Shown in pieces: positions 1 through 64,000 of a DNA stretch of 64,000 bases. This stretch comes from Halovenus carboxidivorans. Its GTDB lineage: Archaea; Halobacteriota; Halobacteria; Halobacteriales; Haloarculaceae. The stretch covers positions 1-64,000 of the forward strand of contig NZ_WUUT01000003.1 of the NCBI RefSeq assembly GCF_009831575.1. The letters run 5' to 3'. The first letter of the stretch is position 1, and each line of letters starts with the position of its first letter. Under the pieces are notes generated by a model that was not told the origin of the DNA, did no database searches, and saw only the letters and a list, made by a program, of their open reading frames with translations. A program made the position numbers and the translations under genes.

Positions 1-162
1 ATCTATACGTAGTGAGGCCATCCCCATGGGAACCGTTGGCTGATACGAGGGTGGGTTTATATGCGATGGCGGAATTTCGGCGGAACATCTTCGGGAACGT
101 GGTCGTCGACCGGAGTTCCGAAACGCCGTGTTTTAGTCTCCCCGCGCCCGAATACGGGTACG

Positions 163-1422
163 ATGGCCCGCTATCACATCGAGACCTACGGGTGTACGTC
201 CAACAGGGGTGAGAGCCGCCAGATCGAGCGGGCGCTCCGCGACGGCGGCCACCACCCTGCCGACGGACCGGAGCAAGCAGATGTCGCGATTCTGAACACC
301 TGTACGGTCGTCGAGAAAACCGAGCACAACATGCTCCGACGGGCCGAGGAACTCGACGAGCAGACGCCGGCCGATCTCGTCATCACCGGCTGTATGGCCC
401 TCGCACAGGGCGAACAGTTCCGTGAGGCGGACATCGACGCCGAGGTGCTCCACTGGGACGACGTGCCCGAACACGTCCGCAACGGCGAGTGTCCGACCGC
501 GACGCCCGACACCGAACCCGTCGTCGATGGGGTGGTCGGCATCCTCCCCATCGCCCGGGGCTGTATGAGCGACTGCTCGTACTGCATCACGAAACACGCC
601 ACCGGCCGGATCGACTCTCCGCCCGTCGAGGAGAACGTCGAGAAGGCTCGTGCGCTCGTCCACGCGGGCGCGAAGGAGATCCGAATCACCGGTCAGGACA
701 CCGGCGTCTACGGCTGGGACAGCAACCAGGGCGAGAGCCTCCTACCCGAACTGCTCGACCGCATCTGCACGGAGATCGACGGCGAGTTCCGGGTCCGGGT
801 CGGGATGGCAAATCCCAAAGGCGTCCACGGCGTCCGCGAGGAACTCGCGTCGGTGTTCGCCGAACACGACAAGCTATACAACTTCCTGCACGCCCCGGTC
901 CAGTCCGGCAGCGACGATCTGCTCCGGGACATGCGCCGCCAGCACACCGTCTCCGAGTACGTCGAGGTCGTCGAGACCTTCGACGAGTATCTCGACGAGT
1001 GGACGCTGTCGACGGATTTCATCGTCGGCTTCCCGACCGAAACCGAACACGACCACGAGCAGTCGCTGGCGCTGCTGCGGGAGACCCGCCCGGAGAAGGT
1101 CAACGTCACGCGGTTCTCGAAGCGGCCCGGCACCGACGCCGCCGAGATGGACGGCCTGGGCGGCCAGGTCAAGAAGGACCGATCCTCGGAGATGACCGAT
1201 CTCAAGATGGAGATCGTCGGCGACGCCTACGAGTCGATGGTCGGCACGGAACGGGAGGTCCTGTTCGTCGAAGACGGCACCGAGGACAGCCTCGTCGGCT
1301 ACGACAGCGCGTACCGTCAGGTCGCCGTCCCGGGCGCGGAAGACGAGGCCGACCTCGGTGATATCGTCACCTGCGAGATCACCGGCCAAAACACGGTCTA
1401 CGCCCTCGGCGAGATCTGTTGA
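163..1422 (+). CDS. tRNA N6-threonylcarbamoyladenosine methylthiotransferase (MtaB/CDKAL1 type)
   Basis: Radical-SAM enzyme that adds a methylthio group to t6A at position 37 of ANN-decoding tRNAs. The N-terminal UPF0004 domain has the three cluster-binding cysteines C11, C47 and C77 (numbered from the chosen start). The radical-SAM motif RGCMSDCSYC gives C134, C138 and C141, and a TRAM-like RNA-binding tail follows. The ATG at 163 is chosen because the protein then starts MARYHIETYGC, as in the family. A TTTTAG element at about 131-136 lies ~26 bases upstream, which fits leaderless transcription; an upstream in-frame start at 61 would add 34 atypical residues. Length 419 aa is normal. The RNase P RNA gene follows on the same strand. 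Confidence 0.93.
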   Translation: MARYHIETYGCTSNRGESRQIERALRDGGHHPADGPEQADVAILNTCTVVEKTEHNMLRRAEELDEQTPADLVITGCMALAQGEQFREADIDAEVLHWDDVPEHVRNGECPTATPDTEPVVDGVVGILPIARGCMSDCSYCITKHATGRIDSPPVEENVEKARALVHAGAKEIRITGQDTGVYGWDSNQGESLLPELLDRICTEIDGEFRVRVGMANPKGVHGVREELASVFAEHDKLYNFLHAPVQSGSDDLLRDMRRQHTVSEYVEVVETFDEYLDEWTLSTDFIVGFPTETEHDHEQSLALLRETRPEKVNVTRFSKRPGTDAAEMDGLGGQVKKDRSSEMTDLKMEIVGDAYESMVGTEREVLFVEDGTEDSLVGYDSAYRQVAVPGAEDEADLGDIVTCEITGQNTVYALGEIC

Positions 1423-1493
1423 TCTCGTTTACGACGCCGCGCGGCGATGCTCCGCCGACCGAACGGCTTACACGCTCCGGTTTCGTAGATCCA

Positions 1494-1978
1494 GACGGCA
1501 GAGGGAGACCGGCTTCCGTGTCCCGGCCGCGAGAAGGGACATGAGGAAAGTCCCCCCACCAGTCGGGCAGGTGACCGGACGCAAGTCCGGGGCGGGAGAC
1601 CGCCGGCTCTGGAACAGAAACGCGACCCCTCTCCCCGACCGATGAGGCGTGCGAACCCCGCGCAAAAGGCATCCGCCGACGAAGCAACGGGGAGTTAACC
1701 CGCCGAGGGCGCGGGACCCAGAAGGGTCCCGATTTGGCGAACGGGCGTTGCGAGGTGCGACAGCACCTCGAAGCCGCGGCGCGTAGCGCCGCGCTGTCCG
1801 TGAGCACCGAGGTCCAACGGACCTCGCAGGCTGCGTAGCAGCCTACAGACGGGAGAGAACGGCTGGAACGGCGAACCCTCACCGGTGCAAGCCCGGCCCG
1901 ACAAGGTAGCCCGACGGCTGGGCCGGGTGCGTAGCCGAATGCCGGCGAACAGAAGGGGGCTTACTCCCCTCAGCCACG
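1494..1978 (+). ncRNA. rnpB: RNase P RNA
   Basis: Catalytic RNA of ribonuclease P, which matures tRNA 5' ends. The universally conserved CR-I sequence GAGGAAAGTCC lies at 1543-1553 and CR-V, ACAGAAGGGGGCTTAC, at 1949-1964. The two ends pair to form helix P1: GGC-A-GAGGG from 1497 pairs with CCCTC-A-GCC ending at 1975. The interior is rich in GC hairpins and has no plausible reading frame. The length of about 480 nt fits haloarchaeal A-type RNase P RNA. The exact 5' and 3' ends are estimated from the P1 pairing. Confidence 0.95.
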
Positions 1979-1987
1979 TGACCCACC

Positions 1988-2008
1988 GGAAGCAGTGCCA
2001 ACGCTTCC
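1988..2008 (+). terminator. stem-loop after RNase P RNA
   Basis: Perfect inverted repeat GGAAGC (1988-1993) / GCTTCC (2003-2008) with a 9-base loop, just past the RNase P P1 helix. It could be a terminator or processing structure. There is no strong T-run, so the terminator role is inferred from position only. Confidence 0.35.
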
Positions 2009-2089
2009 GTCAGCGGCTGATCTGCTCTGTTCCCAGATTCTGGGACATATCGCGGGACTCTTACTTCCAGAGACGAAGGTTCTCCTGTT

Positions 2090-2596
2090 ATGCAAAAACA
2101 GACAGACAGGCGGACGTTCCTCGCAGCGGCAGGTGCCACGGCAGCGACCGTCGCACTCGCGGGATGTAGCAGCGGCGGCGACAACGGCAGCAACGGAGAC
2201 AACGGCGACAGCGGCCCGTCGGTCCCTGACGCGGTCGACAGCTATCTCAGCGATAACAGCGCCAACGGCTACAGCGGTCCGAGCGATGCGGTCGACGAGA
2301 CCGGCAGCGGCTCGGTCACGATCAGCGTCGGCGCCGGTGAGAACGGACTCGCCTTCGACCCGGTGGCCGTGTTCGTCGACGCGGGCACAGAGGTCACCTG
2401 GGAGTGGACCGGCAACGGCGGCGCCCACAACGTCGTCTCCGCCGACAGCAGCGCCGCCAGTTTCGACAGCGGCGAAGCGGTCGCGGAGCAGGGAACGACG
2501 TTCTCCCAGACTTTCGACTCCGCCGGCAACCAACTGTACTACTGTACCCCACACCAGGCCGCGGGTATGCACGGTGCGGTCATCGTTCAGGAGTAA
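2090..2596 (+). CDS. halocyanin-type blue copper lipoprotein
   Basis: Small membrane-anchored cupredoxin that carries electrons at the outer face of the membrane. The N-terminus is a Tat signal (DRRTFLAAAG) ending in a lipobox with Cys26. A Gly/Asn/Asp-rich linker follows. The halocyanin domain has the type-1 copper ligands H113 (GGAHNVVS) and C152, H155, M160 in YYCTPHQAAGM. Length 168 aa is typical. A TATA-like CTCTTACTT about 26 bases upstream suggests a leaderless transcript. The redox partner is not evident from the neighbours. Confidence 0.93.
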   Translation: MQKQTDRRTFLAAAGATAATVALAGCSSGGDNGSNGDNGDSGPSVPDAVDSYLSDNSANGYSGPSDAVDETGSGSVTISVGAGENGLAFDPVAVFVDAGTEVTWEWTGNGGAHNVVSADSSAASFDSGEAVAEQGTTFSQTFDSAGNQLYYCTPHQAAGMHGAVIVQE

Positions 2597-2674
2597 CCGG
2601 TTTCGCAGTTCGATCTCCGATTTTTCTCGTCGGTCGCAGACAGATTAAAAAAGGGGCGAGCACATGGTACGTAT

Positions 2675-2950
2675 GTGGACCGGGAACGCCTCGTCGAACG
2701 GCTGGAAGCCGAGTTCTGCGGGAGCGAACAGGCCCGGCGAGCGGTCTCTCGTCAGGCCCGCGATCTGTCCGACGCCGGACGGATCGAGGAGGAACTCGGC
2801 TACGAACTCACCGTCGAGACGGTCGTCTCGAATCTCGAGGACGCCCCGGCGGAGTACGGATTAGTCGAGCGCTGGAACTGGTGGATCGGTTCGCTCGAAC
2901 TCTCCCACGGCAACTACCAGCGGTTTCGCGTCCGGCCGGACGTGGCCTGA
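2675..2950 (+). CDS. conserved haloarchaeal small protein, unknown function
   Basis: 91-residue acidic protein starting at a GTG; the overlapping ATG at 2673 is in the wrong frame. No transmembrane segment or signal is visible. The first half is predicted helical (MDRERLVERLEAEF) and the second half contains a WNWW tryptophan cluster. Codon usage matches the core genome. It ends immediately before the convergent BtuF-like gene. I do not recognise the family; the reading frame looks real because of its third-position GC and acidic composition. Confidence 0.7.
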   Translation: MDRERLVERLEAEFCGSEQARRAVSRQARDLSDAGRIEEELGYELTVETVVSNLEDAPAEYGLVERWNWWIGSLELSHGNYQRFRVRPDVA

Positions 2951-3871
2951 TCAGTTCGCCGCTCCGGTATCGACTCGCTGTTCTGACAGTTGGCTCACAG
3001 CCTCGGCTGGCGGGTCGACCGTCCCAGGGTGGACGGCGCTTGCGAGCGCGGCCAGCGAGTCGACGAGTCGCGGCCCCGGTCGGTTCATGTAGTGGTGGCC
3101 GTCGATGGCGTAGACTCGGCCGTTCTGGACGGCCGATAGCTCCGCCCACCCCTCCCGGTTGGTGAGGTCCGTGAGGTTCTCGCGAGTCTGCTCCAGCCCG
3201 AACCCGCAGGGAGCGACGACCAGTACCTCGGGATCGTACTCCCGGATCGCCGCCCACTCGCGGGGGCGCGAGCGAGCGCCGGGATCCGCCAGTCCGTACT
3301 CGCCGCCGACCCGCTCGACCATCCCCGGCACCCAGTGGCCGGCGACCATCACCGGATCGAGCCAGTCCAGCACGGCCACGCGTGGCCCCGCCTCCGGCGT
3401 CCGGTCGGTGATCCCCTCGATTCGGCGTTCCAGATCGGCGCTGACGGACTCGGCTCGCTCCGCCCGCCCGAGGCGCTGACCGAGTCGCTCTACGTCCGCG
3501 AGCACATCGTCGAGACTGTGTGGGTCGCTGGTCAGGACCTCCGCGTCCAGCCCCAACTCGGTGACGGCCGTCCGAATCTCCGTGTCGTCGACGGCACAGA
3601 CGTCACAGATGCCCTGCGAGACGATCACGTCCGGGTCGAGATCGGCGAGCGTCTCGCGGTCGATCTCGTAGACGCCGCCGTCTTCGACGGCTTCCTGGAC
3701 CTGTCTGTCGATCTCGCCGCTGTCGGCGGTCGCGTCGACACGGGATCTGTTGACCGCCGGGAGGTCGGCGGCCCGCGGCGGATAGTCACACTCGTGAGAG
3801 ACGCCGACGGGTTCGATACCGAGGGCGAACAGCATCTCCGTTGCCGAGGGCAGCAGTGAGACGACGCGCAT
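2951..3871 (-). CDS. cobalamin/iron-siderophore binding-type protein (BtuF-like)
   Basis: Periplasmic-binding-protein fold of the BtuF/FepB type: MRVVSLLPSATEMLFALG at the start, then VGVSHECDYP, and the late DGHHYMNRPGPRLVDSLAAL. Typical members deliver B12 or Fe-chelates to ABC transporters. This copy has no signal peptide or lipobox, starting directly with the first beta strand, and no permease or ATPase gene is beside it. It may therefore act in the cytoplasm or be a stand-alone binding protein. C-rich GICDVCAVDD near residue 90 resembles BtuF-like archaeal proteins. 306 aa. Confidence 0.8.
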   Translation of the reverse strand: MRVVSLLPSATEMLFALGIEPVGVSHECDYPPRAADLPAVNRSRVDATADSGEIDRQVQEAVEDGGVYEIDRETLADLDPDVIVSQGICDVCAVDDTEIRTAVTELGLDAEVLTSDPHSLDDVLADVERLGQRLGRAERAESVSADLERRIEGITDRTPEAGPRVAVLDWLDPVMVAGHWVPGMVERVGGEYGLADPGARSRPREWAAIREYDPEVLVVAPCGFGLEQTRENLTDLTNREGWAELSAVQNGRVYAIDGHHYMNRPGPRLVDSLAALASAVHPGTVDPPAEAVSQLSEQRVDTGAAN

Positions 3872-3906
3872 ACACTCGATACGGCCGAGGGCCTGTTAAC
3901 AGTTCC

Positions 3907-4206
3907 TCAGAACGGGAACCGCCGCCGGATCTCCTCGAGGAAGTCGGAGTCGTCCTCGTCGGGAGCCGTTCCGTTGCCGATCGCGTGCTCCTTGGCGAAG
4001 ATGACCGTTCGTCCGTTCTTCTCGGTCACCTCGATGAGTCCGTCCTCGTTCAACTCGGCGAGGGCCTGTTCGAGGGTGTCGATGTCTTCCTCAACGAGCG
4101 CCCGGAGATCGAACACCGTGGTTCCGGTCTCCATCCGATCGGCAAGCGCATCGAGGACGGCCACCTCTGTCTCGTCGCGGTCACGGTACTGCTCCTTCGC
4201 TCGCAT
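3907..4206 (-). CDS. small winged-helix DNA-binding protein (DUF6432-like)
   Basis: 99 aa. Residues ~15-70 form a winged-helix pattern: EVAVLDALADRMETGTTVFDLRALVEEDIDTLEQALAELNEDGLIEV, then a beta wing (TEKNGRTVIFAKE). The tail is acidic and ends in EEIRRRFPF. Probable transcription regulator of unknown target. A TATA element and a perfect short palindrome lie directly over its predicted transcription start, so it may control itself. It is divergent from purC. Confidence 0.72.
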   Translation of the reverse strand: MRAKEQYRDRDETEVAVLDALADRMETGTTVFDLRALVEEDIDTLEQALAELNEDGLIEVTEKNGRTVIFAKEHAIGNGTAPDEDDSDFLEEIRRRFPF

Positions 4207-4211
4207 CAGTA

Positions 4212-4242
4212 CTTGCTACGCAAGGATGGGTCTTATATATTT
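4212..4242 (-). promoter_or_regulatory. TATA box and palindrome upstream of the winged-helix gene
   Basis: On the minus strand, an AATATATAAG TATA element (about 4232-4241) sits ~26-30 bases before the ATG at 4206. A perfect palindrome CTTGC-TAC-GCAAG (4212-4224) lies between them, over the expected start of a leaderless transcript. This placement suits an operator for autorepression; that role is inferred. Confidence 0.5.
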
Positions 4243-4329
4243 TCGCGCCCCCGGCGGGGCGGTTCGACACCCGGCCGTCGCGGCCCCAAACTGCAACTAT
4301 CTTAACCACTGCCCGAGTACGAACGCTCG

Positions 4330-5358
4330 ATGACGAGTGTCAAGAACTTCCGGATCGACGACGACCCGAGTCCGGACCAGTTGGGCCGGGGCGTCTTCGA
4401 GTTCACCGACGATTACTCCGTCTTCGACTGGGGGAAGATGCCCGACCAGATCCCGGACAAAGGCGCCTCGCTGTGCTCGATGGGAGCGTTCAACTTCGAG
4501 TTGCTCGAACGCGAGGGCGTTCCGACACACTACCGGGGTGTCGTCTCCGACGGCGAGGTGGTCGATCTGGAGACGGCGCTGGACCGCGGCGACGCGCCGA
4601 CGGAGATGGCGATCGATCTGACGATGGTGCCGGACCTCCCCTTCGAGGGCGGTACCTACGACTACGACGCCTACTACGACGCCGTCGAGCGCCACTACCT
4701 GATCCCGCTGGAGATCGTCTTTCGGAACCGCGTCCCGGTCGGCTCCTCGCTTCGCGGCCGCTCCGAGCCCGCTGATCACGGTCTCTCGCTGTCGGAGTGG
4801 CCCGACGAACCGGTCGATCTGCCCGACCCGGTCGTGGAGTTCTCGACGAAATACGAGAAACAGGACCGGTATCTCGACCGCGCGGAGGCCGCCGAGATCG
4901 CCGGTCCCGCCGACATCGACGACCTCGACGCCCTCGCTCGCGAGGTGAACCGGATCGTCACCGACCGGGCGGCCGAGGCCGACCTCGACCACCAGGACGG
5001 CAAAATCGAGTGTCTCTACTACGACGGCGAGATCCGCGTCGCCGACGTGGTCGGAACTTTCGACGAGAACCGCTTCTCCCGGGACGGCCAGCAGATCTCG
5101 AAGGAGGTGATCCGACAGTACCACAAGCGGACGCAACCGGAGTGGGTCGAGGCCGTCGGCGCCGCGAAACAGCAGGCCGACGAGGAGGGGGTCGCGGACT
5201 GGAAGGCGCTGTGTGACCGCCAGCCGGAACCGCTCGACGACGAGGTGATTCAGACCGCTCGTGATCTCTACTGCGCCGGTACGAACGAGTACACCGGGAC
5301 GAGCGTCTTCGAGGCTCCCGACCTGGCGACGGTGTTGGAGACGGTCCGAGAGCTCTGA
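4330..5358 (+). CDS. purC: phosphoribosylaminoimidazole-succinocarboxamide synthase
   Basis: SAICAR synthetase of purine biosynthesis; it joins CAIR with aspartate using ATP. Recognisable SAICAR synthetase stretches are [25 protein letters not shown] near the N-terminus, [20 protein letters not shown] in the middle, and the [18 protein letters not shown] active-site region. At 342 aa it is the longer archaeal form. A CTTAAC element at ~4301 is about 27 bases before the ATG, consistent with a leaderless mRNA. No other pur genes are adjacent. Confidence 0.93.
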
Positions 5359-5404
5359 GACGGCCGTCCGAACCGCTTTTGTCGTCGGCCTGACTCTCTC
5401 CGAT

Positions 5405-5818
5405 ATGGTCCCCACGAGACAGACGCCGACCCTGGACACTCCACCGGAACGGAAGGCGAGCGTTCTCCTCAGTGTCGCTGCCGGCATCCTCGCGAGCCTC
5501 GTTCTCTCCTTCATCCCGTTTTCGACCGTTCTCGGCGGATTCGTCGCCGGCTACCTCCGCGGCGGCACGGGAACCGACGGCGCGTTCGTCGGCGGCATCG
5601 TCGGGGTGGTCACCTTTGCGCCCTTTGCCGTCATCTTCTACCTGATTCTGGGGTTCGTCGCGCTGGGCGGCGCACCGTCGATTTTCAGCGCGGTCGTGCT
5701 CACGATGTTTCTGGCCGTCGGGCTATACACCGTCGGTGCTTCGGTCGCCGGGGGCTTTCTCGGCGCCTATCTGGCGGACGAACTCGACCGTTCGGTTCCC
5801 GTCCTCGACGACATCTGA
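5405..5818 (+). CDS. DUF5518-type small membrane protein
   Basis: 137 aa with four hydrophobic segments: ASVLLSVAAGILASLVLSF, FSTVLGGFVAGYL, a glycine-rich GAFVGGIVGVVTFAPFAVIF segment, and VVLTMFLAVGLYTVGASVAGG. The Gly-rich pattern GGFVAGYLRGG is characteristic of the haloarchaeal DUF5518 membrane family, of unknown function. The ATG at 5405 gives a short cytoplasmic N-terminus; longer in-frame extensions run into purC. Convergent with the photolyase gene, with stops adjacent. Confidence 0.75.
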   Translation: MVPTRQTPTLDTPPERKASVLLSVAAGILASLVLSFIPFSTVLGGFVAGYLRGGTGTDGAFVGGIVGVVTFAPFAVIFYLILGFVALGGAPSIFSAVVLTMFLAVGLYTVGASVAGGFLGAYLADELDRSVPVLDDI

Positions 5819-7276
5819 TCACCGCCGCCCGAGTTCCGCGTATCGCTGCTCGAAGTCGATCATCGGTCGGGGGTAGTCGATGCCGAGTTCGACCCCGTAC
5901 TCCGCCCGTTCGGCGTCGTCTAACTGCCAGGGCCGGTGTGCGTACTCCGGCGGCAGATCGGCCAGTTCGGGCAACCACGTCCGGACGTACTCCGCGTTGC
6001 CGTCGTAGCGGTCGGCCTGCGAGAGGACGTTGAAGTGGTTGTCTCGGGAGTCGTTGCCGACGCCGGCCTGGTAGGCCCAGTTGCCCCAGTTCGAGGCCAC
6101 GTCGTAATCGACCAGTTGCTGCTCGAAGTACGCCGCCCCCCATCGCCAGTCGATCTCCAGCGCGTCGACCAGAAACGAGGCGACGTTCTGCCGGCCCCGG
6201 TTGGACATGTAGCCCGTCCGGTTGAGTTCGCGCATGTTCGCGTCGACGAAGGGCAGGCCCGTCTCGCCGGCCGCCCACCGCTGGAACGCCTCGCGGTCGT
6301 GCTGCCACTCCTTGTCGACGCCGCGAATCCCGTCGGCGGTGAAGAAGTCCCCGCCGTGTTTGACGAACTGGAACTGGAAGAAGTCCCGCCAGGCCAACTC
6401 GAACAGCAGCCAGTAGGTGTCCTCGTTCGAGACGCGTTCGTCCTCGTACCGCCGGACCTCGCGGTGGATCCACCGGGGCGAGAGACAGCCAGCGGCGAGA
6501 TACGCCGAGAACTTCGAGGAGTAATCGGCCCCGAGCATCCCGTTGCGGGTCTGTTTGTACTCCCGGAGATGATCTCCCTCCCAGAAGTACGCCTCCAGAC
6601 GCCCCTTCCCGGCGGTCTCGCCGCCCTCGAACGGCAGCACCGCACGGTCGTCGGGACCGTCGTCCCGGGAGTCGTCTCCGCCGGTGCGGTCGTCGCCTGC
6701 GAGCGCGTCGACGGTCGGAATCTCACCGGCTTCGATGTCGTCCGGAACTGTGATCTCCGCGGGTGCCGGGACCGGATCCCTGACCTCCGTGCTCTGCTCG
6801 ACCTCCTTTCGCCAGGGCGTGAACGTGTCGTCGATACTGTCGTACGGCGTCGGCAGGTCGTTGATGTGATAGAGCGTGTGCGTCCACCGGCGCTCGAAGT
6901 CGACACCGGCGGGCAGCCCGTCCCGAACCGCGTGTTCGCGTTCGATTTCCTCGGTCGCGGGCTTGGTCTGTGCGAAGACGGCGTTGGCGTCGGATGCGGC
7001 GGCCAGTTCCGGGACGACGGTCTCGACGGTTCCGTCCCGGAGGAGTAGTTCACCGCCGCTGTCCCGGAGCGAGGCCCGGAGATCCTGCAGCGACTCGCGG
7101 CGAAACCGGGCGCGGTGGCGGCCGCGCTTGGCCGGTCCGTACTCGGAGTCGCCGCGTCGCCGCGGATCGGTGACGTACACCGGCACAACCGTCTCGGCGC
7201 GGTCGACTGCGTCGGCGAGCACTGGGTTGTCGGTCACTCGGAGGTCGTCCCGAAACCAGACGACAGCAGTGTCCAT
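5819..7276 (-). CDS. DASH-family cryptochrome/photolyase
   Basis: FAD/folate flavoprotein, likely repairing cyclobutane dimers (in single-stranded DNA for DASH proteins) or sensing light. The N-terminus MDTAVVWFRDDLRVTDN starts the antenna Rossmann domain. DASH-type signatures include LPTPYDSIDDTFTPWRKEVE, SSKFSAYLAAGCLSPRWIH, and SNWGNWAYQAGVGND followed by SRDNHFNVLSQ. The ATG at 7276 is chosen because it begins at the first strand of the domain. An Asp/Gly-rich linker (GGDDSRDDGPDDR) separates the domains, as expected for halophilic adaptation. 485 aa. Confidence 0.92.
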   Translation of the reverse strand: MDTAVVWFRDDLRVTDNPVLADAVDRAETVVPVYVTDPRRRGDSEYGPAKRGRHRARFRRESLQDLRASLRDSGGELLLRDGTVETVVPELAAASDANAVFAQTKPATEEIEREHAVRDGLPAGVDFERRWTHTLYHINDLPTPYDSIDDTFTPWRKEVEQSTEVRDPVPAPAEITVPDDIEAGEIPTVDALAGDDRTGGDDSRDDGPDDRAVLPFEGGETAGKGRLEAYFWEGDHLREYKQTRNGMLGADYSSKFSAYLAAGCLSPRWIHREVRRYEDERVSNEDTYWLLFELAWRDFFQFQFVKHGGDFFTADGIRGVDKEWQHDREAFQRWAAGETGLPFVDANMRELNRTGYMSNRGRQNVASFLVDALEIDWRWGAAYFEQQLVDYDVASNWGNWAYQAGVGNDSRDNHFNVLSQADRYDGNAEYVRTWLPELADLPPEYAHRPWQLDDAERAEYGVELGIDYPRPMIDFEQRYAELGRR

Positions 7277-7347
7277 ACCCGCCATTCGACCACAGCGACA
7301 AATACTGCTCGGTGCGCTCGACCCGGCGGTACCCGCGGATCGATACG

Positions 7348-7584
7348 CTACTCCTGTGCGCTCCGGCCGCCCCCGCCACCGCGGCCGGGTGGGCTGTCGT
7401 CTGCCGGCGGCTTCTCCACCTCCAGCGGCGTGTCTGCCCTCGCCTCCTCGCGGACGACCAGCCGGGCGCCGTACCGCAACGCCTCGGCCCGGGACTCGAA
7501 CACGTCGGCCTCGACGAGCGTATCCAGTCGGGCGGCGAGCGCGTCCGGCAGCGGTACAGAGACGGTTTCGTGCTCCCCGCTCAT
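7348..7584 (-). CDS. ribbon-helix-helix-like small protein
   Basis: 78 aa from the ATG at 7584 (a TTG at 7596 is a weaker alternative). The first ~45 residues, ETVSVPLPDALAARLDTLVEADVFESRAEALRYGARL, match a ribbon-helix-helix pattern: a beta strand followed by two helices with the 'FESRAEAL' turn. The tail is Gly/Ser-rich and low complexity. Probably a DNA-binding regulator or antitoxin-like protein; no toxin gene is adjacent. It is upstream of, and in the same direction as, the photolyase. Confidence 0.65.
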   Translation of the reverse strand: MSGEHETVSVPLPDALAARLDTLVEADVFESRAEALRYGARLVVREEARADTPLEVEKPPADDSPPGRGGGGGRSAQE

Positions 7585-7656
7585 ATCCGAGGACAACGAG
7601 CCCGCCCACTATACAGTTTCGCCGTTCATGTGCGTTCGGCGCTTCTAGTCGCACCC

Positions 7657-8001
7657 TCAGGCGACGCCGCTGTCGAGGTTCTCCAGTAGCTTCCCGACGA
7701 ACAGCCCGAGCCGCGGCGAGATGTCGTCCTCGGCGGCCTCGGCGGGCTGGGCGGACAGCGTCTCGACGAACTGCTCGGAGTGTGTCATCGCGTTGATCAT
7801 GTCGGCCACGTCGACGGTGAGCCCCTCGTCGGAGGTGTCGATCTCCGGGTGTCGCTCCTTGAGATCCTCGGAGTAAGTGATCGTCCAGGACGGGCCGCCG
7901 ACGACCTCGATTGCGGTATCGAGCCCGCCGACCTCCAGCGGGCCGTCCGGACTCCCGACGTAGATCGTTCCGTCCTCGATGAAAGTCTCGTACCTGCTCA
8001 T
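7657..8001 (-). CDS. conserved haloarchaeal protein, unknown function
   Basis: 114 aa, start ATG at 8001 (GTG at 8007 possible). Acidic and soluble. The N-terminal half is beta-rich (YETFIEDGTIYVGSPDGPLEVGG), with the strand WTITYSEDLKE, followed by helices toward the C-terminus. It is of a size and composition common among haloarchaeal proteins of unknown role. No motif gives a function. It lies between the RHH protein and the glycosylase on the same strand. Confidence 0.65.
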   Translation of the reverse strand: MSRYETFIEDGTIYVGSPDGPLEVGGLDTAIEVVGGPSWTITYSEDLKERHPEIDTSDEGLTVDVADMINAMTHSEQFVETLSAQPAEAAEDDISPRLGLFVGKLLENLDSGVA

Positions 8002-8080
8002 ACTCACAGTCCTGGCGACGGCACGGCTGTCTGTCCCTCATCGTCGCCGGGGTATCAAGGTTTGGTCATCGCTCCCGTCC

Positions 8081-8659
8081 TCACCCCTCGTACGCCCGCC
8101 AGAGATACAGCGAGGCGTACGAGCGGTACGGAGCCCACTCCGCCGCCCGGTCGCGCATCTCGCCGCGGCTCATCTCCCGGTCACAGACGAGTTCGATCCC
8201 GCGGCGGATCCCCAGGTCTTCGACCGGAAACACGTCGGGCCGACCCAGTGCGAACATGAGAAACATCTTGGCCGTCCACGGTCCCACGCCCCTGATCTCG
8301 GTGAGTTCGTCGGCCACCGCCTCGTCGTCCAGTCCCTCGAAGTACGCCCGGTCGTACCCCTCGCGCTGGTAGGCTTCGGCGACGGCGCGGACGTAGCCGG
8401 TCTTCGCCTCCGACAGGCCGGCGTCCCGCAGCGTCGCCTCGTCGGCCGCGAGGATCCCGCTCGGCGTCACCTCGACGGCGTCGAACAGTCGTTCGCGGAT
8501 CGCGGCGGCGGCGTCGGTCGACACCTGCTGGCGGAGCAGCGAGACCACCAGCCGCTCGAACGTGTCCTCGGCGGGGTCGAGTTCGAGCGGACCGTGCTCC
8601 TCGACGTGGGGCTGTAGGGCCGGGTCCGCGGCCAGCGCCGTGGCTGCCTCCTCGTGCAT
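8081..8659 (-). CDS. DNA-3-methyladenine glycosylase II (AlkA-like, HhH-GPD)
   Basis: Base-excision repair glycosylase for alkylated purines. The helix-hairpin-helix motif LTEIRGVGPWTAKMFLMFALG (about residues 119-138) is followed by the Gly/Pro loop and catalytic Asp148 in VFPVEDLGIRRG. LLRQQVSTDAA is the typical AlkA second-helix segment. At 192 aa it is a compact form without the AlkA N-terminal beta domain. The ATG at 8659 is used; a GTG at 8668 would add three residues. Confidence 0.87.
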   Translation of the reverse strand: MHEEAATALAADPALQPHVEEHGPLELDPAEDTFERLVVSLLRQQVSTDAAAAIRERLFDAVEVTPSGILAADEATLRDAGLSEAKTGYVRAVAEAYQREGYDRAYFEGLDDEAVADELTEIRGVGPWTAKMFLMFALGRPDVFPVEDLGIRRGIELVCDREMSRGEMRDRAAEWAPYRSYASLYLWRAYEG

Positions 8660-8761
8660 CACCTGCACACTGGGGTCGGACGTGTTTCAGCACACCGCCT
8701 CGCGTTTCTGTCAGAGAAACGTATCGACACGCGTTTCACCCCCGGTGGTCCACGTCCAGAC

Positions 8762-8989
8762 GTGATCCTGCTGATCGGCGAGTTACTGCTCGATGCGTTC
8801 GTCGAGGCCACGAGCAGTCTGGTGTCCCGGCGGGTCGTCGGAGTCGTATTCGGTGCCGTGACAGTGCTCTGTGTAGCCGCATGGGCGGCGACCGGCGACA
8901 TCTTCTACGGCTACGCCGCCGGCCTCTCAGTGCTGCTCGTCGCCGCCGTCGCCGTGAGCGCCTCCCGCGACCGGTCGACGGCCGACTGA
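8762..8989 (+). CDS. small two-helix membrane protein
   Basis: 75 aa from a GTG at 8762. It has an amphipathic N-terminus (MILLIGELLLDAFVEATSSL) and two transmembrane segments, VVGVVFGAVTVLCVAAWAA and FYGYAAGLSVLLVAAVAVSAS, then a charged tail RDRSTAD. An upstream extension of the frame reads through sequence unlike protein, so the GTG is preferred. Function unknown; divergent from the glycosylase gene. Confidence 0.55.
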   Translation: MILLIGELLLDAFVEATSSLVSRRVVGVVFGAVTVLCVAAWAATGDIFYGYAAGLSVLLVAAVAVSASRDRSTAD

Positions 8990-9102
8990 CGCGGGTGCGG
9001 ACTCGCCGCCGTGGCTGTCCGGCTCGTCGCCACTCTCGGTGGTGAGCGGCCGCGGTCCGCGAAATCACCAGCCACTTACCGTCCGCCGCCCGAACTGCGG
9101 GT

Positions 9103-10170
9103 ATGCGCATTGCCGATTCGGAGCAGGTCGAGGGCGGTCGGGAGCGGCTGACGCTGGTGCCCGAGAGCCTCGACGACCTCTGGCATCTCTCACACGTCAT
9201 CGAGCCGGGTGACACCGTCTCGGGGGATACGACCCGCCGGATCCAGCGAAACGACGAACAGCTCCGGGACACCGGCGGCGAACGGGAACACATCTGGGTC
9301 GCGATCGACGTCGAGACGGTCGAGTTCGCCCGCTTCGCCAACCGGCTCCGCGTCGGCGGCGAGATTGTCGACTGCTCGCGGGAGGACCAACTCGGCCACC
9401 ACCACACGCTCAACGTCGAGGAACACACGGAACTCGACGTGACCAAGCGCTGGAAGCTCGACCAGCGCGACCGCATCGAGGAGGCCGTCGAGGCGACGGA
9501 CAACCCCGACATCGCCATCGCGACCGTCGAGGAGGGGCAGGCATACGTCCACACGGTCGCCCAGTACGGCACCGAGGAGCGGGCGTCGATCACCGCCCCG
9601 ACCGGCAAAGGCGAGTACGCCCGCCCCCGGTCGGAGTTGTTCGAGGAACTGACGGAGATTCTCAAACGACAGGACGTCGAGGCGGTCATCCTCGCCGGCC
9701 CCGGATTCACGAAGCAGGACGCCCTGGAGTACATCGAGGAGAACAGCCAGGATCTGGCCGAGCGGATCACGACCGTGGACACGTCCAGCGTCGGCGACCG
9801 CGGAGTCCACGAGGTGCTCAAGCGAGGTGCCGTCGAGGACGTACAGAAAGAGACCCGGATCGCGGAGGAATCGGATTATATCGACGAACTGATGGACCGC
9901 ATCGCGGAGGGATCGAAGGTGGCGTACGGCCCCGAAGAAGTCGCGAAAGCGGCCGACTACGGGGCTATCGAGCAACTGCTCGTCCTCGACAGCGACCTCC
10001 GCGAACAGCGGGCCGGGGAGGGCGACTGGGAGATCGACGTCGATCACGTCATCGAGACGACTGAACAGCAGGGCGGGGAGGTCACCGTCTTTTCGAGCGA
10101 GTTCGACCCGGGCCAGCAGCTCGCCAACCTCGGCGGGATCGCCGCACTGCTCCGGTATCGGCTGCAGTGA
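9103..10170 (+). CDS. pelA: mRNA surveillance protein pelota
   Basis: Archaeal pelota, which with aEF1A/ABCE1 rescues stalled ribosomes and serves as the eRF1-like partner. Three eRF1-type domains are visible: the Sm-like N-terminal domain ([37 protein letters not shown]), the central domain ([18 protein letters not shown]) and the C-terminal L7Ae-like fold ending [23 protein letters not shown]. Length 355 aa is normal. A CACTTACCG element ~26 bases before the ATG supports a leaderless start. Confidence 0.95.
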
Positions 10171-10245
10171 TCGCGGCGTCTCGTCCGGCGAAACCATTTT
10201 TTGTGTCCACTGCGACTACCAATCAGGACTGGGACTCACGGGATA

Positions 10246-11481
10246 ATGGCACCTGACCAACAATCCGACGACCGGACGGCCCGCGAGCGGACGGTGAAGA
10301 CCGCCGGACGCATTGTCAAATACAGCCGGGAGATCTACCACCTCGAATCCGTCGAGGAGGTCGCCAACATGACTCTGGAGGCGGCCCCGCATTTCATCGA
10401 CGGTCACCCGTCCCCGACGGTCGTCGAGATCCGCCGCGACGACGACCTCCGCGTGCTCGGCAGTATGCGGTCGGGCTCGGAGATCGGTGACGATCCGGGA
10501 GCGCTCGCCCGGGCGGCCTACGAGACCGATACCGTCACGATCTGTGCGACCGGGGAGACGGAGGTCGTCTACACCGAACACGTCCAGGTCGTCGATCCCG
10601 AGGCGTACGACTGCGACGGCGGCGTGACAATCGCCGCGCCGACGGTCTACTCGGACGAAATGGGGGATTCCGGCGCGATCTTACTGCTGCACTGGGCGTC
10701 GCTCGACCGCATCGAGGAGTACCACGTCCGACCGGTCGATTACCTCGCCGAACACGTCGCGACCGCAATCGTCAACATCCGTTCGCGTGAGCGCCTGGAG
10801 CGAGCGCGCAACGACCTGGCCAAGCGCAAGGAGATGGTCGAGGTCTACGACCGACTCCTCCGACACGACCTCGGCAACGACCTCCAGGTGATTACGGGCT
10901 TTTCCGAGGCCCTCGCTTCGATGGTCGACGACGACCAGGCGGGCGAGTACGCGGAGAAGATCCACCAGACAGCCCGCAGCGCCGCCGACCTCATCGACAA
11001 CGTCGGCGACACGGTGAAGATGCTCGAAGAGGAGGAAGGCCAGCCCGAGGCCCGGGATATCGAGCCGATCCTCACCGAAGTCGTCGAGGACGTAGAGCGG
11101 AAATTCGAGCAGTTGACCGTCGAGTACGACCCCGAGGAGTTCGAGTACGAGGCCTACACCGGCGATCTGATCGACTCCGTGTTCACGAATATTCTCTCGA
11201 ACGCCGCCGTCCACAACGACGGACCGGTCACCGTCCGCCTGTACGCCGAGGAACCGACCCCGGAGACCGTCGTCGTCGGGATGGCCGACGACGGCAGCGG
11301 CGTCGCGCCCGCGGTCCGCGACGAGATTTTCGAGATGGGCCAGAAAGGACCGGACAGCGAGGGCACCGGCTTCGGCCTCGGACTCGCCCGGACCCTGGTC
11401 GAATCCTACGGCGGGGAGATAACCCTCCGCGACAGCGACGCCGGCGGCGCTGATTTTCGAATTACGCTCGACCGCGCCTGA
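10246..11481 (+). CDS. sensor histidine kinase with N-terminal GAF-like domain
   Basis: Soluble two-component kinase of 411 aa. Residues ~25-185 look like a GAF-type sensor. A linker helix leads to the phosphoacceptor box YDRLLRHDLGNDLQVITGFSE with H207. The HATPase region contains the N box NILSNAAVHN, the G1 box DDGSGVAPAVRDEIFE and the G2 box GTGFGLGLARTLVESYGG. No transmembrane helix and no receiver domain, and no response regulator is adjacent; haloarchaea often have orphan kinases of this type. The ATG at 10246 precedes the first recognisable domain by only a short charged tail. Confidence 0.9.
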   Translation: MAPDQQSDDRTARERTVKTAGRIVKYSREIYHLESVEEVANMTLEAAPHFIDGHPSPTVVEIRRDDDLRVLGSMRSGSEIGDDPGALARAAYETDTVTICATGETEVVYTEHVQVVDPEAYDCDGGVTIAAPTVYSDEMGDSGAILLLHWASLDRIEEYHVRPVDYLAEHVATAIVNIRSRERLERARNDLAKRKEMVEVYDRLLRHDLGNDLQVITGFSEALASMVDDDQAGEYAEKIHQTARSAADLIDNVGDTVKMLEEEEGQPEARDIEPILTEVVEDVERKFEQLTVEYDPEEFEYEAYTGDLIDSVFTNILSNAAVHNDGPVTVRLYAEEPTPETVVVGMADDGSGVAPAVRDEIFEMGQKGPDSEGTGFGLGLARTLVESYGGEITLRDSDAGGADFRITLDRA

Positions 11482-11487
11482 GTGCCG

Positions 11488-11697
11488 TTACCGTTCGAGC
11501 GCGTCGATATCCTCGGCGGTCACGTCACGGTCGTCCGGCAAGTCTTCCATGCAGTCGTAGCAGAGAAAGTGCTCGGTCCCGTCGGCGAGTTCGACCGTCA
11601 TCCCCTCCGTCGGAGTGGTTTCGAGCGTCCAGATGTTGGCAATCCCGCCGCCGATGTTGACCGGCCGGCCGCAGCCATCGCACGGTTCTTTCGCCAT
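11488..11697 (-). CDS. small zinc-finger-like protein (DUF7561-like)
   Basis: 69 aa from the ATG at 11697. Two paired-cysteine knuckles are visible: CDGCG near residue 6 and CYDCMEDLP near residue 46, with beta-rich sequence between (ANIWTLETTPTEGMTVEL). This is a typical haloarchaeal single-domain zinc ribbon, of unknown role (RNA, DNA or protein contact). A GTG at 11721 would add eight residues. Convergent with the histidine kinase gene. Confidence 0.75.
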   Translation of the reverse strand: MAKEPCDGCGRPVNIGGGIANIWTLETTPTEGMTVELADGTEHFLCYDCMEDLPDDRDVTAEDIDALER

Positions 11698-11866
11698 ATC
11701 ACACCGTAGGGAAGACGACACAAACGCCTTTCGCGCCGGCTCGGCGACCGCCGGACCTGTCTCGCTGTCGTCTCGGCTCCCTTCGGCCTATCCCGACCGA
11801 TGTTCGTACTACCGCCGATCTCACATCAAAGTTTATGTCAGATTGCATGGTATGTGCATCCAGACC

Positions 11867-13516
11867 ATGGAGTACTACGAGGGAGACCGGATCGAACACA
11901 TGGGGTTGGTGCCGCGGATGGCCGCGGACCGGTACGGAGACAAGACGGCGTTTACGTTCATGGACCAGGAGACGACGTTCGACGAACTCGAGAAGCAGTC
12001 AAACAGGGTCGCGAACGTGCTCCTCGACCACGGGGTGCAACCGGGGGACCGGGTGGGGCTGTTCATCCCGAACACGCCGCAGTTCCCGGCCGCGTACTTC
12101 GGGACGATCAAAGCCGGAGGGGTCGCGACGCCGCTGAACCTGCGGATGGATCCGGAGACGCTGGGCTACGTCGTCCAGGACGCCGGAATCGACGTGCTCG
12201 TCGGATCGCCGTACGTCGCGGAGGAGGTCCAGAATCTCGCCGAGGCGGCCGGGGTCGAGACGCTGCTTCTCCCGGGGGTGAGCGACGAGGAGAGCGGTAT
12301 CGTCAACTACTCACACGCCCTCGAGGCCGCCGACAGCGAGTTCGACCTCGTCGACCGCGAGTTCGGAGACATCGCGGCCCAGCCGTACACCAGCGGGACG
12401 ACCGGCAAGCCGAAGGGGGTGATGCTCTCGCACAGAAACCTGCTCTCGACACAGGAGAGCTACGACAAGAGCGGGCTGGGGATCGATCCCGACGACACGC
12501 TCGTGCTGGTCCTGCCGATGTTCCACATCTACGCGCTGAACGCGCTGATGAGCACGTACGTGATGACGGGCGCGGAACTGAATCTCCAGCCCCAGCCCGA
12601 ACCCGACGCGTTGCTCGACGCCATCGACGAACACGACGCGACGACATTCGCCGGCGTCCCGGCGCTGTACACCCAGATGTTTCGGGTCTACCGGGAGAAC
12701 CCGGAGGAGTACGACCTGTCCTCGCTTTCGTACGTCGTCTGTGCGGCCGCGCCGCTGCCGGAGGACACCCGCCAGACGATCATGCGCGAGTGGGACGTGC
12801 CGATGGTCGAGGGCTGGGGGATGACCGAAACCTCGCCGGCGGGGACGGTCGAACCGGTCGCCGGCGTCAGCAAGGAGGCCGGCTGTGTCGGACCTGCGCT
12901 GCCCGGTATCGAACTCAAGATCGTCGACCCGGACACCCGCGAGACGATCGTCCACGCGGACGACGTCCGACCGGTTCCCGACGAGTCGATCGACTTCGCA
13001 GACGAGGAGGCGACGACCGGAGAGTTGGCGATTCGCGGTCCCCAGGTCTTCGAGGGCTACTACAACAAGCCAGACAAGACCGCCGCAGTGAAAGACGACG
13101 AGGGCTGGTTCTACACCGAGGATGTCGCCCGCATCGACGAGGACGGCTACATCTGGATCGTCGACCGGGCCGACGACATGATCATCTCCGGCGGCGAGAA
13201 CATCTACCCCGCCGAGGTCGAGGACGCCTTATACGAACACCCCGAGGTAGCCGAGGCCGGCGTCGCCGCCGCGCCCCACGAGGTGAAAGGTGAAGCGCCG
13301 GTGGCGTTCGTCGTTCTGGAGGAGGGCGCGGACGTGACCGAACGGGAACTCCGGGAGTTCACGCTCGATCACGTCGCCACGTACGCCCACCCGCGACGGA
13401 TCTTCTTCGTCGACGAACTGCCCCGCAGCGCCACCGAGAAAGTCCAGCGCTACGCCCTCGAAGAGATGGCCGAGGAGCGCCTCGACGAACCGCTCGACTC
13501 GTCGGACACGCTGTAA
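11867..13516 (+). CDS. long-chain fatty-acid--CoA ligase / AMP-dependent acyl-CoA synthetase
   Basis: ANL-superfamily enzyme that activates a carboxylic acid to acyl-AMP and then acyl-CoA. Motifs: YTSGTTGKPKGVMLSH (phosphate-binding A3), GWGMTETSPAG (A5), GWFYTEDVARIDEDGYIWIVDR (A7/A8 hinge) and SATEKVQR with the catalytic Lys near the C-terminus. 549 aa. A TTTATG element at ~11831-11836 places a leaderless start near the ATG at 11867 (MEYYEGDRIE); an ATG at 11852 is an alternative. Chain-length specificity cannot be read from sequence. Confidence 0.88.
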   Translation: MEYYEGDRIEHMGLVPRMAADRYGDKTAFTFMDQETTFDELEKQSNRVANVLLDHGVQPGDRVGLFIPNTPQFPAAYFGTIKAGGVATPLNLRMDPETLGYVVQDAGIDVLVGSPYVAEEVQNLAEAAGVETLLLPGVSDEESGIVNYSHALEAADSEFDLVDREFGDIAAQPYTSGTTGKPKGVMLSHRNLLSTQESYDKSGLGIDPDDTLVLVLPMFHIYALNALMSTYVMTGAELNLQPQPEPDALLDAIDEHDATTFAGVPALYTQMFRVYRENPEEYDLSSLSYVVCAAAPLPEDTRQTIMREWDVPMVEGWGMTETSPAGTVEPVAGVSKEAGCVGPALPGIELKIVDPDTRETIVHADDVRPVPDESIDFADEEATTGELAIRGPQVFEGYYNKPDKTAAVKDDEGWFYTEDVARIDEDGYIWIVDRADDMIISGGENIYPAEVEDALYEHPEVAEAGVAAAPHEVKGEAPVAFVVLEEGADVTERELREFTLDHVATYAHPRRIFFVDELPRSATEKVQRYALEEMAEERLDEPLDSSDTL

Positions 13517-13543
13517 CCGCCGTCAATCGGGCCGTCGCGGTCG

Positions 13544-14674
13544 TTACCGTTCGGGGTAGGACTCCAGCGCCTCCATCAGCCGATCACGTTCGGCCCGCAG
13601 TTCGGCGAGTTCGTCCTCGATTGCCTCCGACTGCAGTCGCTCGCGCTCCTCCTCGCTGAGTTCCTGGCGGACAACGGCGCTGTTTCGGAGTCGCTCGTAC
13701 TCGGTCTCCCGCGGCAGTGCCGCCACGGTCCGTAGCTGTTCGACGACCGCGGGGTCGATCCGGTTGACCGCCGCGGTCAACTCTCGACACCGGTACCGGA
13801 GTGCCTCGGCTTGCGGCGGCGGCCAACTCACCGTCAGCGGCTCGCCGTCCAGCGCCTCCAGATACGCGCGGTGGCCCTCGACGGCGTGTTTGAGCTTGTT
13901 CGGTTCGTCGACGTAGTGTTCGAGTTTCGATCGGGAGTAGTCGGCGTAGTCGAGAATCGTCGCAATCGGCTCCTCGCCCGGCGGGTTGGTCTCGATGTAC
14001 TCGACGACATCCCGGGGCGGAGAGGTGAAATCGACGAGCGGGTACGCCTCCATCTCGTCTAAAAACGCCATCACCTCCCGGGCCGGTGCCGACCGCTTGA
14101 ACTCCCGAAACGCTTCCCGGGCGGCCTCGTTGTACGCGCGAATCGGCTCTTCGAGCCGTTCGATCGGGGCGTCGAGGTCGGCCTCGGCGAGTTCCGAGAG
14201 CCGTTCGAGTTCCTCGATCTCGTCTCTGCACTCGCGCAGTCGCGTCTCGACGTCTCTGCGGGCTTTTCGATAGCCTTCGAGGGCCTCGTCTCGGTCCTCG
14301 ATTCGGTCGGCGAGATCCGCGACCGGTTCGAGTCGCTCGTAGACGTGCTCGAAATCGGAGTCGCTGAACCACTTCTGCTGGAGGTACTCGTCGCACTCCT
14401 CGAAGATGTCGGCGTGCAGCACGTCGTCGGGGATGTCGCTCATCACCCGTTCGATCTCGCCCTGGAACTCGACAATCGTCTGGATGTCACCGTCGTCGCC
14501 GGTGACCTGATCCTGATAGATATCGAGCACGCGGTAGAAGGACTCGTAGGCGTCGGTCATCGCCGCGAGTTCCGCCTCGCCGTACTCCTCGACGCGGCGC
14601 TGTCTCCGGTCGAGTTCCGCCTCCCGGCGGTCGAGCGCGGCGATCAACTCGTGGCGGGAGTCACTCGTAGACAT
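13544..14674 (-). CDS. coiled-coil protein, DUF7118-like, unknown function
   Basis: 376 aa, strongly acidic and rich in Glu/Arg/Leu heptads (for example residues ~6-40 and ~340-370: [26 protein letters not shown]), so largely coiled coil. The middle holds a more globular segment ([28 protein letters not shown]). No signal or membrane segment. Known as a conserved haloarchaeal family without assigned function. Its start overlaps the end of hisI by 14 bases, so translation may be coupled. Confidence 0.75.
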
Positions 14675-15029
14675 CGTCTGGGTCGAAGACCTTCTCGCCG
14701 CGCAGTTCGCCGTCGATCGTCCGGTGGAAACAGGAGTGATAGCCGGTGTGGCAGGCCCCGCCCTCCTGCTCGACCAGGTACAGCAGCGCGTCCCCGTCGC
14801 AGTCGACGCGGATCTCCTCGACTTCCTGGACGTGTCCGCTGGTCCCGCCTTTCTTCCAGAGTTCCTCCCGACTGCGGGAGTAGTAGTGTGCGAGTCCGGT
14901 CTCGCGGGTCTGTTCGACTGCCTCCTCGGAGGCGTATGCGAGCATCACCACGTCGCCGGTCTCGACATCCTGAGCGACGACCGGAAGGAGCGGCTGCTCG
15001 TCGAACGCGAGGTCTGGAACGTCGGCCAT
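14661..15029 (-). CDS. hisI: phosphoribosyl-AMP cyclohydrolase
   Basis: Third step of histidine biosynthesis: ring opening of PR-AMP. 122 aa, stand-alone HisI without the HisE domain. It shows the Zn/Mg-binding signatures [22 protein letters not shown] and the second cysteine in [12 protein letters not shown], plus [17 protein letters not shown] and [19 protein letters not shown]. The ATG at 15029 gives the usual N-terminus. Downstream and overlapping lies the coiled-coil gene; no other his genes are adjacent. Confidence 0.95.
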
Positions 15030-15211
15030 GTCTCACCGGTTGCCCCTCACCCGCATAGATCTTGTCTTGTCGCTATCTGACACGTAACGGTATAAAAACC
15101 GTCGTCGGCTCGCGAAATCCATGGTAGCTCCTCTCATGAATTCTCCCTTGATTCGGCCGTTCCCGACGACTCTCGGTGACGAATCCGGACCGGGTCCGCT
15201 TCGAACACACA

Positions 15212-15222
15212 CATTTATATAG
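15212..15222 (+). promoter_or_regulatory. TATA box of the thermosome gene
   Basis: TTTATATA at 15214-15221, about 30 bases before the chaperonin ATG at 15248, preceded by a purine-rich/CA-rich segment that may be the BRE. It is one of the strongest TATA elements in the window, as expected for a highly expressed chaperonin gene; the leader would be only a few bases. Confidence 0.7.
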
Positions 15223-15247
15223 AACCGTATGCAAACTTTCGCTTGAT

Positions 15248-16921
15248 ATGAGTCAGCAGCAGATGCAGGGCCAGCCCATGATCGTTCTGGGTGAGGACGC
15301 ACAGCGGATGAAAGACGAGAGCGCACAGGAACACAACATTTCGGCCGCGCGCGCGGTCGCGGAATCCGTACGTTCCACACTCGGACCGAAGGGGATGGAC
15401 AAGATGCTCGTCACGTCGCTGGGGGACATTGTCGTCACGAACGACGGCGTGACGATTCTCGAGGAGATGGACATCGACAACCCGACGGCGGAGATGATCG
15501 TCGAAGTCGCCGAGACCCAGGAGAGCGAGGCCGGCGACGGGACGACCACCGCCGTCTCGATCGCGGGCGAGCTGCTGAAAAACGCCGAGGAGCTGCTCGA
15601 ACAGGACATCCACCCGACGGCCATCATCAAGGGCTTCAACATGGCCGCCGACAAGGCCCGCGAGGAACTCGACGACATCGCCGTCGAGATCGAGAGCGAC
15701 GACACCGAGGTCCTGCGCCAGATCGCCGAAACGTCGATGACCGGCAAGGGCGCTGAACAGCACAAAGAACACCTCGCACAGCTGGTCGTCGACGCCGCAC
15801 AGGCGGTCACCGTCGAGGCCGACGACGGCTCGACGATCGTCGATCTCGCCTTCCTGAAAATCGAGACCCAGACCGGCCGCTCGGCGGGCGACTCCGAGCT
15901 GCTCAACGGCGCGGTCATCGACAAGGACCCGGTCCACGAGGACATGCCGACCGACCTCGAAGACGCCAGCGCGCTGATCATCGACGAGCCGCTGGAACTC
16001 GACGAGGCCGAGGCCGACACGCAGGTCAGCGTCACCGACCCGAACCAGATCCAGGACTTCCTCGACCAGGAGGAGAAACAGCTCCGCGAGATGGTCGATC
16101 AGATCGTCGACCTCGGTGCCGACGTGGTCTTCTGTCAGAAGGGCATCGACGACATGGTCCAGCACTACCTCGCCAAGGAGGGTATCCTCGCCATCCGACG
16201 CGTCAAGCGCTCGGACATGGAGTTCCTCCGCGAGGTGCTCGGCGCGGACATCGTCTCGGATCTCGACACCGCGACCGAGGAGTACCTCGGCACCGGCAAC
16301 GTCACCTGGGACGACGAAGAGGAACTGTTCTACGTCGAGGGCACCGGCGACGAGGTCCACGGCGTGACCCTGCTGCTGCGGGGCTCGACCGAACACGTCG
16401 TCGACGAGATCGAACGCGGCGTCCAGGACGCCCTGGATATGGTCGGCAACGCCGCCGGAACCGGACAGGCCCTGCCCGGTGGCGGCGCGCCCGAGGTCGA
16501 ACTCGCCCGCCGACTCGACGAGTACGCAGACGGCGTTAGCGGCCGCGAACAGCTCGCTATCGAGGCCTTCGCGGACTCGCTGGAGATCGTCCCGCGCGTG
16601 CTCGCCGAGAACGCCGGGCTGGACAGCATCGACACGCTCGTCGACCTGCGCGCGGCCCACCAGAACGGCGAACAGCGCGCCGGTCTGAACGTCTTCAGCG
16701 GCGAGATCGAGGACACCTTCGAGTCCGGTGTCGTCGAGACCGCGAGCGCGAAGAAGCAGGCCGTCTCCTCCGCCAGCGAGGCCGCGAACCTCGTCCTCAA
16801 GATCGACGACATCATCTCCGCCGGCGACCTCTCCACCGAGGGCGACGACGACGACGCGCCCGGCGGTGGCATGGGCGGCGGTATGGGCGGTATGGGCGGC
16901 GGTATGGGCGGCATGATGTAA
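15248..16921 (+). CDS. thermosome (group II chaperonin) subunit
   Basis: ATP-dependent protein-folding chaperonin subunit, forming double rings in the cytoplasm. Family motifs: SVRSTLGPKGMDKMLV, NDGVTILEEMDIDNP, the nucleotide-binding GDGTTTAVSIAGELL, GKGAEQHKEHLAQLVVDA and the late GGGAPEVELARRL. The C-terminus is the Gly/Met tail GGGMGGGMGGMGGG typical of haloarchaeal thermosomes. Length 557 aa is normal. The ATG at 15248 follows the strong TATA element. Which paralogue (ThsA/B/C) cannot be settled from this window. Confidence 0.96.
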   Translation: MSQQQMQGQPMIVLGEDAQRMKDESAQEHNISAARAVAESVRSTLGPKGMDKMLVTSLGDIVVTNDGVTILEEMDIDNPTAEMIVEVAETQESEAGDGTTTAVSIAGELLKNAEELLEQDIHPTAIIKGFNMAADKAREELDDIAVEIESDDTEVLRQIAETSMTGKGAEQHKEHLAQLVVDAAQAVTVEADDGSTIVDLAFLKIETQTGRSAGDSELLNGAVIDKDPVHEDMPTDLEDASALIIDEPLELDEAEADTQVSVTDPNQIQDFLDQEEKQLREMVDQIVDLGADVVFCQKGIDDMVQHYLAKEGILAIRRVKRSDMEFLREVLGADIVSDLDTATEEYLGTGNVTWDDEEELFYVEGTGDEVHGVTLLLRGSTEHVVDEIERGVQDALDMVGNAAGTGQALPGGGAPEVELARRLDEYADGVSGREQLAIEAFADSLEIVPRVLAENAGLDSIDTLVDLRAAHQNGEQRAGLNVFSGEIEDTFESGVVETASAKKQAVSSASEAANLVLKIDDIISAGDLSTEGDDDDAPGGGMGGGMGGMGGGMGGMM

Positions 16922-16922
16922 G

Positions 16923-17010
16923 CGTGGTCGAACGAACAGAGGCCACGTTCTAGCGAGCGGGGAACGAACTGACCCGTGAGCAGCGAGGCCGAACGAAGAG
17001 CGACCTCGCT
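16923..17010 (+). terminator. stem-loops after the thermosome gene
   Basis: Two inverted repeats lie in the gap after the chaperonin stop codon: CGTGG (16923-16927) / CCACG (16943-16947), and AGCGAGG (16982-16988) / CCTCGCT (17004-17010). They may end the highly expressed chaperonin transcript. No long T-run is present, so the role is inferred from position. Confidence 0.35.
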
Positions 17011-17119
17011 TACGGTGAGCGGCCCTGCTGGACAGCATCGAGCGGAGTGTGGCTGTGAACGGCGCTGCCGCTCTCCGCCCGAGCACAGACACACGATCGC
17101 CGCAGACAGCGTTCTGCTC

Positions 17120-17797
17120 TCACCCTCGATTTTCGTCGAGCCGCCGGGCCGAGCCGTCCGGTCCCAGCAGTGCCTCGGCCACGATGGCGTTCACGCGGGC
17201 GAAACTGTTGAGAACCGGCAGAGCGACGATCGCGAGAACCGACCCGACGGGAACCGCGAGCAACCGTTGTGTCTCCGTCCGGAACGTATCCGCGGCCTCC
17301 CAGCCGAACACCTGCACGTTGAGGGCGCCGTCGGGGTAGACCGGCAGCAAGAGTAGTTCGACAGCGGTGCCGAACAGCGCGACGAGCAACACGAACGCAC
17401 CGATCCCGAGCCAGAATTTCAACAGCACGAAGCCGAGGCTCCGCCACGTCGAAGCGGCACGGACGTACGCCATCGCCGTGCCGACGGCCCCCGATCCGCC
17501 GCGGTCGATATCGTCCGGCGCGGCGATGTCTGTGCCGAGCAGCGAGTTCGCCAGCCTGCGCTCGAACCCGGCGATTGCCTGGACCGCGAGCAGCGTGCCG
17601 AAGAGAATCCCGATCCCGACGACTAACACCGACAGACCGAGACCGAGCGCGACCCCGGTCACGACCGCGACGAAGTACGCGAGTCCGAGCGGGAAAGACA
17701 GGAACAGATAGAGGAGGTTTCTGTAGGTCTGTCCGTCCGTGACCGACCGGCCGCTGATCGACCGTCCGCCGGAGTTCGTCGCCGATCTGGTCCCCAT
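17120..17797 (-). CDS. putative sensor-domain membrane protein (PF13796-like)
   Basis: 225 aa. YRNLLYLFLSFPLGLAYFVAVVTGVALG and the following LGLSVLVVGIGILFGTLLAVQ resemble the 'putative sensor' membrane domain usually found at the N-terminus of histidine kinases. Two further hydrophobic segments follow (FWLGIGAFVLLVALFGTAVELL and VPVGSVLAIVALPVLNSF). There is no kinase domain, so this is a stand-alone sensor-type membrane protein of unknown partner. Start ATG at 17797; a GTG at 17806 is possible. Confidence 0.72.
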   Translation of the reverse strand: MGTRSATNSGGRSISGRSVTDGQTYRNLLYLFLSFPLGLAYFVAVVTGVALGLGLSVLVVGIGILFGTLLAVQAIAGFERRLANSLLGTDIAAPDDIDRGGSGAVGTAMAYVRAASTWRSLGFVLLKFWLGIGAFVLLVALFGTAVELLLLPVYPDGALNVQVFGWEAADTFRTETQRLLAVPVGSVLAIVALPVLNSFARVNAIVAEALLGPDGSARRLDENRG

Positions 17798-17916
17798 ACG
17801 TGACACTCGGTGGGTGCGGACAAAAAGCCACGAACAGCGGTTCTCTCCGCGAAACGCTCGCTACAGGGCGTCCTCAAAATCGGTGGCGGGCCCCTTCGTG
17901 TCCCGTCCGATCCGGC

Positions 17917-18531
17917 TCACCTATCGGCGTCGGCAACGAGTACGCCGACCTGTTCGGCGACCATCTCGACGGCGGTCAGGGCGTATCCCTCGTCGGTGAA
18001 CGCGTCCGCGAGGACGCCGACGGTCGCGGGGTCGTCGACCTCGGGGCTGTAGAACGGCTCGTCGGGGTCCGGCCCGGCGAAAAACATCACGTCCCCGAGG
18101 ACGATCCGTCGCGGGTCGAGCGCGGCGAGGGTGCTGATCGCCTCCCGCTTCTCCTCGTCGCCGAGGTGGTGCATGGCGAAGTTCGAGGTGACGATATCGA
18201 CGTCGGCGTCGTCGGGCACCGCCGGATCGCGGAACCGTCCCTCACCGAACTCGACGGTTTCGACGCCGCGGTCGGCGGCTTTCTCTCGTGCCCGTTCGAG
18301 CATCCCCTCGCTGATGTCCCGCCCGATCACGCGGCCCGCTTCCTCGGCAACACCGAACGCAATCGCTCCCGTACCTGTCCCGAGGTCCAGCACGGTCTCG
18401 TCGGGGTCCGCGTCGGCGTGGCCGACGACCAGATCCGCCGCCCGGCGGTACTCCGGCGAGTCCTGGTTCTCGTCGTAGTCGGCGGCGTGCTCCGAGAAGC
18501 GTTCGGCGTGTTCGTCGATGGATTTCTTCAT
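17917..18531 (-). CDS. class I SAM-dependent methyltransferase
   Basis: 204 aa. The SAM-binding motif I is ETVLDLGTGTGAIAFGVAEEAGRVIGRDIS; motif IV is DVDIVTSNFAMHHLGDEEKREAI, a UbiE/Coq5-like arrangement. The last third carries RRIVLGDVMFFAGPDPDEPFY. The substrate cannot be told. The ATG at 18531 begins MKKSIDEHAERFSEHAADYDE, a common N-terminus of this family. A second methyltransferase gene lies 29 bases upstream on the same strand, so the two may be co-transcribed. Confidence 0.85.
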   Translation of the reverse strand: MKKSIDEHAERFSEHAADYDENQDSPEYRRAADLVVGHADADPDETVLDLGTGTGAIAFGVAEEAGRVIGRDISEGMLERAREKAADRGVETVEFGEGRFRDPAVPDDADVDIVTSNFAMHHLGDEEKREAISTLAALDPRRIVLGDVMFFAGPDPDEPFYSPEVDDPATVGVLADAFTDEGYALTAVEMVAEQVGVLVADADR

Positions 18532-18560
18532 GTCTGAGCGTCGGTCCCGAGGGCAAAAAC

Positions 18561-19175
18561 TCACTCGCCAGGAGACCGTCCGACGACGGCGTAAAACGGG
18601 TCGGTCCCCGGCTGATCGACCACCCGAGTCGTCTCCCCGATCCCGCCGGCCGTAACATACCGCTCGACCAGCGCCGCGCGTCCGTCCATCGAACGCTCCC
18701 GCCAGCCCCGAACGGCCTTCGTCGGAAACATCCGGTCGGTGAAGCTCACGACGGCGACCCCGTCGGGAGCGAGCACACGCCCGAACTCCTCGAACACCGG
18801 AGCGGGATACTGGAGATACTGCACGGACAGCGCACAACAGAGCACGTCGAAACCACCCGCGTCGAGCGGGAGCGTCTGCTCTGTGTTGAAATCCTGGAGG
18901 AAGTACTCGTCGAGCCGGTCGTTTTCCGCGAGTTCCGCCTCGTTGAGACCGTGACCGACGACCCGTTCGTAGTCGTACGCCGGCAGGAACGACCGCCAGC
19001 TACTCATCGCGTCGAAGATTCGGTCCCCCGGCGCGGTCAGTTCCGCGTACAGTTCCGTGAGCCTGGACAGAAACGGCTCGTCTGCGTGCGTGACGAACCG
19101 CGGCGACCGATAGAACGCCCCGTCGTCGCCGTCGTCGAGTTTCTGTCGTTCGGCGTCTGAGAGGATTCCCGACAC
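18561..19175 (-). CDS. methyltransferase-like protein (class I, atypical motif I)
   Basis: 204 aa from a GTG at 19175. The region DRIFDAMSSWRSFLPAYDYERVVGHGLNEAELAEN takes the place of the usual glycine-rich SAM motif. FDVLCCALSVQYLQYPAPVFEEFGRVLAPDGVAVVSFTDRMFP is a clear methyltransferase C-terminal half. The Gly-rich loop is replaced by Ser/Trp, which is typical of a subgroup of small methyltransferase-like proteins. Substrate unknown. It precedes the second methyltransferase gene and diverges from endA. Confidence 0.78.
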   Translation of the reverse strand: MSGILSDAERQKLDDGDDGAFYRSPRFVTHADEPFLSRLTELYAELTAPGDRIFDAMSSWRSFLPAYDYERVVGHGLNEAELAENDRLDEYFLQDFNTEQTLPLDAGGFDVLCCALSVQYLQYPAPVFEEFGRVLAPDGVAVVSFTDRMFPTKAVRGWRERSMDGRAALVERYVTAGGIGETTRVVDQPGTDPFYAVVGRSPGE

Positions 19176-19270
19176 AGATTCGCTAGGGCATCCGACACAA
19201 AGAGTCCTGTCGTGAGGCGAGGCGGTGCGGAGATCACAGACGCTTTGTCGTCGGCGCCGAACCGGTAGAT

Positions 19271-20302
19271 ATGGACGTTACGTTCGACGGCGACCGCGCC
19301 CACGGCGGCCGACAGGCCCGCGAGCAGTTCTACGACTCGCGGGGCTACGGCCGGCCGAGCGACGGTGCACTCGAACTCGCCGCGGTGGAAGCCGCACATC
19401 TGCTCTACCGCGGCGATCTCGACGCCGTCCGGGATACCCGAGACGGCGCTCGTCTGGACTTCGAGGCGTTTCTGGCTCTCGATGCCGTCTCCGAGGTCGA
19501 TTTCTTCGTCTACAAGGATCTCCGGGACCGCGGCTTCTACCTCTCGACGCTCACAGACGCCACCGACGGGGCGGATTTCGTCGTCTATCCCCGGGGACAC
19601 GGCCCGTGGGACGACGAGGTGGCGTACCGGGTCCGCACGGTCAGCGAGCGGGCCGACGTGGGCGCGGCCGCCGTGCAGGCGCTGGCGAGACGGCAGGAGA
19701 CCGGCGTCCTCGCCGTCGTCGACGAGGAGAGCGAGGTGAGTTACTTCGAGGTCGCCGAGCCGACTGTCGACGGCTCGACTGACCACGACCTCTCGGAGGT
19801 TTCCGGCGAACTGCTCGCAGACCGCGTTCTCGTCTCCGACCCGCCCGCAACAGTTCACCAGCAGGCCTTCTACGGCCAACCGCTCGACGGCGAGGGCAGT
19901 GCCGTCCAACTCTCGCTGGTCGAGGCCGCATACCTCGCTGGCGAGGGTGCCCTGGCTCTCACGGAGGGTGACCGACAGGCCGTCGTCGACCGCGGCCGGG
20001 CCGTCGAGGGCGAACGGTTCGACCGCCGGCTTCGGGTCTACGAACTGCTGCGGGAGTCGGGTGTCGTCCCGAAGACGGGGTTCAAGTTCGGGGCCGATTT
20101 TCGGACCTACGCGAACGTCGAGTCGGTCGACGACCTCGGCCACTCCGAGTATCTGGTTCGGGTACTTCCGGCCGACCACGACTTCGAACCGCGGGATCTC
20201 GCACTGGACGTGCGACTCGCACACGGGGTCCGCAAGGAGATGCGTTTCGCGCTCGTCGGCGACGACATCGAGTGGCTCGGCCTCACGCGGTTGACTCCCT
20301 GA
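19271..20302 (+). CDS. endA: tRNA-intron endonuclease (splicing endonuclease)
   Basis: Cuts introns out of archaeal pre-tRNAs at bulge-helix-bulge sites. 343 aa is the doubled (alpha2) form: a degenerate N-terminal repeat (~1-165) and the catalytic C-terminal repeat. The catalytic triad is visible as Tyr in FKFGADFRTYAN, His in HSEYLVRVLP and Lys in RLAHGVRKEMRFAL. The ATG at 19271 starts directly at the first domain. In many haloarchaea trpS is next to endA, but here trpS is 14 kb away. Confidence 0.93.
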   Translation: MDVTFDGDRAHGGRQAREQFYDSRGYGRPSDGALELAAVEAAHLLYRGDLDAVRDTRDGARLDFEAFLALDAVSEVDFFVYKDLRDRGFYLSTLTDATDGADFVVYPRGHGPWDDEVAYRVRTVSERADVGAAAVQALARRQETGVLAVVDEESEVSYFEVAEPTVDGSTDHDLSEVSGELLADRVLVSDPPATVHQQAFYGQPLDGEGSAVQLSLVEAAYLAGEGALALTEGDRQAVVDRGRAVEGERFDRRLRVYELLRESGVVPKTGFKFGADFRTYANVESVDDLGHSEYLVRVLPADHDFEPRDLALDVRLAHGVRKEMRFALVGDDIEWLGLTRLTP

Positions 20303-20372
20303 CGGGTACTCCGTTTATTTTCCCCCACAGCAGAAAATATTTACCGCCGTGCTGTTAGTCGAGAAGATACTG

Positions 20373-23300
20373 ATGCCGCCACAGAACCCAGTCCGCCGAC
20401 AGTCGGTCCGGGCCGGACTCGCTGTCGTTGCCCTCGTCTGTGCGGTCGCCCTGGTCGCGTCGGCACCAGCGCTCGCTCAAGAGACCAGTGACGAGTCGGT
20501 AGAGCTAGCCGGGAACGGAACGGCGGAGAGCCCGTACGAAGTCTCGAATCTCTCGGAGCTACGAGCAATCGAGAACGACCTCGGTGCCCACTACGTGTTG
20601 ACAGATGATATCGACGGAGAAGCTACTCGAACGGGGGAACGTGTGTCTCTCGGGAACGCCAGAAGATGGGATAACGGCCGACCGTTTACGGGAGTACTCG
20701 ACGGCCAGGGACACACGATCCGTCACGATGTGGGGCCGTTGTTTCACACGAACGACGGCACCATCAGACAACTCCGCGTCGAACGTGTTGCGATCGTAGG
20801 CGCCTATCGGGAGCGGATGATCCCGGGCAGGCCACAGGGGGTGGTCGCAGCGGCGAATACGGGGAATATCACGAACGTCGTCGTTGCCAATGCAAGCGTA
20901 ACTGAGGGGCGATTCGCCGGTAGCATCGTCGGCGTGAACCGCGGCGGCAGGATCACGGACAGCAGGGTTACGGGAACGACAGTCCAGGGTGGAATCGTCG
21001 GCGGAATCGTCGGCCGAACTGTTGGCGGAACAGTCGAAGCCACCGCAGTCGACGGGGCGGTCAGCGGACGGTCTGCCGGCGGGGTTGCCGGGGAATCGAA
21101 CGAAACGACGATTCGAGAGACGAGATCATCTGCGACGGTCAGCGGCGACGAACGGCTGGGTCGAGCGGGTGGTCTCGTCGGGGATGCGACAGCCACGCGC
21201 ATCGAAGATTCGCTGGTGACTGGTGAGGCTGATGGGTCAGTAGCAGGTGCAATCCTCGGACGCACCGGCAACGAGACGACAGTTGAAGCGACCTACTGGG
21301 CGCAGACAGCAGGTCGACAGGGGGCGGCGAATGGGTCGGTGGCCGCGACAGCGGTGCCGACGGCGCAGTTGACCGGGGCTACGGCCCGACGCACACTCCC
21401 GTTCCGGTTTCCCGAACAGTGGCTCGTCACCGACTCCTACCCCGTTCCGTCGGGCGTGATCGGTAACGGGACGCTCTCGACACTCGGTGGGGAGACCGTC
21501 GTGGGGGCGGGAACCGAGTCGAATCCGTACGTGATCACGACCGTCGAGCAGTTACAGGCGATGAACGCCGATCTCGACGGCCACTACGTACTCGGGAGCG
21601 ATATCGACGCGAGTGCTACCGCGGGCTGGGGCGGTCCCGACGAACGCGGGTGGGTCCCAATCGGAGGTCAAGACCTCGCAGATGTCGGGCGTCTCGCGGA
21701 CTCGGAGGTGTTTACCGGAACGTTCGACGGCCGGAATCACACGATTCGAGGCCTCACTATCGACCGACCGGATCCGGGCTACATGGGTCTGTTCGGGGTG
21801 AACCGCGGCACGATCGAGAACGTCGAACTGCGTCACACAGATATTTCGACCTACTACGGGCGAACTGCGGTATTTGTTATGCCCGGTGGTATCCTCGTCG
21901 GGGCAAACCAGGGGCGGATCTCCGCTGTCACTGTGACCGACGGAGCAATCTCTAACGACGTAGCTACTGGCATCATTGGAAGGCACGACGACGGGGCTGT
22001 CTCCGATATTACCGTGCGGAACGTGACGATCCGGACGAACGCAGCGACTGGTGGTGTCGTCGGAATCCAATCCGGAGGAATCGTCGAACGGGTGAACGTA
22101 ACGGGGCTGACAACGGACCCGTGGTTTGGAACCGTCGGCGGGATTGTCGGTGAGCTAACCAACGGGACCGTTCGAACAGCCGCAGTCTCCGGTACGGTGT
22201 CCGGGGGAACCGTCGGCGGTATCGTCGGTGAGGCAGACAATGGAACCGTCACGCAGGTACGCTCGACCGCTCGCGTCGACGGAGAGGACGCCGCCGGTGG
22301 TCTCGTCGGCAACGCCACCGAAACGACCGTCTCAGAGGGGTACGCCGCTGGTCCAGTCACGCTCCAGACTCCTCCCAGCCGGAGTCCTCCCGACGGGATC
22401 GCTGGGGGGGTCCTCGCCACGGACGACAACAGCACGATCGCTCGGGTCTATTGGGACCGGAAGCGGACAGGCCGAGCGAGCGCAGTGGGACGCGGACCCG
22501 GCACAGCAGTCGCGCTCTCGACGCCCGAGATGCTCGGATACCGAGCGGCAAATTCGATGACTGGCCTCGACTTCCAAGATGTCTGGACAATAACCGATTC
22601 CTACCCGGCAGTCCGGGCGATAGACAACCCGCCCGTCAGAGACGTTCGGGTGCTGAACGTGACGCTCTCGAAGCGGGCGGTGACCCTCGGCGAGGAGATG
22701 GGCGTTCGATTCACCGTCGAGAATCCCGCCGACGAGCCGGTGCTGTACGCCCCTCGTCCTCCCGAACTCGGCGGGATTCCTGCCCCGCCGCACCGGGTCC
22801 TCTCCCCCGGCGAGCAACAGACGGTCCGGACGAACTGGACCACGGCTGCCGTCGGTACTCGGACGGTCACGATTGGCCAGCACCCACCGAAGCGATTCGA
22901 CGTTCTCACGGAGCACAACCCCGTTCTCGTCGATGTCGACACGCCAGCGGCCGTCGTCCGGGGAGAGCGATACAACGTGACGGCGACGCTGAAAAATAAC
23001 GCGTCGGTCGAACTGCACGCGACAGTCGTCCACAGATCGCCGGGCGAGCAGACGAACCGGTCGGTCTCCGTCGACGGGGGCGGCAATCGCACTGTCACCT
23101 TCGAGACTGTCGCCGATACGGCTGGACAGCGAAACCACACCATCACGGTCCACGACAGGACCCGACGCGGGAGTACCGAGATCCGGGCCCCGGAAGCGTT
23201 TCGCGTCGATTCCGTCCAGGTCCCGGGGCAGCCTACCCGAGGTGAGGAGTTCGAGGTTCGGGTCACAGTGAGCAACACCGGTGGACGCGACGGGGCAGTT

Positions 23301-23603
23301 CCGGTCGCCATCAAGGCCGGCGACCGAGTGCTCGTCAACGAGACGGTGACTGTCCCTGCCGGCGAGACGGCGACGGTATCGGCGACGCGGACGGCCAACA
23401 GCACGGGCTCGCTCGAACTGCGGGCCACGACCCCTGACGGGGAGCGCTCGACGACGCTCGTCGTCGGAGAGCAGAGCAGTGCCGCCAACGAATCGAGTAC
23501 CGAGAGCACAGACGGAAGTGGTCCCGGATTCGGGATCGCACCGGGGGTGCTCGCGGTGGTCGCGGCCCTGTTGATCGCTCGATCCGCGGCGAAGGCTCGC
23601 TGA
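20373..23603 (+). CDS. large secreted surface protein with GLUG-like repeats and PGF-CTERM anchor
   Basis: 1076 aa. A Sec signal (SVRAGLAVVALVCAVALVASAPALA) precedes the mature protein. Two homologous units each begin with an N-terminal block (AESPYEVSNLSELRAIENDL and ESNPYVITTVEQLQAMNADL) followed by many GLUG-like beta repeats (GGIVGRTVGG, GGIVGELTNG, GGIVGEADNG). The C-terminal third has two CARDB/Ig-like domains. The end, GPGFGIAPGVLAVVAALLIA plus basic residues, is a PGF-CTERM signal for archaeosortase A and lipid anchoring. The ATG at 20373 follows an AATATTTAC element ~30 bases upstream. Probable adhesion or surface role; the ligand is unknown. Confidence 0.85.
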   Translation: MPPQNPVRRQSVRAGLAVVALVCAVALVASAPALAQETSDESVELAGNGTAESPYEVSNLSELRAIENDLGAHYVLTDDIDGEATRTGERVSLGNARRWDNGRPFTGVLDGQGHTIRHDVGPLFHTNDGTIRQLRVERVAIVGAYRERMIPGRPQGVVAAANTGNITNVVVANASVTEGRFAGSIVGVNRGGRITDSRVTGTTVQGGIVGGIVGRTVGGTVEATAVDGAVSGRSAGGVAGESNETTIRETRSSATVSGDERLGRAGGLVGDATATRIEDSLVTGEADGSVAGAILGRTGNETTVEATYWAQTAGRQGAANGSVAATAVPTAQLTGATARRTLPFRFPEQWLVTDSYPVPSGVIGNGTLSTLGGETVVGAGTESNPYVITTVEQLQAMNADLDGHYVLGSDIDASATAGWGGPDERGWVPIGGQDLADVGRLADSEVFTGTFDGRNHTIRGLTIDRPDPGYMGLFGVNRGTIENVELRHTDISTYYGRTAVFVMPGGILVGANQGRISAVTVTDGAISNDVATGIIGRHDDGAVSDITVRNVTIRTNAATGGVVGIQSGGIVERVNVTGLTTDPWFGTVGGIVGELTNGTVRTAAVSGTVSGGTVGGIVGEADNGTVTQVRSTARVDGEDAAGGLVGNATETTVSEGYAAGPVTLQTPPSRSPPDGIAGGVLATDDNSTIARVYWDRKRTGRASAVGRGPGTAVALSTPEMLGYRAANSMTGLDFQDVWTITDSYPAVRAIDNPPVRDVRVLNVTLSKRAVTLGEEMGVRFTVENPADEPVLYAPRPPELGGIPAPPHRVLSPGEQQTVRTNWTTAAVGTRTVTIGQHPPKRFDVLTEHNPVLVDVDTPAAVVRGERYNVTATLKNNASVELHATVVHRSPGEQTNRSVSVDGGGNRTVTFETVADTAGQRNHTITVHDRTRRGSTEIRAPEAFRVDSVQVPGQPTRGEEFEVRVTVSNTGGRDGAVPVAIKAGDRVLVNETVTVPAGETATVSATRTANSTGSLELRATTPDGERSTTLVVGEQSSAANESSTESTDGSGPGFGIAPGVLAVVAALLIARSAAKAR

Positions 23604-23636
23604 CTAGCGGCAACGAACAGAACTATGCTTGTGCTC

Positions 23637-24467
23637 TCAGTCGCCCTCGATCTGGGAGTACTGGCCGGTCGTGACCAACTGCCGCCCGAGCGACTGCACG
23701 CAGGCGTCGATAGCCTCCCGGACCTCGACGACATCGCCCACGAGCGTCACCGCCGGCGGGGAGATGTCCGCCCGCTCGGCCCGGTCGACGATCGTTCCGA
23801 CCGTTCCGGTGACGACGGTCTCGTCCTCGTAGGTGGCGCGTTCGATCATCGCGACCGGCGTCTCGGGATCGAGTCCGGCGGCCCGGAGCGCGGCCATGTT
23901 CTCCGGGAGTTTCCCGACGCCCATCAGAATCGAGAGCGTCCCGCCGGCCGCGACCGTCTCCGCGAGTGCCTCCCAGTCCAGCGCGCTCTCCGGCTTCGTC
24001 GGGTCCTCGTGGCCGGTGACGACCGTCAGCGCGGAGGCGTGTTCGCGGTGGGTCACCGGGATCCCCGCGACGCCCGGCGCGGCGATGGCGCTGGTCACGC
24101 CCGGGACGATCTCGCAGTCGACGCCGGCCTCCGCCAGCGCCTCGGCCTCCTCGCCGCCGCGGGCGAACACCGTCGGATCGCCGCATTTCAACCGCACCAC
24201 ACTCGCCGGTTCGTTGGCGGCCTCGACCAGCAGGTCGTGGATCTCCTCCTGTGTCGTTCGCTCGCCGTTCTCGGGTCGCTTGCCCACGTCGACCAGCCGC
24301 GTCGACTCCGGGACCGACCCGAGCAGGTCGTCGTGGACGAGCGAATCGTGCATCACGACGTCGGCGCTGTCGAGCAGCCGTCGGGCCCGGACAGTCAGCA
24401 GTTCGGGGTTACCCGGCCCGGCGCCGACCAGGTAGACCGTCCCGGGAGCCGCTTGCGTCTCACTCAT
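23637..24467 (-). CDS. cobA: uroporphyrinogen-III C-methyltransferase
   Basis: SUMT, which methylates uroporphyrinogen III twice to precorrin-2, the first committed step to siroheme and B12. Motifs: VYLVGAGPGNPELLTVRARRLL, ADVVMHDSLVHDDLL, VVRLKCGDPTVFARGGEEAEAL and the SAM loop GGTLSILMGVGKLPENMAAL. 276 aa is normal for the single-domain enzyme. It is last in the nitrate-assimilation cluster, which suits siroheme supply for NirA. Its start overlaps the preceding small gene by 8 bases. Confidence 0.94.
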   Translation of the reverse strand: MSETQAAPGTVYLVGAGPGNPELLTVRARRLLDSADVVMHDSLVHDDLLGSVPESTRLVDVGKRPENGERTTQEEIHDLLVEAANEPASVVRLKCGDPTVFARGGEEAEALAEAGVDCEIVPGVTSAIAAPGVAGIPVTHREHASALTVVTGHEDPTKPESALDWEALAETVAAGGTLSILMGVGKLPENMAALRAAGLDPETPVAMIERATYEDETVVTGTVGTIVDRAERADISPPAVTLVGDVVEVREAIDACVQSLGRQLVTTGQYSQIEGD

Positions 24468-24744
24468 CGTCGACCTCCTCCTCGACGCGGTCGGCGGCCT
24501 CCCGGAGCGTCGAGGCGAGCGTCCGCGCCTGATCGGGGAACAGTTCGACGTGATCGGCGTGCTGGTCCAGCCGCTGTACGTCGGTCGGGTCGAGTTCGGT
24601 CGAGAGCCGGACGACTCCCTCCTCCTCGTCGCTTTCGACGTTGAGGACGACGATCCCGTCTTCGTCCCAGTCGAGCCCCGAGGCTCCGCCCTGCAGGTAG
24701 TCGAAGGTCGTGTACGCCGTCACGTCCAGCACTCGGTGGCTCAT
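24460..24744 (-). CDS. small conserved protein (DUF6360-like) of the nitrite-reductase cluster
   Basis: 94 aa, very acidic. Starts MSHRVLDVTAYTTFDYLQGGASGLDWDEDGIVVLNVES, a beta-rich segment, then helices TDVQRLDQHADHVELFPDQARTLASTLREAADRV. The gene begins two bases after the nirA stop and overlaps cobA by 8 bases, so it is surely co-transcribed with both. Its position between nirA and cobA hints at a role in nitrite reduction or siroheme handling, but the sequence itself shows no catalytic motif. Confidence 0.78.
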   Translation of the reverse strand: MSHRVLDVTAYTTFDYLQGGASGLDWDEDGIVVLNVESDEEEGVVRLSTELDPTDVQRLDQHADHVELFPDQARTLASTLREAADRVEEEVDDE

Positions 24745-24746
24745 GG

Positions 24747-26510
24747 TCAGTCATCCGCCGAGATCGGCGTCCCGTCCGGATCGGTCGGTGCGGGGCTGTC
24801 TCCTTCGGCGAAGGGATACCACGCCTGCTTCGCATCGGTGAGAGTGGCATCCTCGTAGTCGCTCTCGGCCGGGTCCGTCATGTCGGTCAGCGGCTCGACG
24901 CCGAACTCCTCGACCCACTCCCGGAACGTCTGACCCTCCTCGCGGTGTGCCGCGAAGGCCTCGACGATCTCTTTGATCAGCACCGGCACCTCGTCGGCCG
25001 GGACGCGCTGGTGGACCCACTCGATAAAGCTCGGATCGGCGCCGATTCCGCCGCCGACGCCCACATCGAGGGCTTCGACCATCTCGCCGTCCTTCCGGGC
25101 GCGCATCCCCTGCAGTCCGATGTCGGCAGTCATCGCCTGCCCGCAGTCGGCCGTACAGCCCGAGTAGTGGATCTTGATGCGGTTGACGTCGTCGGGGAGG
25201 TCCGTGTTGTTGCGCAGCCAGCGCAGCATCCGTGCCATCCGGACCTTGGTCTCGGTCAGCGCGATCGAGCAGAACTCCGTCCCGGTACAGGCCTGTGCGC
25301 CCCGGACGAACGGGCTCGGCTCCGGCGTGTGCTCCTCCAGCAGCGGCTCCGAGAGCAGCGGCGCGACGTTGTCGTCGGGCACGTCCATGATGATCGGGTT
25401 CTGGCGGCGAGTCAGTCGGACCTCGCCGGAGCCGTACTCGCCGGCGAGATTCGCCAGCGCGATGGTCTCCTTGGCGGTGAGTCGGCCGACCGGCACGCTC
25501 AGTCCGACGTAGTTCAGCCCGTCTCGCTGTTCGTAGACGCCGACGTGGTCGTGCGGCCCCTCCTCCGGCGGCTTTCCGGCGTTGTATGTGTACTCCTCGC
25601 GGAAGTGCGTGCCGGCGGGCTCGAACTCGAACTCCAGGCGGTCGTTCAGGTCCTCGCGGATCGTCTCGGTGCCGTGTTCGTCGACGAAAAACCGCGCGCG
25701 GTTCTTCGAGCGGTTCTGTCGGTTACCGTGCTCGTGGTAGTACTCGACGAACTCACGGACCGTCTCGACGGCCTTCTCCGGCGGGATGAACAGATCGAGC
25801 GGCCGAGCGCGCCGCGGTTCGCGCCCGCCGAGACCGCCGCCGACCCGGACGTTGAATCCCTTGCGCATCTCCCCGTCTTCTCTCTTGTACGCCGGCTCCA
25901 GCCCGATATCGTTGATCGAGTCCTGGGCACAGCCCTGCTTGCAGCCCGACACCGAGATGTTGAACTTCCGGGGCATGTTCGATAGCTCGTCGTCGTCCCG
26001 AATCGTCTCCTGGATCTCGTCGAGGATCGGTCGGGACTCGATGAACTCCTCGGCCTTGCCTGCGACCGGACAGCCCGAAATGTTCCGCATCGTATCGCCG
26101 CCGGCAGAGCGGGAACTCACGCCGACGGACTCGAGTTTCTCCCAGATCTCCGGGATATCTTCGAGGTTCAGCCAGTGCAGTTGGATCGACTGCCGCGTGG
26201 TCAGATCGATCCAGCCGTTGCCCCACTCCGGGTTCTCGGCGGGCCCAGTCGCGTACTCCCGGGCGACCTCCCCGATTGCGCGGAGCTGATCGGGCTTCAA
26301 CACACCACCGCAGTTCGTCAGCCGCATCATGAAATACGACTCCTGACCCGAGCGCTGGTGGAACACGCCCCAGAACTTGAACCGGGTAAACCACTCCTCG
26401 CGTTCCTCCTCGGGGATCGAATCCCAGCCGCGCTCCGCGAACTCCTCGATTTTCTCTCTGACTGCGTCACCGTACAGCTCGTCTTTGATCTCCTCTTTCT
26501 TGTGTGGCAT
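24747..26510 (-). CDS. nirA: assimilatory ferredoxin-nitrite reductase
   Basis: Reduces nitrite to ammonia with six electrons from ferredoxin; cytoplasmic, with siroheme and a [4Fe-4S] cluster. 587 aa with two ferrodoxin-like/siroheme repeats: the first contains WIDLTTRQSIQLHWLNLEDIP and SGCKQGCAQDSINDIG, the second VRLTRRQNPIIMDVP. The cluster/siroheme cysteines are ACTGTEFC (Cx5C) and SGCTADCGQ (Cx3C). The ATG at 26510 lies ~26 bases from a TAAAATTGG element. Followed tightly by a small gene and cobA. Confidence 0.94.
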   Translation of the reverse strand: MPHKKEEIKDELYGDAVREKIEEFAERGWDSIPEEEREEWFTRFKFWGVFHQRSGQESYFMMRLTNCGGVLKPDQLRAIGEVAREYATGPAENPEWGNGWIDLTTRQSIQLHWLNLEDIPEIWEKLESVGVSSRSAGGDTMRNISGCPVAGKAEEFIESRPILDEIQETIRDDDELSNMPRKFNISVSGCKQGCAQDSINDIGLEPAYKREDGEMRKGFNVRVGGGLGGREPRRARPLDLFIPPEKAVETVREFVEYYHEHGNRQNRSKNRARFFVDEHGTETIREDLNDRLEFEFEPAGTHFREEYTYNAGKPPEEGPHDHVGVYEQRDGLNYVGLSVPVGRLTAKETIALANLAGEYGSGEVRLTRRQNPIIMDVPDDNVAPLLSEPLLEEHTPEPSPFVRGAQACTGTEFCSIALTETKVRMARMLRWLRNNTDLPDDVNRIKIHYSGCTADCGQAMTADIGLQGMRARKDGEMVEALDVGVGGGIGADPSFIEWVHQRVPADEVPVLIKEIVEAFAAHREEGQTFREWVEEFGVEPLTDMTDPAESDYEDATLTDAKQAWYPFAEGDSPAPTDPDGTPISADD

Positions 26511-26831
26511 AAATACTCACCTGCGTACTAAGTGTCCAATTTTACTGCAATCCGCTTGGGCTTCGGACTGTAATTCACGTCTAAGTATCGGGTATTGAAA
26601 GTATAAAACACTAACCGTTGAAACCTTCAAAAATGAAGGCAACTCGATGCACGACTGTCCGATATAAGGACGTGTCCAATGAATATTAGGGGATTCCATC
26701 TCGAATTTTCCGCCCGAGAATTCCGAATCTGTCCAATTTTCTCTCTAGCAGTTGAAACTACGGCCGACCGACGGTCGGGGGCTCCCGAGAGTCGGGCGCG
26801 CGCGAACCGGCGGCGAGCACCGACGTGGTGG
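26511..26831 (-). promoter_or_regulatory. nirA upstream region with TGTCC(A/G)AT repeats and a stem-loop
   Basis: This 321-bp gap is AT-rich compared with its surroundings. TGTCCAAT occurs at 26533-26540, 26673-26680 and 26730-26737, and TGTCCGAT at about 26656-26663. The first and third are each followed by TTTT. Read on the minus strand these are ATTGGACA boxes, the nearest overlapping the likely TATA of nirA. A stem-loop CCTTC-N6-GAAGG lies near 26623-26638 and may stop transcripts from the HPP gene. A regulator-binding role for the repeats is inferred. Confidence 0.5.
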
Positions 26832-27362
26832 TCACTCGGTGGCCGTCCGGATCGAGGGGTGTGACTCCCCGACGATCCGCTCGAAGACGTAGAGCACACC
26901 GGCGTGAAACTCGACGAGAATCGTCACGCTGAGGACGATGATGGCGACCTGTCGTGGCGTCGAGAGCAGACCGAGCGAGACGATCAGCGTCGTCGCACAG
27001 GCCGGGGCGTGGATCGTATCCGTCGCGATCATCGCCCAACTGGTCGCCATGATCGAGACCGTCGCGCTCGTCGCGAGACGTAACCCCGCGAGGGAGAGCG
27101 ACGGCGGCGTCGCGGTGATCGACACGCCGCCGGCCACCAGCGTCCACGCCAGAAATCCCGCGACCCCACCGATGAGGTGGCTGCCGACGACCCGGTAGGT
27201 CTGTGTTCGCTCGCTTCGGCGGTCGAAGGAGAGAATAAACGCAGACGGGCCGAGACTCGGGAAGATGAACGGCTGTCCGCTGAGCCAGGCAATCGCTCCG
27301 AGCACCGTGAAGAGAACGCCAGCGTACAGGCTGGTCCCGAGTTCCCGTCGCACGGCGGGCAC
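26832..27362 (-). CDS. HPP family membrane protein, probable nitrite permease
   Basis: 176 aa, about five transmembrane helices. HPP-family landmarks are SGQPFIFPSLGPSAFILSF near residue 30 and SWAMIATDTIHAPACATTLIVSLGLL, i.e. the family's conserved 'HPP'-type region appears as HAPA here. HPP proteins of cyanobacteria and plant chloroplasts have been shown to take up nitrite. The gene lies between narK and nirA in a nitrate-assimilation cluster, which strongly fits nitrite transport. The transport role is inferred from family and context. Confidence 0.82.
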   Translation of the reverse strand: MPAVRRELGTSLYAGVLFTVLGAIAWLSGQPFIFPSLGPSAFILSFDRRSERTQTYRVVGSHLIGGVAGFLAWTLVAGGVSITATPPSLSLAGLRLATSATVSIMATSWAMIATDTIHAPACATTLIVSLGLLSTPRQVAIIVLSVTILVEFHAGVLYVFERIVGESHPSIRTATE

Positions 27363-27414
27363 TCATCGCTCCGGCCTAAAATGGGTCTCGGTCGCGCTGA
27401 CCGCTCGCCCTCGC

Positions 27415-28737
27415 TCAGTCGTCGGCCGTCACGGTGGTCGTCGAATCCGGTCTCTCGTCGGTGACGAGCCAGCCTTTCTCCGTGGCCACCTCGGAGATGT
27501 GCGGCTGGAACACCCAGGCCGCGAGTACCAGGATCGGAATCATCGTCACCGCCGCGACGGCATAGCCCAGATGCAGGTTCGGCAACAGCGCCGAGGAGAA
27601 GATCAGCGGATAGAAGACTCCGCCTGAGGAACCGATTCCCCCGACGATGCCGGCGACGCTGCCGGAGTCGTCCGGGAACATCGAGGGCACCTGAGCGAAG
27701 ATGGCTCCCTCGGCGAAGGCACAGCCGAGACCGACGCCGAACGCCGCCACGACGGCGACGATGATGTTCCCCGTCAACCCGGCGAGCGTCATCACGAACA
27801 TCGAGATGACCACGTAGGTGAGCGCGATGAACGTCCACTGGTTGCGATGTTCGCCCTCGAACCGCGAGATCACGTCCCACTCCTCGCGCTGGAACACGTC
27901 GCTCATGTAGCCGCCGATCGGACGGAGCAGCCCCGCGGCGATGGAGAAGGTCGCCGCGAAGCCCGCCGCGATCCGGAGTCGTCCCTCGCCGAAGGCCTCG
28001 CGGTAGTACGTCGACAGCCAGCCGTTCATCGCCAACTCGAGCCCGAAGGTCATGACGTACGCTACTGCCAGCACGACCGCGCCGTATCTGGTCGCGACCC
28101 ACAGCCACTTCTCGACGGTGACGCCTTCCTTTGTCGCCTGTCGCTTCTCCTCGCTGCGAGCGGCCTCGGCGGCGAAGTAGTAGACGACGCCGGTCACGAT
28201 GGCGGCCGCACCCGTGTAAAAGAACGCCGCTCGCCAGTTCGTGTCGAACAGTGGGCCGCTGTACCCCGCACCGAACAGCGTCGGCAGGATCAACAGCGAT
28301 CCGAGACCGGCGCCGGCGTTGCCAATGCCCGCGTAGATCCCCTCCGCGAGTCCGAGGTTCTCCTCGTCGAACCACTCCGAGACGTGTGCGATCCCGATCA
28401 CGAAGGTGATCCCGGCCAGCGAGGCGACGATCCGGGCGGCGATGAACACCTCGTAGGTCTGGGTGAACGCGGAGGTGATCGCGGCCCCGCCGACGATGAG
28501 CATCGTCCAGAAGACGGTGGTCGGTGCGCCGTACTTGTCGGTCAAGGGACCGATCACGATCCGACCCAGCGGCACCGCGATGATCGCCGCGCTCGCGACG
28601 ATCCCTAACTCCGCAACGGAGAGCCCGAACTCGTCGGCGATCTCACCCGTGTACGGCGCGAACGAAAACCAGATCGTAAACCCGAGATAAAACATCAACG
28701 TCGCGAGTATAAGGTTCTTCCACTTCCCGGAGATCAT
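27415..28737 (-). CDS. narK: MFS nitrate/nitrite transporter
   Basis: 440 aa, twelve predicted transmembrane helices of the NarK/NNP branch. ATLMFYLGFTIWFSFAPYTGEI in helix 1, the MFS loop GRIVIGPLTDKYGAPTTVF, and the nitrate-signature-like GIGNAGAGLGSLLILP and second GIVGGIGSSGGVFYPLIF match nitrate porters. The ATG at 28737 is preferred over a TTG at 28761. Likely brings in nitrate for nasA. A damaged second transporter of the same superfamily lies just upstream, so this may be the only working copy in the cluster. Confidence 0.9.
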   Translation of the reverse strand: MISGKWKNLILATLMFYLGFTIWFSFAPYTGEIADEFGLSVAELGIVASAAIIAVPLGRIVIGPLTDKYGAPTTVFWTMLIVGGAAITSAFTQTYEVFIAARIVASLAGITFVIGIAHVSEWFDEENLGLAEGIYAGIGNAGAGLGSLLILPTLFGAGYSGPLFDTNWRAAFFYTGAAAIVTGVVYYFAAEAARSEEKRQATKEGVTVEKWLWVATRYGAVVLAVAYVMTFGLELAMNGWLSTYYREAFGEGRLRIAAGFAATFSIAAGLLRPIGGYMSDVFQREEWDVISRFEGEHRNQWTFIALTYVVISMFVMTLAGLTGNIIVAVVAAFGVGLGCAFAEGAIFAQVPSMFPDDSGSVAGIVGGIGSSGGVFYPLIFSSALLPNLHLGYAVAAVTMIPILVLAAWVFQPHISEVATEKGWLVTDERPDSTTTVTADD

Positions 28738-29187
28738 GGCTCGCTCACCTCCGTCGAGCAACTGTATCCGTACGGGCCGCGTTCATATATCTTGACTTCC
28801 GGTCCATGATCGATCATAATTATCCCACTCTCAAATACGTTCGTCTGCATTTCTGTCTTATTCTGTTGTATCTATCCATAAAACTGTTCGCGTTGACGAA
28901 TATTCAGGATTCGGGACGAGGAGTGCAAAATCGAGCAATATTGGATCGACGTTATACTGTTTAAGGACGTTCCGTGTTGTAGAATCATCTCTGTTTTTGA
29001 CTGAATGTTTGGTTTGGGGCGATATGTGTGGTGGGTTCGACTATCTCCGACGAGTGCGTAGCGTCAGTCGCGCGTGCGAGTTTCCACCTCACACGCGCTG
29101 TACGGGGCAGTTCGGGGTGTTGGGACTTCCTGTTGTTGCGCACGAACCGTTTGGCCCCCGGGGTCAGTCGCTCGCCGGAGGGTCGAC
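28738..29187. other. 450-bp non-coding gap upstream of narK
   Basis: Contains an AT-rich stretch (about 28785-28985) with several TATA-like elements, including CATATATCTTGACTTCC close to narK. No reading frame here has protein-like composition. The half next to the transporter pseudogene returns to high GC. It likely holds the narK promoter and regulator sites. Confidence 0.45.
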
Positions 29188-30563
29188 TCAGCAGGGGACG
29201 GGTGCGTTCGGGCGCTGGTAGTAGTACCACGTGAGAGCCCCACAGCTCAGATAAAACAGCAGGAAGGCGGTCATCGCGGCGGTCGTCGTCCCGGCCACCC
29301 CGACGGAGAGGCTGAACGCCTGCGGGATGAAAAACCCGCCGTAGGCACCGATTCCGCCGCTGAACCCGATACGCTTCCGGCCTCCATCTTCGCGCGTGAC
29401 AGCGCCCGCTCGCGCTCTTCTGCATCGGACTCGTCGACGCGGGCGAGGTGGCGTTTCCGGAAGATGACCGGGACCATCTTGAACGTCGAGCCGTTGCCGA
29501 TCCCACTGGTGAGAAACAACAGCAGGAAGGCGGCGAAAAAGCCCCAGAACTGTCCGATCACCATCGTGTAGATCACCAGCGCGGTGCCGGCGATCATGAC
29601 TCCGAACACCCACAGCGTGACCCGAGCACCGCCGAGACGGTCCGAGAGCCACCCGCCGAGCGGCCGGATACTGGCCCCGAGCAGCGGTCCGACGAACGCG
29701 AACAGCGATACGTCTCTGGCCGGGAACTGGATGCTCGTCAGCAGCGGGAACGCGACCGCGTAGCCGATGAACGAACCGAACGTACCCAGATAGAGATAAC
29801 ACAGCAGCCAGTTGTGTTTCCGTCGGAGAATCGACAGCTGTTCGCTGATGTCGGCGTCGACGTCCGGCAGGTCGTTCATCCAGAGATAGGAGGCAACGAC
29901 GCCGACGAGGACGAACGGAACCCACACGAACCCCGCATTCTGCAGCCACATCGCTCGCGCTCCGGCGGAGCCACCGAGATACGTCTGTGCCGGGCCGGTG
30001 ATCCTGCCGAACGCGTCGACGAAGATGACGACCGGAACCAGAAACTGCGCGGCGCTCACGCCGACATTGCTCACTCCACCGTTGATCCCGAGGGCGATCC
30101 CCTCCTCGCGTTCGGGGAAGAAGTAGCTGATGTGGTCCATGCTAGACGAGAAGTTCGCCCCACCGAATCTCGCGGTGACGGCAAAAAACGCCATCAGCCA
30201 GAACGGTGTCTCCGGGTTCTGGACCGCGAATCCGAGTCCGAGGGTCGGAATCACGAGCGTCGCGGTGGCGAAGGTGTTCCACCGCCGCCCGCCGAAGACG
30301 GGAACCACAAACGAGTACGCTAACCGCCCGGTCGCGCCGGCAAGCGACGGGAGTGCGGTCAGCAAGAAGAGTTCGCTCTCCGAGTACTCGAACCCGGCCG
30401 CCGGAAGATACACGACGACGAGACTCCACAGCGTCCAGACCACGAACCCGAGAAACAGCGTAAACACCGACACGAGGAGGTTCCGCCAGGCGATCCGCCT
30501 GCCTCGCTGTTCCCAGAACGCCTCGTCCTCGGGCTCCCAAGTGTCGAGGCGTCTGTCACGCAT
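29188..30563 (-). pseudogene. MFS nitrate/nitrite-type transporter, frameshifted
   Basis: Starting at the ATG 30563 (MRDRRLDTWEPEDEAFWEQRGR), the frame encodes ~390 residues of an MFS transporter (TLFLGFVVWTLWSLVVVYLP in helix 1, ASIRPLGGWLSDRLGGARVTLW in the second MFS loop). Near 29370 the frame shifts: SRAKMEAGSV continues in the original frame as Ser/Arg-rich nonsense, while the expected continuation GFSGGIGAYGGFFIPQAFSLS is in another frame down to the stop at 29188. A single missing base (GTA-TC where GTA-ATC would keep frame) explains it. The last two helices are lost unless this is a sequencing error. TATA: TTTATATA on the minus strand at ~30674-30682. Confidence 0.85.
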
Positions 30564-30781
30564 ACCAACGAGGCTGAGCGGCGATTGCTGAGGAAGTCTG
30601 TCCAACGCGTGTCCTGGTCCGTCGAGATCCTGCCGTACGCGACACGGTTTCTGTCCCCGTGTTTCTCTCGGCAATATATAAACGCATTCGTTTTGTCTCG
30701 TCGTCTATTGATTGATATTGGCGGACTAGTTTGCTCAAAGAGTTGGTATTCGACAAAAATTGGGTCGACGAACGCTCGGCG

Positions 30782-32893
30782 TCAGTTCTGGGGTTGCTCG
30801 AACCGCACGGCACACTGCTTGAAGTGTGGTTCGTCGGACTGGGGATCGCAGTCGGGTAAGGTCAGTCGGTTCGTCGCGGGGTGGTGGATCGGCAGCCAGA
30901 CCATCCCCTCGGGGACCCCTTCGTCACGGTCGATTTCGACCGTCGCGCTCGCCCGCCGCGAGGCGACCGTGACCGTGTTCTCGGTGACGAGGTCGCCGTG
31001 GGCCTCGACCGTTTCCGGGTGGATCCGGGCGACGACCCGGCCCGGATCGTCGACGGGCCGCGAACGGATCCCGGTGTTGTAGCCGTCCTCCTCCCGGGCG
31101 GTCGTCAGCGTGAGCGGATACTCCTCGTCGGTCGGTTCGGGGAGGTCGCCCTGCCGACCGGTCGAGAACTGCGCGTTCCCCGTCGCGGTCGGGAACTCCC
31201 AGGACGGACTCGCCGTACCCCCGTCGGTGACGGCGCCGTCCGTGCTCCCGTCGGTCGCGCCGGGGTCGGCGGCCTCGTAGTAGCGGTAGCCGCCGGCCGA
31301 GTCCTCGGTCGGCGCGGGCCACCGGACGGCGAGGTCGTCTTCAAGTCGCTCGTAGCTGATCCCCGAACAGTCCGCCGGCGTCCCCTCGGTGAGGGCGGCG
31401 AACTCCTCGAAGACCGCGGCTGGCTCCGGCCGGGGGGTCTCGATCAACTCGGGAAACAGCCGATTGCCGATGGTGGCGACGATGTCGAGGTCGGTCCTGA
31501 CGCTGCTCGGTGCCTCCGTGGCCGCCCGCACTCGCGAGACCGTCCGCTCCATGTTGATCGCCGTCCCCTCGGACTCGCCCCAGGTGGCCGCCGGCAGGAC
31601 GACATCTGCCAGTTCGGTCGTCTCGGTGTGGAACGCGTCCTGGGCGATGACGAAGGCGTCTTCGAGTCGCTCGGTCGCCAGGTCGGCCTGGGGCATCCCG
31701 ACGACGGGGTTCGTCGCGACCGCCCAGATCACGTCCAGGTCGTCGTCGACGGCGTCGAGCATCTCGACGGGTCCCGGTCCGGTGTCGTCGGGGAGCCGAT
31801 CGACCGGAACGCCCCACTCGTCGGCGACGAACTGCCGCTCGTTGGGATCACCGAACGGGCGATGTCCGGGCCAGGTTCCCTTCGAGGAACAGACTCGCGT
31901 CCCCATCGAGTTCGCCTGTCCGGTCAGCGAGAACGGCCCGCTCCCGGGTGTGAGGTTGCCCGTCGCGAGACAGAGATCGATCAGCCCGCGGGCGGTCTCT
32001 GTCCCCTGGACGTGCTGGTTGATCCCCATCCCCCAGTAGATGAGAGCGTCCTCCTCCAACGCCTCCGCGAGCAGTTCGAGGTCGGCCTCGGACACCTCCG
32101 CCTCTCGACGGGCCGTCTCCGCGTCCGGGAGCGACGCGAGGAGTTCGTCGAAGCCGTCGGTCGCCTGTTCGATGAACGCCTCGTCGATCCGGTCGGTCTC
32201 GACGAGTCTGGCGAGCACCGCCCGAGCGAGCGCGAGATCCTTGCCCGGCGCGAGCGAGACGTGGTGGTCGGAGTTCTCGGCGGTCTCCGACCGGACCGGA
32301 TCGACCGCGATCAACTCGGTGCCGTCCTCGTCGGCGTCCTGCTTGATCCAGCGGAACATGACCGGGTGCGCGACGGCGGGATTGGCTCCCCAGACGACGT
32401 GGCGATCCGCCCCGGAGATGTCGTCGTAGCTACACGGCGGGGCGTCGCTGCCGAAGGCCTGGTAGTAGGCGGTGACGGCGCTCGCCATACACAGCGTCGT
32501 GTTCGCGTCGTAGTATCTCGTCCCGAAGCCGCCTCTGGCGAGCTTTCCGAGGAGATACGCGGCTTCGTTGGTCTGCTGGCCGCTCCCGAGGATCCCGACG
32601 GCGTCCGGGTCGCTCTCGTGGGCATCTCGCAGCGCCTCCAGGGCCGTGTTGAGCGCGACGTCCCAGGTCGTTCGGACGAGTTCGCCGTCGCGGCGTACCA
32701 TCGGCTTGGTGAGCCAGTCCCCGTCGGGGTCCTGACTCTCCTCGATGCCGCGCGAACACGCCAGCCCGCGGTTGACCGGGTGGCTCACGTCTCCCCGGGC
32801 GACGTCGATTCCGACGCCGAGATCCGGCGACTGGTGGAGGTGGCCACAGCCGACGGCACACCGCATACAGGTCGTCGGCACCCACTCGCTCAC
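30782..32893 (-). CDS. nasA: assimilatory nitrate reductase, molybdopterin oxidoreductase
   Basis: Reduces nitrate to nitrite in the cytoplasm using Mo-bis-MGD and one [4Fe-4S] cluster. The cluster ligands are C9, C12, C16 and C46 (TTCMRCAVGCGH ... NRGLACSRG). NTTLCMASAVTAYYQAFG, GMGINQHVQGTETARGLIDLCLATGNLTPG and QDAFHTETTELADVVLPAATWGE are MopB-family landmarks. The C-terminal MGD-binding domain ends with GYNTGIRSRPVDDPGRVVARI. 703 aa, no Tat signal, so assimilatory. The insert GATDGSTDGAVTDGGTASPS is a low-complexity halophilic loop. It heads the minus-strand nitrate cluster. Confidence 0.93.
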   Translation of the reverse strand: MSEWVPTTCMRCAVGCGHLHQSPDLGVGIDVARGDVSHPVNRGLACSRGIEESQDPDGDWLTKPMVRRDGELVRTTWDVALNTALEALRDAHESDPDAVGILGSGQQTNEAAYLLGKLARGGFGTRYYDANTTLCMASAVTAYYQAFGSDAPPCSYDDISGADRHVVWGANPAVAHPVMFRWIKQDADEDGTELIAVDPVRSETAENSDHHVSLAPGKDLALARAVLARLVETDRIDEAFIEQATDGFDELLASLPDAETARREAEVSEADLELLAEALEEDALIYWGMGINQHVQGTETARGLIDLCLATGNLTPGSGPFSLTGQANSMGTRVCSSKGTWPGHRPFGDPNERQFVADEWGVPVDRLPDDTGPGPVEMLDAVDDDLDVIWAVATNPVVGMPQADLATERLEDAFVIAQDAFHTETTELADVVLPAATWGESEGTAINMERTVSRVRAATEAPSSVRTDLDIVATIGNRLFPELIETPRPEPAAVFEEFAALTEGTPADCSGISYERLEDDLAVRWPAPTEDSAGGYRYYEAADPGATDGSTDGAVTDGGTASPSWEFPTATGNAQFSTGRQGDLPEPTDEEYPLTLTTAREEDGYNTGIRSRPVDDPGRVVARIHPETVEAHGDLVTENTVTVASRRASATVEIDRDEGVPEGMVWLPIHHPATNRLTLPDCDPQSDEPHFKQCAVRFEQPQN

Positions 32894-33388
32894 GACCGGT
32901 CACCTCCGTTTCGGCCGCCCAGATGCGTCGATTTCGGGAAGCAACTGTGCGAGAACTGCCAACATCGACAGCTGAGGACTCCGATCATGTATCGATTTCT
33001 ATCTATACGGGTACCTGTTGTCCATTCGTGTAAATGTTTCTCTCCGGAGTTCCATACTGCCCTACGACGGTTCAGATTCTAACAGGAGTCCAATACAGTT
33101 CGGCGTATAGCTGGACAATCAGTCAAATTTCTCCGGTGAGGTGGAGACACTGTGCTCCCGATACCGGCTCCGGCCGACTCTCTCGGTCGGGTGTATGCGC
33201 GGTGCGCGCCGGCTCCGCGGTCCGGCCCCGGGCCGAGACGCTGATCGGTTCGCACCTGCGGGTGAACTGCAACCGTCACGGGCGTCGGCGGACGCGACGA
33301 CCGCCGACCCGACGACGAGTACGGTACCGCAGGGAGCGCTGTCCGGGATCGTTCGGTCCGAACCGTTCGCGCTCGCGGTCAGGACGGG
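32894..33388. other. 495-bp gap between nasA and trpS
   Basis: The part near nasA (about 32960-33130) is AT-rich and holds TGTCCATT (33019-33026) and AGTCCAAT (33087-33094), related to the boxes before nirA; it is presumably the nasA control region. The rest (33150-33388) is very GC-rich, and no frame there looks like protein. Confidence 0.45.
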
Positions 33389-34969
33389 CTATCGGTCGGA
33401 GTCGAACTCGATGTCGAGTTCGTCGAGTTTGTCGGCCCACTCCTCGCGTTTCTCCTGGTGGTCTTCGAGGAACTCCTCGATCAGTTCGGCGGCCTGTTCC
33501 TTGCAGCCACCACAGAGGCGGTCACCGTTTGCACACTCCTCGTAGACTTCCATCGCGAACTCGTCGTCGTCGCCGGCCAGCAGATAGGTGTACAGTTCGT
33601 AGACCGGACACTCGTCGGGTTTTCCGCCGAGTTCGCGCTGTTCCTCCGCGGACTGACGGCCGCCGGTCGTCGCGGCTTTGACCTTGTCGTAGCCGTCCTC
33701 GGGGTCGTCGAGCAGGCTGATGTGCGAGGCGGGGATCGAGGAGGACATCTTGCCGCCGGTCAGTCCCGTCATGAAGCGGTGATAGATCGACGACGGCGGG
33801 AGGAAGCCGTAGCCGTCGTACTCCAGTTCGACCTCCCGAGCCAACTCCTCGGCGGCATCCCAGGCGAGGTCGAAGGCGTCGATGTGTTCGTCGTAGACGC
33901 GCTTCTCGCCGTCGATGGCCTCGATCAGCCCCTCGAAGGCCTCCTCGGTCGCGTTGCGGTCGACGAACCGGACCCGCGGCCGGAGCGGTTCCTTCCCGGC
34001 CTCGTTGAGCATCGTGACGAGGCTATCGATGGTCGTCGCGGTCACGTCGGTCGCACCGGCCTCTCGCTCGCTTTCCAGATACGCCGCGGCGTCTCTACAG
34101 CGGATCGTCTCCTCGGGGTTCCGGTCGGTGAGCGTCTCGTAGGCCTCGGCGAGTAGCTCCCGCTCGTCGGCGGTCACCTCGAAGCTAGCGTAGGCCTCGG
34201 TGACCCCGAAATACCGGACGCGCGCGGCCAGATCCCGGGCGAGCCGGACGTGCGGATCCTGGTCCGGGCCGACGGGGATCACCGTCGGTTTCGGCTCGTC
34301 GAGCTGTGGATAGAGGATGTCGGCCATCTGGGTGACGACCGACTGCATGTGGCTCACGTCGGTCTCGCCGTCGAAGTCGTAGATCGCTTCGAGTTCGGAG
34401 AAGTTCGCTTCGATCCCCAACTCGAAGGCGAGGTCCTGCACCTCTCGATTGGTCGACTGGCGGTACAGCGTTCCCTCCTCTGGATCGAAGCCGAGCGCCA
34501 GCAGCGAGAGGACGTAGTTGCGGGCGTGCTCGTCGATCTCGTCCCAGGAGAGCCCGCGGGCGCTGTGGGCTTCGAGATCCGCGATCAGCCCGTAGGCGTC
34601 TCCGCCCTGCTGCTGGTGCCAGATGATCTCGTCGAAGACGAGTTTGTGGCCGATGTGGGGGTCGCCGGTCGGCATGAACCCCGACAGCACCGCGAACGGA
34701 TCGTCGTCGTGCATCGCGTCGAGCACCCGGCGGTAATCGCGGTGGCCGAAGATGACGCTGCGGCGCATCAGGTAATGCGGCGCCGGCACGTCCCCGAGAA
34801 TCTGCTCGAACTCCTCGATGCCGAACTGCTCGAAGAGCTTGCGGTAATCAGACACGGCGGCCGAACCCCACGGATCAAGCGCAACGTCCTCGACGCCGCC
34901 GTCGGTGACGGCTTCCTCCGACTCGACACCGTGCTCGCTCGTGGAGTGGTCCGCAGATTCGCGTGTCAT
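33389..34969 (-). CDS. trpS: tryptophanyl-tRNA synthetase
   Basis: Class I synthetase charging tRNA-Trp. The HIGH motif appears as PTGDPHIGHK (residues 100-109) and the KMSKS loop as GGKMSSSIP; VIPVGPDQDPHVRLARD is the tryptophan-site region. 526 aa, the long haloarchaeal form with an acidic N-terminal extension of ~35 residues and a C-terminal cysteine cluster (EECANGDRLCGGCKEQ) that may bind metal. The ATG at 34969 is used. Confidence 0.94.
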   Translation of the reverse strand: MTRESADHSTSEHGVESEEAVTDGGVEDVALDPWGSAAVSDYRKLFEQFGIEEFEQILGDVPAPHYLMRRSVIFGHRDYRRVLDAMHDDDPFAVLSGFMPTGDPHIGHKLVFDEIIWHQQQGGDAYGLIADLEAHSARGLSWDEIDEHARNYVLSLLALGFDPEEGTLYRQSTNREVQDLAFELGIEANFSELEAIYDFDGETDVSHMQSVVTQMADILYPQLDEPKPTVIPVGPDQDPHVRLARDLAARVRYFGVTEAYASFEVTADERELLAEAYETLTDRNPEETIRCRDAAAYLESEREAGATDVTATTIDSLVTMLNEAGKEPLRPRVRFVDRNATEEAFEGLIEAIDGEKRVYDEHIDAFDLAWDAAEELAREVELEYDGYGFLPPSSIYHRFMTGLTGGKMSSSIPASHISLLDDPEDGYDKVKAATTGGRQSAEEQRELGGKPDECPVYELYTYLLAGDDDEFAMEVYEECANGDRLCGGCKEQAAELIEEFLEDHQEKREEWADKLDELDIEFDSDR

Positions 34970-35073
34970 CGATTACGCGTATTTCTGCCGAGACGGGCAA
35001 AAAGCGTTCGCCTTCCGCCGTGGACTCGCCGTCGCTCCAACGTCACGGGTTTTTTGACCGTTCCGCTCGCTGT

Positions 35074-35931
35074 ATGCCCATGGTCTCAAACGAGAGCGAT
35101 ACCTTCGAGCTGAACGGCGAGGTACCGATCCACCGACTCGGCTACGGCGCGATGCGCATCACGGGCGAGGACATCATCGGCCGCCCGGACGACGAGGAGG
35201 CGGCACACGAAGTCCTCCAACACGCCGTCGATCTCGGCGTCGATTTCATCGACACTGCGGACTCGTACGGCCCCGGCGTCAGCGAGCGACTCATCCGCGA
35301 GGCCCTCGATACCGACGAGGTCGTCGTCGCCACGAAGGCGGGGCTGCTCCGCAACCGCGAAGGCGAGTGGCTCCCCCACGGCGACCCCGATTACATCCGC
35401 AATCAGGCCCTGGTCAGCCGTGACCGCCTCGGCGTCGACTCCATCGATCTCTACCAGTTCCACCGTCCGGACCCGGACACGCCCTTCGAGGACAGCGTCG
35501 TGGCTTTCGCCGAGTGTAAAGACGAGGGACTGGTCGATCACGTCGGCCTCTCGAACGTCTCCGTCGACCAACTGGAGACCGCACGCGATCACGTCGAGGT
35601 CGCGACCGTCCAGAACCAGTACAACGTCGGCAACCGCGAGGACGAAGCCGTCCTCCAGGCCTGCGAGGAGTACGACATCGGATTCATGCCGTGGTTCCCG
35701 CTGGCGGCCGGCGACCTCGGCGGCGTCGAGGAGGTGCTCGAAGACGTCGCGGCCAACCACGACGCGACGCGGTACCAGATCGCACTGGCGTGGCTGCTCG
35801 AACACTCGGACGTGACGCTGCCGATTCCCGGCACCTCGAGCCTCGATCACCTCGAAGAGAACGTCGCCGCCTCGGGGATCGAACTCGAAGACGAGGAGTA
35901 CACGCGCCTGACCGAGGCCGGCGCGCCGTAG
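35074..35931 (+). CDS. aldo/keto reductase
   Basis: NADPH-dependent oxidoreductase with a TIM barrel. The catalytic tetrad is visible: Asp and Tyr in DFIDTADSYGPGVSE, Lys in EVVVATKAGLLR, His in IDLYQFHRPDPDTP. The cofactor loop is LPIPGTSSLDHLEENVAA. 285 aa. The ATG at 35074 is used; a second in-frame ATG at 35080 would remove two residues. Substrate not determined. Close to and convergent with the Lrp-type regulator gene. Confidence 0.9.
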   Translation: MPMVSNESDTFELNGEVPIHRLGYGAMRITGEDIIGRPDDEEAAHEVLQHAVDLGVDFIDTADSYGPGVSERLIREALDTDEVVVATKAGLLRNREGEWLPHGDPDYIRNQALVSRDRLGVDSIDLYQFHRPDPDTPFEDSVVAFAECKDEGLVDHVGLSNVSVDQLETARDHVEVATVQNQYNVGNREDEAVLQACEEYDIGFMPWFPLAAGDLGGVEEVLEDVAANHDATRYQIALAWLLEHSDVTLPIPGTSSLDHLEENVAASGIELEDEEYTRLTEAGAP

Positions 35932-35951
35932 GCCGCGACGGTAGCGTCGCT

Positions 35952-36446
35952 TTACACCGACGGGTCATCGGCTTCCTCGTCCCCTCGGTCGAGAAAGCCG
36001 TGGTACGGGCAGACGAACTCGTCGCGGATCAACTGTTCGTCGACGATGTGGAGGCCGAGATTGTCGATCTCTGCGCTGATCCGGTTGAGGTCGTCGTGGC
36101 TCTTCCCGATAGCGTTGACGTAGACGTTTCGCTCGCCGGTCATGATCTCCCGAACCGCGGTCACGCCGCGTATCTTCCGCGCCCGATTCGCCAGTTCGTC
36201 CCGCTCGGGAACGGGCGCCGTACAGATGATCTTCGTGTACAGCGGATAGCCCGCCAGGTCGTAATCGATGTCGACGTGATACCCGCGGATGATCCCGCTC
36301 CGTTCGAGTTTGTCGATCCGCGTCCGGATCGTACTCGGCGAGAGATCGAGTTTCTCGGCGATATCGCTCGAAGACGTTCCCCGGGCGTCCTGCTGGAGAT
36401 AGTAGAGGATGTGCCTATCGATCTCGTCGAGTTGTTCCTCGTGCAT
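35952..36446 (-). CDS. Lrp/AsnC family transcriptional regulator
   Basis: 164 aa. N-terminal helix-turn-helix: LDEIDRHILYYLQQDARGTSSSDIAEKLDLSPSTIRTRIDKLERSG, followed by IIRGYHVDIDYDLAGYPLY and the RAM/effector domain with YVNAIGKSHDDLNRISAEI. The C-terminal extension has a single Cys (FVCPYHGF). It is divergent from an amino-acid permease gene, so it probably controls that transporter in response to an amino acid; this target is inferred. Confidence 0.92.
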   Translation of the reverse strand: MHEEQLDEIDRHILYYLQQDARGTSSSDIAEKLDLSPSTIRTRIDKLERSGIIRGYHVDIDYDLAGYPLYTKIICTAPVPERDELANRARKIRGVTAVREIMTGERNVYVNAIGKSHDDLNRISAEIDNLGLHIVDEQLIRDEFVCPYHGFLDRGDEEADDPSV

Positions 36447-36743
36447 CTCTCCGTGAGTTCTGAGAGGCCGCTATTCAGTCTTGTCCCGGGCGTTCGCTGC
36501 CGACCGGACGGTTCCCGAGACGACCGTGGGGCTCTGTACCGCAGCTGTTTTGACGATAACTGTATATAATGATCTTTATTTCGTCGAACCGTGGACAAAA
36601 TCCGCTAGTTTATACGGTTCCGTCACCAACATCCGAGTAGTTCCGCTGAACTCGACAGTTCCCCCGGGGGTGTCGGGCGAAGCGATCGGTGCCCGAGACA
36701 GACCGGCGGCCACACACCCCCCGATGCAGCAGTACTCGACAGT
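36447..36743. promoter_or_regulatory. divergent lrp/permease control region with palindrome
   Basis: AT-rich island in a GC-rich genome. TATATAAT at 36564-36571 is flanked by an inverted repeat GACGATAA (36552-36559) / TTATTTCGTC (36576-36585), the arrangement expected for an Lrp-type site over a core promoter. A second TATA-like element, TAGTTTATACGG, lies near 36606-36617. Which gene each serves is inferred. Confidence 0.5.
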
Positions 36744-38939
36744 ATGAAAGAGCTAGAACGTGACCTCGGCCTTCCGTCGGTGCTCGCAATTAGTATCGGT
36801 GCGATGGTCGGCAGCGGCATCTTTATTCTGCCCGGCCTGGCGATGAAGATGGCCGGCCCGGCAGTCGTCTTCGCGTACTTCCTCGCGGCGGTGTTGGTGT
36901 TGCCGGCCGCACTGAGTAAATCCGAGATGGCGACGGCGATGCCCGAAGCGGGCGGCACGTACCTGTACATCGAGCGCGCGATGGGGCCCCTGTTCGGGAC
37001 CATCGCGGGCGTCGGGACGTGGTTTTCGCTCACGTTCAAGGGCGCGCTCGCGCTGGTCGGTGGCGCTCCCTATCTGGTGTTGCTGTTGGATCTGCCGGTC
37101 ACCCCGCTGGCGATTGGCGTCGCGGTGCTGTTGATCGTGCTCAACGTCGTCGGCGCGAAACAGACCGGACAGATGCAGGTCGCCATCGTCGGGATCATGC
37201 TCGCGGTCCTGCTCTGGTTCATCGTCGGCGGCGCGCCGACAGTCGAGACCGCCCGCTTCGACGGCTTTTTCGACAGCGGAATCGACGGCATTCTCGGCGC
37301 GACCGGCTTCGTTTTCGTCTCCTACGCGGGGGTCACGAAGGTCGCGAGCGTCGCCGAGGAGGTCGAGAACCCGGGCCGAAACCTCCCGCTCGGCATCCTC
37401 GGTTCGCTCGTCATCACCGCCGGTATCTACGTCGCCATCGTGACCGTGATGGTCGGCGTCGCCGACAAGGCGTCGCTCACCACGACGGAGACGCCGATGC
37501 AGGTCGCGGCCGGCAACGCCTTACCCGCCTTCGGCGTTCTCGCAGTCATCGCCGCGGCCCTGCTCGCGCTGATCAGCACCGCGAACGCGGGTATTCTCTC
37601 CTCCTCGCGGTACCCGTTTGCGATGAGCAGAGACGGCCTCGCGCCGGATCTGTTCGAGACGATCAGCGACCGGTTCGAGACGCCGGTCAACGCGATTACG
37701 ATCACCGGTCTGGTCCTGCTCGTGCTCATCGCGTTCGTTCCCATCGAGGACATCGCCAAACTCGCCAGCGCGTTCAAGATCCTCGTCTTCATCCTGATCA
37801 ACGTCGCGCTGATCGCCTTCCGACAGGGATCGATCGAGAGCTACGACCCGAGTTTCGAGTCGCCGCTGTACCCCCTGCCACAGGTGGTCGGGATCGTCGG
37901 CGGGATCGTTCTGCTTCGGTACATCGGATTCGTTCCGCTGGTCGGCGCCGTCGTCATCACGGCCGGATCGATGGTGTGGTACTACCTGTTCGTCTACCGC
38001 CGGGGCGGGGTCAATCGCGAGGGGGCGATGACCGACGCTCTCCGGCGGAGCGTCGGCCGGGATGTCGTCGAACAGACCGAATCCGAGGTCGACACCGACG
38101 GGCACGAGGTGCTCGTGGCGGTCACCGACCAGACCCCGCCAGCGGTCGAGCAGTCGCTGATCGACCTCGCGACCGATCTGGCACGAACCCGCGAGGGCGG
38201 TGTCCGCGTCGCACAGTTCGACGAGGTACCGGACCAGACGCCGCTCCCGCAGTCGGCGGATACGCTCACCGAGGCCGATCAGGCCTTCGAGACGCGGTTG
38301 GCTGACCGGGCGACCGACTCCGAGATCCCGATCCGCTACGGCGAGGTCGTCAGCCACGACACCCGACACGCCGTCGTCAACTACGCCTCCGAGGTCGGTG
38401 CCGACACGCTTCTCATCGACCGCTCGACGGGATCGGATACGCTTCTCGGTAGCGACTCCGACTGGATCGAACGCCACGCCCCGTGTGACGTGATCGAGGT
38501 CTCCGGCCTCGACCACGAGACTGTCCGGCGAATCGCCGTCGTCACCGACGAGGGCCCGTTCGATCCCTCGAAGGTCGGACTGGCCGACGCGCTGGCGAGT
38601 GCCGTCGACGCGACCATCACGTTTTATTTCCCCGTCGGCGTGGATCCGGCCGAGAGCCGCCGGAACACGACCGCGGATTATCTCACGGAGCTAGCCGAGC
38701 TCTGTGAGGCTCCGGTCGAGACCGAAATCGTCGAAGCCGACTCCGACAGCGCAATCGCACGCGCGACCGAACAGTCCGACGTGCTCATCGTCAGCGGCGT
38801 CCAGCGAAACCTCACCGAGCGACTGTTCAGCCGCGGTTCGGACATCATCACGACCGGACGAAAACACGCCACGCTGGTCGTCTACGGCGCCAACAAGCCG
38901 GGGCGACTCCGGCGGGCAGTCGAACAGCGATTGTTCTGA
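36744..38939 (+). CDS. APC-family amino-acid permease with C-terminal USP domains
   Basis: 731 aa. Residues 1-~420 are a twelve-helix APC transporter (GAMVGSGIFILPGLAMKMAGP is the conserved helix-1 signature; GATGFVFVSYAGVTKVASVAEEVENPGRNLP is the helix-6/7 region). The cytoplasmic C-terminus holds two universal-stress-type domains: EVLVAVTDQTPPAVEQSLIDLA ... ADTLLIDRSTGSDTLLGSD and RRIAVVTDEGPFDPSKVGLADAL ... TGRKHATLVVYG. APC-USP fusions are typical of haloarchaea. Divergent from the Lrp regulator. Confidence 0.92.
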   Translation: MKELERDLGLPSVLAISIGAMVGSGIFILPGLAMKMAGPAVVFAYFLAAVLVLPAALSKSEMATAMPEAGGTYLYIERAMGPLFGTIAGVGTWFSLTFKGALALVGGAPYLVLLLDLPVTPLAIGVAVLLIVLNVVGAKQTGQMQVAIVGIMLAVLLWFIVGGAPTVETARFDGFFDSGIDGILGATGFVFVSYAGVTKVASVAEEVENPGRNLPLGILGSLVITAGIYVAIVTVMVGVADKASLTTTETPMQVAAGNALPAFGVLAVIAAALLALISTANAGILSSSRYPFAMSRDGLAPDLFETISDRFETPVNAITITGLVLLVLIAFVPIEDIAKLASAFKILVFILINVALIAFRQGSIESYDPSFESPLYPLPQVVGIVGGIVLLRYIGFVPLVGAVVITAGSMVWYYLFVYRRGGVNREGAMTDALRRSVGRDVVEQTESEVDTDGHEVLVAVTDQTPPAVEQSLIDLATDLARTREGGVRVAQFDEVPDQTPLPQSADTLTEADQAFETRLADRATDSEIPIRYGEVVSHDTRHAVVNYASEVGADTLLIDRSTGSDTLLGSDSDWIERHAPCDVIEVSGLDHETVRRIAVVTDEGPFDPSKVGLADALASAVDATITFYFPVGVDPAESRRNTTADYLTELAELCEAPVETEIVEADSDSAIARATEQSDVLIVSGVQRNLTERLFSRGSDIITTGRKHATLVVYGANKPGRLRRAVEQRLF

Positions 38940-38950
38940 GCGACCGGGGC

Positions 38951-39349
38951 TCACTCACTCGATCCGCGTCTCGTGGAGATGCCGCCACTCGGCGGGCGCT
39001 CGTCCCCCGTCTGCCGCCGGCCGAACACGCCGTGCTGTGTCGACCTGTCGTGTCTCTCGCCCTCAGACTCCTCGTAGCGAACCAGCGCCCGCTCTTCCCC
39101 GCGTTCGATCATCTCGACGTTTCCGATCTCGATATCGAACTCGCCGGGGTCGTACTGTCCCTCGCTCTCTCGAACTCCCTCCAGTCCGGTCGATCGGTCC
39201 GCGACGAACCCACTTGGTCGTACCAAGCTAAACTCGGGGTGGAGCGCACTCTCGACGCGCTCGAAATCCTCCCGCTTTGTGGTGTAGTCGCCGGCGACAA
39301 AATCGTGAAGCTCCCGAATCTCGCGCTCGCAGTCAGCGGTCGCGGTCAT
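38951..39349 (-). CDS. SnoaL/DUF4440-like protein with a probable frameshifted C-terminus
   Basis: 132 aa as read. Residues 1-~100 look like a DUF4440/NTF2-type protein: IRELHDFVAGDYTTKREDFERVESALHPEFSLVRPSG and EGVRESEGQYDPGEFDIEIGNVEMIERGEERALVRYEE, then STQHGVFGRR. After that the frame turns into a Pro/Ser/Arg-rich tail. A neighbouring frame reads EWRHLHETRIE then a stop at 38955-38957, which is the C-terminal strand expected for this family. One base gained or lost near 38985-39010 would explain it. The product may be damaged or still folded without its last strand. Confidence 0.6.
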   Translation of the reverse strand: MTATADCEREIRELHDFVAGDYTTKREDFERVESALHPEFSLVRPSGFVADRSTGLEGVRESEGQYDPGEFDIEIGNVEMIERGEERALVRYEESEGERHDRSTQHGVFGRRQTGDERPPSGGISTRRGSSE

Positions 39350-39376
39350 ACGGCCGCTACGTCCGTCGGACAGCCG

Positions 39377-39922
39377 TTACCACGGTTCGTCTTTGACGCC
39401 GATAACGTAGGCGATGGCGTTGGTGAGCACGTGCAAAAGCGGCGTCACGACGAGGATAATCCCGAGTACGGTGGCCGAGAAGGCGTCGAGAAACCAGTTC
39501 GGCGCGGCGAGCAGCGCGAGCGCGAGCGCTCCGACGACGAAATCCAACTGGTCGACCCCGGGGAACGGCGCACCGCGCTCGCGGCCGCTTCGGCGTTTCA
39601 GAAACGAGGCGCCGATGTCACCGAGCATCGCCCCCAGCGGGAGCGCGACGAGCACCGACAGCGGGAACGCCGGGAGCGTCACACCGAGCAGTTCGGCGGC
39701 GCTGGCGTTCAGTCGGTTGAGCGCGACCGCCACGAGCGCGCCGGCCGTCGTGCCGACCGCGGTACCGCGCCAGGTCTTGCCGTCACCGAGCAGTCGTCGG
39801 CCGCCGAGCGACCGGCCGCCGTCGATCGGTCGGCCGCCGCCGGCGAGCACTGCCGCATTGTTCGGGATGTACGCGGGCAGCATGAGCCAAATCGCCGTCA
39901 CGAGCGAAGCGAAGAGATCCAT
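39377..39922 (-). CDS. carS: CDP-archaeol synthase
   Basis: Membrane enzyme transferring CMP from CTP to 2,3-di-O-geranylgeranylglycerol phosphate, a late step in archaeal lipid synthesis. 181 aa, four to five transmembrane segments. Family signatures: WLMLPAYIPNNAAVLAGGGRPIDGG at the N-terminus, RRLLGDGKTWRGTAVG, and ALPLGAMLGDIGASFLKRRSGRERGAPFPGVDQLDFVVGALA. The ATG at 39922 (MDLFASLVTAIW) is chosen because homologues start here; longer forms read into the divergent gene's promoter. Confidence 0.93.
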   Translation of the reverse strand: MDLFASLVTAIWLMLPAYIPNNAAVLAGGGRPIDGGRSLGGRRLLGDGKTWRGTAVGTTAGALVAVALNRLNASAAELLGVTLPAFPLSVLVALPLGAMLGDIGASFLKRRSGRERGAPFPGVDQLDFVVGALALALLAAPNWFLDAFSATVLGIILVVTPLLHVLTNAIAYVIGVKDEPW

Positions 39923-40007
39923 ACCCGAGTGCAGACAGGGGGCGCGTTTAGTTGTCACGGAGAACAAAAGCAAGAACTCATTAGCCAGCCGCAATGATAA
40001 GACGATA

Positions 40008-40727
40008 ATGGCCTCCTGGAAGCGCGATTTTGCGAGCGGACTCATCATTCTCGTGCCCCTGCTGGTCACCGTCGTCGTCCTCGCGTGGATCTACAACCGC
40101 CTCACACAGGTCCCGATCCCCGTCGACAACGACCCGACGCGGGCGTTGCTCTCCATCATCATCTTCATCCTGCTCGTGTTCTCTGTCGGGTACCTGATGC
40201 GGACCGCGGTCGGGTCCGTCCTCGAACGGGCCCTCGACGACCTTATCAATCAGTTGCCCGGGCTGCGAGTCATCTACAACGCCTCGAAGATGGCGGTCGA
40301 AACCGCCCTCTCGGGCACGGGTGATCTGCAAGCGCCAGTCCGCCTGGAAGTCTGGGACGGACTTCGGATGACTGCGTTCAAGACCGGAAAAACGACCACA
40401 GATGGACGGGACATTCTCTTTTTACCGACGGCCCCGAACATCACGTCAGGATTCGTCATCGAGGTCGAAGAGGACCGGTACGAGGAAATCGACGACTCGG
40501 TCGAACGCGCCCTGACGCGGATCCTGAGCGCCGGATTCGGCGAGCAGAACGACGAGCGCGGCCAGCGCTCGGTCAGGGACATCCTCGACGTCGGCGGCGA
40601 GTCGCCGGCCGAACGGGCCGCCAGCAACGCCACCCTCGACAGCATCGAGGAGACGGCCGCCGAGAGGGGCGCTGGCGACGACACCGCCCAACCCGGCGAC
40701 TCCGCGGAGGCCGGCGGCGACGCCTGA
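40008..40727 (+). CDS. DUF502 family membrane protein
   Basis: 239 aa with two transmembrane helices: [22 protein letters not shown] and [23 protein letters not shown]. The DUF502 core continues with [38 protein letters not shown] and [29 protein letters not shown] low-complexity acidic tail ([26 protein letters not shown]) closes the protein. Function of the family is unknown. Divergent from carS. The ATG at 40008 gives the usual short cytoplasmic N-terminus ([11 protein letters not shown]). Confidence 0.88.
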
Positions 40728-40811
40728 CCGCAGGAGGACCGACGACGTTAATCCGCTGAGTTCCCTCCTCTCTCGTTGCCCGACGACGCGCCGTTCCAAT
40801 TTTGGGATGTG

Positions 40812-40833
40812 TAACGGATGCGTTATGCTTAAG
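40812..40833 (+). promoter_or_regulatory. palindromic operator candidate before rbkR
   Basis: Perfect inverted repeat TAACG (40812-40816) GATG CGTTA (40821-40825), touching a TATA-like TTATGCTTAA (40823-40832) about 30 bases before the rbkR ATG. RbkR proteins are known in other archaea to bind palindromes near riboflavin genes, so an autoregulatory site is likely here. The binding itself is inferred. Confidence 0.55.
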
Positions 40834-40857
40834 GGGAGCGCATCCCCAGGTCATAGT

Positions 40858-41556
40858 ATGGCAGAGACACAGCAGGCCCTCGGAAGCGACGAGGTCACGA
40901 CGCTGAAGGAGCTGGCGCTGGCCGGCGCGCTGGACGGGGAGGAGAAACTCTCCTGTTCGGCGCTCGCGGATCGACTGGACGCCTCGAACCAGACCGCATC
41001 CCGTCGGCTCCAGCAACTCGACGAAGCCGGCCACATCGACAGAGAAATCGTCGGCGACGGCCAGTGGATCGAGATCACCGCCACGGGCGAACAGCGCCTG
41101 CAGGCGGAGTACGCGAGCTATCAGCAGATCTTCGAGGGCGAGCAGACCGTCGACCTCCACGGGACCGTCACAAGCGGTATGGGCGAGGGTCGACACTACA
41201 TCAGCCTCTCCGGCTACATGGAGCAGTTCCGCGAGCGCCTCGGCTACGAACCGTTCGCCGGGACGCTGAACGTCGATCTGACCGGCGACAGCATTCGCTC
41301 GCGCGCTCGCCTGGACGCCTTCGAACCGATCACCATCGAGGGCTGGGAGTCGGACGAGCGGACCTACGGCCCCGCCTACTGCTACCCGGCGACGATCACC
41401 CTCGACGGTGCCGAGTACGAGGAGGCACACGTCATCTCGCCGGAGCGCACCCACCACGACGACGACCATCTCGAGATCATCGCGCCGGACGAACTGCGGA
41501 CCGAACTCGGTCTCGAAGACGGAACGGAGGTGACCGTCTCTGTCTCACAGCAGTGA
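40858..41556 (+). CDS. rbkR: CTP-dependent riboflavin kinase with HTH domain (RbkR)
   Basis: 232 aa. N-terminal winged helix ([45 protein letters not shown]) joined to an archaeal riboflavin kinase ([43 protein letters not shown] ... EVTVSV). It makes FMN from riboflavin and CTP, and the HTH makes it also a regulator of riboflavin genes, as known for archaeal RbkR. The ATG at 40858 is chosen because an upstream start (40807) would translate the TATA/operator region. ribB overlaps its 3' end. Confidence 0.93.
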
Positions 41557-42220
41557 CGCCACGGCGGTCGCGAGCGGTGTCGAGGCCGCAATCGAGGCCT
41601 TCCGGCGCGGCGAGCCGGTCTGTATCCACGACGCCGCCGACCGCGAGGGCGAGACCGATCTGATCTACCCGGCCGGCGCGGTCACGCCCGAGGCGGTCGC
41701 TCGCCTGCGCAACGACGCCGGCGGGCTGATCTGTGTCGCGCTCGGAGACGCCGTCGCGGAGGCCTTCGATCTCCCCTTCCTCCAGTCCGAACTCGATCAC
41801 CCGACGGCGGCCGACCACGACCTCGCGTACGACGACCGCTCGTCGTTCTCGCTGCCCGTCAATCACCGCGACACACGCACGGGCATCACCGACGAGGACC
41901 GTTCGCTTACCATCCGCGAACTCGCCCGGGCCGCCGAGACGCCCGAACGGGTCGATTTCGCCGCCGAGTTCCGCTCGCCGGGCCACGTCCACATCCTCCG
42001 GGGCGCGCCGAACCTGCTCGCGGATCGACAGGGCCACACCGAACTCGGGCTGGCGCTCGCCGAACTCGCGGGCGTCGCCCCCGCCGTCGTGGTCTGTGAG
42101 ATGCTGGACGACCACACCAACGAGGCGATGACGCCCGGAGACGCCGCCGCCTACGCCGACTCCCACGGGATCCCGTACATCGAAGGCTCCGCGCTGGTCG
42201 AGCGGGCGAACTCGCTCTGA
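41540..42220 (+). CDS. ribB: 3,4-dihydroxy-2-butanone 4-phosphate synthase, non-standard start
   Basis: Makes the four-carbon unit of riboflavin from ribulose 5-phosphate. Reading this frame gives [29 protein letters not shown] (active-site Asp/Glu loop), [49 protein letters not shown], and [41 protein letters not shown] at the end: a complete RibB. There is an in-frame TGA at 41531-41533 and no ATG, GTG or TTG before the conserved region. The CTG at 41540 (giving [10 protein letters not shown]) is the best start, overlapping rbkR by 17 bases, so translation is probably coupled. Start is inferred; the gene itself is certain. Confidence 0.9.
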
Positions 42221-42324
42221 TCGACGGCTTTTTATTCGGCTGATCCACCGGAACGCGACCCCGCGGCCCACCCTCGCTCAACGAATCGTGAAGCTACTTA
42301 ACGATGGGGACAGAGTATGGGCGT

Positions 42325-43257
42325 ATGAGCTTCGACGAGATGGATGTCGACACCATCTGGATGGACGGTGAGTTCATGCCGTGGGACGACGCGGAGATTC
42401 ACGTCCTCTCACACGGCCTGCACTACGGGACCGGCGTCTTCGAGGGGGTGCGCTGTTACGACACCGAGAAGGGTCCGGCGATTTTCCGCTGGGAGGACCA
42501 TCTCGACCGCTTTTACGAGTCCGCCAAGCCGTACGAACTGGAGATCCCCTTCGACAGAGACGAACTGACGGAGGCGACAATCGAGTTGATCCAGCGCCAG
42601 GAACTGGACTCCTGTTACATCCGCCCCATCGCCTTCTACGGCTACGAGATGCTCGGGCTGAACCCCTCCGACTGCCCCGAACGGGTCGCCATCGCCGCCT
42701 GGCCGTGGGGCGCGTATCTCGGCGAGGAGGCGCTCAAGGAAGGCGTCGACGTAGCCGTCTCCTCCTGGCGGAAACACTCCTCCAGCCAGATTCCGACCAA
42801 CTCCAAGACGACCGGCGCCTACGTCAACAGCGTGCTGGCTTCCCTGGAGGCGAAACGCAACGACTACGTCGAGGGAATCGTCCTCAACAAGGAGGGCAAC
42901 GTCGCCGAGGGTCCCGGCGAGAACATCTTCCTCGTCCGCGACGGCGAAATCTACACGACCGGCCTCGCGGAGAGCATCCTCAACGGCATCACCCGCCAGT
43001 CGGTCATCACCGTCGCCGAGGATCTGGGCTACACCGTCCACGACGACGCGACCATCTCCCGCGGCGAACTCTACACCGCCGACGAACTGTTCTTCACCGG
43101 CACGGCGGCCGAGGTGACCCCGATCAAATCCGTCGACGACAAACAGATCGGCTCCGGCAGTAAGGGTCCCGTGACCGACGAACTCCAGACGAAGTTCTTC
43201 GAGATCGTCGAGGAACAGCCGGCCGAGTACAGCGAGTGGTTCACGCCCATCGAATAG
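42325..43257 (+). CDS. ilvE: branched-chain-amino-acid aminotransferase
   Basis: PLP class IV transaminase for Leu, Ile and Val. 310 aa. Signatures: HVLSHGLHYGTGVFEGVRCY, YIRPIAFYGYEMLGLNP, SSQIPTNSKTTGAYVNSVLASLEAKRNDYVEGIVLNKEGNVAEGPGENIFLVRDG (PLP-binding Lys and Glu region), and FFTGTAAEVTPIKSVDDKQIGSG. A TACTTAACG element at ~42292-42300 places a leaderless start at the ATG 42325 rather than 42304. Ends two bases from the convergent trmJ stop. Confidence 0.95.
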   Translation: MSFDEMDVDTIWMDGEFMPWDDAEIHVLSHGLHYGTGVFEGVRCYDTEKGPAIFRWEDHLDRFYESAKPYELEIPFDRDELTEATIELIQRQELDSCYIRPIAFYGYEMLGLNPSDCPERVAIAAWPWGAYLGEEALKEGVDVAVSSWRKHSSSQIPTNSKTTGAYVNSVLASLEAKRNDYVEGIVLNKEGNVAEGPGENIFLVRDGEIYTTGLAESILNGITRQSVITVAEDLGYTVHDDATISRGELYTADELFFTGTAAEVTPIKSVDDKQIGSGSKGPVTDELQTKFFEIVEEQPAEYSEWFTPIE

Positions 43258-44028
43258 CTACTTCTCGCGGCGCTCCCGTTCGTCCGACGCGCGGTCGAGA
43301 CGCTGTGTTCCGTCCCGGAAGACGCCTTGCAGCGTCCGCGCCTCCCGCGGCGTCAGTTGCGCCCGGCCGAGCACGCGGCGGAACATCCGCTCGGTTTTCG
43401 CCCGCTTCTCCTCGGGGTGGCCGACGGCATCGAGATACTCGCCGAAGTACTCCTGGACGCGCTCGACTTCCGATTTCTCGGCGAGTTCGTGGATCTGGTC
43501 GGGGTGTTGGGTCCGCTCGACGGTCACCTGCCGGAGTTCGTAGAAGACGATCGTGGCGGCCTGTGCGAGGTTCAGGACCGGATACGAGTCGTCGGCGGGG
43601 ATCGAACAGATCACGTCGAGCGCCGCGAGTTCGTCGTTCGTCAGTCCGACCCGCTCGCGGCCGAAGACGACGGCCACGTCGCCGTCGACTCCCGCCAGGT
43701 GATCCGGCAGGTCGGCGGCGGTCACCGCGGGGTAGCGAACGTGATTCGCCGGGTCCTCGTTCGTCGTCGCGGTGCAGGCGACGGTGTGATACCGCTCGGC
43801 CAACTGCTCGAAGGTGAGTTCGGTCGCGTTCGGCAGGATGTCCTCGCGGGCCTGTCCGGCGAAGCCGTAGGCCTCCCCGTCGGGGTCGAGTTCCGGCGGA
43901 TCGACCAGCAGTAGCTCCGACAGCCCGAAGTTTTTCATCGAGCGGGCGATCGACCCGACGTTGCCCGGCGTCTCCGCGTCGACGACGGCAACGGCGATCT
44001 CCGGTCCGGCGCGCTGGTCGCTGGCCAT
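43258..44028 (-). CDS. trmJ: tRNA (Cm32/Um32) 2'-O-methyltransferase, TrmJ-like SPOUT enzyme
   Basis: SPOUT-class RNA 2'-O-methyltransferase. 256 aa from the ATG at 44028 (MASDQRAGPEIAVAVVDAETPGNVGSIARSMKNFG). The trefoil-knot SAM motifs are DGDVAVVFGRERVGLTNDELAALDVICSIP and SYPVLNLAQAATIVFYEL. The C-terminal helical segment (EYFGEYLDAVGHPEEKRAKTERMFRRVLGRAQLTPREARTLQGVFRD) matches TrmJ. Longer in-frame extensions lack homology. It marks the left core edge of the accessory island. Confidence 0.92.
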   Translation of the reverse strand: MASDQRAGPEIAVAVVDAETPGNVGSIARSMKNFGLSELLLVDPPELDPDGEAYGFAGQAREDILPNATELTFEQLAERYHTVACTATTNEDPANHVRYPAVTAADLPDHLAGVDGDVAVVFGRERVGLTNDELAALDVICSIPADDSYPVLNLAQAATIVFYELRQVTVERTQHPDQIHELAEKSEVERVQEYFGEYLDAVGHPEEKRAKTERMFRRVLGRAQLTPREARTLQGVFRDGTQRLDRASDERERREK

Positions 44029-44409
44029 GCTTGGATCTGCTACGGGGACAGGTGAAATAAGCGGTCGGAAACGGATCGATGTCGGGAAGGTTCTCGCCCG
44101 ATCTGGTATACCGACAGACACCCTGCTGGCACCGCTACCAGCCAACGTGCGAGACTCAAAGGACGAATACAACAATCCGATTGCGCCTGTTCCAAGCAAT
44201 CTACCTGGGTTAGCCGATTAGTAGACCTGCGTATTGACCGCTGAGGATCTTGGCAGCGTTCGTATGTTTTGTGAAGGCCGTGTAAGATGGAGTGCGCCAG
44301 TCTTGCACGGCATTCTTCTCAAATATCGGGTGAGAAAACCGGTCAGTACAGGTGTCATGCATATTATCTCAAGGAATATATTCGGGGTCCGATACCAACC
44401 TGTGTGAAC
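44029..44409. other. 381-bp gap at the left edge of the accessory island
   Basis: No reading frame here looks like protein. GC falls abruptly after about 44110. It holds TATTGACCGCT (44232-44242) and the 35-bp imperfect palindrome at 44277-44311, both with counterparts at the right edge near 54 kb, then an AT-rich run up to the next gene's stop. It looks like a recombination boundary rather than a gene region. Confidence 0.6.
44277..44311 (+). repeat. left 35-bp palindromic repeat flanking the nos island
   Basis: Imperfect palindrome: GCCGTGTAAGATGG (44277-44290) and, inverted, CAGTCTTGCACGGC (44298-44311). It matches the element at 54071-54105 at 29 of 35 positions, in the same orientation, ~9.8 kb away. 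The arms contain the shared box CATCTTGCACGGC. It may be a mobile-element end, a recombination site, or a hairpin ending the minus-strand gene at 44410. Confidence 0.75.
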
Positions 44410-44799
44410 TTATTTCAGTCGAGTGTTTCCACCGTCAGTCGACAGGGAATCGTCCTCAGTCTCGCCCGTCGATGGTCCACTCCGAATAACGATGTATAGG
44501 ATCAGGGCCGCGATCAAGAAATCGAACGTGTGCTCGATGAGATGATGAAGTACCATTGGTGTGTATCCCATCACGGTTCCAGCACCGATGACCGAACGCA
44601 TAAACAGCGCTCCGACCGCCACCGCGATCAGCAAATACCGTCTTGACTGCCGCTGACGGTAAGCGAACAGCGCTATCACAAATAAGAGTCCAGTCCCGAG
44701 GCTGGCCAGTAGTATGATCCCAAGGAGAAGCGGTGAGGCTTCACCTGCCCACCCGTGGTGCGCATACAACAGTGTAACGACCCTGTCCGCTGGGATCAT
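44410..44799 (-). CDS. multi-helix membrane protein (DUF7471-like)
   Basis: 129 aa, four hydrophobic segments: SPLLLGIILLASLGTGLLFVIALFAY, YLLIAVAVGALFMRSVIGAG, MVLHHLIEHTFDFLIAALILYIVI among them, with His residues (AHHGWAG, LHHLIEH) that could bind metal or heme. The C-terminal tail is acidic. It is divergent from a winged-helix regulator, a pairing seen repeatedly in haloarchaea. Function unknown; the His content and the nos neighbours suggest a copper or redox role, which is inference. Confidence 0.72.
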   Translation of the reverse strand: MIPADRVVTLLYAHHGWAGEASPLLLGIILLASLGTGLLFVIALFAYRQRQSRRYLLIAVAVGALFMRSVIGAGTVMGYTPMVLHHLIEHTFDFLIAALILYIVIRSGPSTGETEDDSLSTDGGNTRLK

Positions 44800-44938
44800 C
44801 GTACGCTTCGTTGTTGCTCTGCCGTTATGAATGTCGAGGTACGCTACTCGAAATCAAGCGATTCGACGCTCTCCAACACAAACCGAATCGCGTAGTTTAG
44901 ATATCCTAAGAGCATAGCTGTAGGTAGGTGACTAACCA

Positions 44939-45457
44939 GTGACCAATACACGGTCGCGCATCCGCGACTGCATTAGCCGAAACCCCGGGATCCATTTCAA
45001 CGATATCACCCGGGAACTCGACATTGCGACCGGTCAGACACAGTACCACCTCCGGAAGCTCACCCGAGCAGGTCACTTAGACAAGGAATCTATTGCAGGC
45101 CGCACGCACTACTATCCGCCCACGTATTCCGCATGGGAGCGAGAAGTGATTGCGCTGCTTCGCCGAGAAACGACACGCGAACTCGTATTGTTTCTGTTGC
45201 GCAACGACGCGACACCACCAGAAGAACTCGCAGCGCAACTCGACCTCGCACGGAGTACTGTCGAGTGGCATCTCTCACGACTTACAGAACATGATATCGT
45301 CCGCAAAGAGCCGATGGATGCCGACGACACCCGGATTGTCGTCACGCTCCCGGAGAAGGAAGCAATCTATCGACTGCTCAGAGAGATCGAACCGCACCTG
45401 CTTGATCGTCTTGTCGACCGGTTCTCGCGGCTCACTGACGATCTTCTTGATGAGTAA
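44939..45457 (+). CDS. tandem winged-helix transcriptional regulator
   Basis: 172 aa from a GTG at 44939. Two HTH modules: RSRIRDCISRNPGIHFNDITRELDIATGQTQYHLRKLTRAGHL (residues ~4-48) and TRELVLFLLRNDATPPEELAAQLDLARSTVEWHLSRLTEHDIV (~77-121), followed by a helical C-terminus that may dimerise. It heads the accessory island, divergent from the membrane protein gene and 69 bases before nosL, so it is the likely local regulator. The signal sensed is unknown; two cysteines are absent from the HTH turns. Confidence 0.82.
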   Translation: MTNTRSRIRDCISRNPGIHFNDITRELDIATGQTQYHLRKLTRAGHLDKESIAGRTHYYPPTYSAWEREVIALLRRETTRELVLFLLRNDATPPEELAAQLDLARSTVEWHLSRLTEHDIVRKEPMDADDTRIVVTLPEKEAIYRLLREIEPHLLDRLVDRFSRLTDDLLDE

Positions 45458-45526
45458 TCACGCTTTTCTGGTTTTTCGAGACGAATACCAGATTTGGTTT
45501 GATGCCGAAGTGCAAACGTTTTGCTG

Positions 45527-46183
45527 ATGAACCGACGAACAGTCCTCCAGACCTCCGCTGCAGTCGGCGTCGCCTCGGTAGCTGGTTGTTTGGGTGCGAG
45601 TGGCTCGAACGCTGAGGACCGACCCGATCCAGTCGATCTCTCAGGGACGAAATTCGACTACCAGGGTGGGATGGAGATCGGGACTCACGGCGGACCGAAC
45701 GGTCAGATCTTCTACCGTGACAACCAGCCCAAGCCAGTCGCAGGCGCCGCGAGCCTGCGACTCACCCACGAGGGCCACGGTGATGAGGGTAGCGAATCCG
45801 GTGACCAGGCGAATCTAGCGTGGTTTCACACACTAGTCCACGGACTCTTTCCGTACCACTTTGAACGGCTGGATCGTGGCTGGGATGCTCAGGTGATCTA
45901 CGTCACAGATTACAGTACCGTCGAGTGGGAACTCCCCGAGGACAGTTCTCGGCCGACCATGCCGTCGCCGACGGGTGCAGAGACTTTCGCCGACGCGGAA
46001 ACGCTCTATTATGTGGGTGAGAGCACCGTGATGGGCGGGATGGGGCCCGCACTGCACCCGTTCTCCGAGGAGTCCGATGCTCGCTCCTTCGCAGAGCAGT
46101 ACGACGGGACGGTTTACGAGTTCGGCGATATCGACCGAACGCTGATCGACGGTCTGCGGCGGGGCGCCGGCATGAACTCCTAA
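45527..46183 (+). CDS. NosL-like Tat lipoprotein lacking the usual cysteines
   Basis: 218 aa. Tat signal MNRRTVLQTSAAVGVASVAGC with the lipobox Cys at 21. The NosL-type fold is visible in THGGPNGQIFYRDNQPKP, VIYVTDYSTVEWELPED, FADAETLYYVGESTVMGGMGPALHPFSEESDARSFAEQYDGTVYEFGDI. NosL proteins normally carry a Cys-x-x-Cys-Gly-Met copper motif at the start of the domain; here that place reads KFDYQGGMEIG, with no Cys. Met-rich MGGMGPA remains. Probably a copper-handling protein of altered specificity. Confidence 0.83.
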   Translation: MNRRTVLQTSAAVGVASVAGCLGASGSNAEDRPDPVDLSGTKFDYQGGMEIGTHGGPNGQIFYRDNQPKPVAGAASLRLTHEGHGDEGSESGDQANLAWFHTLVHGLFPYHFERLDRGWDAQVIYVTDYSTVEWELPEDSSRPTMPSPTGAETFADAETLYYVGESTVMGGMGPALHPFSEESDARSFAEQYDGTVYEFGDIDRTLIDGLRRGAGMNS

Positions 46184-46249
46184 CTCGATTCGGGAGACAC
46201 ACCAACGAAGCTAAATTCGGCTATATCTCAACTCTCTTTCGTGACCTCG

Positions 46250-48139
46250 ATGTTCGGCTCGGCAATCGACAGAGCCATTCCGCTACGACTGGTCGGCATC
46301 GTGGGTTTTGTACTCGTCACCCTCTCAGTTGGCGTGTTTGTTATTGGCGCGGAGGGGACGGCTCCGGAACCAGTTCCGTTCGACGAGACGGTTGAGACGG
46401 GGATGGCTGCGGAAAACGAGCAGACGCTACGGGCGGCGGACGCAACCCTCCCCAAAGCCGAGGTCTTTCACTCGCAGTATCAGTTTGTTGTTGGCTACCG
46501 CGGCGTCGGATACATGATCGACGAATTACAGCAGTCGGGCCACACCCAGCAGTTTGGCCAACCCGTTGCGATCTACGTCTCCGATTATGCAGGAACGGAC
46601 CCAACGCTGACGGAGGAAAGGTATCCGCAGACTGAAACTGAAGTCGACTGGGTCCGCGCTCGGGATGCGACATTCGTCGTCGACAGCGCGGCCCGGACCC
46701 CAGCTGGCGATGCGATTATTCCGTTCAGTTCGACCGGAGATGCTGCACAGTTCGCCGAGCAGCACGGCGGTGACCTGCTCGATTGGGAGGAACTCCGGAG
46801 CAAGAACATTGATCTCGATCACGCTGGCCTCGTCCGTGAGGGTGTCGAGACGAAACAAGCGAGTGCAAATGACAGCGTCGCTGCCGCCGAACCTCTGATC
46901 AACCGCTCAACGTCGGTTATCGTCGGTGAGGGCGCCCCGACGATCCAGGCGGCGATCGACGCCACAACCCCAGGAACAACGATCCGCGTTCCCCCGGGGA
47001 CGTACACGGAAACGCTTCAGGTCAACCGACCAGTGACTATCCGAGGCCACAACGCGACGATACGTGGCGACGGCAACGGGTCCGTTATCACGATTGCCAG
47101 CGATGATGTTACACTCAGCGGACTCAGTATCGAGGGTGTCGGCCAATCGACCGAACCCGAGGAGGGTGAAGTTAATACCCAGCAGTGGGATTCGTTCGTC
47201 GAGTCCGGATACGGCCACAGCGACGCAGCCATCGAGGCAGAAAACGTCTCCAATCTGTTCGTCCACGAAGTCAGTATCACGACTCCGACCAGCGGCATTG
47301 TACTCCGTGATGTCAACGGTACTGTCGTCGATGGAATCTCCGTTGTTGGGTCCGAGGACCACAGAGATGGGTTCATGGGTGTTCTCTCGATCCGGTCACC
47401 GGTCGTCGTCCAGCATAGCACCTTCGAGGACGGCCGTGATGGGGTGTATCTCCACCGGGCCGATGGGTCAGTGGTCCGGGACAACCGTTTTGTCTCGAAC
47501 CGATACGGCATCCATCTGATGTACACCTCCGACGCGCTGCTGGCCGACAACGTCGCCCGACGGGAGGCCTTCGCTGGAATCACGATTATGACTGAACCCG
47601 CCAGCAATGCCGTCGTCGGAAACGACGTTCGAAACTCAACTTCTGGACTCGATATTAGTGGCACACACACGTACGTTGGGGAGAATATCATCGCTAACAA
47701 CGACCGCGCCATCTTGGGCGGCACCGACCAATCGCTGTACGAACGTAACGTTCTCTACGGCAACGAACTCGGCTTCCGAACCGGAACAATCCGCCCTTCG
47801 AACCGGGTCGTGAGAAATGACTTTGTCGACAACGAGCAATCGGTACAGGTCGGCTCTGGGCCCCTTCGGATCTGGACACACGACAGCAACGGCAACTACT
47901 GGTCGAAGCGACCGACAGCGTTCAGCGACGGTTTGTACTCCCCGACAGCCCGGCTTGATTCCAACCTTCGAGAGCCGGGAGTCGGCGCACTCTCCCGATC
48001 ACCGGCAGCGACGATACTCGAAACCGTCAGAGAAACAGTGGCTGGCTCCCGGGAGAGCCAGGTTGTCGATACCGCGCCACGCTCAGAGCCCGTTCGCCCA
48101 CAGACAATCACAGCACTTGAAGAAACTCATGACGACTAA
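46250..48139 (+). CDS. nosD: NosL-like domain fused to NosD (copper-site maturation protein)
   Basis: 629 aa. An N-terminal membrane helix (LRLVGIVGFVLVTLSVGVFVIGA) precedes a NosL-like domain at ~60-205 (VAIYVSDYAGTDPTLTEER ... PFSSTGDAAQFAEQHGGDLLDW), then the right-handed beta-helix of NosD/CASH repeats from ~215 (GAPTIQAAIDATTPGTTIRVPPGTYTETL, GVYLHRADGSVVRDNRFVSNRYGIHLMYTSDALLADN). NosD works with NosFY in assembling the CuZ site of N2O reductase. A CTATATC element ~26 bases before makes the ATG at 46250 the likely leaderless start (GTG at 46241 is the alternative). nosF overlaps by 11 bases. Confidence 0.85.
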   Translation: MFGSAIDRAIPLRLVGIVGFVLVTLSVGVFVIGAEGTAPEPVPFDETVETGMAAENEQTLRAADATLPKAEVFHSQYQFVVGYRGVGYMIDELQQSGHTQQFGQPVAIYVSDYAGTDPTLTEERYPQTETEVDWVRARDATFVVDSAARTPAGDAIIPFSSTGDAAQFAEQHGGDLLDWEELRSKNIDLDHAGLVREGVETKQASANDSVAAAEPLINRSTSVIVGEGAPTIQAAIDATTPGTTIRVPPGTYTETLQVNRPVTIRGHNATIRGDGNGSVITIASDDVTLSGLSIEGVGQSTEPEEGEVNTQQWDSFVESGYGHSDAAIEAENVSNLFVHEVSITTPTSGIVLRDVNGTVVDGISVVGSEDHRDGFMGVLSIRSPVVVQHSTFEDGRDGVYLHRADGSVVRDNRFVSNRYGIHLMYTSDALLADNVARREAFAGITIMTEPASNAVVGNDVRNSTSGLDISGTHTYVGENIIANNDRAILGGTDQSLYERNVLYGNELGFRTGTIRPSNRVVRNDFVDNEQSVQVGSGPLRIWTHDSNGNYWSKRPTAFSDGLYSPTARLDSNLREPGVGALSRSPAATILETVRETVAGSRESQVVDTAPRSEPVRPQTITALEETHDD

Positions 48140-48896
48140 CCAGACAACAGCATCCCGTTCGAACGGTGCCTCAGACGACGAGACTGCTCTCGTTGCCGAT
48201 GGAGTTACGCGAGAGTTTGGCTCGGTGACCGTCGTTAAAGATGTCTCGCTGACAGTCCGCCGCGGCGAACTTCACGCCCTGATCGGCCCAAACGGTTCTG
48301 GAAAAACAACTCTGTTAGAACTGCTAGCTGGCATCCGACAACCGACCACTGGAACAGTTCGCGTTGAAGCCGAGACACAGCCCCGCACAATCGGGTATCT
48401 CCCGCAGCGCCCCGAGTTCCGGCCGTCGTTTACTGCCCTTGAGACGCTCACATTCTACGCGTCATTGGTCGATGACGACCCCGAGGCCCTACTCTCACGC
48501 GTTGGGCTGAGCGATGCGGCCAACCGTCGTGTCGAGGACCTCTCTGGCGGGATGACTCGACTGTTGGCGCTGGGGCAAGCACTGGCCGGTGATCCCCCGA
48601 TCGTGTTGCTCGACGAACCGGGAAGCGGTCTCGATCCGGGAATGCGCGCGCGAATGATCGACATCGCCCGGTCGCTGGCAGCGGAGGGTGCTGCTGTCCT
48701 CTACAGCACTCACGACCTCGCGCTCGCTGAACAGCACTGCGACCGGATCAGCCTCGTTGACGCCGGTCACGTTGTCGAGACAGCGCCACCGGAGGCGCTG
48801 CTCACAGACCACGACACGACGACCCTCAGGGGTGTCTTCGAGGGAGTGGCGGGCGGATCGGACGACGCTGTCACTGTACTGGGGGCCGACCGATGA
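48129..48896 (+). CDS. nosF: ABC transporter ATPase NosF
   Basis: 255 aa ATP-binding subunit. Walker A GPNGSGKTT, Q-loop YLPQRPEFRP, signature LSGGMTRLLALGQALAGDP, Walker B IVLLDEPGSGLD, and the switch His in YSTHDLALAEQH. Its place between nosD and nosY and the NosF-like size identify it. With NosY it powers NosD-dependent copper or sulfur delivery across the membrane. Start ATG 48129 overlaps nosD by 11 bases; nosY overlaps by 4 (ATGA), so all three are translationally linked. Confidence 0.88.
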   Translation: MTTNQTTASRSNGASDDETALVADGVTREFGSVTVVKDVSLTVRRGELHALIGPNGSGKTTLLELLAGIRQPTTGTVRVEAETQPRTIGYLPQRPEFRPSFTALETLTFYASLVDDDPEALLSRVGLSDAANRRVEDLSGGMTRLLALGQALAGDPPIVLLDEPGSGLDPGMRARMIDIARSLAAEGAAVLYSTHDLALAEQHCDRISLVDAGHVVETAPPEALLTDHDTTTLRGVFEGVAGGSDDAVTVLGADR

Positions 48897-49717
48897 CCGA
48901 CACTCCTGCAGTGTCGCCGGCACAGTCGGTACAGTCAGTTGCGGTCCGCGAACTGTTCACCGTCGGTCGTGCTCGAAGTCTGCTAGCGCTGTTCGCGGGA
49001 CTGGTGGCAGTCGTGGTCGGCATCGGTGTTCTCGGCGGCGCACCGCGATACCTCCCGACTGTCGCAGATCTGCTCTTACCAATGGAGTTGCTCGTCCCAA
49101 CGGTCGCGTTCGCCCTTGGCTATCGGCCGATTGCCTCCGACGCAGAACGTGGTGAGTTGGCTGTGCTCAAAACGTACCCGCTCCGTGTTCGAGACTACGT
49201 CTTCGGCGTCTTTCTGGGCCGTGCGATCGCACTGGTGGTAATGCTCCTTGTGCCGCTGGTCTGCCTCGGCGGGTATCTTGCGGTGACCAGTACCGAGACA
49301 CCCTCGTTACTCGCAACGCAGCAAGGCGCTGATTCGCCAATCATCTACGCCCGGTTTCTTCTGTTGACAGTTCTGTTCGGACTGACAATTCTCGCCCTCT
49401 CGCTTGCGGTGTCGGCGGTGGCCCGTTCGCGCCGGACGGCGCTCGTTCTCGCCGGTGCGGCGCTGCTCTTTGTTGTCGTGGTCGTCGATCTGTTGATTCT
49501 TCGTGGGTTCGCTGCCGGACGGATCGGCAGTGATCTGTTGTTGGTCGTCCTCGCGGTTTCGCCGACCAGCGCGTACCGTGGCCTCGTCTTCGAGACTGCT
49601 CTCGACACGCCAGGACTTGCTGTTGCACAGGCGTCGGTCCCGCTCAGCCTCGCTGGCCTCGTCCTCTGGCTAGTTGGTTCGCTACTCGTCACCGCCGCTG
49701 CACTCAGCCGCGAGTGA
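48893..49717 (+). CDS. nosY: ABC transporter permease NosY
   Basis: 274 aa with six transmembrane segments, for example LLALFAGLVAVVVGIGVLGG, LVMLLVPLVCLGGYLAV, LLTVLFGLTILALSLAVSAVA and LVLAGAALLFVVVVVDLLI. The cytoplasmic stretch SDAERGELAVLKTYPLRVRDYVFGVFLGRA between the first helices is characteristic of NosY/ABC-2 permeases. Overlaps nosF by four bases. No nosZ or nosR follows; the next genes are on the opposite strand. Confidence 0.87.
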   Translation: MTDTPAVSPAQSVQSVAVRELFTVGRARSLLALFAGLVAVVVGIGVLGGAPRYLPTVADLLLPMELLVPTVAFALGYRPIASDAERGELAVLKTYPLRVRDYVFGVFLGRAIALVVMLLVPLVCLGGYLAVTSTETPSLLATQQGADSPIIYARFLLLTVLFGLTILALSLAVSAVARSRRTALVLAGAALLFVVVVVDLLILRGFAAGRIGSDLLLVVLAVSPTSAYRGLVFETALDTPGLAVAQASVPLSLAGLVLWLVGSLLVTAAALSRE

Positions 49718-49936
49718 AGATCTCCAAACATCCACCTTTCTCAGTAGCTCTGTCGATACCCAATTCGGCAGACCGACACACGGTTCGTGAATTCAGTGTC
49801 GAGCAGTGACCGAACTGCAGGTGTTCGTTGAGTTCAACACGAACGCTGCTGGGGTTCGACAGAAGGCGATCTGCAGATCAGCAAAAGTTGTCTGTTTAAT
49901 CATGAACTCAGTTCCGGCGTCTACAATTGCTTTATG

Positions 49937-49960
49937 ACCCGTCTAACATTTGCGACGGGT
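49937..49960. terminator. stem-loop between convergent nosY and the P19-like gene
   Basis: Inverted repeat ACCCGTC (49937-49943) / GACGGGT (49954-49960) with a 10-base AT-rich loop, in a 285-bp gap between convergent genes. It suits a terminator for one or both transcripts. The rest of the gap (49718-49936) shows no convincing gene. Confidence 0.4.
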
Positions 49961-50002
49961 ATCAGAACTGATTCGATTCGAACGAGCTTGGCAACGGCTA
50001 TT

Positions 50003-51106
50003 CTATTCGACAGCGAGAGTCACGTCGTTCATACCGCCCATGAGTCCGCCAAATGCCGTCTCGTAGCCTTCGTGTCGTGCGGTCTGTGGCTGGGTTGTTA
50101 CCTGTAATGTGAGCTCGTCACCAGATTCAACGCTATCCACCACTGCACCGTAGTGGTAGTTTAGTTCTGGATCCAGGGTTCGGGTAAACTCACCATCATA
50201 GACTGTCTCGTCTCCCCGCAACAATGTGCCTTCTATACCCATCGCAGGGATGACCATCTGATTATATCGTGTCCGTGAGGAGACAGCGATGTACTGGCCA
50301 TCTCCATCAATACCGGCTGGAGGCGATTCTATAACAGTGACGACAAACTGTGCATCGTTGCTCATTCCAGTGCCGATCACCCTCCCGGGAAGGGTACTCT
50401 CCGAGGGTGCACGTGAGTCTGGCATCATCTCCATCTCCCTCGGGTCGACAGCACCATTCGTTCCGGCCTCAGTATCGAAGCGTTCGAATGAAATCTCGTT
50501 TCGCTCCTGTTCACTGTACTCGAATGGAATGTCAGCAGTTGTCGGTTCAGAGAAACGATCCTGAAACGACCCAGTTCGTCGGGTTGTCATGGCACCAACA
50601 TTCAGCCTGACCGTATACGCACCATCGCCGCTGAGACCAAAGTTCGCACCATAATGGAACCCCATTGGCTGTGAGAGCATCGGATAGATCGTTTCCTGTG
50701 ACACCAGTGAGTCATCCTGGTAGATTTCAACAGACAGTCCAGTGTCGGGGAGGACAGTCCCCGTTTCAGGATCCCACACATTCGCCATCAAATGGATAGC
50801 GTCATCATCCTCGATCTCAGTGAGAGTAGTTGAGTCACCGTTGACGTTCCAGAATCGGTGAGCGTAACTGTACATAAGCCCGAAAGCGTAGTCGCCTTGC
50901 TCGGCTGTTCCTGACATCTTCATCCCCTCGATGTGGCTTGGAATGTAGATGCCATCAGGTCGGTTCTCAACAATAGATGGGACACCGCTAGATTGTGTCT
51001 GAGAATTGGACGGTTCATCGTCTGACCCAGCCGAGCCAAGACAGCCGGCAACTGCGGCTGACACCGTGAAAGCTGACGCAGTCTGAAGAAATCGACGGCG
51101 ATCCAT
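50003..51106 (-). CDS. P19/Tpd-like periplasmic metal-binding Tat lipoprotein (DUF7350-like)
   Basis: 367 aa. Tat signal MDRRRFLQTASAFTVSAAVAGC with lipobox Cys, Ser/Gln-rich linker, then a P19-like domain: IPSHIEGMKMSGTAEQGDYAFGLMYSYAHRF and YPMLSQPMGFHYGANFGLSGDGAYTVRLNVG. The His/Met set (HIEGMKM, PM, FHYGANF) corresponds to the copper/iron sites of P19, FetP and FtrA. A second beta domain follows (SNDAQFVVTVIESPPAGIDGDGQYIAV). P19 proteins serve iron uptake with FTR1 permeases in bacteria; no FTR1 is seen here. Divergent neighbours are metal-related, so metal acquisition is likely. Confidence 0.78.
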   Translation of the reverse strand: MDRRRFLQTASAFTVSAAVAGCLGSAGSDDEPSNSQTQSSGVPSIVENRPDGIYIPSHIEGMKMSGTAEQGDYAFGLMYSYAHRFWNVNGDSTTLTEIEDDDAIHLMANVWDPETGTVLPDTGLSVEIYQDDSLVSQETIYPMLSQPMGFHYGANFGLSGDGAYTVRLNVGAMTTRRTGSFQDRFSEPTTADIPFEYSEQERNEISFERFDTEAGTNGAVDPREMEMMPDSRAPSESTLPGRVIGTGMSNDAQFVVTVIESPPAGIDGDGQYIAVSSRTRYNQMVIPAMGIEGTLLRGDETVYDGEFTRTLDPELNYHYGAVVDSVESGDELTLQVTTQPQTARHEGYETAFGGLMGGMNDVTLAVE

Positions 51107-51176
51107 GTATCGTGGTTAGTCAAAGAGAGAAAGACAATTTTGGTATGTCCGTCGAATCGCGAATAAAACGCTGTCG

Positions 51177-52481
51177 TTAGGACGACGATTCGGGCTGAGG
51201 CATCGGTACCGATCGGTGTCGTCGCGGTGGAATGAGGAAATATCCACGACGGCGAACGAAAATATACTCCAGAATGCCATTATTGACGCGCTGGCGAATC
51301 GCCGGCGTGACCTGCGTCAAATCCGTGCCGTTCATCGCACGACGAACCTCCTCAAAATCAGAAACTCGACGCTGGAGAGACGGGAAATGAAGGCTCGCAA
51401 CGCTCTGATCAGACCCGATATCGTCGGTCGATTCAAAATGGCGACGGAGGAGCTTTACATTCCCCTCTGCGTCTCGGTTCGCGCGGGCGGCCTTCTGTGC
51501 GTGACCGACTCGCCCATGCGTTTCCGCATCTGCTTCGATGTTGTCGACGAACTCATCAATACCACTGTTGTCTTCCAGGTTCGACCCAATTCCCTCAACA
51601 AGATCGTTCTCAGCATGCCCCGGACTGAACATCTCCATCACGCGCTCATCGAAGGACTGTTCTTCGTACCAGTCATCAAGACGCTGGCGGAGATTTGAGA
51701 GTGCCATCGTCGTACCCCCCGAAAACGGGCCTTCTTCTATTGTGACGTAGTCTTCAGTCGCCTGGTTTCCTTTGAAGCCGGCCTCAAATCCCATGAACAG
51801 TGGTGAGTCTTCCGGAACTGGATTTGAATCGGGGATGCCTTCAGCGTCTTGGCGCTCGGCAGGAAGTCCAGCGCCAACGAACCCGGTTCGGCGTGAGTCA
51901 ATCGTTGCCACGTCGGTTAGTTGGGCTTCAACGGACTCGCCATTTGCCGTGTCACGTTCGCCACGGAGTGCCTGCTCAGCTTCAAGGACAACATCGGCAC
52001 GGTCGCTTGCGAGGTGGAGTACTGCATCTTGGGTATCGAATGTCGGGGACTCAAACGGGGAGAGGGCCCTCGGTTGTGGGAGTGTCACCTGCTCAGGAAG
52101 TGATTGGTCGAACCGCTCAAAGTACGACGCCGAGTAGGCGATCGTATGCAACAATCCCTCGTTACTCCACTCGTAGCCTCTATCCAATACAGTCAGAGAT
52201 TCCTCAAGTGTTGATCGGGTTTCGGGAGACGGTCGGCCCTCTTCGTCGAAGTTGACATAGAGCAGGATCTGATGCTTTGGGAGCTGTGAATTATCGTACT
52301 TATCATGTCTGATATACTCACGCCAAGCGTGTTGACGCGGTGGCTTGGCGGCTGGATCACCGGATGGGATTGGCTCAGAGCCGCCATTGTTCAGACAGGC
52401 GCTCAGTGCACTCGCACCGCCAATCGCCACAGCTGTTTTGAGAATTTGTCTGCGTGACGGATTGCCATCAAACGAGTCCAT
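51177..52481 (-). CDS. DyP-peroxidase-like Tat lipoprotein (DUF7405-like)
   Basis: 434 aa. Start ATG 52481 gives MDSFDGNPSRRQILKTAVAIGGASALSAC, a Tat signal with a lipobox Cys. The mature part has a distant DyP/EfeB-type layout: a ferredoxin-like first half (HQILLYVNFDEEGRPSPETRSTLEESLTVLDRGYEWS ... AVLHLASDRADVVLEAEQAL) and a second half with GFEAGFKGN, HGRVGHAQKAARANRD (place of the proximal-His region) and KLLRRHFES. True DyP GXXDG is not evident, so heme binding is uncertain. It and the P19-like gene form a minus-strand pair resembling EfeB/EfeO-type iron systems. Confidence 0.65.
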   Translation of the reverse strand: MDSFDGNPSRRQILKTAVAIGGASALSACLNNGGSEPIPSGDPAAKPPRQHAWREYIRHDKYDNSQLPKHQILLYVNFDEEGRPSPETRSTLEESLTVLDRGYEWSNEGLLHTIAYSASYFERFDQSLPEQVTLPQPRALSPFESPTFDTQDAVLHLASDRADVVLEAEQALRGERDTANGESVEAQLTDVATIDSRRTGFVGAGLPAERQDAEGIPDSNPVPEDSPLFMGFEAGFKGNQATEDYVTIEEGPFSGGTTMALSNLRQRLDDWYEEQSFDERVMEMFSPGHAENDLVEGIGSNLEDNSGIDEFVDNIEADAETHGRVGHAQKAARANRDAEGNVKLLRRHFESTDDIGSDQSVASLHFPSLQRRVSDFEEVRRAMNGTDLTQVTPAIRQRVNNGILEYIFVRRRGYFLIPPRRHRSVPMPQPESSS

Positions 52482-52588
52482 TGATATCCTAACTATGAGA
52501 GCCAACAGCAAGCAATATTTTGGTCCAGTTCTCGAATAGGCAAATTGATTTTTCATTCAATACGTCCTAAGCACTCAGTGCAGAGGGC

Positions 52589-52747
52589 TCAATCTACCAG
52601 TACTCGACTGAATAGGTGGAAATTCACATATGAAGAAAGAGCCAGACCAACAATAACCCCAACCCCACCAATTAGCCAATATAATTTGCTAATTATGGTC
52701 ATACTCACCAGTATAGCAACACCAAGAAGGGTGACCTGAGTTAGCAC
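52589..52747 (-). CDS. 52-residue two-helix membrane protein
   Basis: A short reading frame starting with GTG at 52747 and ending at a TGA at 52589-52591. It begins MLTQVTLLGVAILVSMTIIS and contains two hydrophobic helices separated by KLYW, then YVNFHLFSRVLVD. A TTTTTAATATG element ~26 bases upstream of the GTG fits a leaderless promoter. Lower GC than the core genome, as the rest of the island. Function unknown; it could be a small partner of the DyP-like/P19-like pair on the same strand. Confidence 0.45.
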   Translation of the reverse strand: MLTQVTLLGVAILVSMTIISKLYWLIGGVGVIVGLALSSYVNFHLFSRVLVD

Positions 52748-53133
52748 ACCTAATGATAGTTGGTACCCATATTAAAAACTCAGCTTTGGGAATTTTCACG
52801 CAATTACTAGAAAACTGAGCGGTTATAAATGATTGTTTGACACGCTAAACAAGTACCGTTGTGGACCGTTGGCCGCCGATGGTGCGGGGGCGGCAGCCTG
52901 GGCAGCCCTGAGTACCTGATCCTGAGCTTCCTTCTATTCCGAGCCGGCTCCCGAGCTGTTAGTACTTGTAGTTGGGGACTGGAAATCGGAGCTGCGTTGT
53001 CGCTGTTCTTTGATCGCGTTTCGTGGCTCGGAACTCTCCCCAGCATCCCAATTATGATTGTTCTAACACGCATGGTCCCGAGTCGACTCGTTGACCTCAG
53101 TGTCGTTATGACAACCGAAGAAAGTGAGAACTC
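52748..53133. other. 386-bp gap, no convincing gene
   Basis: Starts AT-rich with a plus-strand TATA-like GGTTATAAATG near 52820-52829, then turns abruptly GC-rich at about 52860. Frames on both strands give compositions unlike protein. The GC switch suggests joined fragments of different origin. Confidence 0.35.
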
Positions 53134-53340
53134 ATGGTCGGGTGGCATCAGGACGACACGCACACTGATCTCGGGAAGTGCCACTTCCAAATCGACACCC
53201 AGGGAGAAACGGTTCAACGAGAGACGGCGACGTTTCTTGATTCGCATCCGTTGAACGTGTTCGACCAGCGAATCGACGATTTTGTGTACATCCTCACCGC
53301 ACTAACGTGGGAAAATACCATCCCAGAAGTCCCCCAATGA
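53134..53340 (+). CDS. hypothetical small protein, possibly a fragment
   Basis: 68 aa: begins MVGWHQDDTHTDLGKCHFQID and contains TFLDSHPLNVFDQRIDDFVYILTALTWE. The composition is acidic and plausible for a haloarchaeal protein, with a conserved-looking His-x-Asp-Asp segment followed by a helix-rich C-terminus. An in-frame TGA just upstream prevents a longer form, so it may have lost an N-terminus. It sits beside a transposase remnant. I do not recognise the family. Confidence 0.42.
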   Translation: MVGWHQDDTHTDLGKCHFQIDTQGETVQRETATFLDSHPLNVFDQRIDDFVYILTALTWENTIPEVPQ

Positions 53341-53407
53341 GCGATTCGGTGATCGGCGGTACCCCCCGAATCGACTGACTGTTTCGCCCCTCCTCTCGTT
53401 CTGGTTT

Positions 53408-53878
53408 TCAAATTGCAATTGGGGTGAGGGTGGCCTCACAGTATATGATCCCCGGTACTGGCGTCGGTTGCATCATATTTGCCGGTTGCTCACGGGCTTG
53501 CCCCAGACCGTAGTTTTGATCGCTATTTGTTGTCGGCTCAAGCTGTGTATGTAGTAATTCGTTTGTTTCTGGATCGACGGCAGCGTACAGCCAGTATTGT
53601 TCATCATCGAGTTGGATCACGGTCTCGTCGACGGCAACGTGATTCGGATTGTGTCCATTTGTGGGCTGTAAATCAGCCTTGTGAACCCAATTATGGACGG
53701 TGGATCGTGCGCGTTGAACACCAAATATTTCGAGAATTGAAACAGTATTAGATAATGATAAGCCAGCAAGATGGAGTTGAATACTGAGCTTCATCAACAG
53801 TCGTGGTGTTGCTTCTCGCTCCACAAAATCTAAGTCACACTGGGCGATACTACCGCTGAGGCGTGTGTTTTCGGGCAT
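53408..53878 (-). pseudogene. truncated IS6-family (ISH) transposase
   Basis: From the ATG 53878, residues 1-118 are an IS6-type haloarchaeal transposase: RLLMKLSIQLHLAGLSLSNTVSILEIFGVQRARSTVHNWVHKADLQP and HVAVDETVIQLDDEQYWLYAAVDPETNELLHTQLEPTTN, including the first catalytic Asp (D84). Homology stops at about 53525; the remaining 38 residues are unrelated, and the second Asp and the Glu of the DDE triad are missing. The element is inactive; the joint at ~53525 marks a deletion or insertion break. Confidence 0.85.
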
Positions 53879-54138
53879 GGACACTTTGAAAACACTACGC
53901 CTCACTCTTCAATCCTTATCTGAACACCGCCGTTGAAATCAGTCGGCGTACATAGGTACAGGAGAGGGTGTTGGCACGCGTCGTACCCGATGTTGCTGGC
54001 TTGGATTGCATTCTATTTAGGCACATACTGCGGATAGCACACCAGTCGTCTCTGGATTCTATCAAGACGTGCCGTGCAAGATGGACGGCGCATATCTTGC
54101 ACGGCTGAATGAACAGGGAGTGTCTCTTTGCCGGAGGG
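53879..54138. other. gap holding the IS remnant's upstream end and the right palindrome
   Basis: AT-moderate sequence with no protein-like frame. The first ~100 bases probably belong to the insertion sequence's left end; I could not identify its terminal inverted repeat. The right 35-bp palindrome lies at 54071-54105. Confidence 0.4.
54071..54105 (+). repeat. right 35-bp palindromic repeat flanking the nos island
   Basis: GCCGTGCAAGATGG (54071-54084) and, inverted, ATATCTTGCACGGC (54092-54105): arms GCCGTGCAAGAT/ATCTTGCACGGC pair perfectly over 12 bases. Matches the left copy at 44277-44311 at 29 of 35 positions in the same orientation. It lies 34 bases past the stop of the small membrane protein gene at 54139. 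Confidence 0.78.
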
Positions 54139-54348
54139 TTAGTCGGATCCGGCGACGGGGAGTGGCACGCTCTTGACGACGTGTAGATAAAGAATCGTTA
54201 CGACAAGTCCGACAAGCACAAAACTTCCAACTGACACCAGAAGGCCGGCGAACGGGACCGGGAAGCCCCGAACAGCGAGCATTCCCAGCGCGACAAAGAC
54301 GATACCTGCAAACAGTGCCTGCATCAGCGACGCGCCGTTCGCAGTCAT
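54139..54348 (-). CDS. small two-helix membrane protein
   Basis: 69 aa: MTANGASLMQALFAGIVFVALGMLAVRG forms one helix and FAGLLVSVGSFVLVGLVVTILYLHVV the second, with a short tail KSVPLPVAGSD. It ends 34 bases before the right 35-bp palindrome (reading on the minus strand). Function unknown. Its high hydrophobic content and clean start support it as a real gene. Confidence 0.58.
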   Translation of the reverse strand: MTANGASLMQALFAGIVFVALGMLAVRGFPVPFAGLLVSVGSFVLVGLVVTILYLHVVKSVPLPVAGSD

Positions 54349-54666
54349 GTCACGCCGTTCATCTGCCTATCGGATAAGTCCCCCTCCTCTCACGACGACG
54401 GGTACCGCTGTGCTGAATAGATACTCTGCATCTTGCAAGGCATTTCTGATATATTCCTGATATACAGTATTCCTCAGCGGTCACTGTCTCACCTGTATTG
54501 ACCGCTCGATTCCCCTTGCTGTTCAAGAATCAAAGGATGCTGCATATTCGCCTTCCATCTTGCACGGCACATCCTGACAAAATCAAAAAGAACTGTTTCG
54601 TTATCTCCGGCACGAACCCCTGCGGAAAGCGGGGAGATTGAAGTGTGGCCCCTCCCTTGCTCGGGT
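54349..54666. repeat. right island edge with half-copies of the palindrome box
   Basis: This 318-bp gap contains CATCTTGCAAGGCA (54429-54442) and CCATCTTGCACGGCA (54555-54569), both half-copies of the 35-bp element's arm. It also has a perfect 8-bp inverted repeat AGCGGTCA (54476-54483) / TGACCGCT (54499-54506); TATTGACCGCT here repeats the left-edge sequence at 44232. No gene is visible. GC returns to core level by about 54600. Confidence 0.6.
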
Positions 54667-55845
54667 ATGGAACCCGACCTCACTCAATTGGACGAGTATC
54701 TCGACGAGGCCGGTGTCGACGGCTATCTCGTCGACGCCGACTCCGAAGACGCAGACCAGTACTACCTCTCCGGCTTCGACGCCCCCGACCCGTTCGTCAC
54801 GCTGTACGACGGCGACGTACGACTGCTGTTCACCCGCAGTCTGGAGTACGGCCGCGCAAAGAAGGAGGCCCGAGCCGAGACGGTCGAGCGCGGGGCCGAT
54901 TTCGGCTACGCCGAGAAGGCCCAGGAGTACGGCCCCCAGGAGGCCCGGAGTCGCGTCATCGCGGCGTTTCTCGACAGCCACGGCGTCGGCTCGGTCGCCA
55001 CCCCACCCCGGTTTCCCCTCCAGACTGCCGACGGCCTGCGGGAGCAGGGCATCGAGGTGACGGCGGACGATTCGGGCGCAGTGACCGAGGTCCGGGCGAC
55101 GAAGACCGACGAGGAAATCGAGTACATCCGCGAGGCTCAGCGCGCCAACGAGGCCGCGATGGCCCGCGCCGAGGAACTGATCAGTGCTGCCGAGACCAAC
55201 GCCGACGGCGAACTCGTCCTCGACGGGGCGGTGTTGACCAGCGAGCGCGTCACCGAGGAGATCGAAGTCACGCTGTTGCGCCACGGCTGTGCGCTGGACG
55301 AGACCATCGTCGCCTGCGGCGCGGACGCCGCTGACCCACACGACCGCGGGAGCGGTCCGTTGCTCACCGACGAACCGATCATCATCGACATCTTCCCGCG
55401 CAACAAACGCTCGCGGTACCACGCCGACATGACGCGGACCTTCTGTCACGGCGACCCGAGCGAGGCCCTCCGGGAGTGGTTCGAGTTGACCGACCGCGCG
55501 CGCGAGGCCGCTATCGAGGCCGTCGAACCGGGCGTCGAAACCGACGTGGTCCACGGCGCCGCCTGTGACGTGTACGAGGACGCCGGCCTCCCGACGCTGC
55601 GAAGCGACCCGACGACCGAGACTGGCTTCATCCACAGCACCGGCCACGGCCTCGGCCTCGATGTCCACGAGATGCCGAGCGTCGCCGAGAGCGGCGAGAC
55701 GCTGCAACCCGGCCACGTCATCACCATCGAACCGGGCCTGTACGACCCCGAGGTCGGCGGGGTCCGGATCGAGGATCTACTCGTCGTCACCGAAGACGGT
55801 TACGAGAATCTGACGGAGTACGACATCGAACTCGCGGTCGCCTGA
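54667..55845 (+). CDS. M24 family aminopeptidase (Xaa-Pro type)
   Basis: 392 aa. N-terminal creatinase-like domain ([42 protein letters not shown]) and a C-terminal pita-bread catalytic domain. Metal ligands are visible: two Asp in [23 protein letters not shown], His in [17 protein letters not shown], Glu in VITIEPGLY and Glu in [11 protein letters not shown]. It likely removes N-terminal residues next to proline or cleaves Xaa-Pro dipeptides. Start ATG 54667. It marks the right core edge of the island. Confidence 0.9.
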
Positions 55846-56017
55846 GCGGGTGTGCGGACGGTTCTCATTGGCGGGATTACATCATGAACATTTATTATGG
55901 ATGGGCGTCCATGTAGTGATACCATGATCGCGCTCGGGGTACGTGTACGTTGCCTTGCCCACCAGTAGACGACAGATCAGCCCGTTGACTATTTCGCCGA
56001 CACACCACACCCAAATC

Positions 56018-56167
56018 ATGAGCACAAAATCGACCCCGAACGCAGCAGAGATTCGCACCGACCGAACGACACTGACCGTCCGCAACGCGCCGCGAACCTT
56101 CGACCCGTACAACACGAACGACGCGCCGCGGATGTTCGCGGACAAGTGGCAGGATATCGAGAACTGA
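56018..56167 (+). CDS. small hypothetical protein
   Basis: 49 aa: MSTKSTPNAAEIRTDRTTLTVRNAPRTF followed by DPYNTNDAPRMFADKWQDIEN. Soluble, hydrophilic, plausible halophile codon use. A TTTATTATGG element near 55890-55899 could be its promoter, which would leave a ~100-base leader containing the hairpin ATGGA-N6-TCCAT. Family not recognised; reality of the gene is moderately likely. Confidence 0.45.
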   Translation: MSTKSTPNAAEIRTDRTTLTVRNAPRTFDPYNTNDAPRMFADKWQDIEN

Positions 56168-56217
56168 GCTTCTTTAGCCGGAGACGGTGACTGCTCCCGA
56201 TTACTTTGCCAGAGCCG

Positions 56218-57894
56218 TCAGTCCCGACTGCCGGTGAGCCGTTCGAGATGTCCGTCGACGCGGTCCGCCAGGTCGACGTGTTCGTCGTTCTGCTCGGCGA
56301 TGTCGCTGATGTTGTCCGTGATCTCCTCGGCGGCTTCGACGGTGTCGTTGATCATCGAGGCGACTTCCTCGGCGCTGGCCGCCTGATCGTCGGTCACCGT
56401 CGCGACCTGTTCGATCCCGTCCGCCGTCTCGTCGATCGCGGCGGTGACTCCCTCGATACTGCCCTGGACCTGACTGACGGTGTCCCTGCCGTCGTGAATC
56501 TGTTCGTTGACCGACCGAAGGCTGTTGACGGTCGCGTCGGTGTCCGCCTGGATCGACTGCACCATCTCCTCGATCCTGTCGGCGTGGGTCTGTGACTCGC
56601 CCGCAAGTTGTTTGATTTCGTCGGCGACGACCCCGAATCCCTCGCCGGCCTCGCCCGCCCGCGCGGCCTCGATAGAGGCGTTGAGCGCCAGCATGTTCGT
56701 CTGTTCGGCGATGTTGTCGATCATCTCGACGATCTCGTCGATCTCCTCGACCCGACTCTGGAGTTCTTGGATGTCGTCGACGACGCTGTCGGTCGCGTCG
56801 GCAATCTCGCCCATCGTCTCCTCGGCGTGGTTCGCGGCCTCGCTGCCGGTGCGTGCCTCCTCGACGGCGTCGGCGGCGGTGTTGCTCACGGAATCCGCCG
56901 TCGAGGCGATTTCTTCGACGGACGCGCTCATGTTGTTGATCTCGTTCGACACCTCCTGTAGCGACGACGCCTGCTGATCGGCGGCACCCGAAATCGAGTC
57001 CGCTCGGGCCGCGATGTTCTCCGTCGACGACCGGAGCCGCTGGCTGTCGTCGGCGATCTCGCTGACGATCTCCTCCAGTTCCGCCAGAGTGCCGTTCAGC
57101 GTCTCGACCACTCCCGTCACGTCGTCTTCGACGTGTTCGAGCGAGAGATCCGTCGCCCGAGCGGTGAGATCACCCTCCTCGACGGTCGCGAGCGTCTCGG
57201 TCAGTTCGTCGACGAGCGTCTTGAGATCCTGCTGCTTGCGCACGTCTTCGGTCCGGTCCTCGACGTACTCGACGACCCCGACGAACTCCTCGTCTTCGTA
57301 CAGCGGCGCGGCACTGAACCGGATGTAGCGGGTGTTTCCGTCGGCGTCGTCGAACGTCGACTCGTCCTGGTACAGCTCGAAATCGACCCAGTCGACGCGT
57401 TCGACGTCGTAGGCGACGTGCGTCGGCGTCGGATCGGTCTCTGATCCGCCGTGCGTGTCGATGATTTTGTCCGCAAGCGTCTTCGCGCGGCGTCCGTCGT
57501 GATACCAGACCGTGCTGAGTTGGTCCGCGGCCTTGGCCTGGTCCTCGTCGCTGCCGGTCAGTTCCTCCATCCCCTCGTTCCAGACCAGCGCGTTCCCCTC
57601 GGCGTCGGTCACGAACATGGGGGCTTTGGTCAGATGGAGGATCTGATGGAAGTTCTTCGGGAACGCCTCGATCTGACGGGACGGGTCCGACTCGTCGGCT
57701 GTCGCAACCGGACCCTGATCGTCCGCCTCCGTCGACACCGGTCCACCGTCGCTCAGTGGGACGGCGTTCCCGTCGGATGAATCCGGTTCTGTCTCTGAGT
57801 CCGTCCCGTGTTCCCGCGTATCGGCCGTCCGCTGGGATTCACTCGTGTCGTTGCCACCGGTCCCGGGGAGCATACTGTACACGCCTTGCCACAT
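56218..57894 (-). CDS. soluble methyl-accepting chemotaxis-type transducer with PAS domain
   Basis: 558 aa, no transmembrane helix. A Ser/Asp-rich N-terminal ~75 residues, a PAS domain at ~75-215 (KAPMFVTDAEGNALVWNEGMEELTG ... RYIRFSAAPLYEDEEFVGVVEYVEDRTED), a short HAMP-like linker, and the MCP signalling domain with hairpin tip DNIAEQTNMLALNASIEAARAGEAGEGFGVVADEIKQLA. This is a cytoplasmic halobacterial transducer (Htr type) feeding CheA/CheW; the ligand is unknown. A TATA (ATATATG on the minus strand at ~57920-57927) supports the leaderless ATG at 57894. Confidence 0.92.
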   Translation of the reverse strand: MWQGVYSMLPGTGGNDTSESQRTADTREHGTDSETEPDSSDGNAVPLSDGGPVSTEADDQGPVATADESDPSRQIEAFPKNFHQILHLTKAPMFVTDAEGNALVWNEGMEELTGSDEDQAKAADQLSTVWYHDGRRAKTLADKIIDTHGGSETDPTPTHVAYDVERVDWVDFELYQDESTFDDADGNTRYIRFSAAPLYEDEEFVGVVEYVEDRTEDVRKQQDLKTLVDELTETLATVEEGDLTARATDLSLEHVEDDVTGVVETLNGTLAELEEIVSEIADDSQRLRSSTENIAARADSISGAADQQASSLQEVSNEINNMSASVEEIASTADSVSNTAADAVEEARTGSEAANHAEETMGEIADATDSVVDDIQELQSRVEEIDEIVEMIDNIAEQTNMLALNASIEAARAGEAGEGFGVVADEIKQLAGESQTHADRIEEMVQSIQADTDATVNSLRSVNEQIHDGRDTVSQVQGSIEGVTAAIDETADGIEQVATVTDDQAASAEEVASMINDTVEAAEEITDNISDIAEQNDEHVDLADRVDGHLERLTGSRD

Positions 57895-58008
57895 CTCAGG
57901 TAACGCTCACCACTATCCCCTCATATATTCGTCCGTCGGATTATCTGCATTGATACTGCCAAAGAGAGTACGTCGTCCGAGACTGGAGACGCGCGCCGAC
58001 CAAATCTC

Positions 58009-59100
58009 TCAGTACGACGGCAGCCGTGCCGACTGGTCCGACCCGTCGACGAACGGCAGGTGCTGTCCCTCGGCGGGCGACTCCTCACCGTCGATCCGAA
58101 CGGTCAGGTTCGCCTCGCCAATCGACGCCGCAACGTCTCGGTCCAGTAGCGCGAGCGCGGCGGGCGTATCGAGCATCGGGCTCTCGCACGCCCGCGTGAC
58201 CTCTCCGGCGGTCTCGTCGCCGGCGAAGACGGTCGCACCGGCCTCGGGGACGGCGTCGGTCGTCAGCCCGACCAGTCGCTTCGTCGCCTGGCCGCGGTTT
58301 TCGACCCGAGAGACGACCTCCTGGCCGACGAAACAGCCCTTCTCGAAGTCGACGGCGTTGCGGAGACCGAGGTTGTTCGGCACCTCGTCTTCCAGTTCTG
58401 TCTCGAACAGCGGCGTCCCGGCTTCGAGCGTGAGCGACTCCCAGGTCTGGTAGCCGAAGGGCGCGGCGTTCAGTCCCCGGTTTTCCAGCGTGTCGAAAAC
58501 GTCTCGGGCGTCTTCGGCCCGACAGATCACCTCGTAGCCCTCCTCTCCGGTGAGCCCGTCCGTCCGGACGACGGTCACGCCGGCGTCGCCCATCGACCCC
58601 CGGACGAAGGTCAACTGCTCGTCGGGCGTCTGGACGTTGCAGACGCTCGCAATCTTCTCCGTCGCTTTCGCGCCGTGGACGCCGAAGACGGCGAACTCCT
58701 CGGTCGCGTCCTCTATGTCCACGTCCTGGATGAACGTCTTCTCCTGCCACTCGCTGGCGATTTCCGGTCCCTTCCCCGGCGGTAGTACGACGAGCAGGCG
58801 TTCGCCGGCGTTGTAGACGTACATCTCGGTCCGGATCCGCCCCTGGGGGTTCAACAGCAGGGCGTAGACGCCGCGTTCCTCCTCGCTCGGAACCTGGTTC
58901 GAGACGGCGTTGTCGACGTACTCGACGCGGTCGTCGCCGGTGACGACGACCACGTCGTAGGCGTGCTCGATGACGCCGACGACGTTACGGACCGCTCGGT
59001 GGGTCCTGGCCGGACGGCCGTACTCCGCGACGACGCGCCGGCCGCCGCGCTCGACGAACGTCGCCTCGTGGCCCTCGTGAACGGACGGAAGGATAGTCAT
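58009..59100 (-). CDS. YgfZ/GcvT-like folate-binding protein
   Basis: 363 aa of the aminomethyltransferase superfamily. The YgfZ signature Lys-Gly-Cys-(Tyr/Phe)-x-Gly-Gln-Glu appears as KGCFVGQEV near residue 270, preceded by NNLGLRNAVDFE. N-terminal GcvT-like part: VVVVTGDDRVEYVDNAVSNQVPSEEERGVYALLLNPQGRIRTEMYVY. YgfZ proteins help Fe-S cluster enzymes through a tetrahydrofolate-dependent step. No gcvH or gcvP is adjacent, so it is unlikely to be the glycine-cleavage T protein. Confidence 0.85.
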   Translation of the reverse strand: MTILPSVHEGHEATFVERGGRRVVAEYGRPARTHRAVRNVVGVIEHAYDVVVVTGDDRVEYVDNAVSNQVPSEEERGVYALLLNPQGRIRTEMYVYNAGERLLVVLPPGKGPEIASEWQEKTFIQDVDIEDATEEFAVFGVHGAKATEKIASVCNVQTPDEQLTFVRGSMGDAGVTVVRTDGLTGEEGYEVICRAEDARDVFDTLENRGLNAAPFGYQTWESLTLEAGTPLFETELEDEVPNNLGLRNAVDFEKGCFVGQEVVSRVENRGQATKRLVGLTTDAVPEAGATVFAGDETAGEVTRACESPMLDTPAALALLDRDVAASIGEANLTVRIDGEESPAEGQHLPFVDGSDQSARLPSY

Positions 59101-59139
59101 ACTTCGATGCAGGACGGCTGGAGAGTTAAGAAGCGCGTT

Positions 59140-60531
59140 CTACGCCGACCGCCGACGGACGCCGAGCAACGCCACCGCGATCAGCGCACCCAGCGCCGCG
59201 AACAGCCCGAAGCCGGGACCGATTGCATCGCCCCCCTCCGAACCGTTACCGTCGGTGCCGTCCGCACCGTCGCTGTCGGTGCCGTCCGTGCCGTCGCCGT
59301 CGGTGCCATCTTCACCATCTGTACCGTCTTCACCGTCCGTGCCATCCTCCCCGTCCGTGCCGTCCTCGCCGTCGGTGCCGTCCCCCTGGTTGGCGTCGAC
59401 GCCCTGGAGCGTCACCGAATCTGTGAGTCCGCGGTACGAGGCGGTGATCGTGTTCTCGCCGGCCTGGGTGATGTTGAATACGACCTGTCCCTGCCCGTTC
59501 GTCTCGCCAACTGTCTCCCCGTTCAGTCCGACCGTCACCCCCTCCACGGGGTCACCGTACGCGTTCGTGATCGTCACCTGCGTCGGCTGTCCGACGACAA
59601 TCGCATCCTGCAGTTGGTTGATGCTGATCGACGGAACCCGCTGTGTGGTGAGTGTGAGCGAGGCCGGTTCCTCCCCGAGATTCAGCGTTTCGGAGGTGTT
59701 GAGATATCCGTCGAGGGAGACGGAGACTTCGTACTGGGTGTTGACCCGCAGGATGCCCTCCGTTCGGCCGTTCTCTTCGGTCTGTATCTGTCTCGTACTC
59801 TCGTCGCTGTTGATCGTAATCTGTGCCCCTTCGAGGGGTCGTGGCTCCTGGAAGTAATCGTCGAAGACGGCAAACTCGACGTTGACACGGCTCCGTTCGA
59901 GTTCGATCGTCTCCGAGACCGAACTACTGTTTACGTTGACAGATTCCTCCGCGGTGATAAATCCCGACCGGAGGACATCGACGGTGTAGTTGCGCTGTTC
60001 CACGCCCGAGATCTCGGCCGTCCCGTCGGGTCCGGTGAAAGCGACATCGACGACGGTGTTCTGTCCCTGGAACAGCCGTATCCGGGCGTCGTTGACCGGC
60101 ATCCCCTCGCTGTCGACGACGGAGAACTGGGCCTGGCCGCGTGGGGCCATCTCGATCCGCAAGACCCCGTCGATCTCGCTCGCGGTCCGGGTCACTGGCT
60201 GTCTGTTTCTGACGAACTCGCCGTCGGTATCGTTCACGGTGAACTCGACCTCGGTGTCCCTCGGTACGTCGAGTAACACCCGTCCGCTCGAGGTCGTCGT
60301 GTCGGTGCTGGTGCCGTTGTCCCACTCCGCGACCACCTCGATATCGGAGAGGGTCCTGCCAGAGCGGTCTTCGACGACGACCTCGACTTCGACGAGGTCC
60401 TGCTGTGCGACAGCCGCAGACTCGGTGGTCTCCGTGCCGGGGTCCGTATTCTCGGCGCTCACGGCGCCGGCGGCCCCGAAAAGGACCACGACGACCGCGA
60501 GCGCGGAGACCAACGCCCTCGTTCGGAACAT
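59140..60531 (-). CDS. PGF-CTERM surface protein with carboxypeptidase-regulatory-like repeats
   Basis: 463 aa. Signal peptide MFRTRALVSALAVVVVLFGAAGAVSA, then three or more Ig-like/CarboxypepD-regulatory units (VEVEVVVEDRSGRTLSDIEVVAEWDNG, AQFSVVDSEGMPVNDARIRLFQGQ, NVEFAVFDDYFQEPRPLEGAQITIN). A low-complexity linker repeats DGTDGE from ~ residue 390, and the end GPGFGLFAALGALIAVALLG plus RRR is a PGF-CTERM archaeosortase signal. The ATG at 60531 follows a TTTAAG element ~26 bases upstream. Probable cell-wall-anchored surface protein. Confidence 0.85.
   Translation of the reverse strand: MFRTRALVSALAVVVVLFGAAGAVSAENTDPGTETTESAAVAQQDLVEVEVVVEDRSGRTLSDIEVVAEWDNGTSTDTTTSSGRVLLDVPRDTEVEFTVNDTDGEFVRNRQPVTRTASEIDGVLRIEMAPRGQAQFSVVDSEGMPVNDARIRLFQGQNTVVDVAFTGPDGTAEISGVEQRNYTVDVLRSGFITAEESVNVNSSSVSETIELERSRVNVEFAVFDDYFQEPRPLEGAQITINSDESTRQIQTEENGRTEGILRVNTQYEVSVSLDGYLNTSETLNLGEEPASLTLTTQRVPSISINQLQDAIVVGQPTQVTITNAYGDPVEGVTVGLNGETVGETNGQGQVVFNITQAGENTITASYRGLTDSVTLQGVDANQGDGTDGEDGTDGEDGTDGEDGTDGEDGTDGDGTDGTDSDGADGTDGNGSEGGDAIGPGFGLFAALGALIAVALLGVRRRSA
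59233..59388 (-). repeat. low-complexity tandem codon repeat in the PGF-CTERM linker
   Basis: On the plus strand a GTCC(T/G)(C)... pattern of ~18-base units repeats eight to nine times, coding for DGTDGE/DGTDGT blocks on the minus strand. The units are nearly identical, so the copy number can change by slippage. It serves as a flexible acidic spacer near the membrane anchor. Confidence 0.75.
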
Positions 60532-60585
60532 ATGTAGATCATCGGCAACACTTCTTAAATGCCTACCGGCCACCGACCGCACACC

Positions 60586-61554
60586 CTACCTCGATTTGTC
60601 GACGACAGTCTCGGCAATCGGGTCGAGTTCGCCGGCGGTCGTCGTCAGGAACGGACCGGGGACCGTTCGGCTGAGCGTGGCCGCCGCGACGGCGTAGCTG
60701 AGCGACCGGGCGGTGTCCGACCCGTCGATGAGTCGCTCGAGGAAAGCCCCGACGAACGCCCCCATCTCGCCGGTCGGGTCGACGGTCTCGGTCTCGACTG
60801 TCTCGCGCTCGTGGATGATGTTGGTGCCGGGGGAGTCACGGAGCGCGACCGCCCCGCGGTCCGACCGACGGATCACGATGATTTCGAGGTCGTACTCGGC
60901 GGCGATAGTGTTGGCGAGTTCCCGCGGGCCGCCGCTGCGATCCAGCGCCTCCCGCGCCGACTCCTCCTCGGCGAACAGCACGTCGATGTCCGCTGCCAGC
61001 GTCTCCAGGACGCCGCTGTAGGTGTCCGGCGGTGCGAGTCCCTGGCTGTAGTCCAGATCGACGGCGGTCATCGCGCCGCTTCCCCCGGCGGCCCGCAACA
61101 GCGCCCCCGTCGTCTCCGCGGCCTCCTGTGAGAGCACCGCCGTCCCGAGGCCCGCGAAGATGATCTCCGTCTCCTGGACCCGATCCATCGGAAACTCCGC
61201 CGGTGTCGCCGTCGCGGCGGCGGTGTTCCCGCGGTCGTGCCACTGTTTGCTCCCCCGCGGGGCGGCCGCGCCTTCCCGGAAGAGCAGCCCCTGTCTGTGG
61301 GCGGGGTCCTCGCTCCAGGCCACCGCCGTCTCGACGCCCTGCTCTTCGATCTGTGACTGCACCCGCCGTCCGAGCGGCGACTCCGGGAGTTTCGAGAGCC
61401 ACAGCGTCTCCGCCCCGAGTTCGTCGGCCGCGACCGCGACGTTGCTGGCCGTGCCGTCGGCGTGGATCGTCGCCTCCCGGGCCTGCTCCAGCCGCTGGTC
61501 ACCCGTCGGTGACAGCCGCAACGGCGTCTCCCCGAACGTGATCAACTCTGTCAT
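60586..61554 (-). CDS. PfkB-family sugar kinase-like protein, catalytic Asp not evident
   Basis: 322 aa. N-terminus MTELITFGETPLRLSPTGDQRLEQ and the sugar-binding GTASNVAVAADELGAETLWLSKLPESPLG follow the PfkB/ribokinase fold. The second PfkB signature normally reads D-T-x-G-A-G-D-x-F with the catalytic Asp; here it reads DPTGEMGAFVGAFLERL, so GAGD is replaced by GEMG. The middle (AEEESAREALDRSGGPRELANTIAAEYDLEIIVIRRSDRGAVALRD) is otherwise normal. Either a divergent kinase or a non-catalytic homologue. Confidence 0.8.
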   Translation of the reverse strand: MTELITFGETPLRLSPTGDQRLEQAREATIHADGTASNVAVAADELGAETLWLSKLPESPLGRRVQSQIEEQGVETAVAWSEDPAHRQGLLFREGAAAPRGSKQWHDRGNTAAATATPAEFPMDRVQETEIIFAGLGTAVLSQEAAETTGALLRAAGGSGAMTAVDLDYSQGLAPPDTYSGVLETLAADIDVLFAEEESAREALDRSGGPRELANTIAAEYDLEIIVIRRSDRGAVALRDSPGTNIIHERETVETETVDPTGEMGAFVGAFLERLIDGSDTARSLSYAVAAATLSRTVPGPFLTTTAGELDPIAETVVDKSR

Positions 61555-61638
61555 ACCCTCCCCATACAGATGGAGGCTCTTAACTCAACTGGCAGTTGTC
61601 GACCCGAACGCTCAATGCCGCCGCCGTCAACCTCCGGT

Positions 61639-63837
61639 ATGGAGCTTGCCGCTCGCCTGCGCGCCCAGGCCCGCCGATCCGACCAGCGCCGGCTGCTGGT
61701 CGTCACCGGCGAGGCGGAGAGCTGTCGCGAGCGGGCGCGGGCCGCCCTCGACGCGACCGACGTCGGTCCGGGCGAGACGACCTACGTCGGTCCGGCCGGA
61801 GAGTTCCACTGCGAGTCGGTAGCCCGTCACGAGGCCGACCGCCTGCTCGGGCAGAGCCGCGAGGCCGTCGTCATCGACTGTCATGAGCGGTGCGAGCCCA
61901 ACACGCTCGGGAAGCTACTCGGCGTCGTCTCCGGCGGCGGCCTCCTCGTCCTCCTCGCCCCGCCGCTCGCGGAGTGGCCCGACCGCCGCGACGGCTTCGA
62001 CCGGTCGCTTGCCGTCCCCCCCTTCGAGGTCGATGCCGTCGGCTCGACCTTCCGAACGCGGCTCGTGGAGACGCTTCGCGAGCACCGCGGCATCGTGGTC
62101 GTCGACGCGGACACCGGCGAGATCGAAGTCGACGGCCGCTTCGAGGCCCCGCCACGGCTACCCGATCCGACGCCGACGCCGCCCGACGACTCGCAGTTCC
62201 CCCGCGCGGCCTTCGCGGCCTGCCGGACGGCGGATCAGGCGGCCGCCGTCTCCGCGCTCGAATCCCTTCGCGAACCCGGGACCGCTGTCGTCGTCGAGTC
62301 GAACCGGGGCCGCGGAAAATCGAGCGCCGCCGGCCTCGCGGCGGGTGCACTTGCACACGACGGCACGGACGTGCTCGTCACCGCGCCGACGCGACAGAGC
62401 GCCGGTGCGTTGTTCGACCGCGCGGAAGAGCTGTTAGACACGCTCGGCGGCGTCTCGGACGCCGCCGACCTCTCGCCGTCGACCGGGTCGGGACGCATCC
62501 GGTACGAACGGCCGGCGGCGGCCGCCGACCTGCCCGGGTCGCCCGGTGTCGTCTTCGTCGACGAGGCGGCGGCGCTGCCCGTTCGCCTGCTCGAATCCCT
62601 GCTCGAAGCGCCGTCGGTCGCGTTCACGACGACCATCCACGGCTACGAGGGGGCCGGTCGGGGGTTCTCGATCCGGTTCCGGGACCGCCTGGCTGACAGC
62701 GACCACGACGTGTCCGAGTGTTCGCTCGCGAAGCCGATCAGATACGCCCCGGCCGATCCCATCGAGGTCTGGTCCTTTCGCGCCCTCGCGCTCGACGCCG
62801 CGCCGGCCGCCGACCAACTCGTCGACGCAGCGACGCCGGAGTCGGTGCGCTACCGGCGTCTCTCCGGCGCAGAACTCGGTGCGGACGAGCACCTCCTCCG
62901 GGAGGTCTTCGGCCTGCTCGTCGCCGCACACTACCGAACGGATCCGAACGACCTCGCGCGATTGCTCGACGCGCCGAACGTCTCCGTCCACTGCCTGTTC
63001 GAGGACGGCCACGTCGCGGCGGTCGCGCTGTGTGCTCGCGAGGGGGGCTTCTCTGCGGAGCTTCGCGAGCGCGTCCACGACGGCGAACGGGTCCGCGGCA
63101 ACCTCGTCCCGGACGTGCTGACGAGTCAACTCCGGGACCGGCGGGCGGGTGAGCCGGTCGGCTGGCGGGTGATGCGGATCGCGACCCACGAGGCCGTCCG
63201 GTCGCGCGGGCTCGGCTCCGCGCTGCTCGATCACGTCCGGGCGGCTGCCCGCGCGGCCGACCTCGATTATCTGGGCGTCTCCTACGGCGTCACCCCGGGG
63301 CTGGCGGGGGTCTGGGCCGACAACGGGTTCGGGACCGTCCATCTCTCGACGACCCGCAACGACCGCAGCGGCGAACACTCCGTTCTCATGCTCGATCCGC
63401 TCTCGCCGGCCGGAGAGGCGCTGTTCGACCGCCACAGCGAGTGGTTCTGTCGGCGCGCTCCGGCGGCGATCCGCGAGTCGCTGTCGGACGCCGATCCGGC
63501 GGTCGTCCGGGCGGCCTGTCGAACCGCTCGCGCGACGCCCGCCCTCGACCTCAGCGACGCGGAGTGGCGACACGCCGCCGATACGGCGACCGGGCGGGCG
63601 ATCTTCGAGACCGCGCCTCGCGGCCCGCAGCGGCTCTGTTTCCGACACCTCGTCGATCCGACCGAGGAGCCGTTCGACGCCGACCAGCGGGAGCTACTCG
63701 TCCGGAAAGGCGTCCAGGGCCAGTCCTGGGAGCGGGCCAGCGAGGCAGTAGGTTTTCACTCCGAGGCGTCGTGTAAACGAACGATGGGGGAAATCATCGG
63801 CCGTCTCGTCGACCTGTACGGCGAGGACCGCGCCTGA
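61639..63837 (+). CDS. tmcA: tRNA(Met) cytidine acetyltransferase TmcA
   Basis: 732 aa. Makes N4-acetylcytidine in tRNA (and rRNA) using acetyl-CoA and ATP. The N-terminal DUF1726 part is followed by an RNA helicase-like module with Walker A SNRGRGKSSAAGLAAG and Walker B GVVFVDEAAALPVRLL, then a GNAT domain (WRVMRIATHEAVRSRGLGSALLDHVRAAA) and a tRNA-binding tail. ATG 61639 is chosen as the start of the conserved domain; starts at 61570 and 61615 are possible. Confidence 0.92.
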   Translation: MELAARLRAQARRSDQRRLLVVTGEAESCRERARAALDATDVGPGETTYVGPAGEFHCESVARHEADRLLGQSREAVVIDCHERCEPNTLGKLLGVVSGGGLLVLLAPPLAEWPDRRDGFDRSLAVPPFEVDAVGSTFRTRLVETLREHRGIVVVDADTGEIEVDGRFEAPPRLPDPTPTPPDDSQFPRAAFAACRTADQAAAVSALESLREPGTAVVVESNRGRGKSSAAGLAAGALAHDGTDVLVTAPTRQSAGALFDRAEELLDTLGGVSDAADLSPSTGSGRIRYERPAAAADLPGSPGVVFVDEAAALPVRLLESLLEAPSVAFTTTIHGYEGAGRGFSIRFRDRLADSDHDVSECSLAKPIRYAPADPIEVWSFRALALDAAPAADQLVDAATPESVRYRRLSGAELGADEHLLREVFGLLVAAHYRTDPNDLARLLDAPNVSVHCLFEDGHVAAVALCAREGGFSAELRERVHDGERVRGNLVPDVLTSQLRDRRAGEPVGWRVMRIATHEAVRSRGLGSALLDHVRAAARAADLDYLGVSYGVTPGLAGVWADNGFGTVHLSTTRNDRSGEHSVLMLDPLSPAGEALFDRHSEWFCRRAPAAIRESLSDADPAVVRAACRTARATPALDLSDAEWRHAADTATGRAIFETAPRGPQRLCFRHLVDPTEEPFDADQRELLVRKGVQGQSWERASEAVGFHSEASCKRTMGEIIGRLVDLYGEDRA

Positions 63838-63840
63838 GCC

Positions 63841-64000
63841 ATGCTCGCGTTCACACTGCTCGCCTTCGGGCTGTTGGTCGCCGGGGTCGTCGGGAGTCTA
63901 CTCCCGACTCTCCCGGGTCCGTTGCTCTCGCTTGCCGGCGTCTACACCTACTGGTGGGCGAGCGGGTTCACCGCTCCCTCGACGCTGCTGGTCGCGGTCG
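63841..64000 (+). CDS. DUF456 family membrane protein (cut by window end)
   Basis: Only the first 53 codons are in the window. MLAFTLLAFGLLVAGVVGSLL forms a transmembrane helix, followed by PTLPGPLLSLAGVYTYWWASGF, the conserved DUF456 pattern (a Pro-Gly-Pro turn between two helices). Starts three bases after the tmcA stop, so probably co-transcribed. Function of the family is unknown. The remainder lies beyond the window. Confidence 0.8.
   Translation, partial: MLAFTLLAFGLLVAGVVGSLLPTLPGPLLSLAGVYTYWWASGFTAPSTLLVAV

Follow-up and report, generated by a model that had tools for sequence, protein, structure and literature searches.

Candidate site-specific recombination sites dispersed among haloarchaea, with two direct copies near the edges of a nos-type gene island

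An accessory gene island of Halovenus carboxidivorans lies between two directly oriented copies of an imperfect palindrome, and this palindrome belongs to a family dispersed across haloarchaeal genomes. We give an even chance to the reading that members of the family are sites of the type used in site-specific recombination. The window referred to throughout is the whole stretch analyzed, the first 64,000 nucleotides of contig NZ_WUUT01000003.1; the features discussed are collected in Table 1.

Table 1. Features of the island and its surroundings (window coordinates)
Feature	Position	Strand	Remarks
trmJ-like SpoU methylase	43258..44025	-	left chromosomal neighbor
CGGAAA, left junction	44066..44071		possible target duplication or microhomology
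Copy 1, left half, class C (TAGTAGACCTGCGTATTGACCGCTGAGG...)	44216..44276	+	box TATTGACCGCT at 44232-44242
Site copy 1, core	44277..44311	+	27-bp core 44281-44307 TGTAAGATGGAGTGCGCCAGTCTTGCA; model R1, 85.2 bits
Copy 1, right half	44312..44351	+	terminal box TCAGTACAG (44343-44351), 35 nt from core
DUF7471 (-), HVO_0163-type HTH, NosL, NosL-NosD fusion, NosF-like ATPase, NosY-like permease	44410..49717
DUF7350 and DUF7405 proteins	50003..52556	-
IS6-family transposase relict	53408..53905	-	truncated, below family cut-off
Copy 2, left half, class A (GGCACATACTGCGGATAGC...)	54013..54070	+	alignment A4
Site copy 2, core	54071..54105	+	27-bp core 54075-54101 TGCAAGATGGACGGCGCATATCTTGCA; R1, 36.4 bits
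Fragment of another cluster (small membrane-protein gene)	54106..54396	-	291 bp
Site copy 3, variant core TGCAAGATGCAGAGTATCTATTCAGCA	54412..54442	-	right arm of TGCTGAATAG type
Site copy 4, variant core TGCAAGATGGAAGGCGAATATGCAGCA	54538..54568	-	weak R1 match 54467-54568
Copy 4, left half, class A	54569..54620	-	alignment A4; outer end adjoins right insertion junction
CGGAAA, right junction	54623..54628
M24 peptidase	54670..55845	+	right chromosomal neighbor

Palindromic copies in the window and across haloarchaea

A preliminary description of the window had noted a pair of 35-mers in the same orientation around a low-GC island, and both observations hold: the 35-mers beginning at 44277 and 54071 agree at 29/35 positions (83%), and the GC content of the block is 0.555, against 0.652 to its left and 0.672 to its right. 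The additional half-copies (54428-54442 and 54555-54568, both on the minus strand) and the recurrence of TATTGACCGCT at 44232 and 54496 are likewise present as described. Within the 64-kb window, no other plus-strand 35-mer matches the 44277 copy at 22 or more of its 35 positions. The 14-mer half GCCGTGYAAGATGG occurs without mismatch only at 44277, 54071, and 54555 (minus strand) in the whole 3.25-Mb genome; at two mismatches, there is no genome-wide excess over a reversed-pattern control. Allowing up to three mismatches, the window holds 16 matches where 6.7 ± 2.4 are expected, a count reached in 0 of 100 shuffles. Dyad symmetry extends to 14 of 17 paired positions at 54071 and to 11 of 17 at 44277. 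Since further 35-mers in the window score equally high on symmetry alone and the arms are imperfect, it is the repetition rather than the palindromicity that is unusual. Over 41 bp, the segments 54055-54095 and 54544-54584 are inverted relative to each other, with 85% complementarity.

Relatives of these copies are widespread. An exact-pattern scan of species-level genomes returned 38 loci, of which 35 are in haloarchaeal records, from Halovenus, Halonotius, Halorhabdus, Halorubrum, Haloarcula, Halorientalis, Halobellus, Halapricum, Salinibaculum, and Salinadaptatus. A model of the core palindrome and right flank (R1) matched in 51 of 118 haloarchaeal genomes, with 24 matches in Halovenus salina alone, although R1 was trained on palindromic copies and the site counts depend on it. 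The repeats are therefore not specific to this island. In H. salina, the many copies are spread over the chromosome and three plasmids; the left half of copy 1 is 78 to 79% identical to the left halves of the H. salina copies L055, L061, and L048, and its right half is common to L052, L070, and L077. All 37 scored copies are intergenic, 10 between divergent and 8 between convergent genes and the remainder between tandem gene pairs. The exact core pattern is absent from IMG/VR viral contigs and from phage records, which argues against a viral origin. We found no paper that names this sequence.

Two sets of shared segments were seen around individual copies. On H. salina plasmid unnamed1 (L054, L064, L086, L051), a 1.38-kb block common to different contexts comprises a left half of about 210 bp, the core, and a hemolysin-family gene, and ends at the stop codon of that gene; another copy on this plasmid has only the left half and core in common. 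A 573-bp segment shared by L072 and L074 was considered as a mobile unit and set aside, as it reads as a shared stretch bounded by an IS605-like end and the edge of a contig.

Core architecture and reassortment of half-sites

The consensus core, drawn from 37 to 76 copies, is TGCAAGAT-RGANGGCGCRN-RTCTTGCA, a 27-bp sequence in which inverted 8-bp arms enclose an asymmetric, conserved 11-bp center. Inverted arms around a short conserved exchange region are also what is expected of a tyrosine-recombinase core. Some variants replace one arm, with a TGCTGAATAG type on the left or a GGTCA, GTCA, or CAGCA type on the right, so strict palindromicity is dispensable. In 12 of 32 copies, a TC[AG][AGT]TACAG box follows on the 3' side of the core at a distance of 30 to 36 nt; elsewhere within 600 bp, the box is almost never seen. 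Several classes of left half, similar to one another in length, can be distinguished, and a few copies (L066, L076, L084) carry inverted boxes on both sides.

Two readings would assign the palindromes a role in gene expression or RNA structure. The arms show no covariation beyond that of shuffles, so the palindrome is a motif at the DNA level and not a hairpin of RNA; with no match in Rfam either, a structured RNA element was rejected. The second reading, in which the copies are operators of a transcription regulator or hairpins for termination or mRNA stability, fits their intergenic position, the strong hairpins predicted for the palindromes (z about -4), and the location of some copies 55 to 100 bp upstream of genes. 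Against it, copies are about as frequent between convergent genes (8) as between divergent ones (10), the neighboring genes are unrelated, no T-run follows the copies, the arms lack covariation, and the asymmetric center is conserved. We regard this reading as improbable, and the terminator-like hairpin raised in the preliminary description is not borne out.

The two halves of the sites behave as separate units. To examine their association, we used 76 distinct copies, after copies more than 92% identical over 100 bp had been collapsed and recent whole-locus duplicates thereby removed. Left flanks at least 68% identical (up to 96%) were found in 53 pairs, and in none of the 53 was the right flank similar; in the pair L200/L203, for example, identity is 96% on the left and 42% on the right. 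An ungapped analysis gave the same picture, with 142 left-similar pairs (at least 60% over 30 bp) whose right identity, 0.284, equals the background of 0.284. There are also 11 reciprocal pairs with similar right and different left flanks. Linkage to the left flank is gone by core position +8 or so, and linkage to the right flank begins at about +18, which places the exchange at the center of the core. This is the position expected of a tyrosine-recombinase site, seen here as a statistical footprint only. The combination of a class A left half with a 44277-like right half occurs naturally in L079 and, as an A2 variant, in the L070 copy at 4096; this is the type of junction that excision between the 44277 and 54071 copies would create.

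Orientation, neighboring recombinases, and known systems

Of 18 pairs of adjacent copies in clusters, 16 are co-oriented, and Halovenus aranensis has six such copies in succession. The genes between clustered sites are accessory (toxin-antitoxin-like genes, a methyltransferase, a resolvase, small paralogues) and lie on either strand. In the H. aranensis array (L233; G002:C42:162000-181000), the six co-oriented sites separate a VapBC-like pair, a serine resolvase, and three paralogous small proteins. We take the resolvase to be coincidental, since the remaining resolvases of the genomes searched are not accompanied by a site.

Tyrosine-recombinase genes, defined as PF00589 genes, recur next to the sites. 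In nine genomes, there are five cases (L215-L219) of a co-oriented site within about 600 bp 3' of such a gene: one in G101 (L215), three in G001 (L216-L218), and one, at about 500 bp, in G106 (L219). An independent set of 35 genomes added two (G067, G077), and G135 shows a different geometry. The estimated expectations are about 0.08 and 0.06 cases, respectively, each below 0.1 per set under an assumption of uniform placement; as sites and integrases both favor accessory DNA, the adjacency count is inflated relative to this assumption. The adjacent recombinases are divergent (201 to 402 amino acids [aa], roughly 20 to 45% identical), and most small recombinases have no site beside them, so that no single recombinase family follows the sites. 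One subfamily of small recombinases was considered for this role and rejected, as only a minority of its 50 loci have a site. Single-domain tyrosine recombinases of about 200 to 250 aa are numerous in haloarchaea and belong to several divergent subfamilies (L253-L302).

The main rival to the recombination-site reading is a relic family of miniature inverted-repeat transposable elements (MITEs). It would make the copies degenerate small mobile repeats of about 130 to 150 bp, non-autonomous, with inverted terminal boxes, a central palindrome, and a putative transposase, their mosaic structure having been produced by ordinary events at the palindrome (recombination, deletion, and insertion). The dispersed, intergenic, multicopy occurrence on plasmids and chromosomes would suit such a family, as would the copies with two-sided inverted boxes and the repetition of CGGAAA at the island junctions. 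The small mobile repeats (SMRs) and MITEs of Haloquadratum (PMC3119063) are a precedent, being of comparable size (about 100 to 150 bp), partly equipped with inverted boxes, and without a known transposase, but the family described here differs from them in its central conserved core and modular halves. That left and right halves travel separately, with the break inside the core, and that neighboring copies tend to be co-oriented both argue against a MITE origin. Moreover, no pair of inverted boxes flanking a transposase was found in 0.57 Mb of loci, so that a transposon with the boxes as its ends was rejected. No target duplication was found at the elements themselves among strains too distant from one another to reveal individual gains or losses. 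We consider the MITE reading unlikely.

A second transposon-based possibility is that the palindromes are near-terminal hairpins of IS200/IS605 elements or remnants of palindrome-associated transposable elements (PATEs). Halovenus genomes are rich in TnpB, and near-terminal palindromes, as well as terminal-only forms of 52 bp, are known from haloarchaeal PATEs (PMC3119063); like the present family, these palindromes are dispersed and transposase-free. They differ from it in that our family has two arms, fixed accessory boxes, and reassorting halves. The core was found at neither end of 30 TnpB loci from seven genomes, several of whose 3' ends have a different hairpin, and in the genomes searched for both, no TnpB gene comes closer than 500 bp to a site. 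This reading is largely refuted, and we assign it a very small probability. The IS6 relict can also be dismissed as the source of the repeats, as the start of its transposase gene is about 170 bp away from copy 2 and members of the family are found where the relict is absent.

Two further parallels come from recombination systems. XerA/dif sites and the att cores of tyrosine recombinases likewise have inverted arms, dyad symmetry, and a short strand-exchange center. Archaeal dif, however, has an 11-6-11 layout (PMC8371274) and is present once per chromosome, whereas the sites described here are 8-11-8, occur in up to 24 copies per genome, plasmids included, and are accompanied by accessory boxes; they are thus not dif sites. 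Integron attC arrays and CALINs, reported in archaeal metagenome-assembled genomes in a paper whose text has no occurrence of Halobacteria (PMC9668308), also place directly oriented sites between accessory genes, with a constant left and a variable right part. The present arrays differ from them in that the genes between sites lie on both strands, not mostly in one orientation as cassette genes do, and in that the 27-bp hairpin stops short of the flanking halves.

The island between trmJ and the M24 peptidase gene

The preliminary description had proposed a comparison of this interval in relatives, and that comparison identifies the block as an insertion with the repeats near its edges. The trmJ and M24 peptidase genes of two congeners are divergent neighbors about 100 bp apart (G015:C239, trmJ 3-710 on the minus and M24 810-1976 on the plus strand; G001:C2, 45847-46593 and 46690-47856, respectively). 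It follows that some 10.5 kb has been inserted in the window. From alignment with the empty spacers, the junctions lie at approximately 44066-44072 and 54621-54628, each of them containing CGGAAA. Copy 1 lies about 190 to 210 bp, copy 2 520 to 540 bp, and copy 4 about 50 bp inside the junctions, so the palindromes are subterminal and do not form the ends of the island. The earlier suggestion of an att-like boundary thus stands in part: an att-like nature best suits the evidence from the whole family, but the palindromes lie 190 to 540 bp inside the true junctions. Since the junctions are off-site and neither empty trmJ-M24 locus contains a site, the island cannot simply have gone into a site that was already there. 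These sites alone do not account for how the block first came to lie between trmJ and M24; it may have arrived by an illegitimate or a transpositional route, CGGAAA being present at both junctions.

Within the island, a separate NosL gene directly precedes the NosL-NosD fusion (46241-48139), in which residues 71-187 form a NosL-like domain (Pfam NosL, E value of 8e-16) on the N-terminal side of the NosD beta-helix. We saw no nosZ among the island genes. The IS6 relict occupies its lowest-GC part. In Haloarcula vallismortis (L071, around 5073), a site splits a nos cluster into NosDFY and HTH-NosL-DUF7471, with a gene order rearranged relative to the window.

By sequence comparison, the block is a mosaic. 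The fragment at 54106-54396 is 91% identical to part of an ABC cluster in another genome (G003:C10) and 87% identical over 210 bp to a segment of G051. This composition bears on a reading restricted to the present island, and compatible with any identity of the repeat, in which illegitimate or homologous recombination of an unrelated kind brought in the nos block, with the site copies hitch-hiking in accessory DNA. We rate it only a little below an even chance. The true junctions outside the sites, with their CGGAAA microhomology, and the 91%-identical fragment speak for it, as does the congener G001, which has DUF7471, HTH, and NosDFY genes at another locus without sites. Two direct copies near both edges, as in other arrays, speak against it, and so does the homology to G003, which begins at the base right after copy 2. 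Of the findings that the preliminary description had said would count against its proposal, the scatter of the family and a relative with nos genes but no repeats were thus both encountered, whereas a terminator-like hairpin was not.

In the recombination-site reading, each site would consist of the 27-bp core with accessory boxes on either side: on the right, TCRRTACAG at a distance of about 35 nt, and on the left, inverted or related boxes at about 40 to 60 nt. A candidate recombinase, most likely of the tyrosine family, would join two sites by exchange within the center, mixing the left and right halves of different sites so that hybrids switch halves inside GANNGCGC. DNA between direct repeats, such as the nos-accessory genes between 44277 and 54071, could then be excised as a circle or captured; exchange between these two copies would release a 9.8-kb circle with a hybrid site, a class A left half joined to a 44277-type right half. 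No integrase was recognized between the two copies, and neither an excised nor a reciprocal product was seen. We infer enzymatic exchange, a tyrosine recombinase, and arrival or potential exit of the island through the two sites. More tentatively, and with somewhat unfavorable prospects, the family could represent an undescribed haloarchaeal site-specific recombination system, an analogue of integrons or mobile cassettes with a putative recombinase, whose exchangeable-half sites let accessory blocks leave or be captured.

Were the copies only relic repeats, they would still constitute an abundant, unnamed intergenic family that complicates the reading of island boundaries. If they are active sites, they would help explain how accessory islands are assembled outside tRNA genes in haloarchaeal chromosomes and megaplasmids, and would provide a sequence tag for mobile gene blocks across many haloarchaeal genera.
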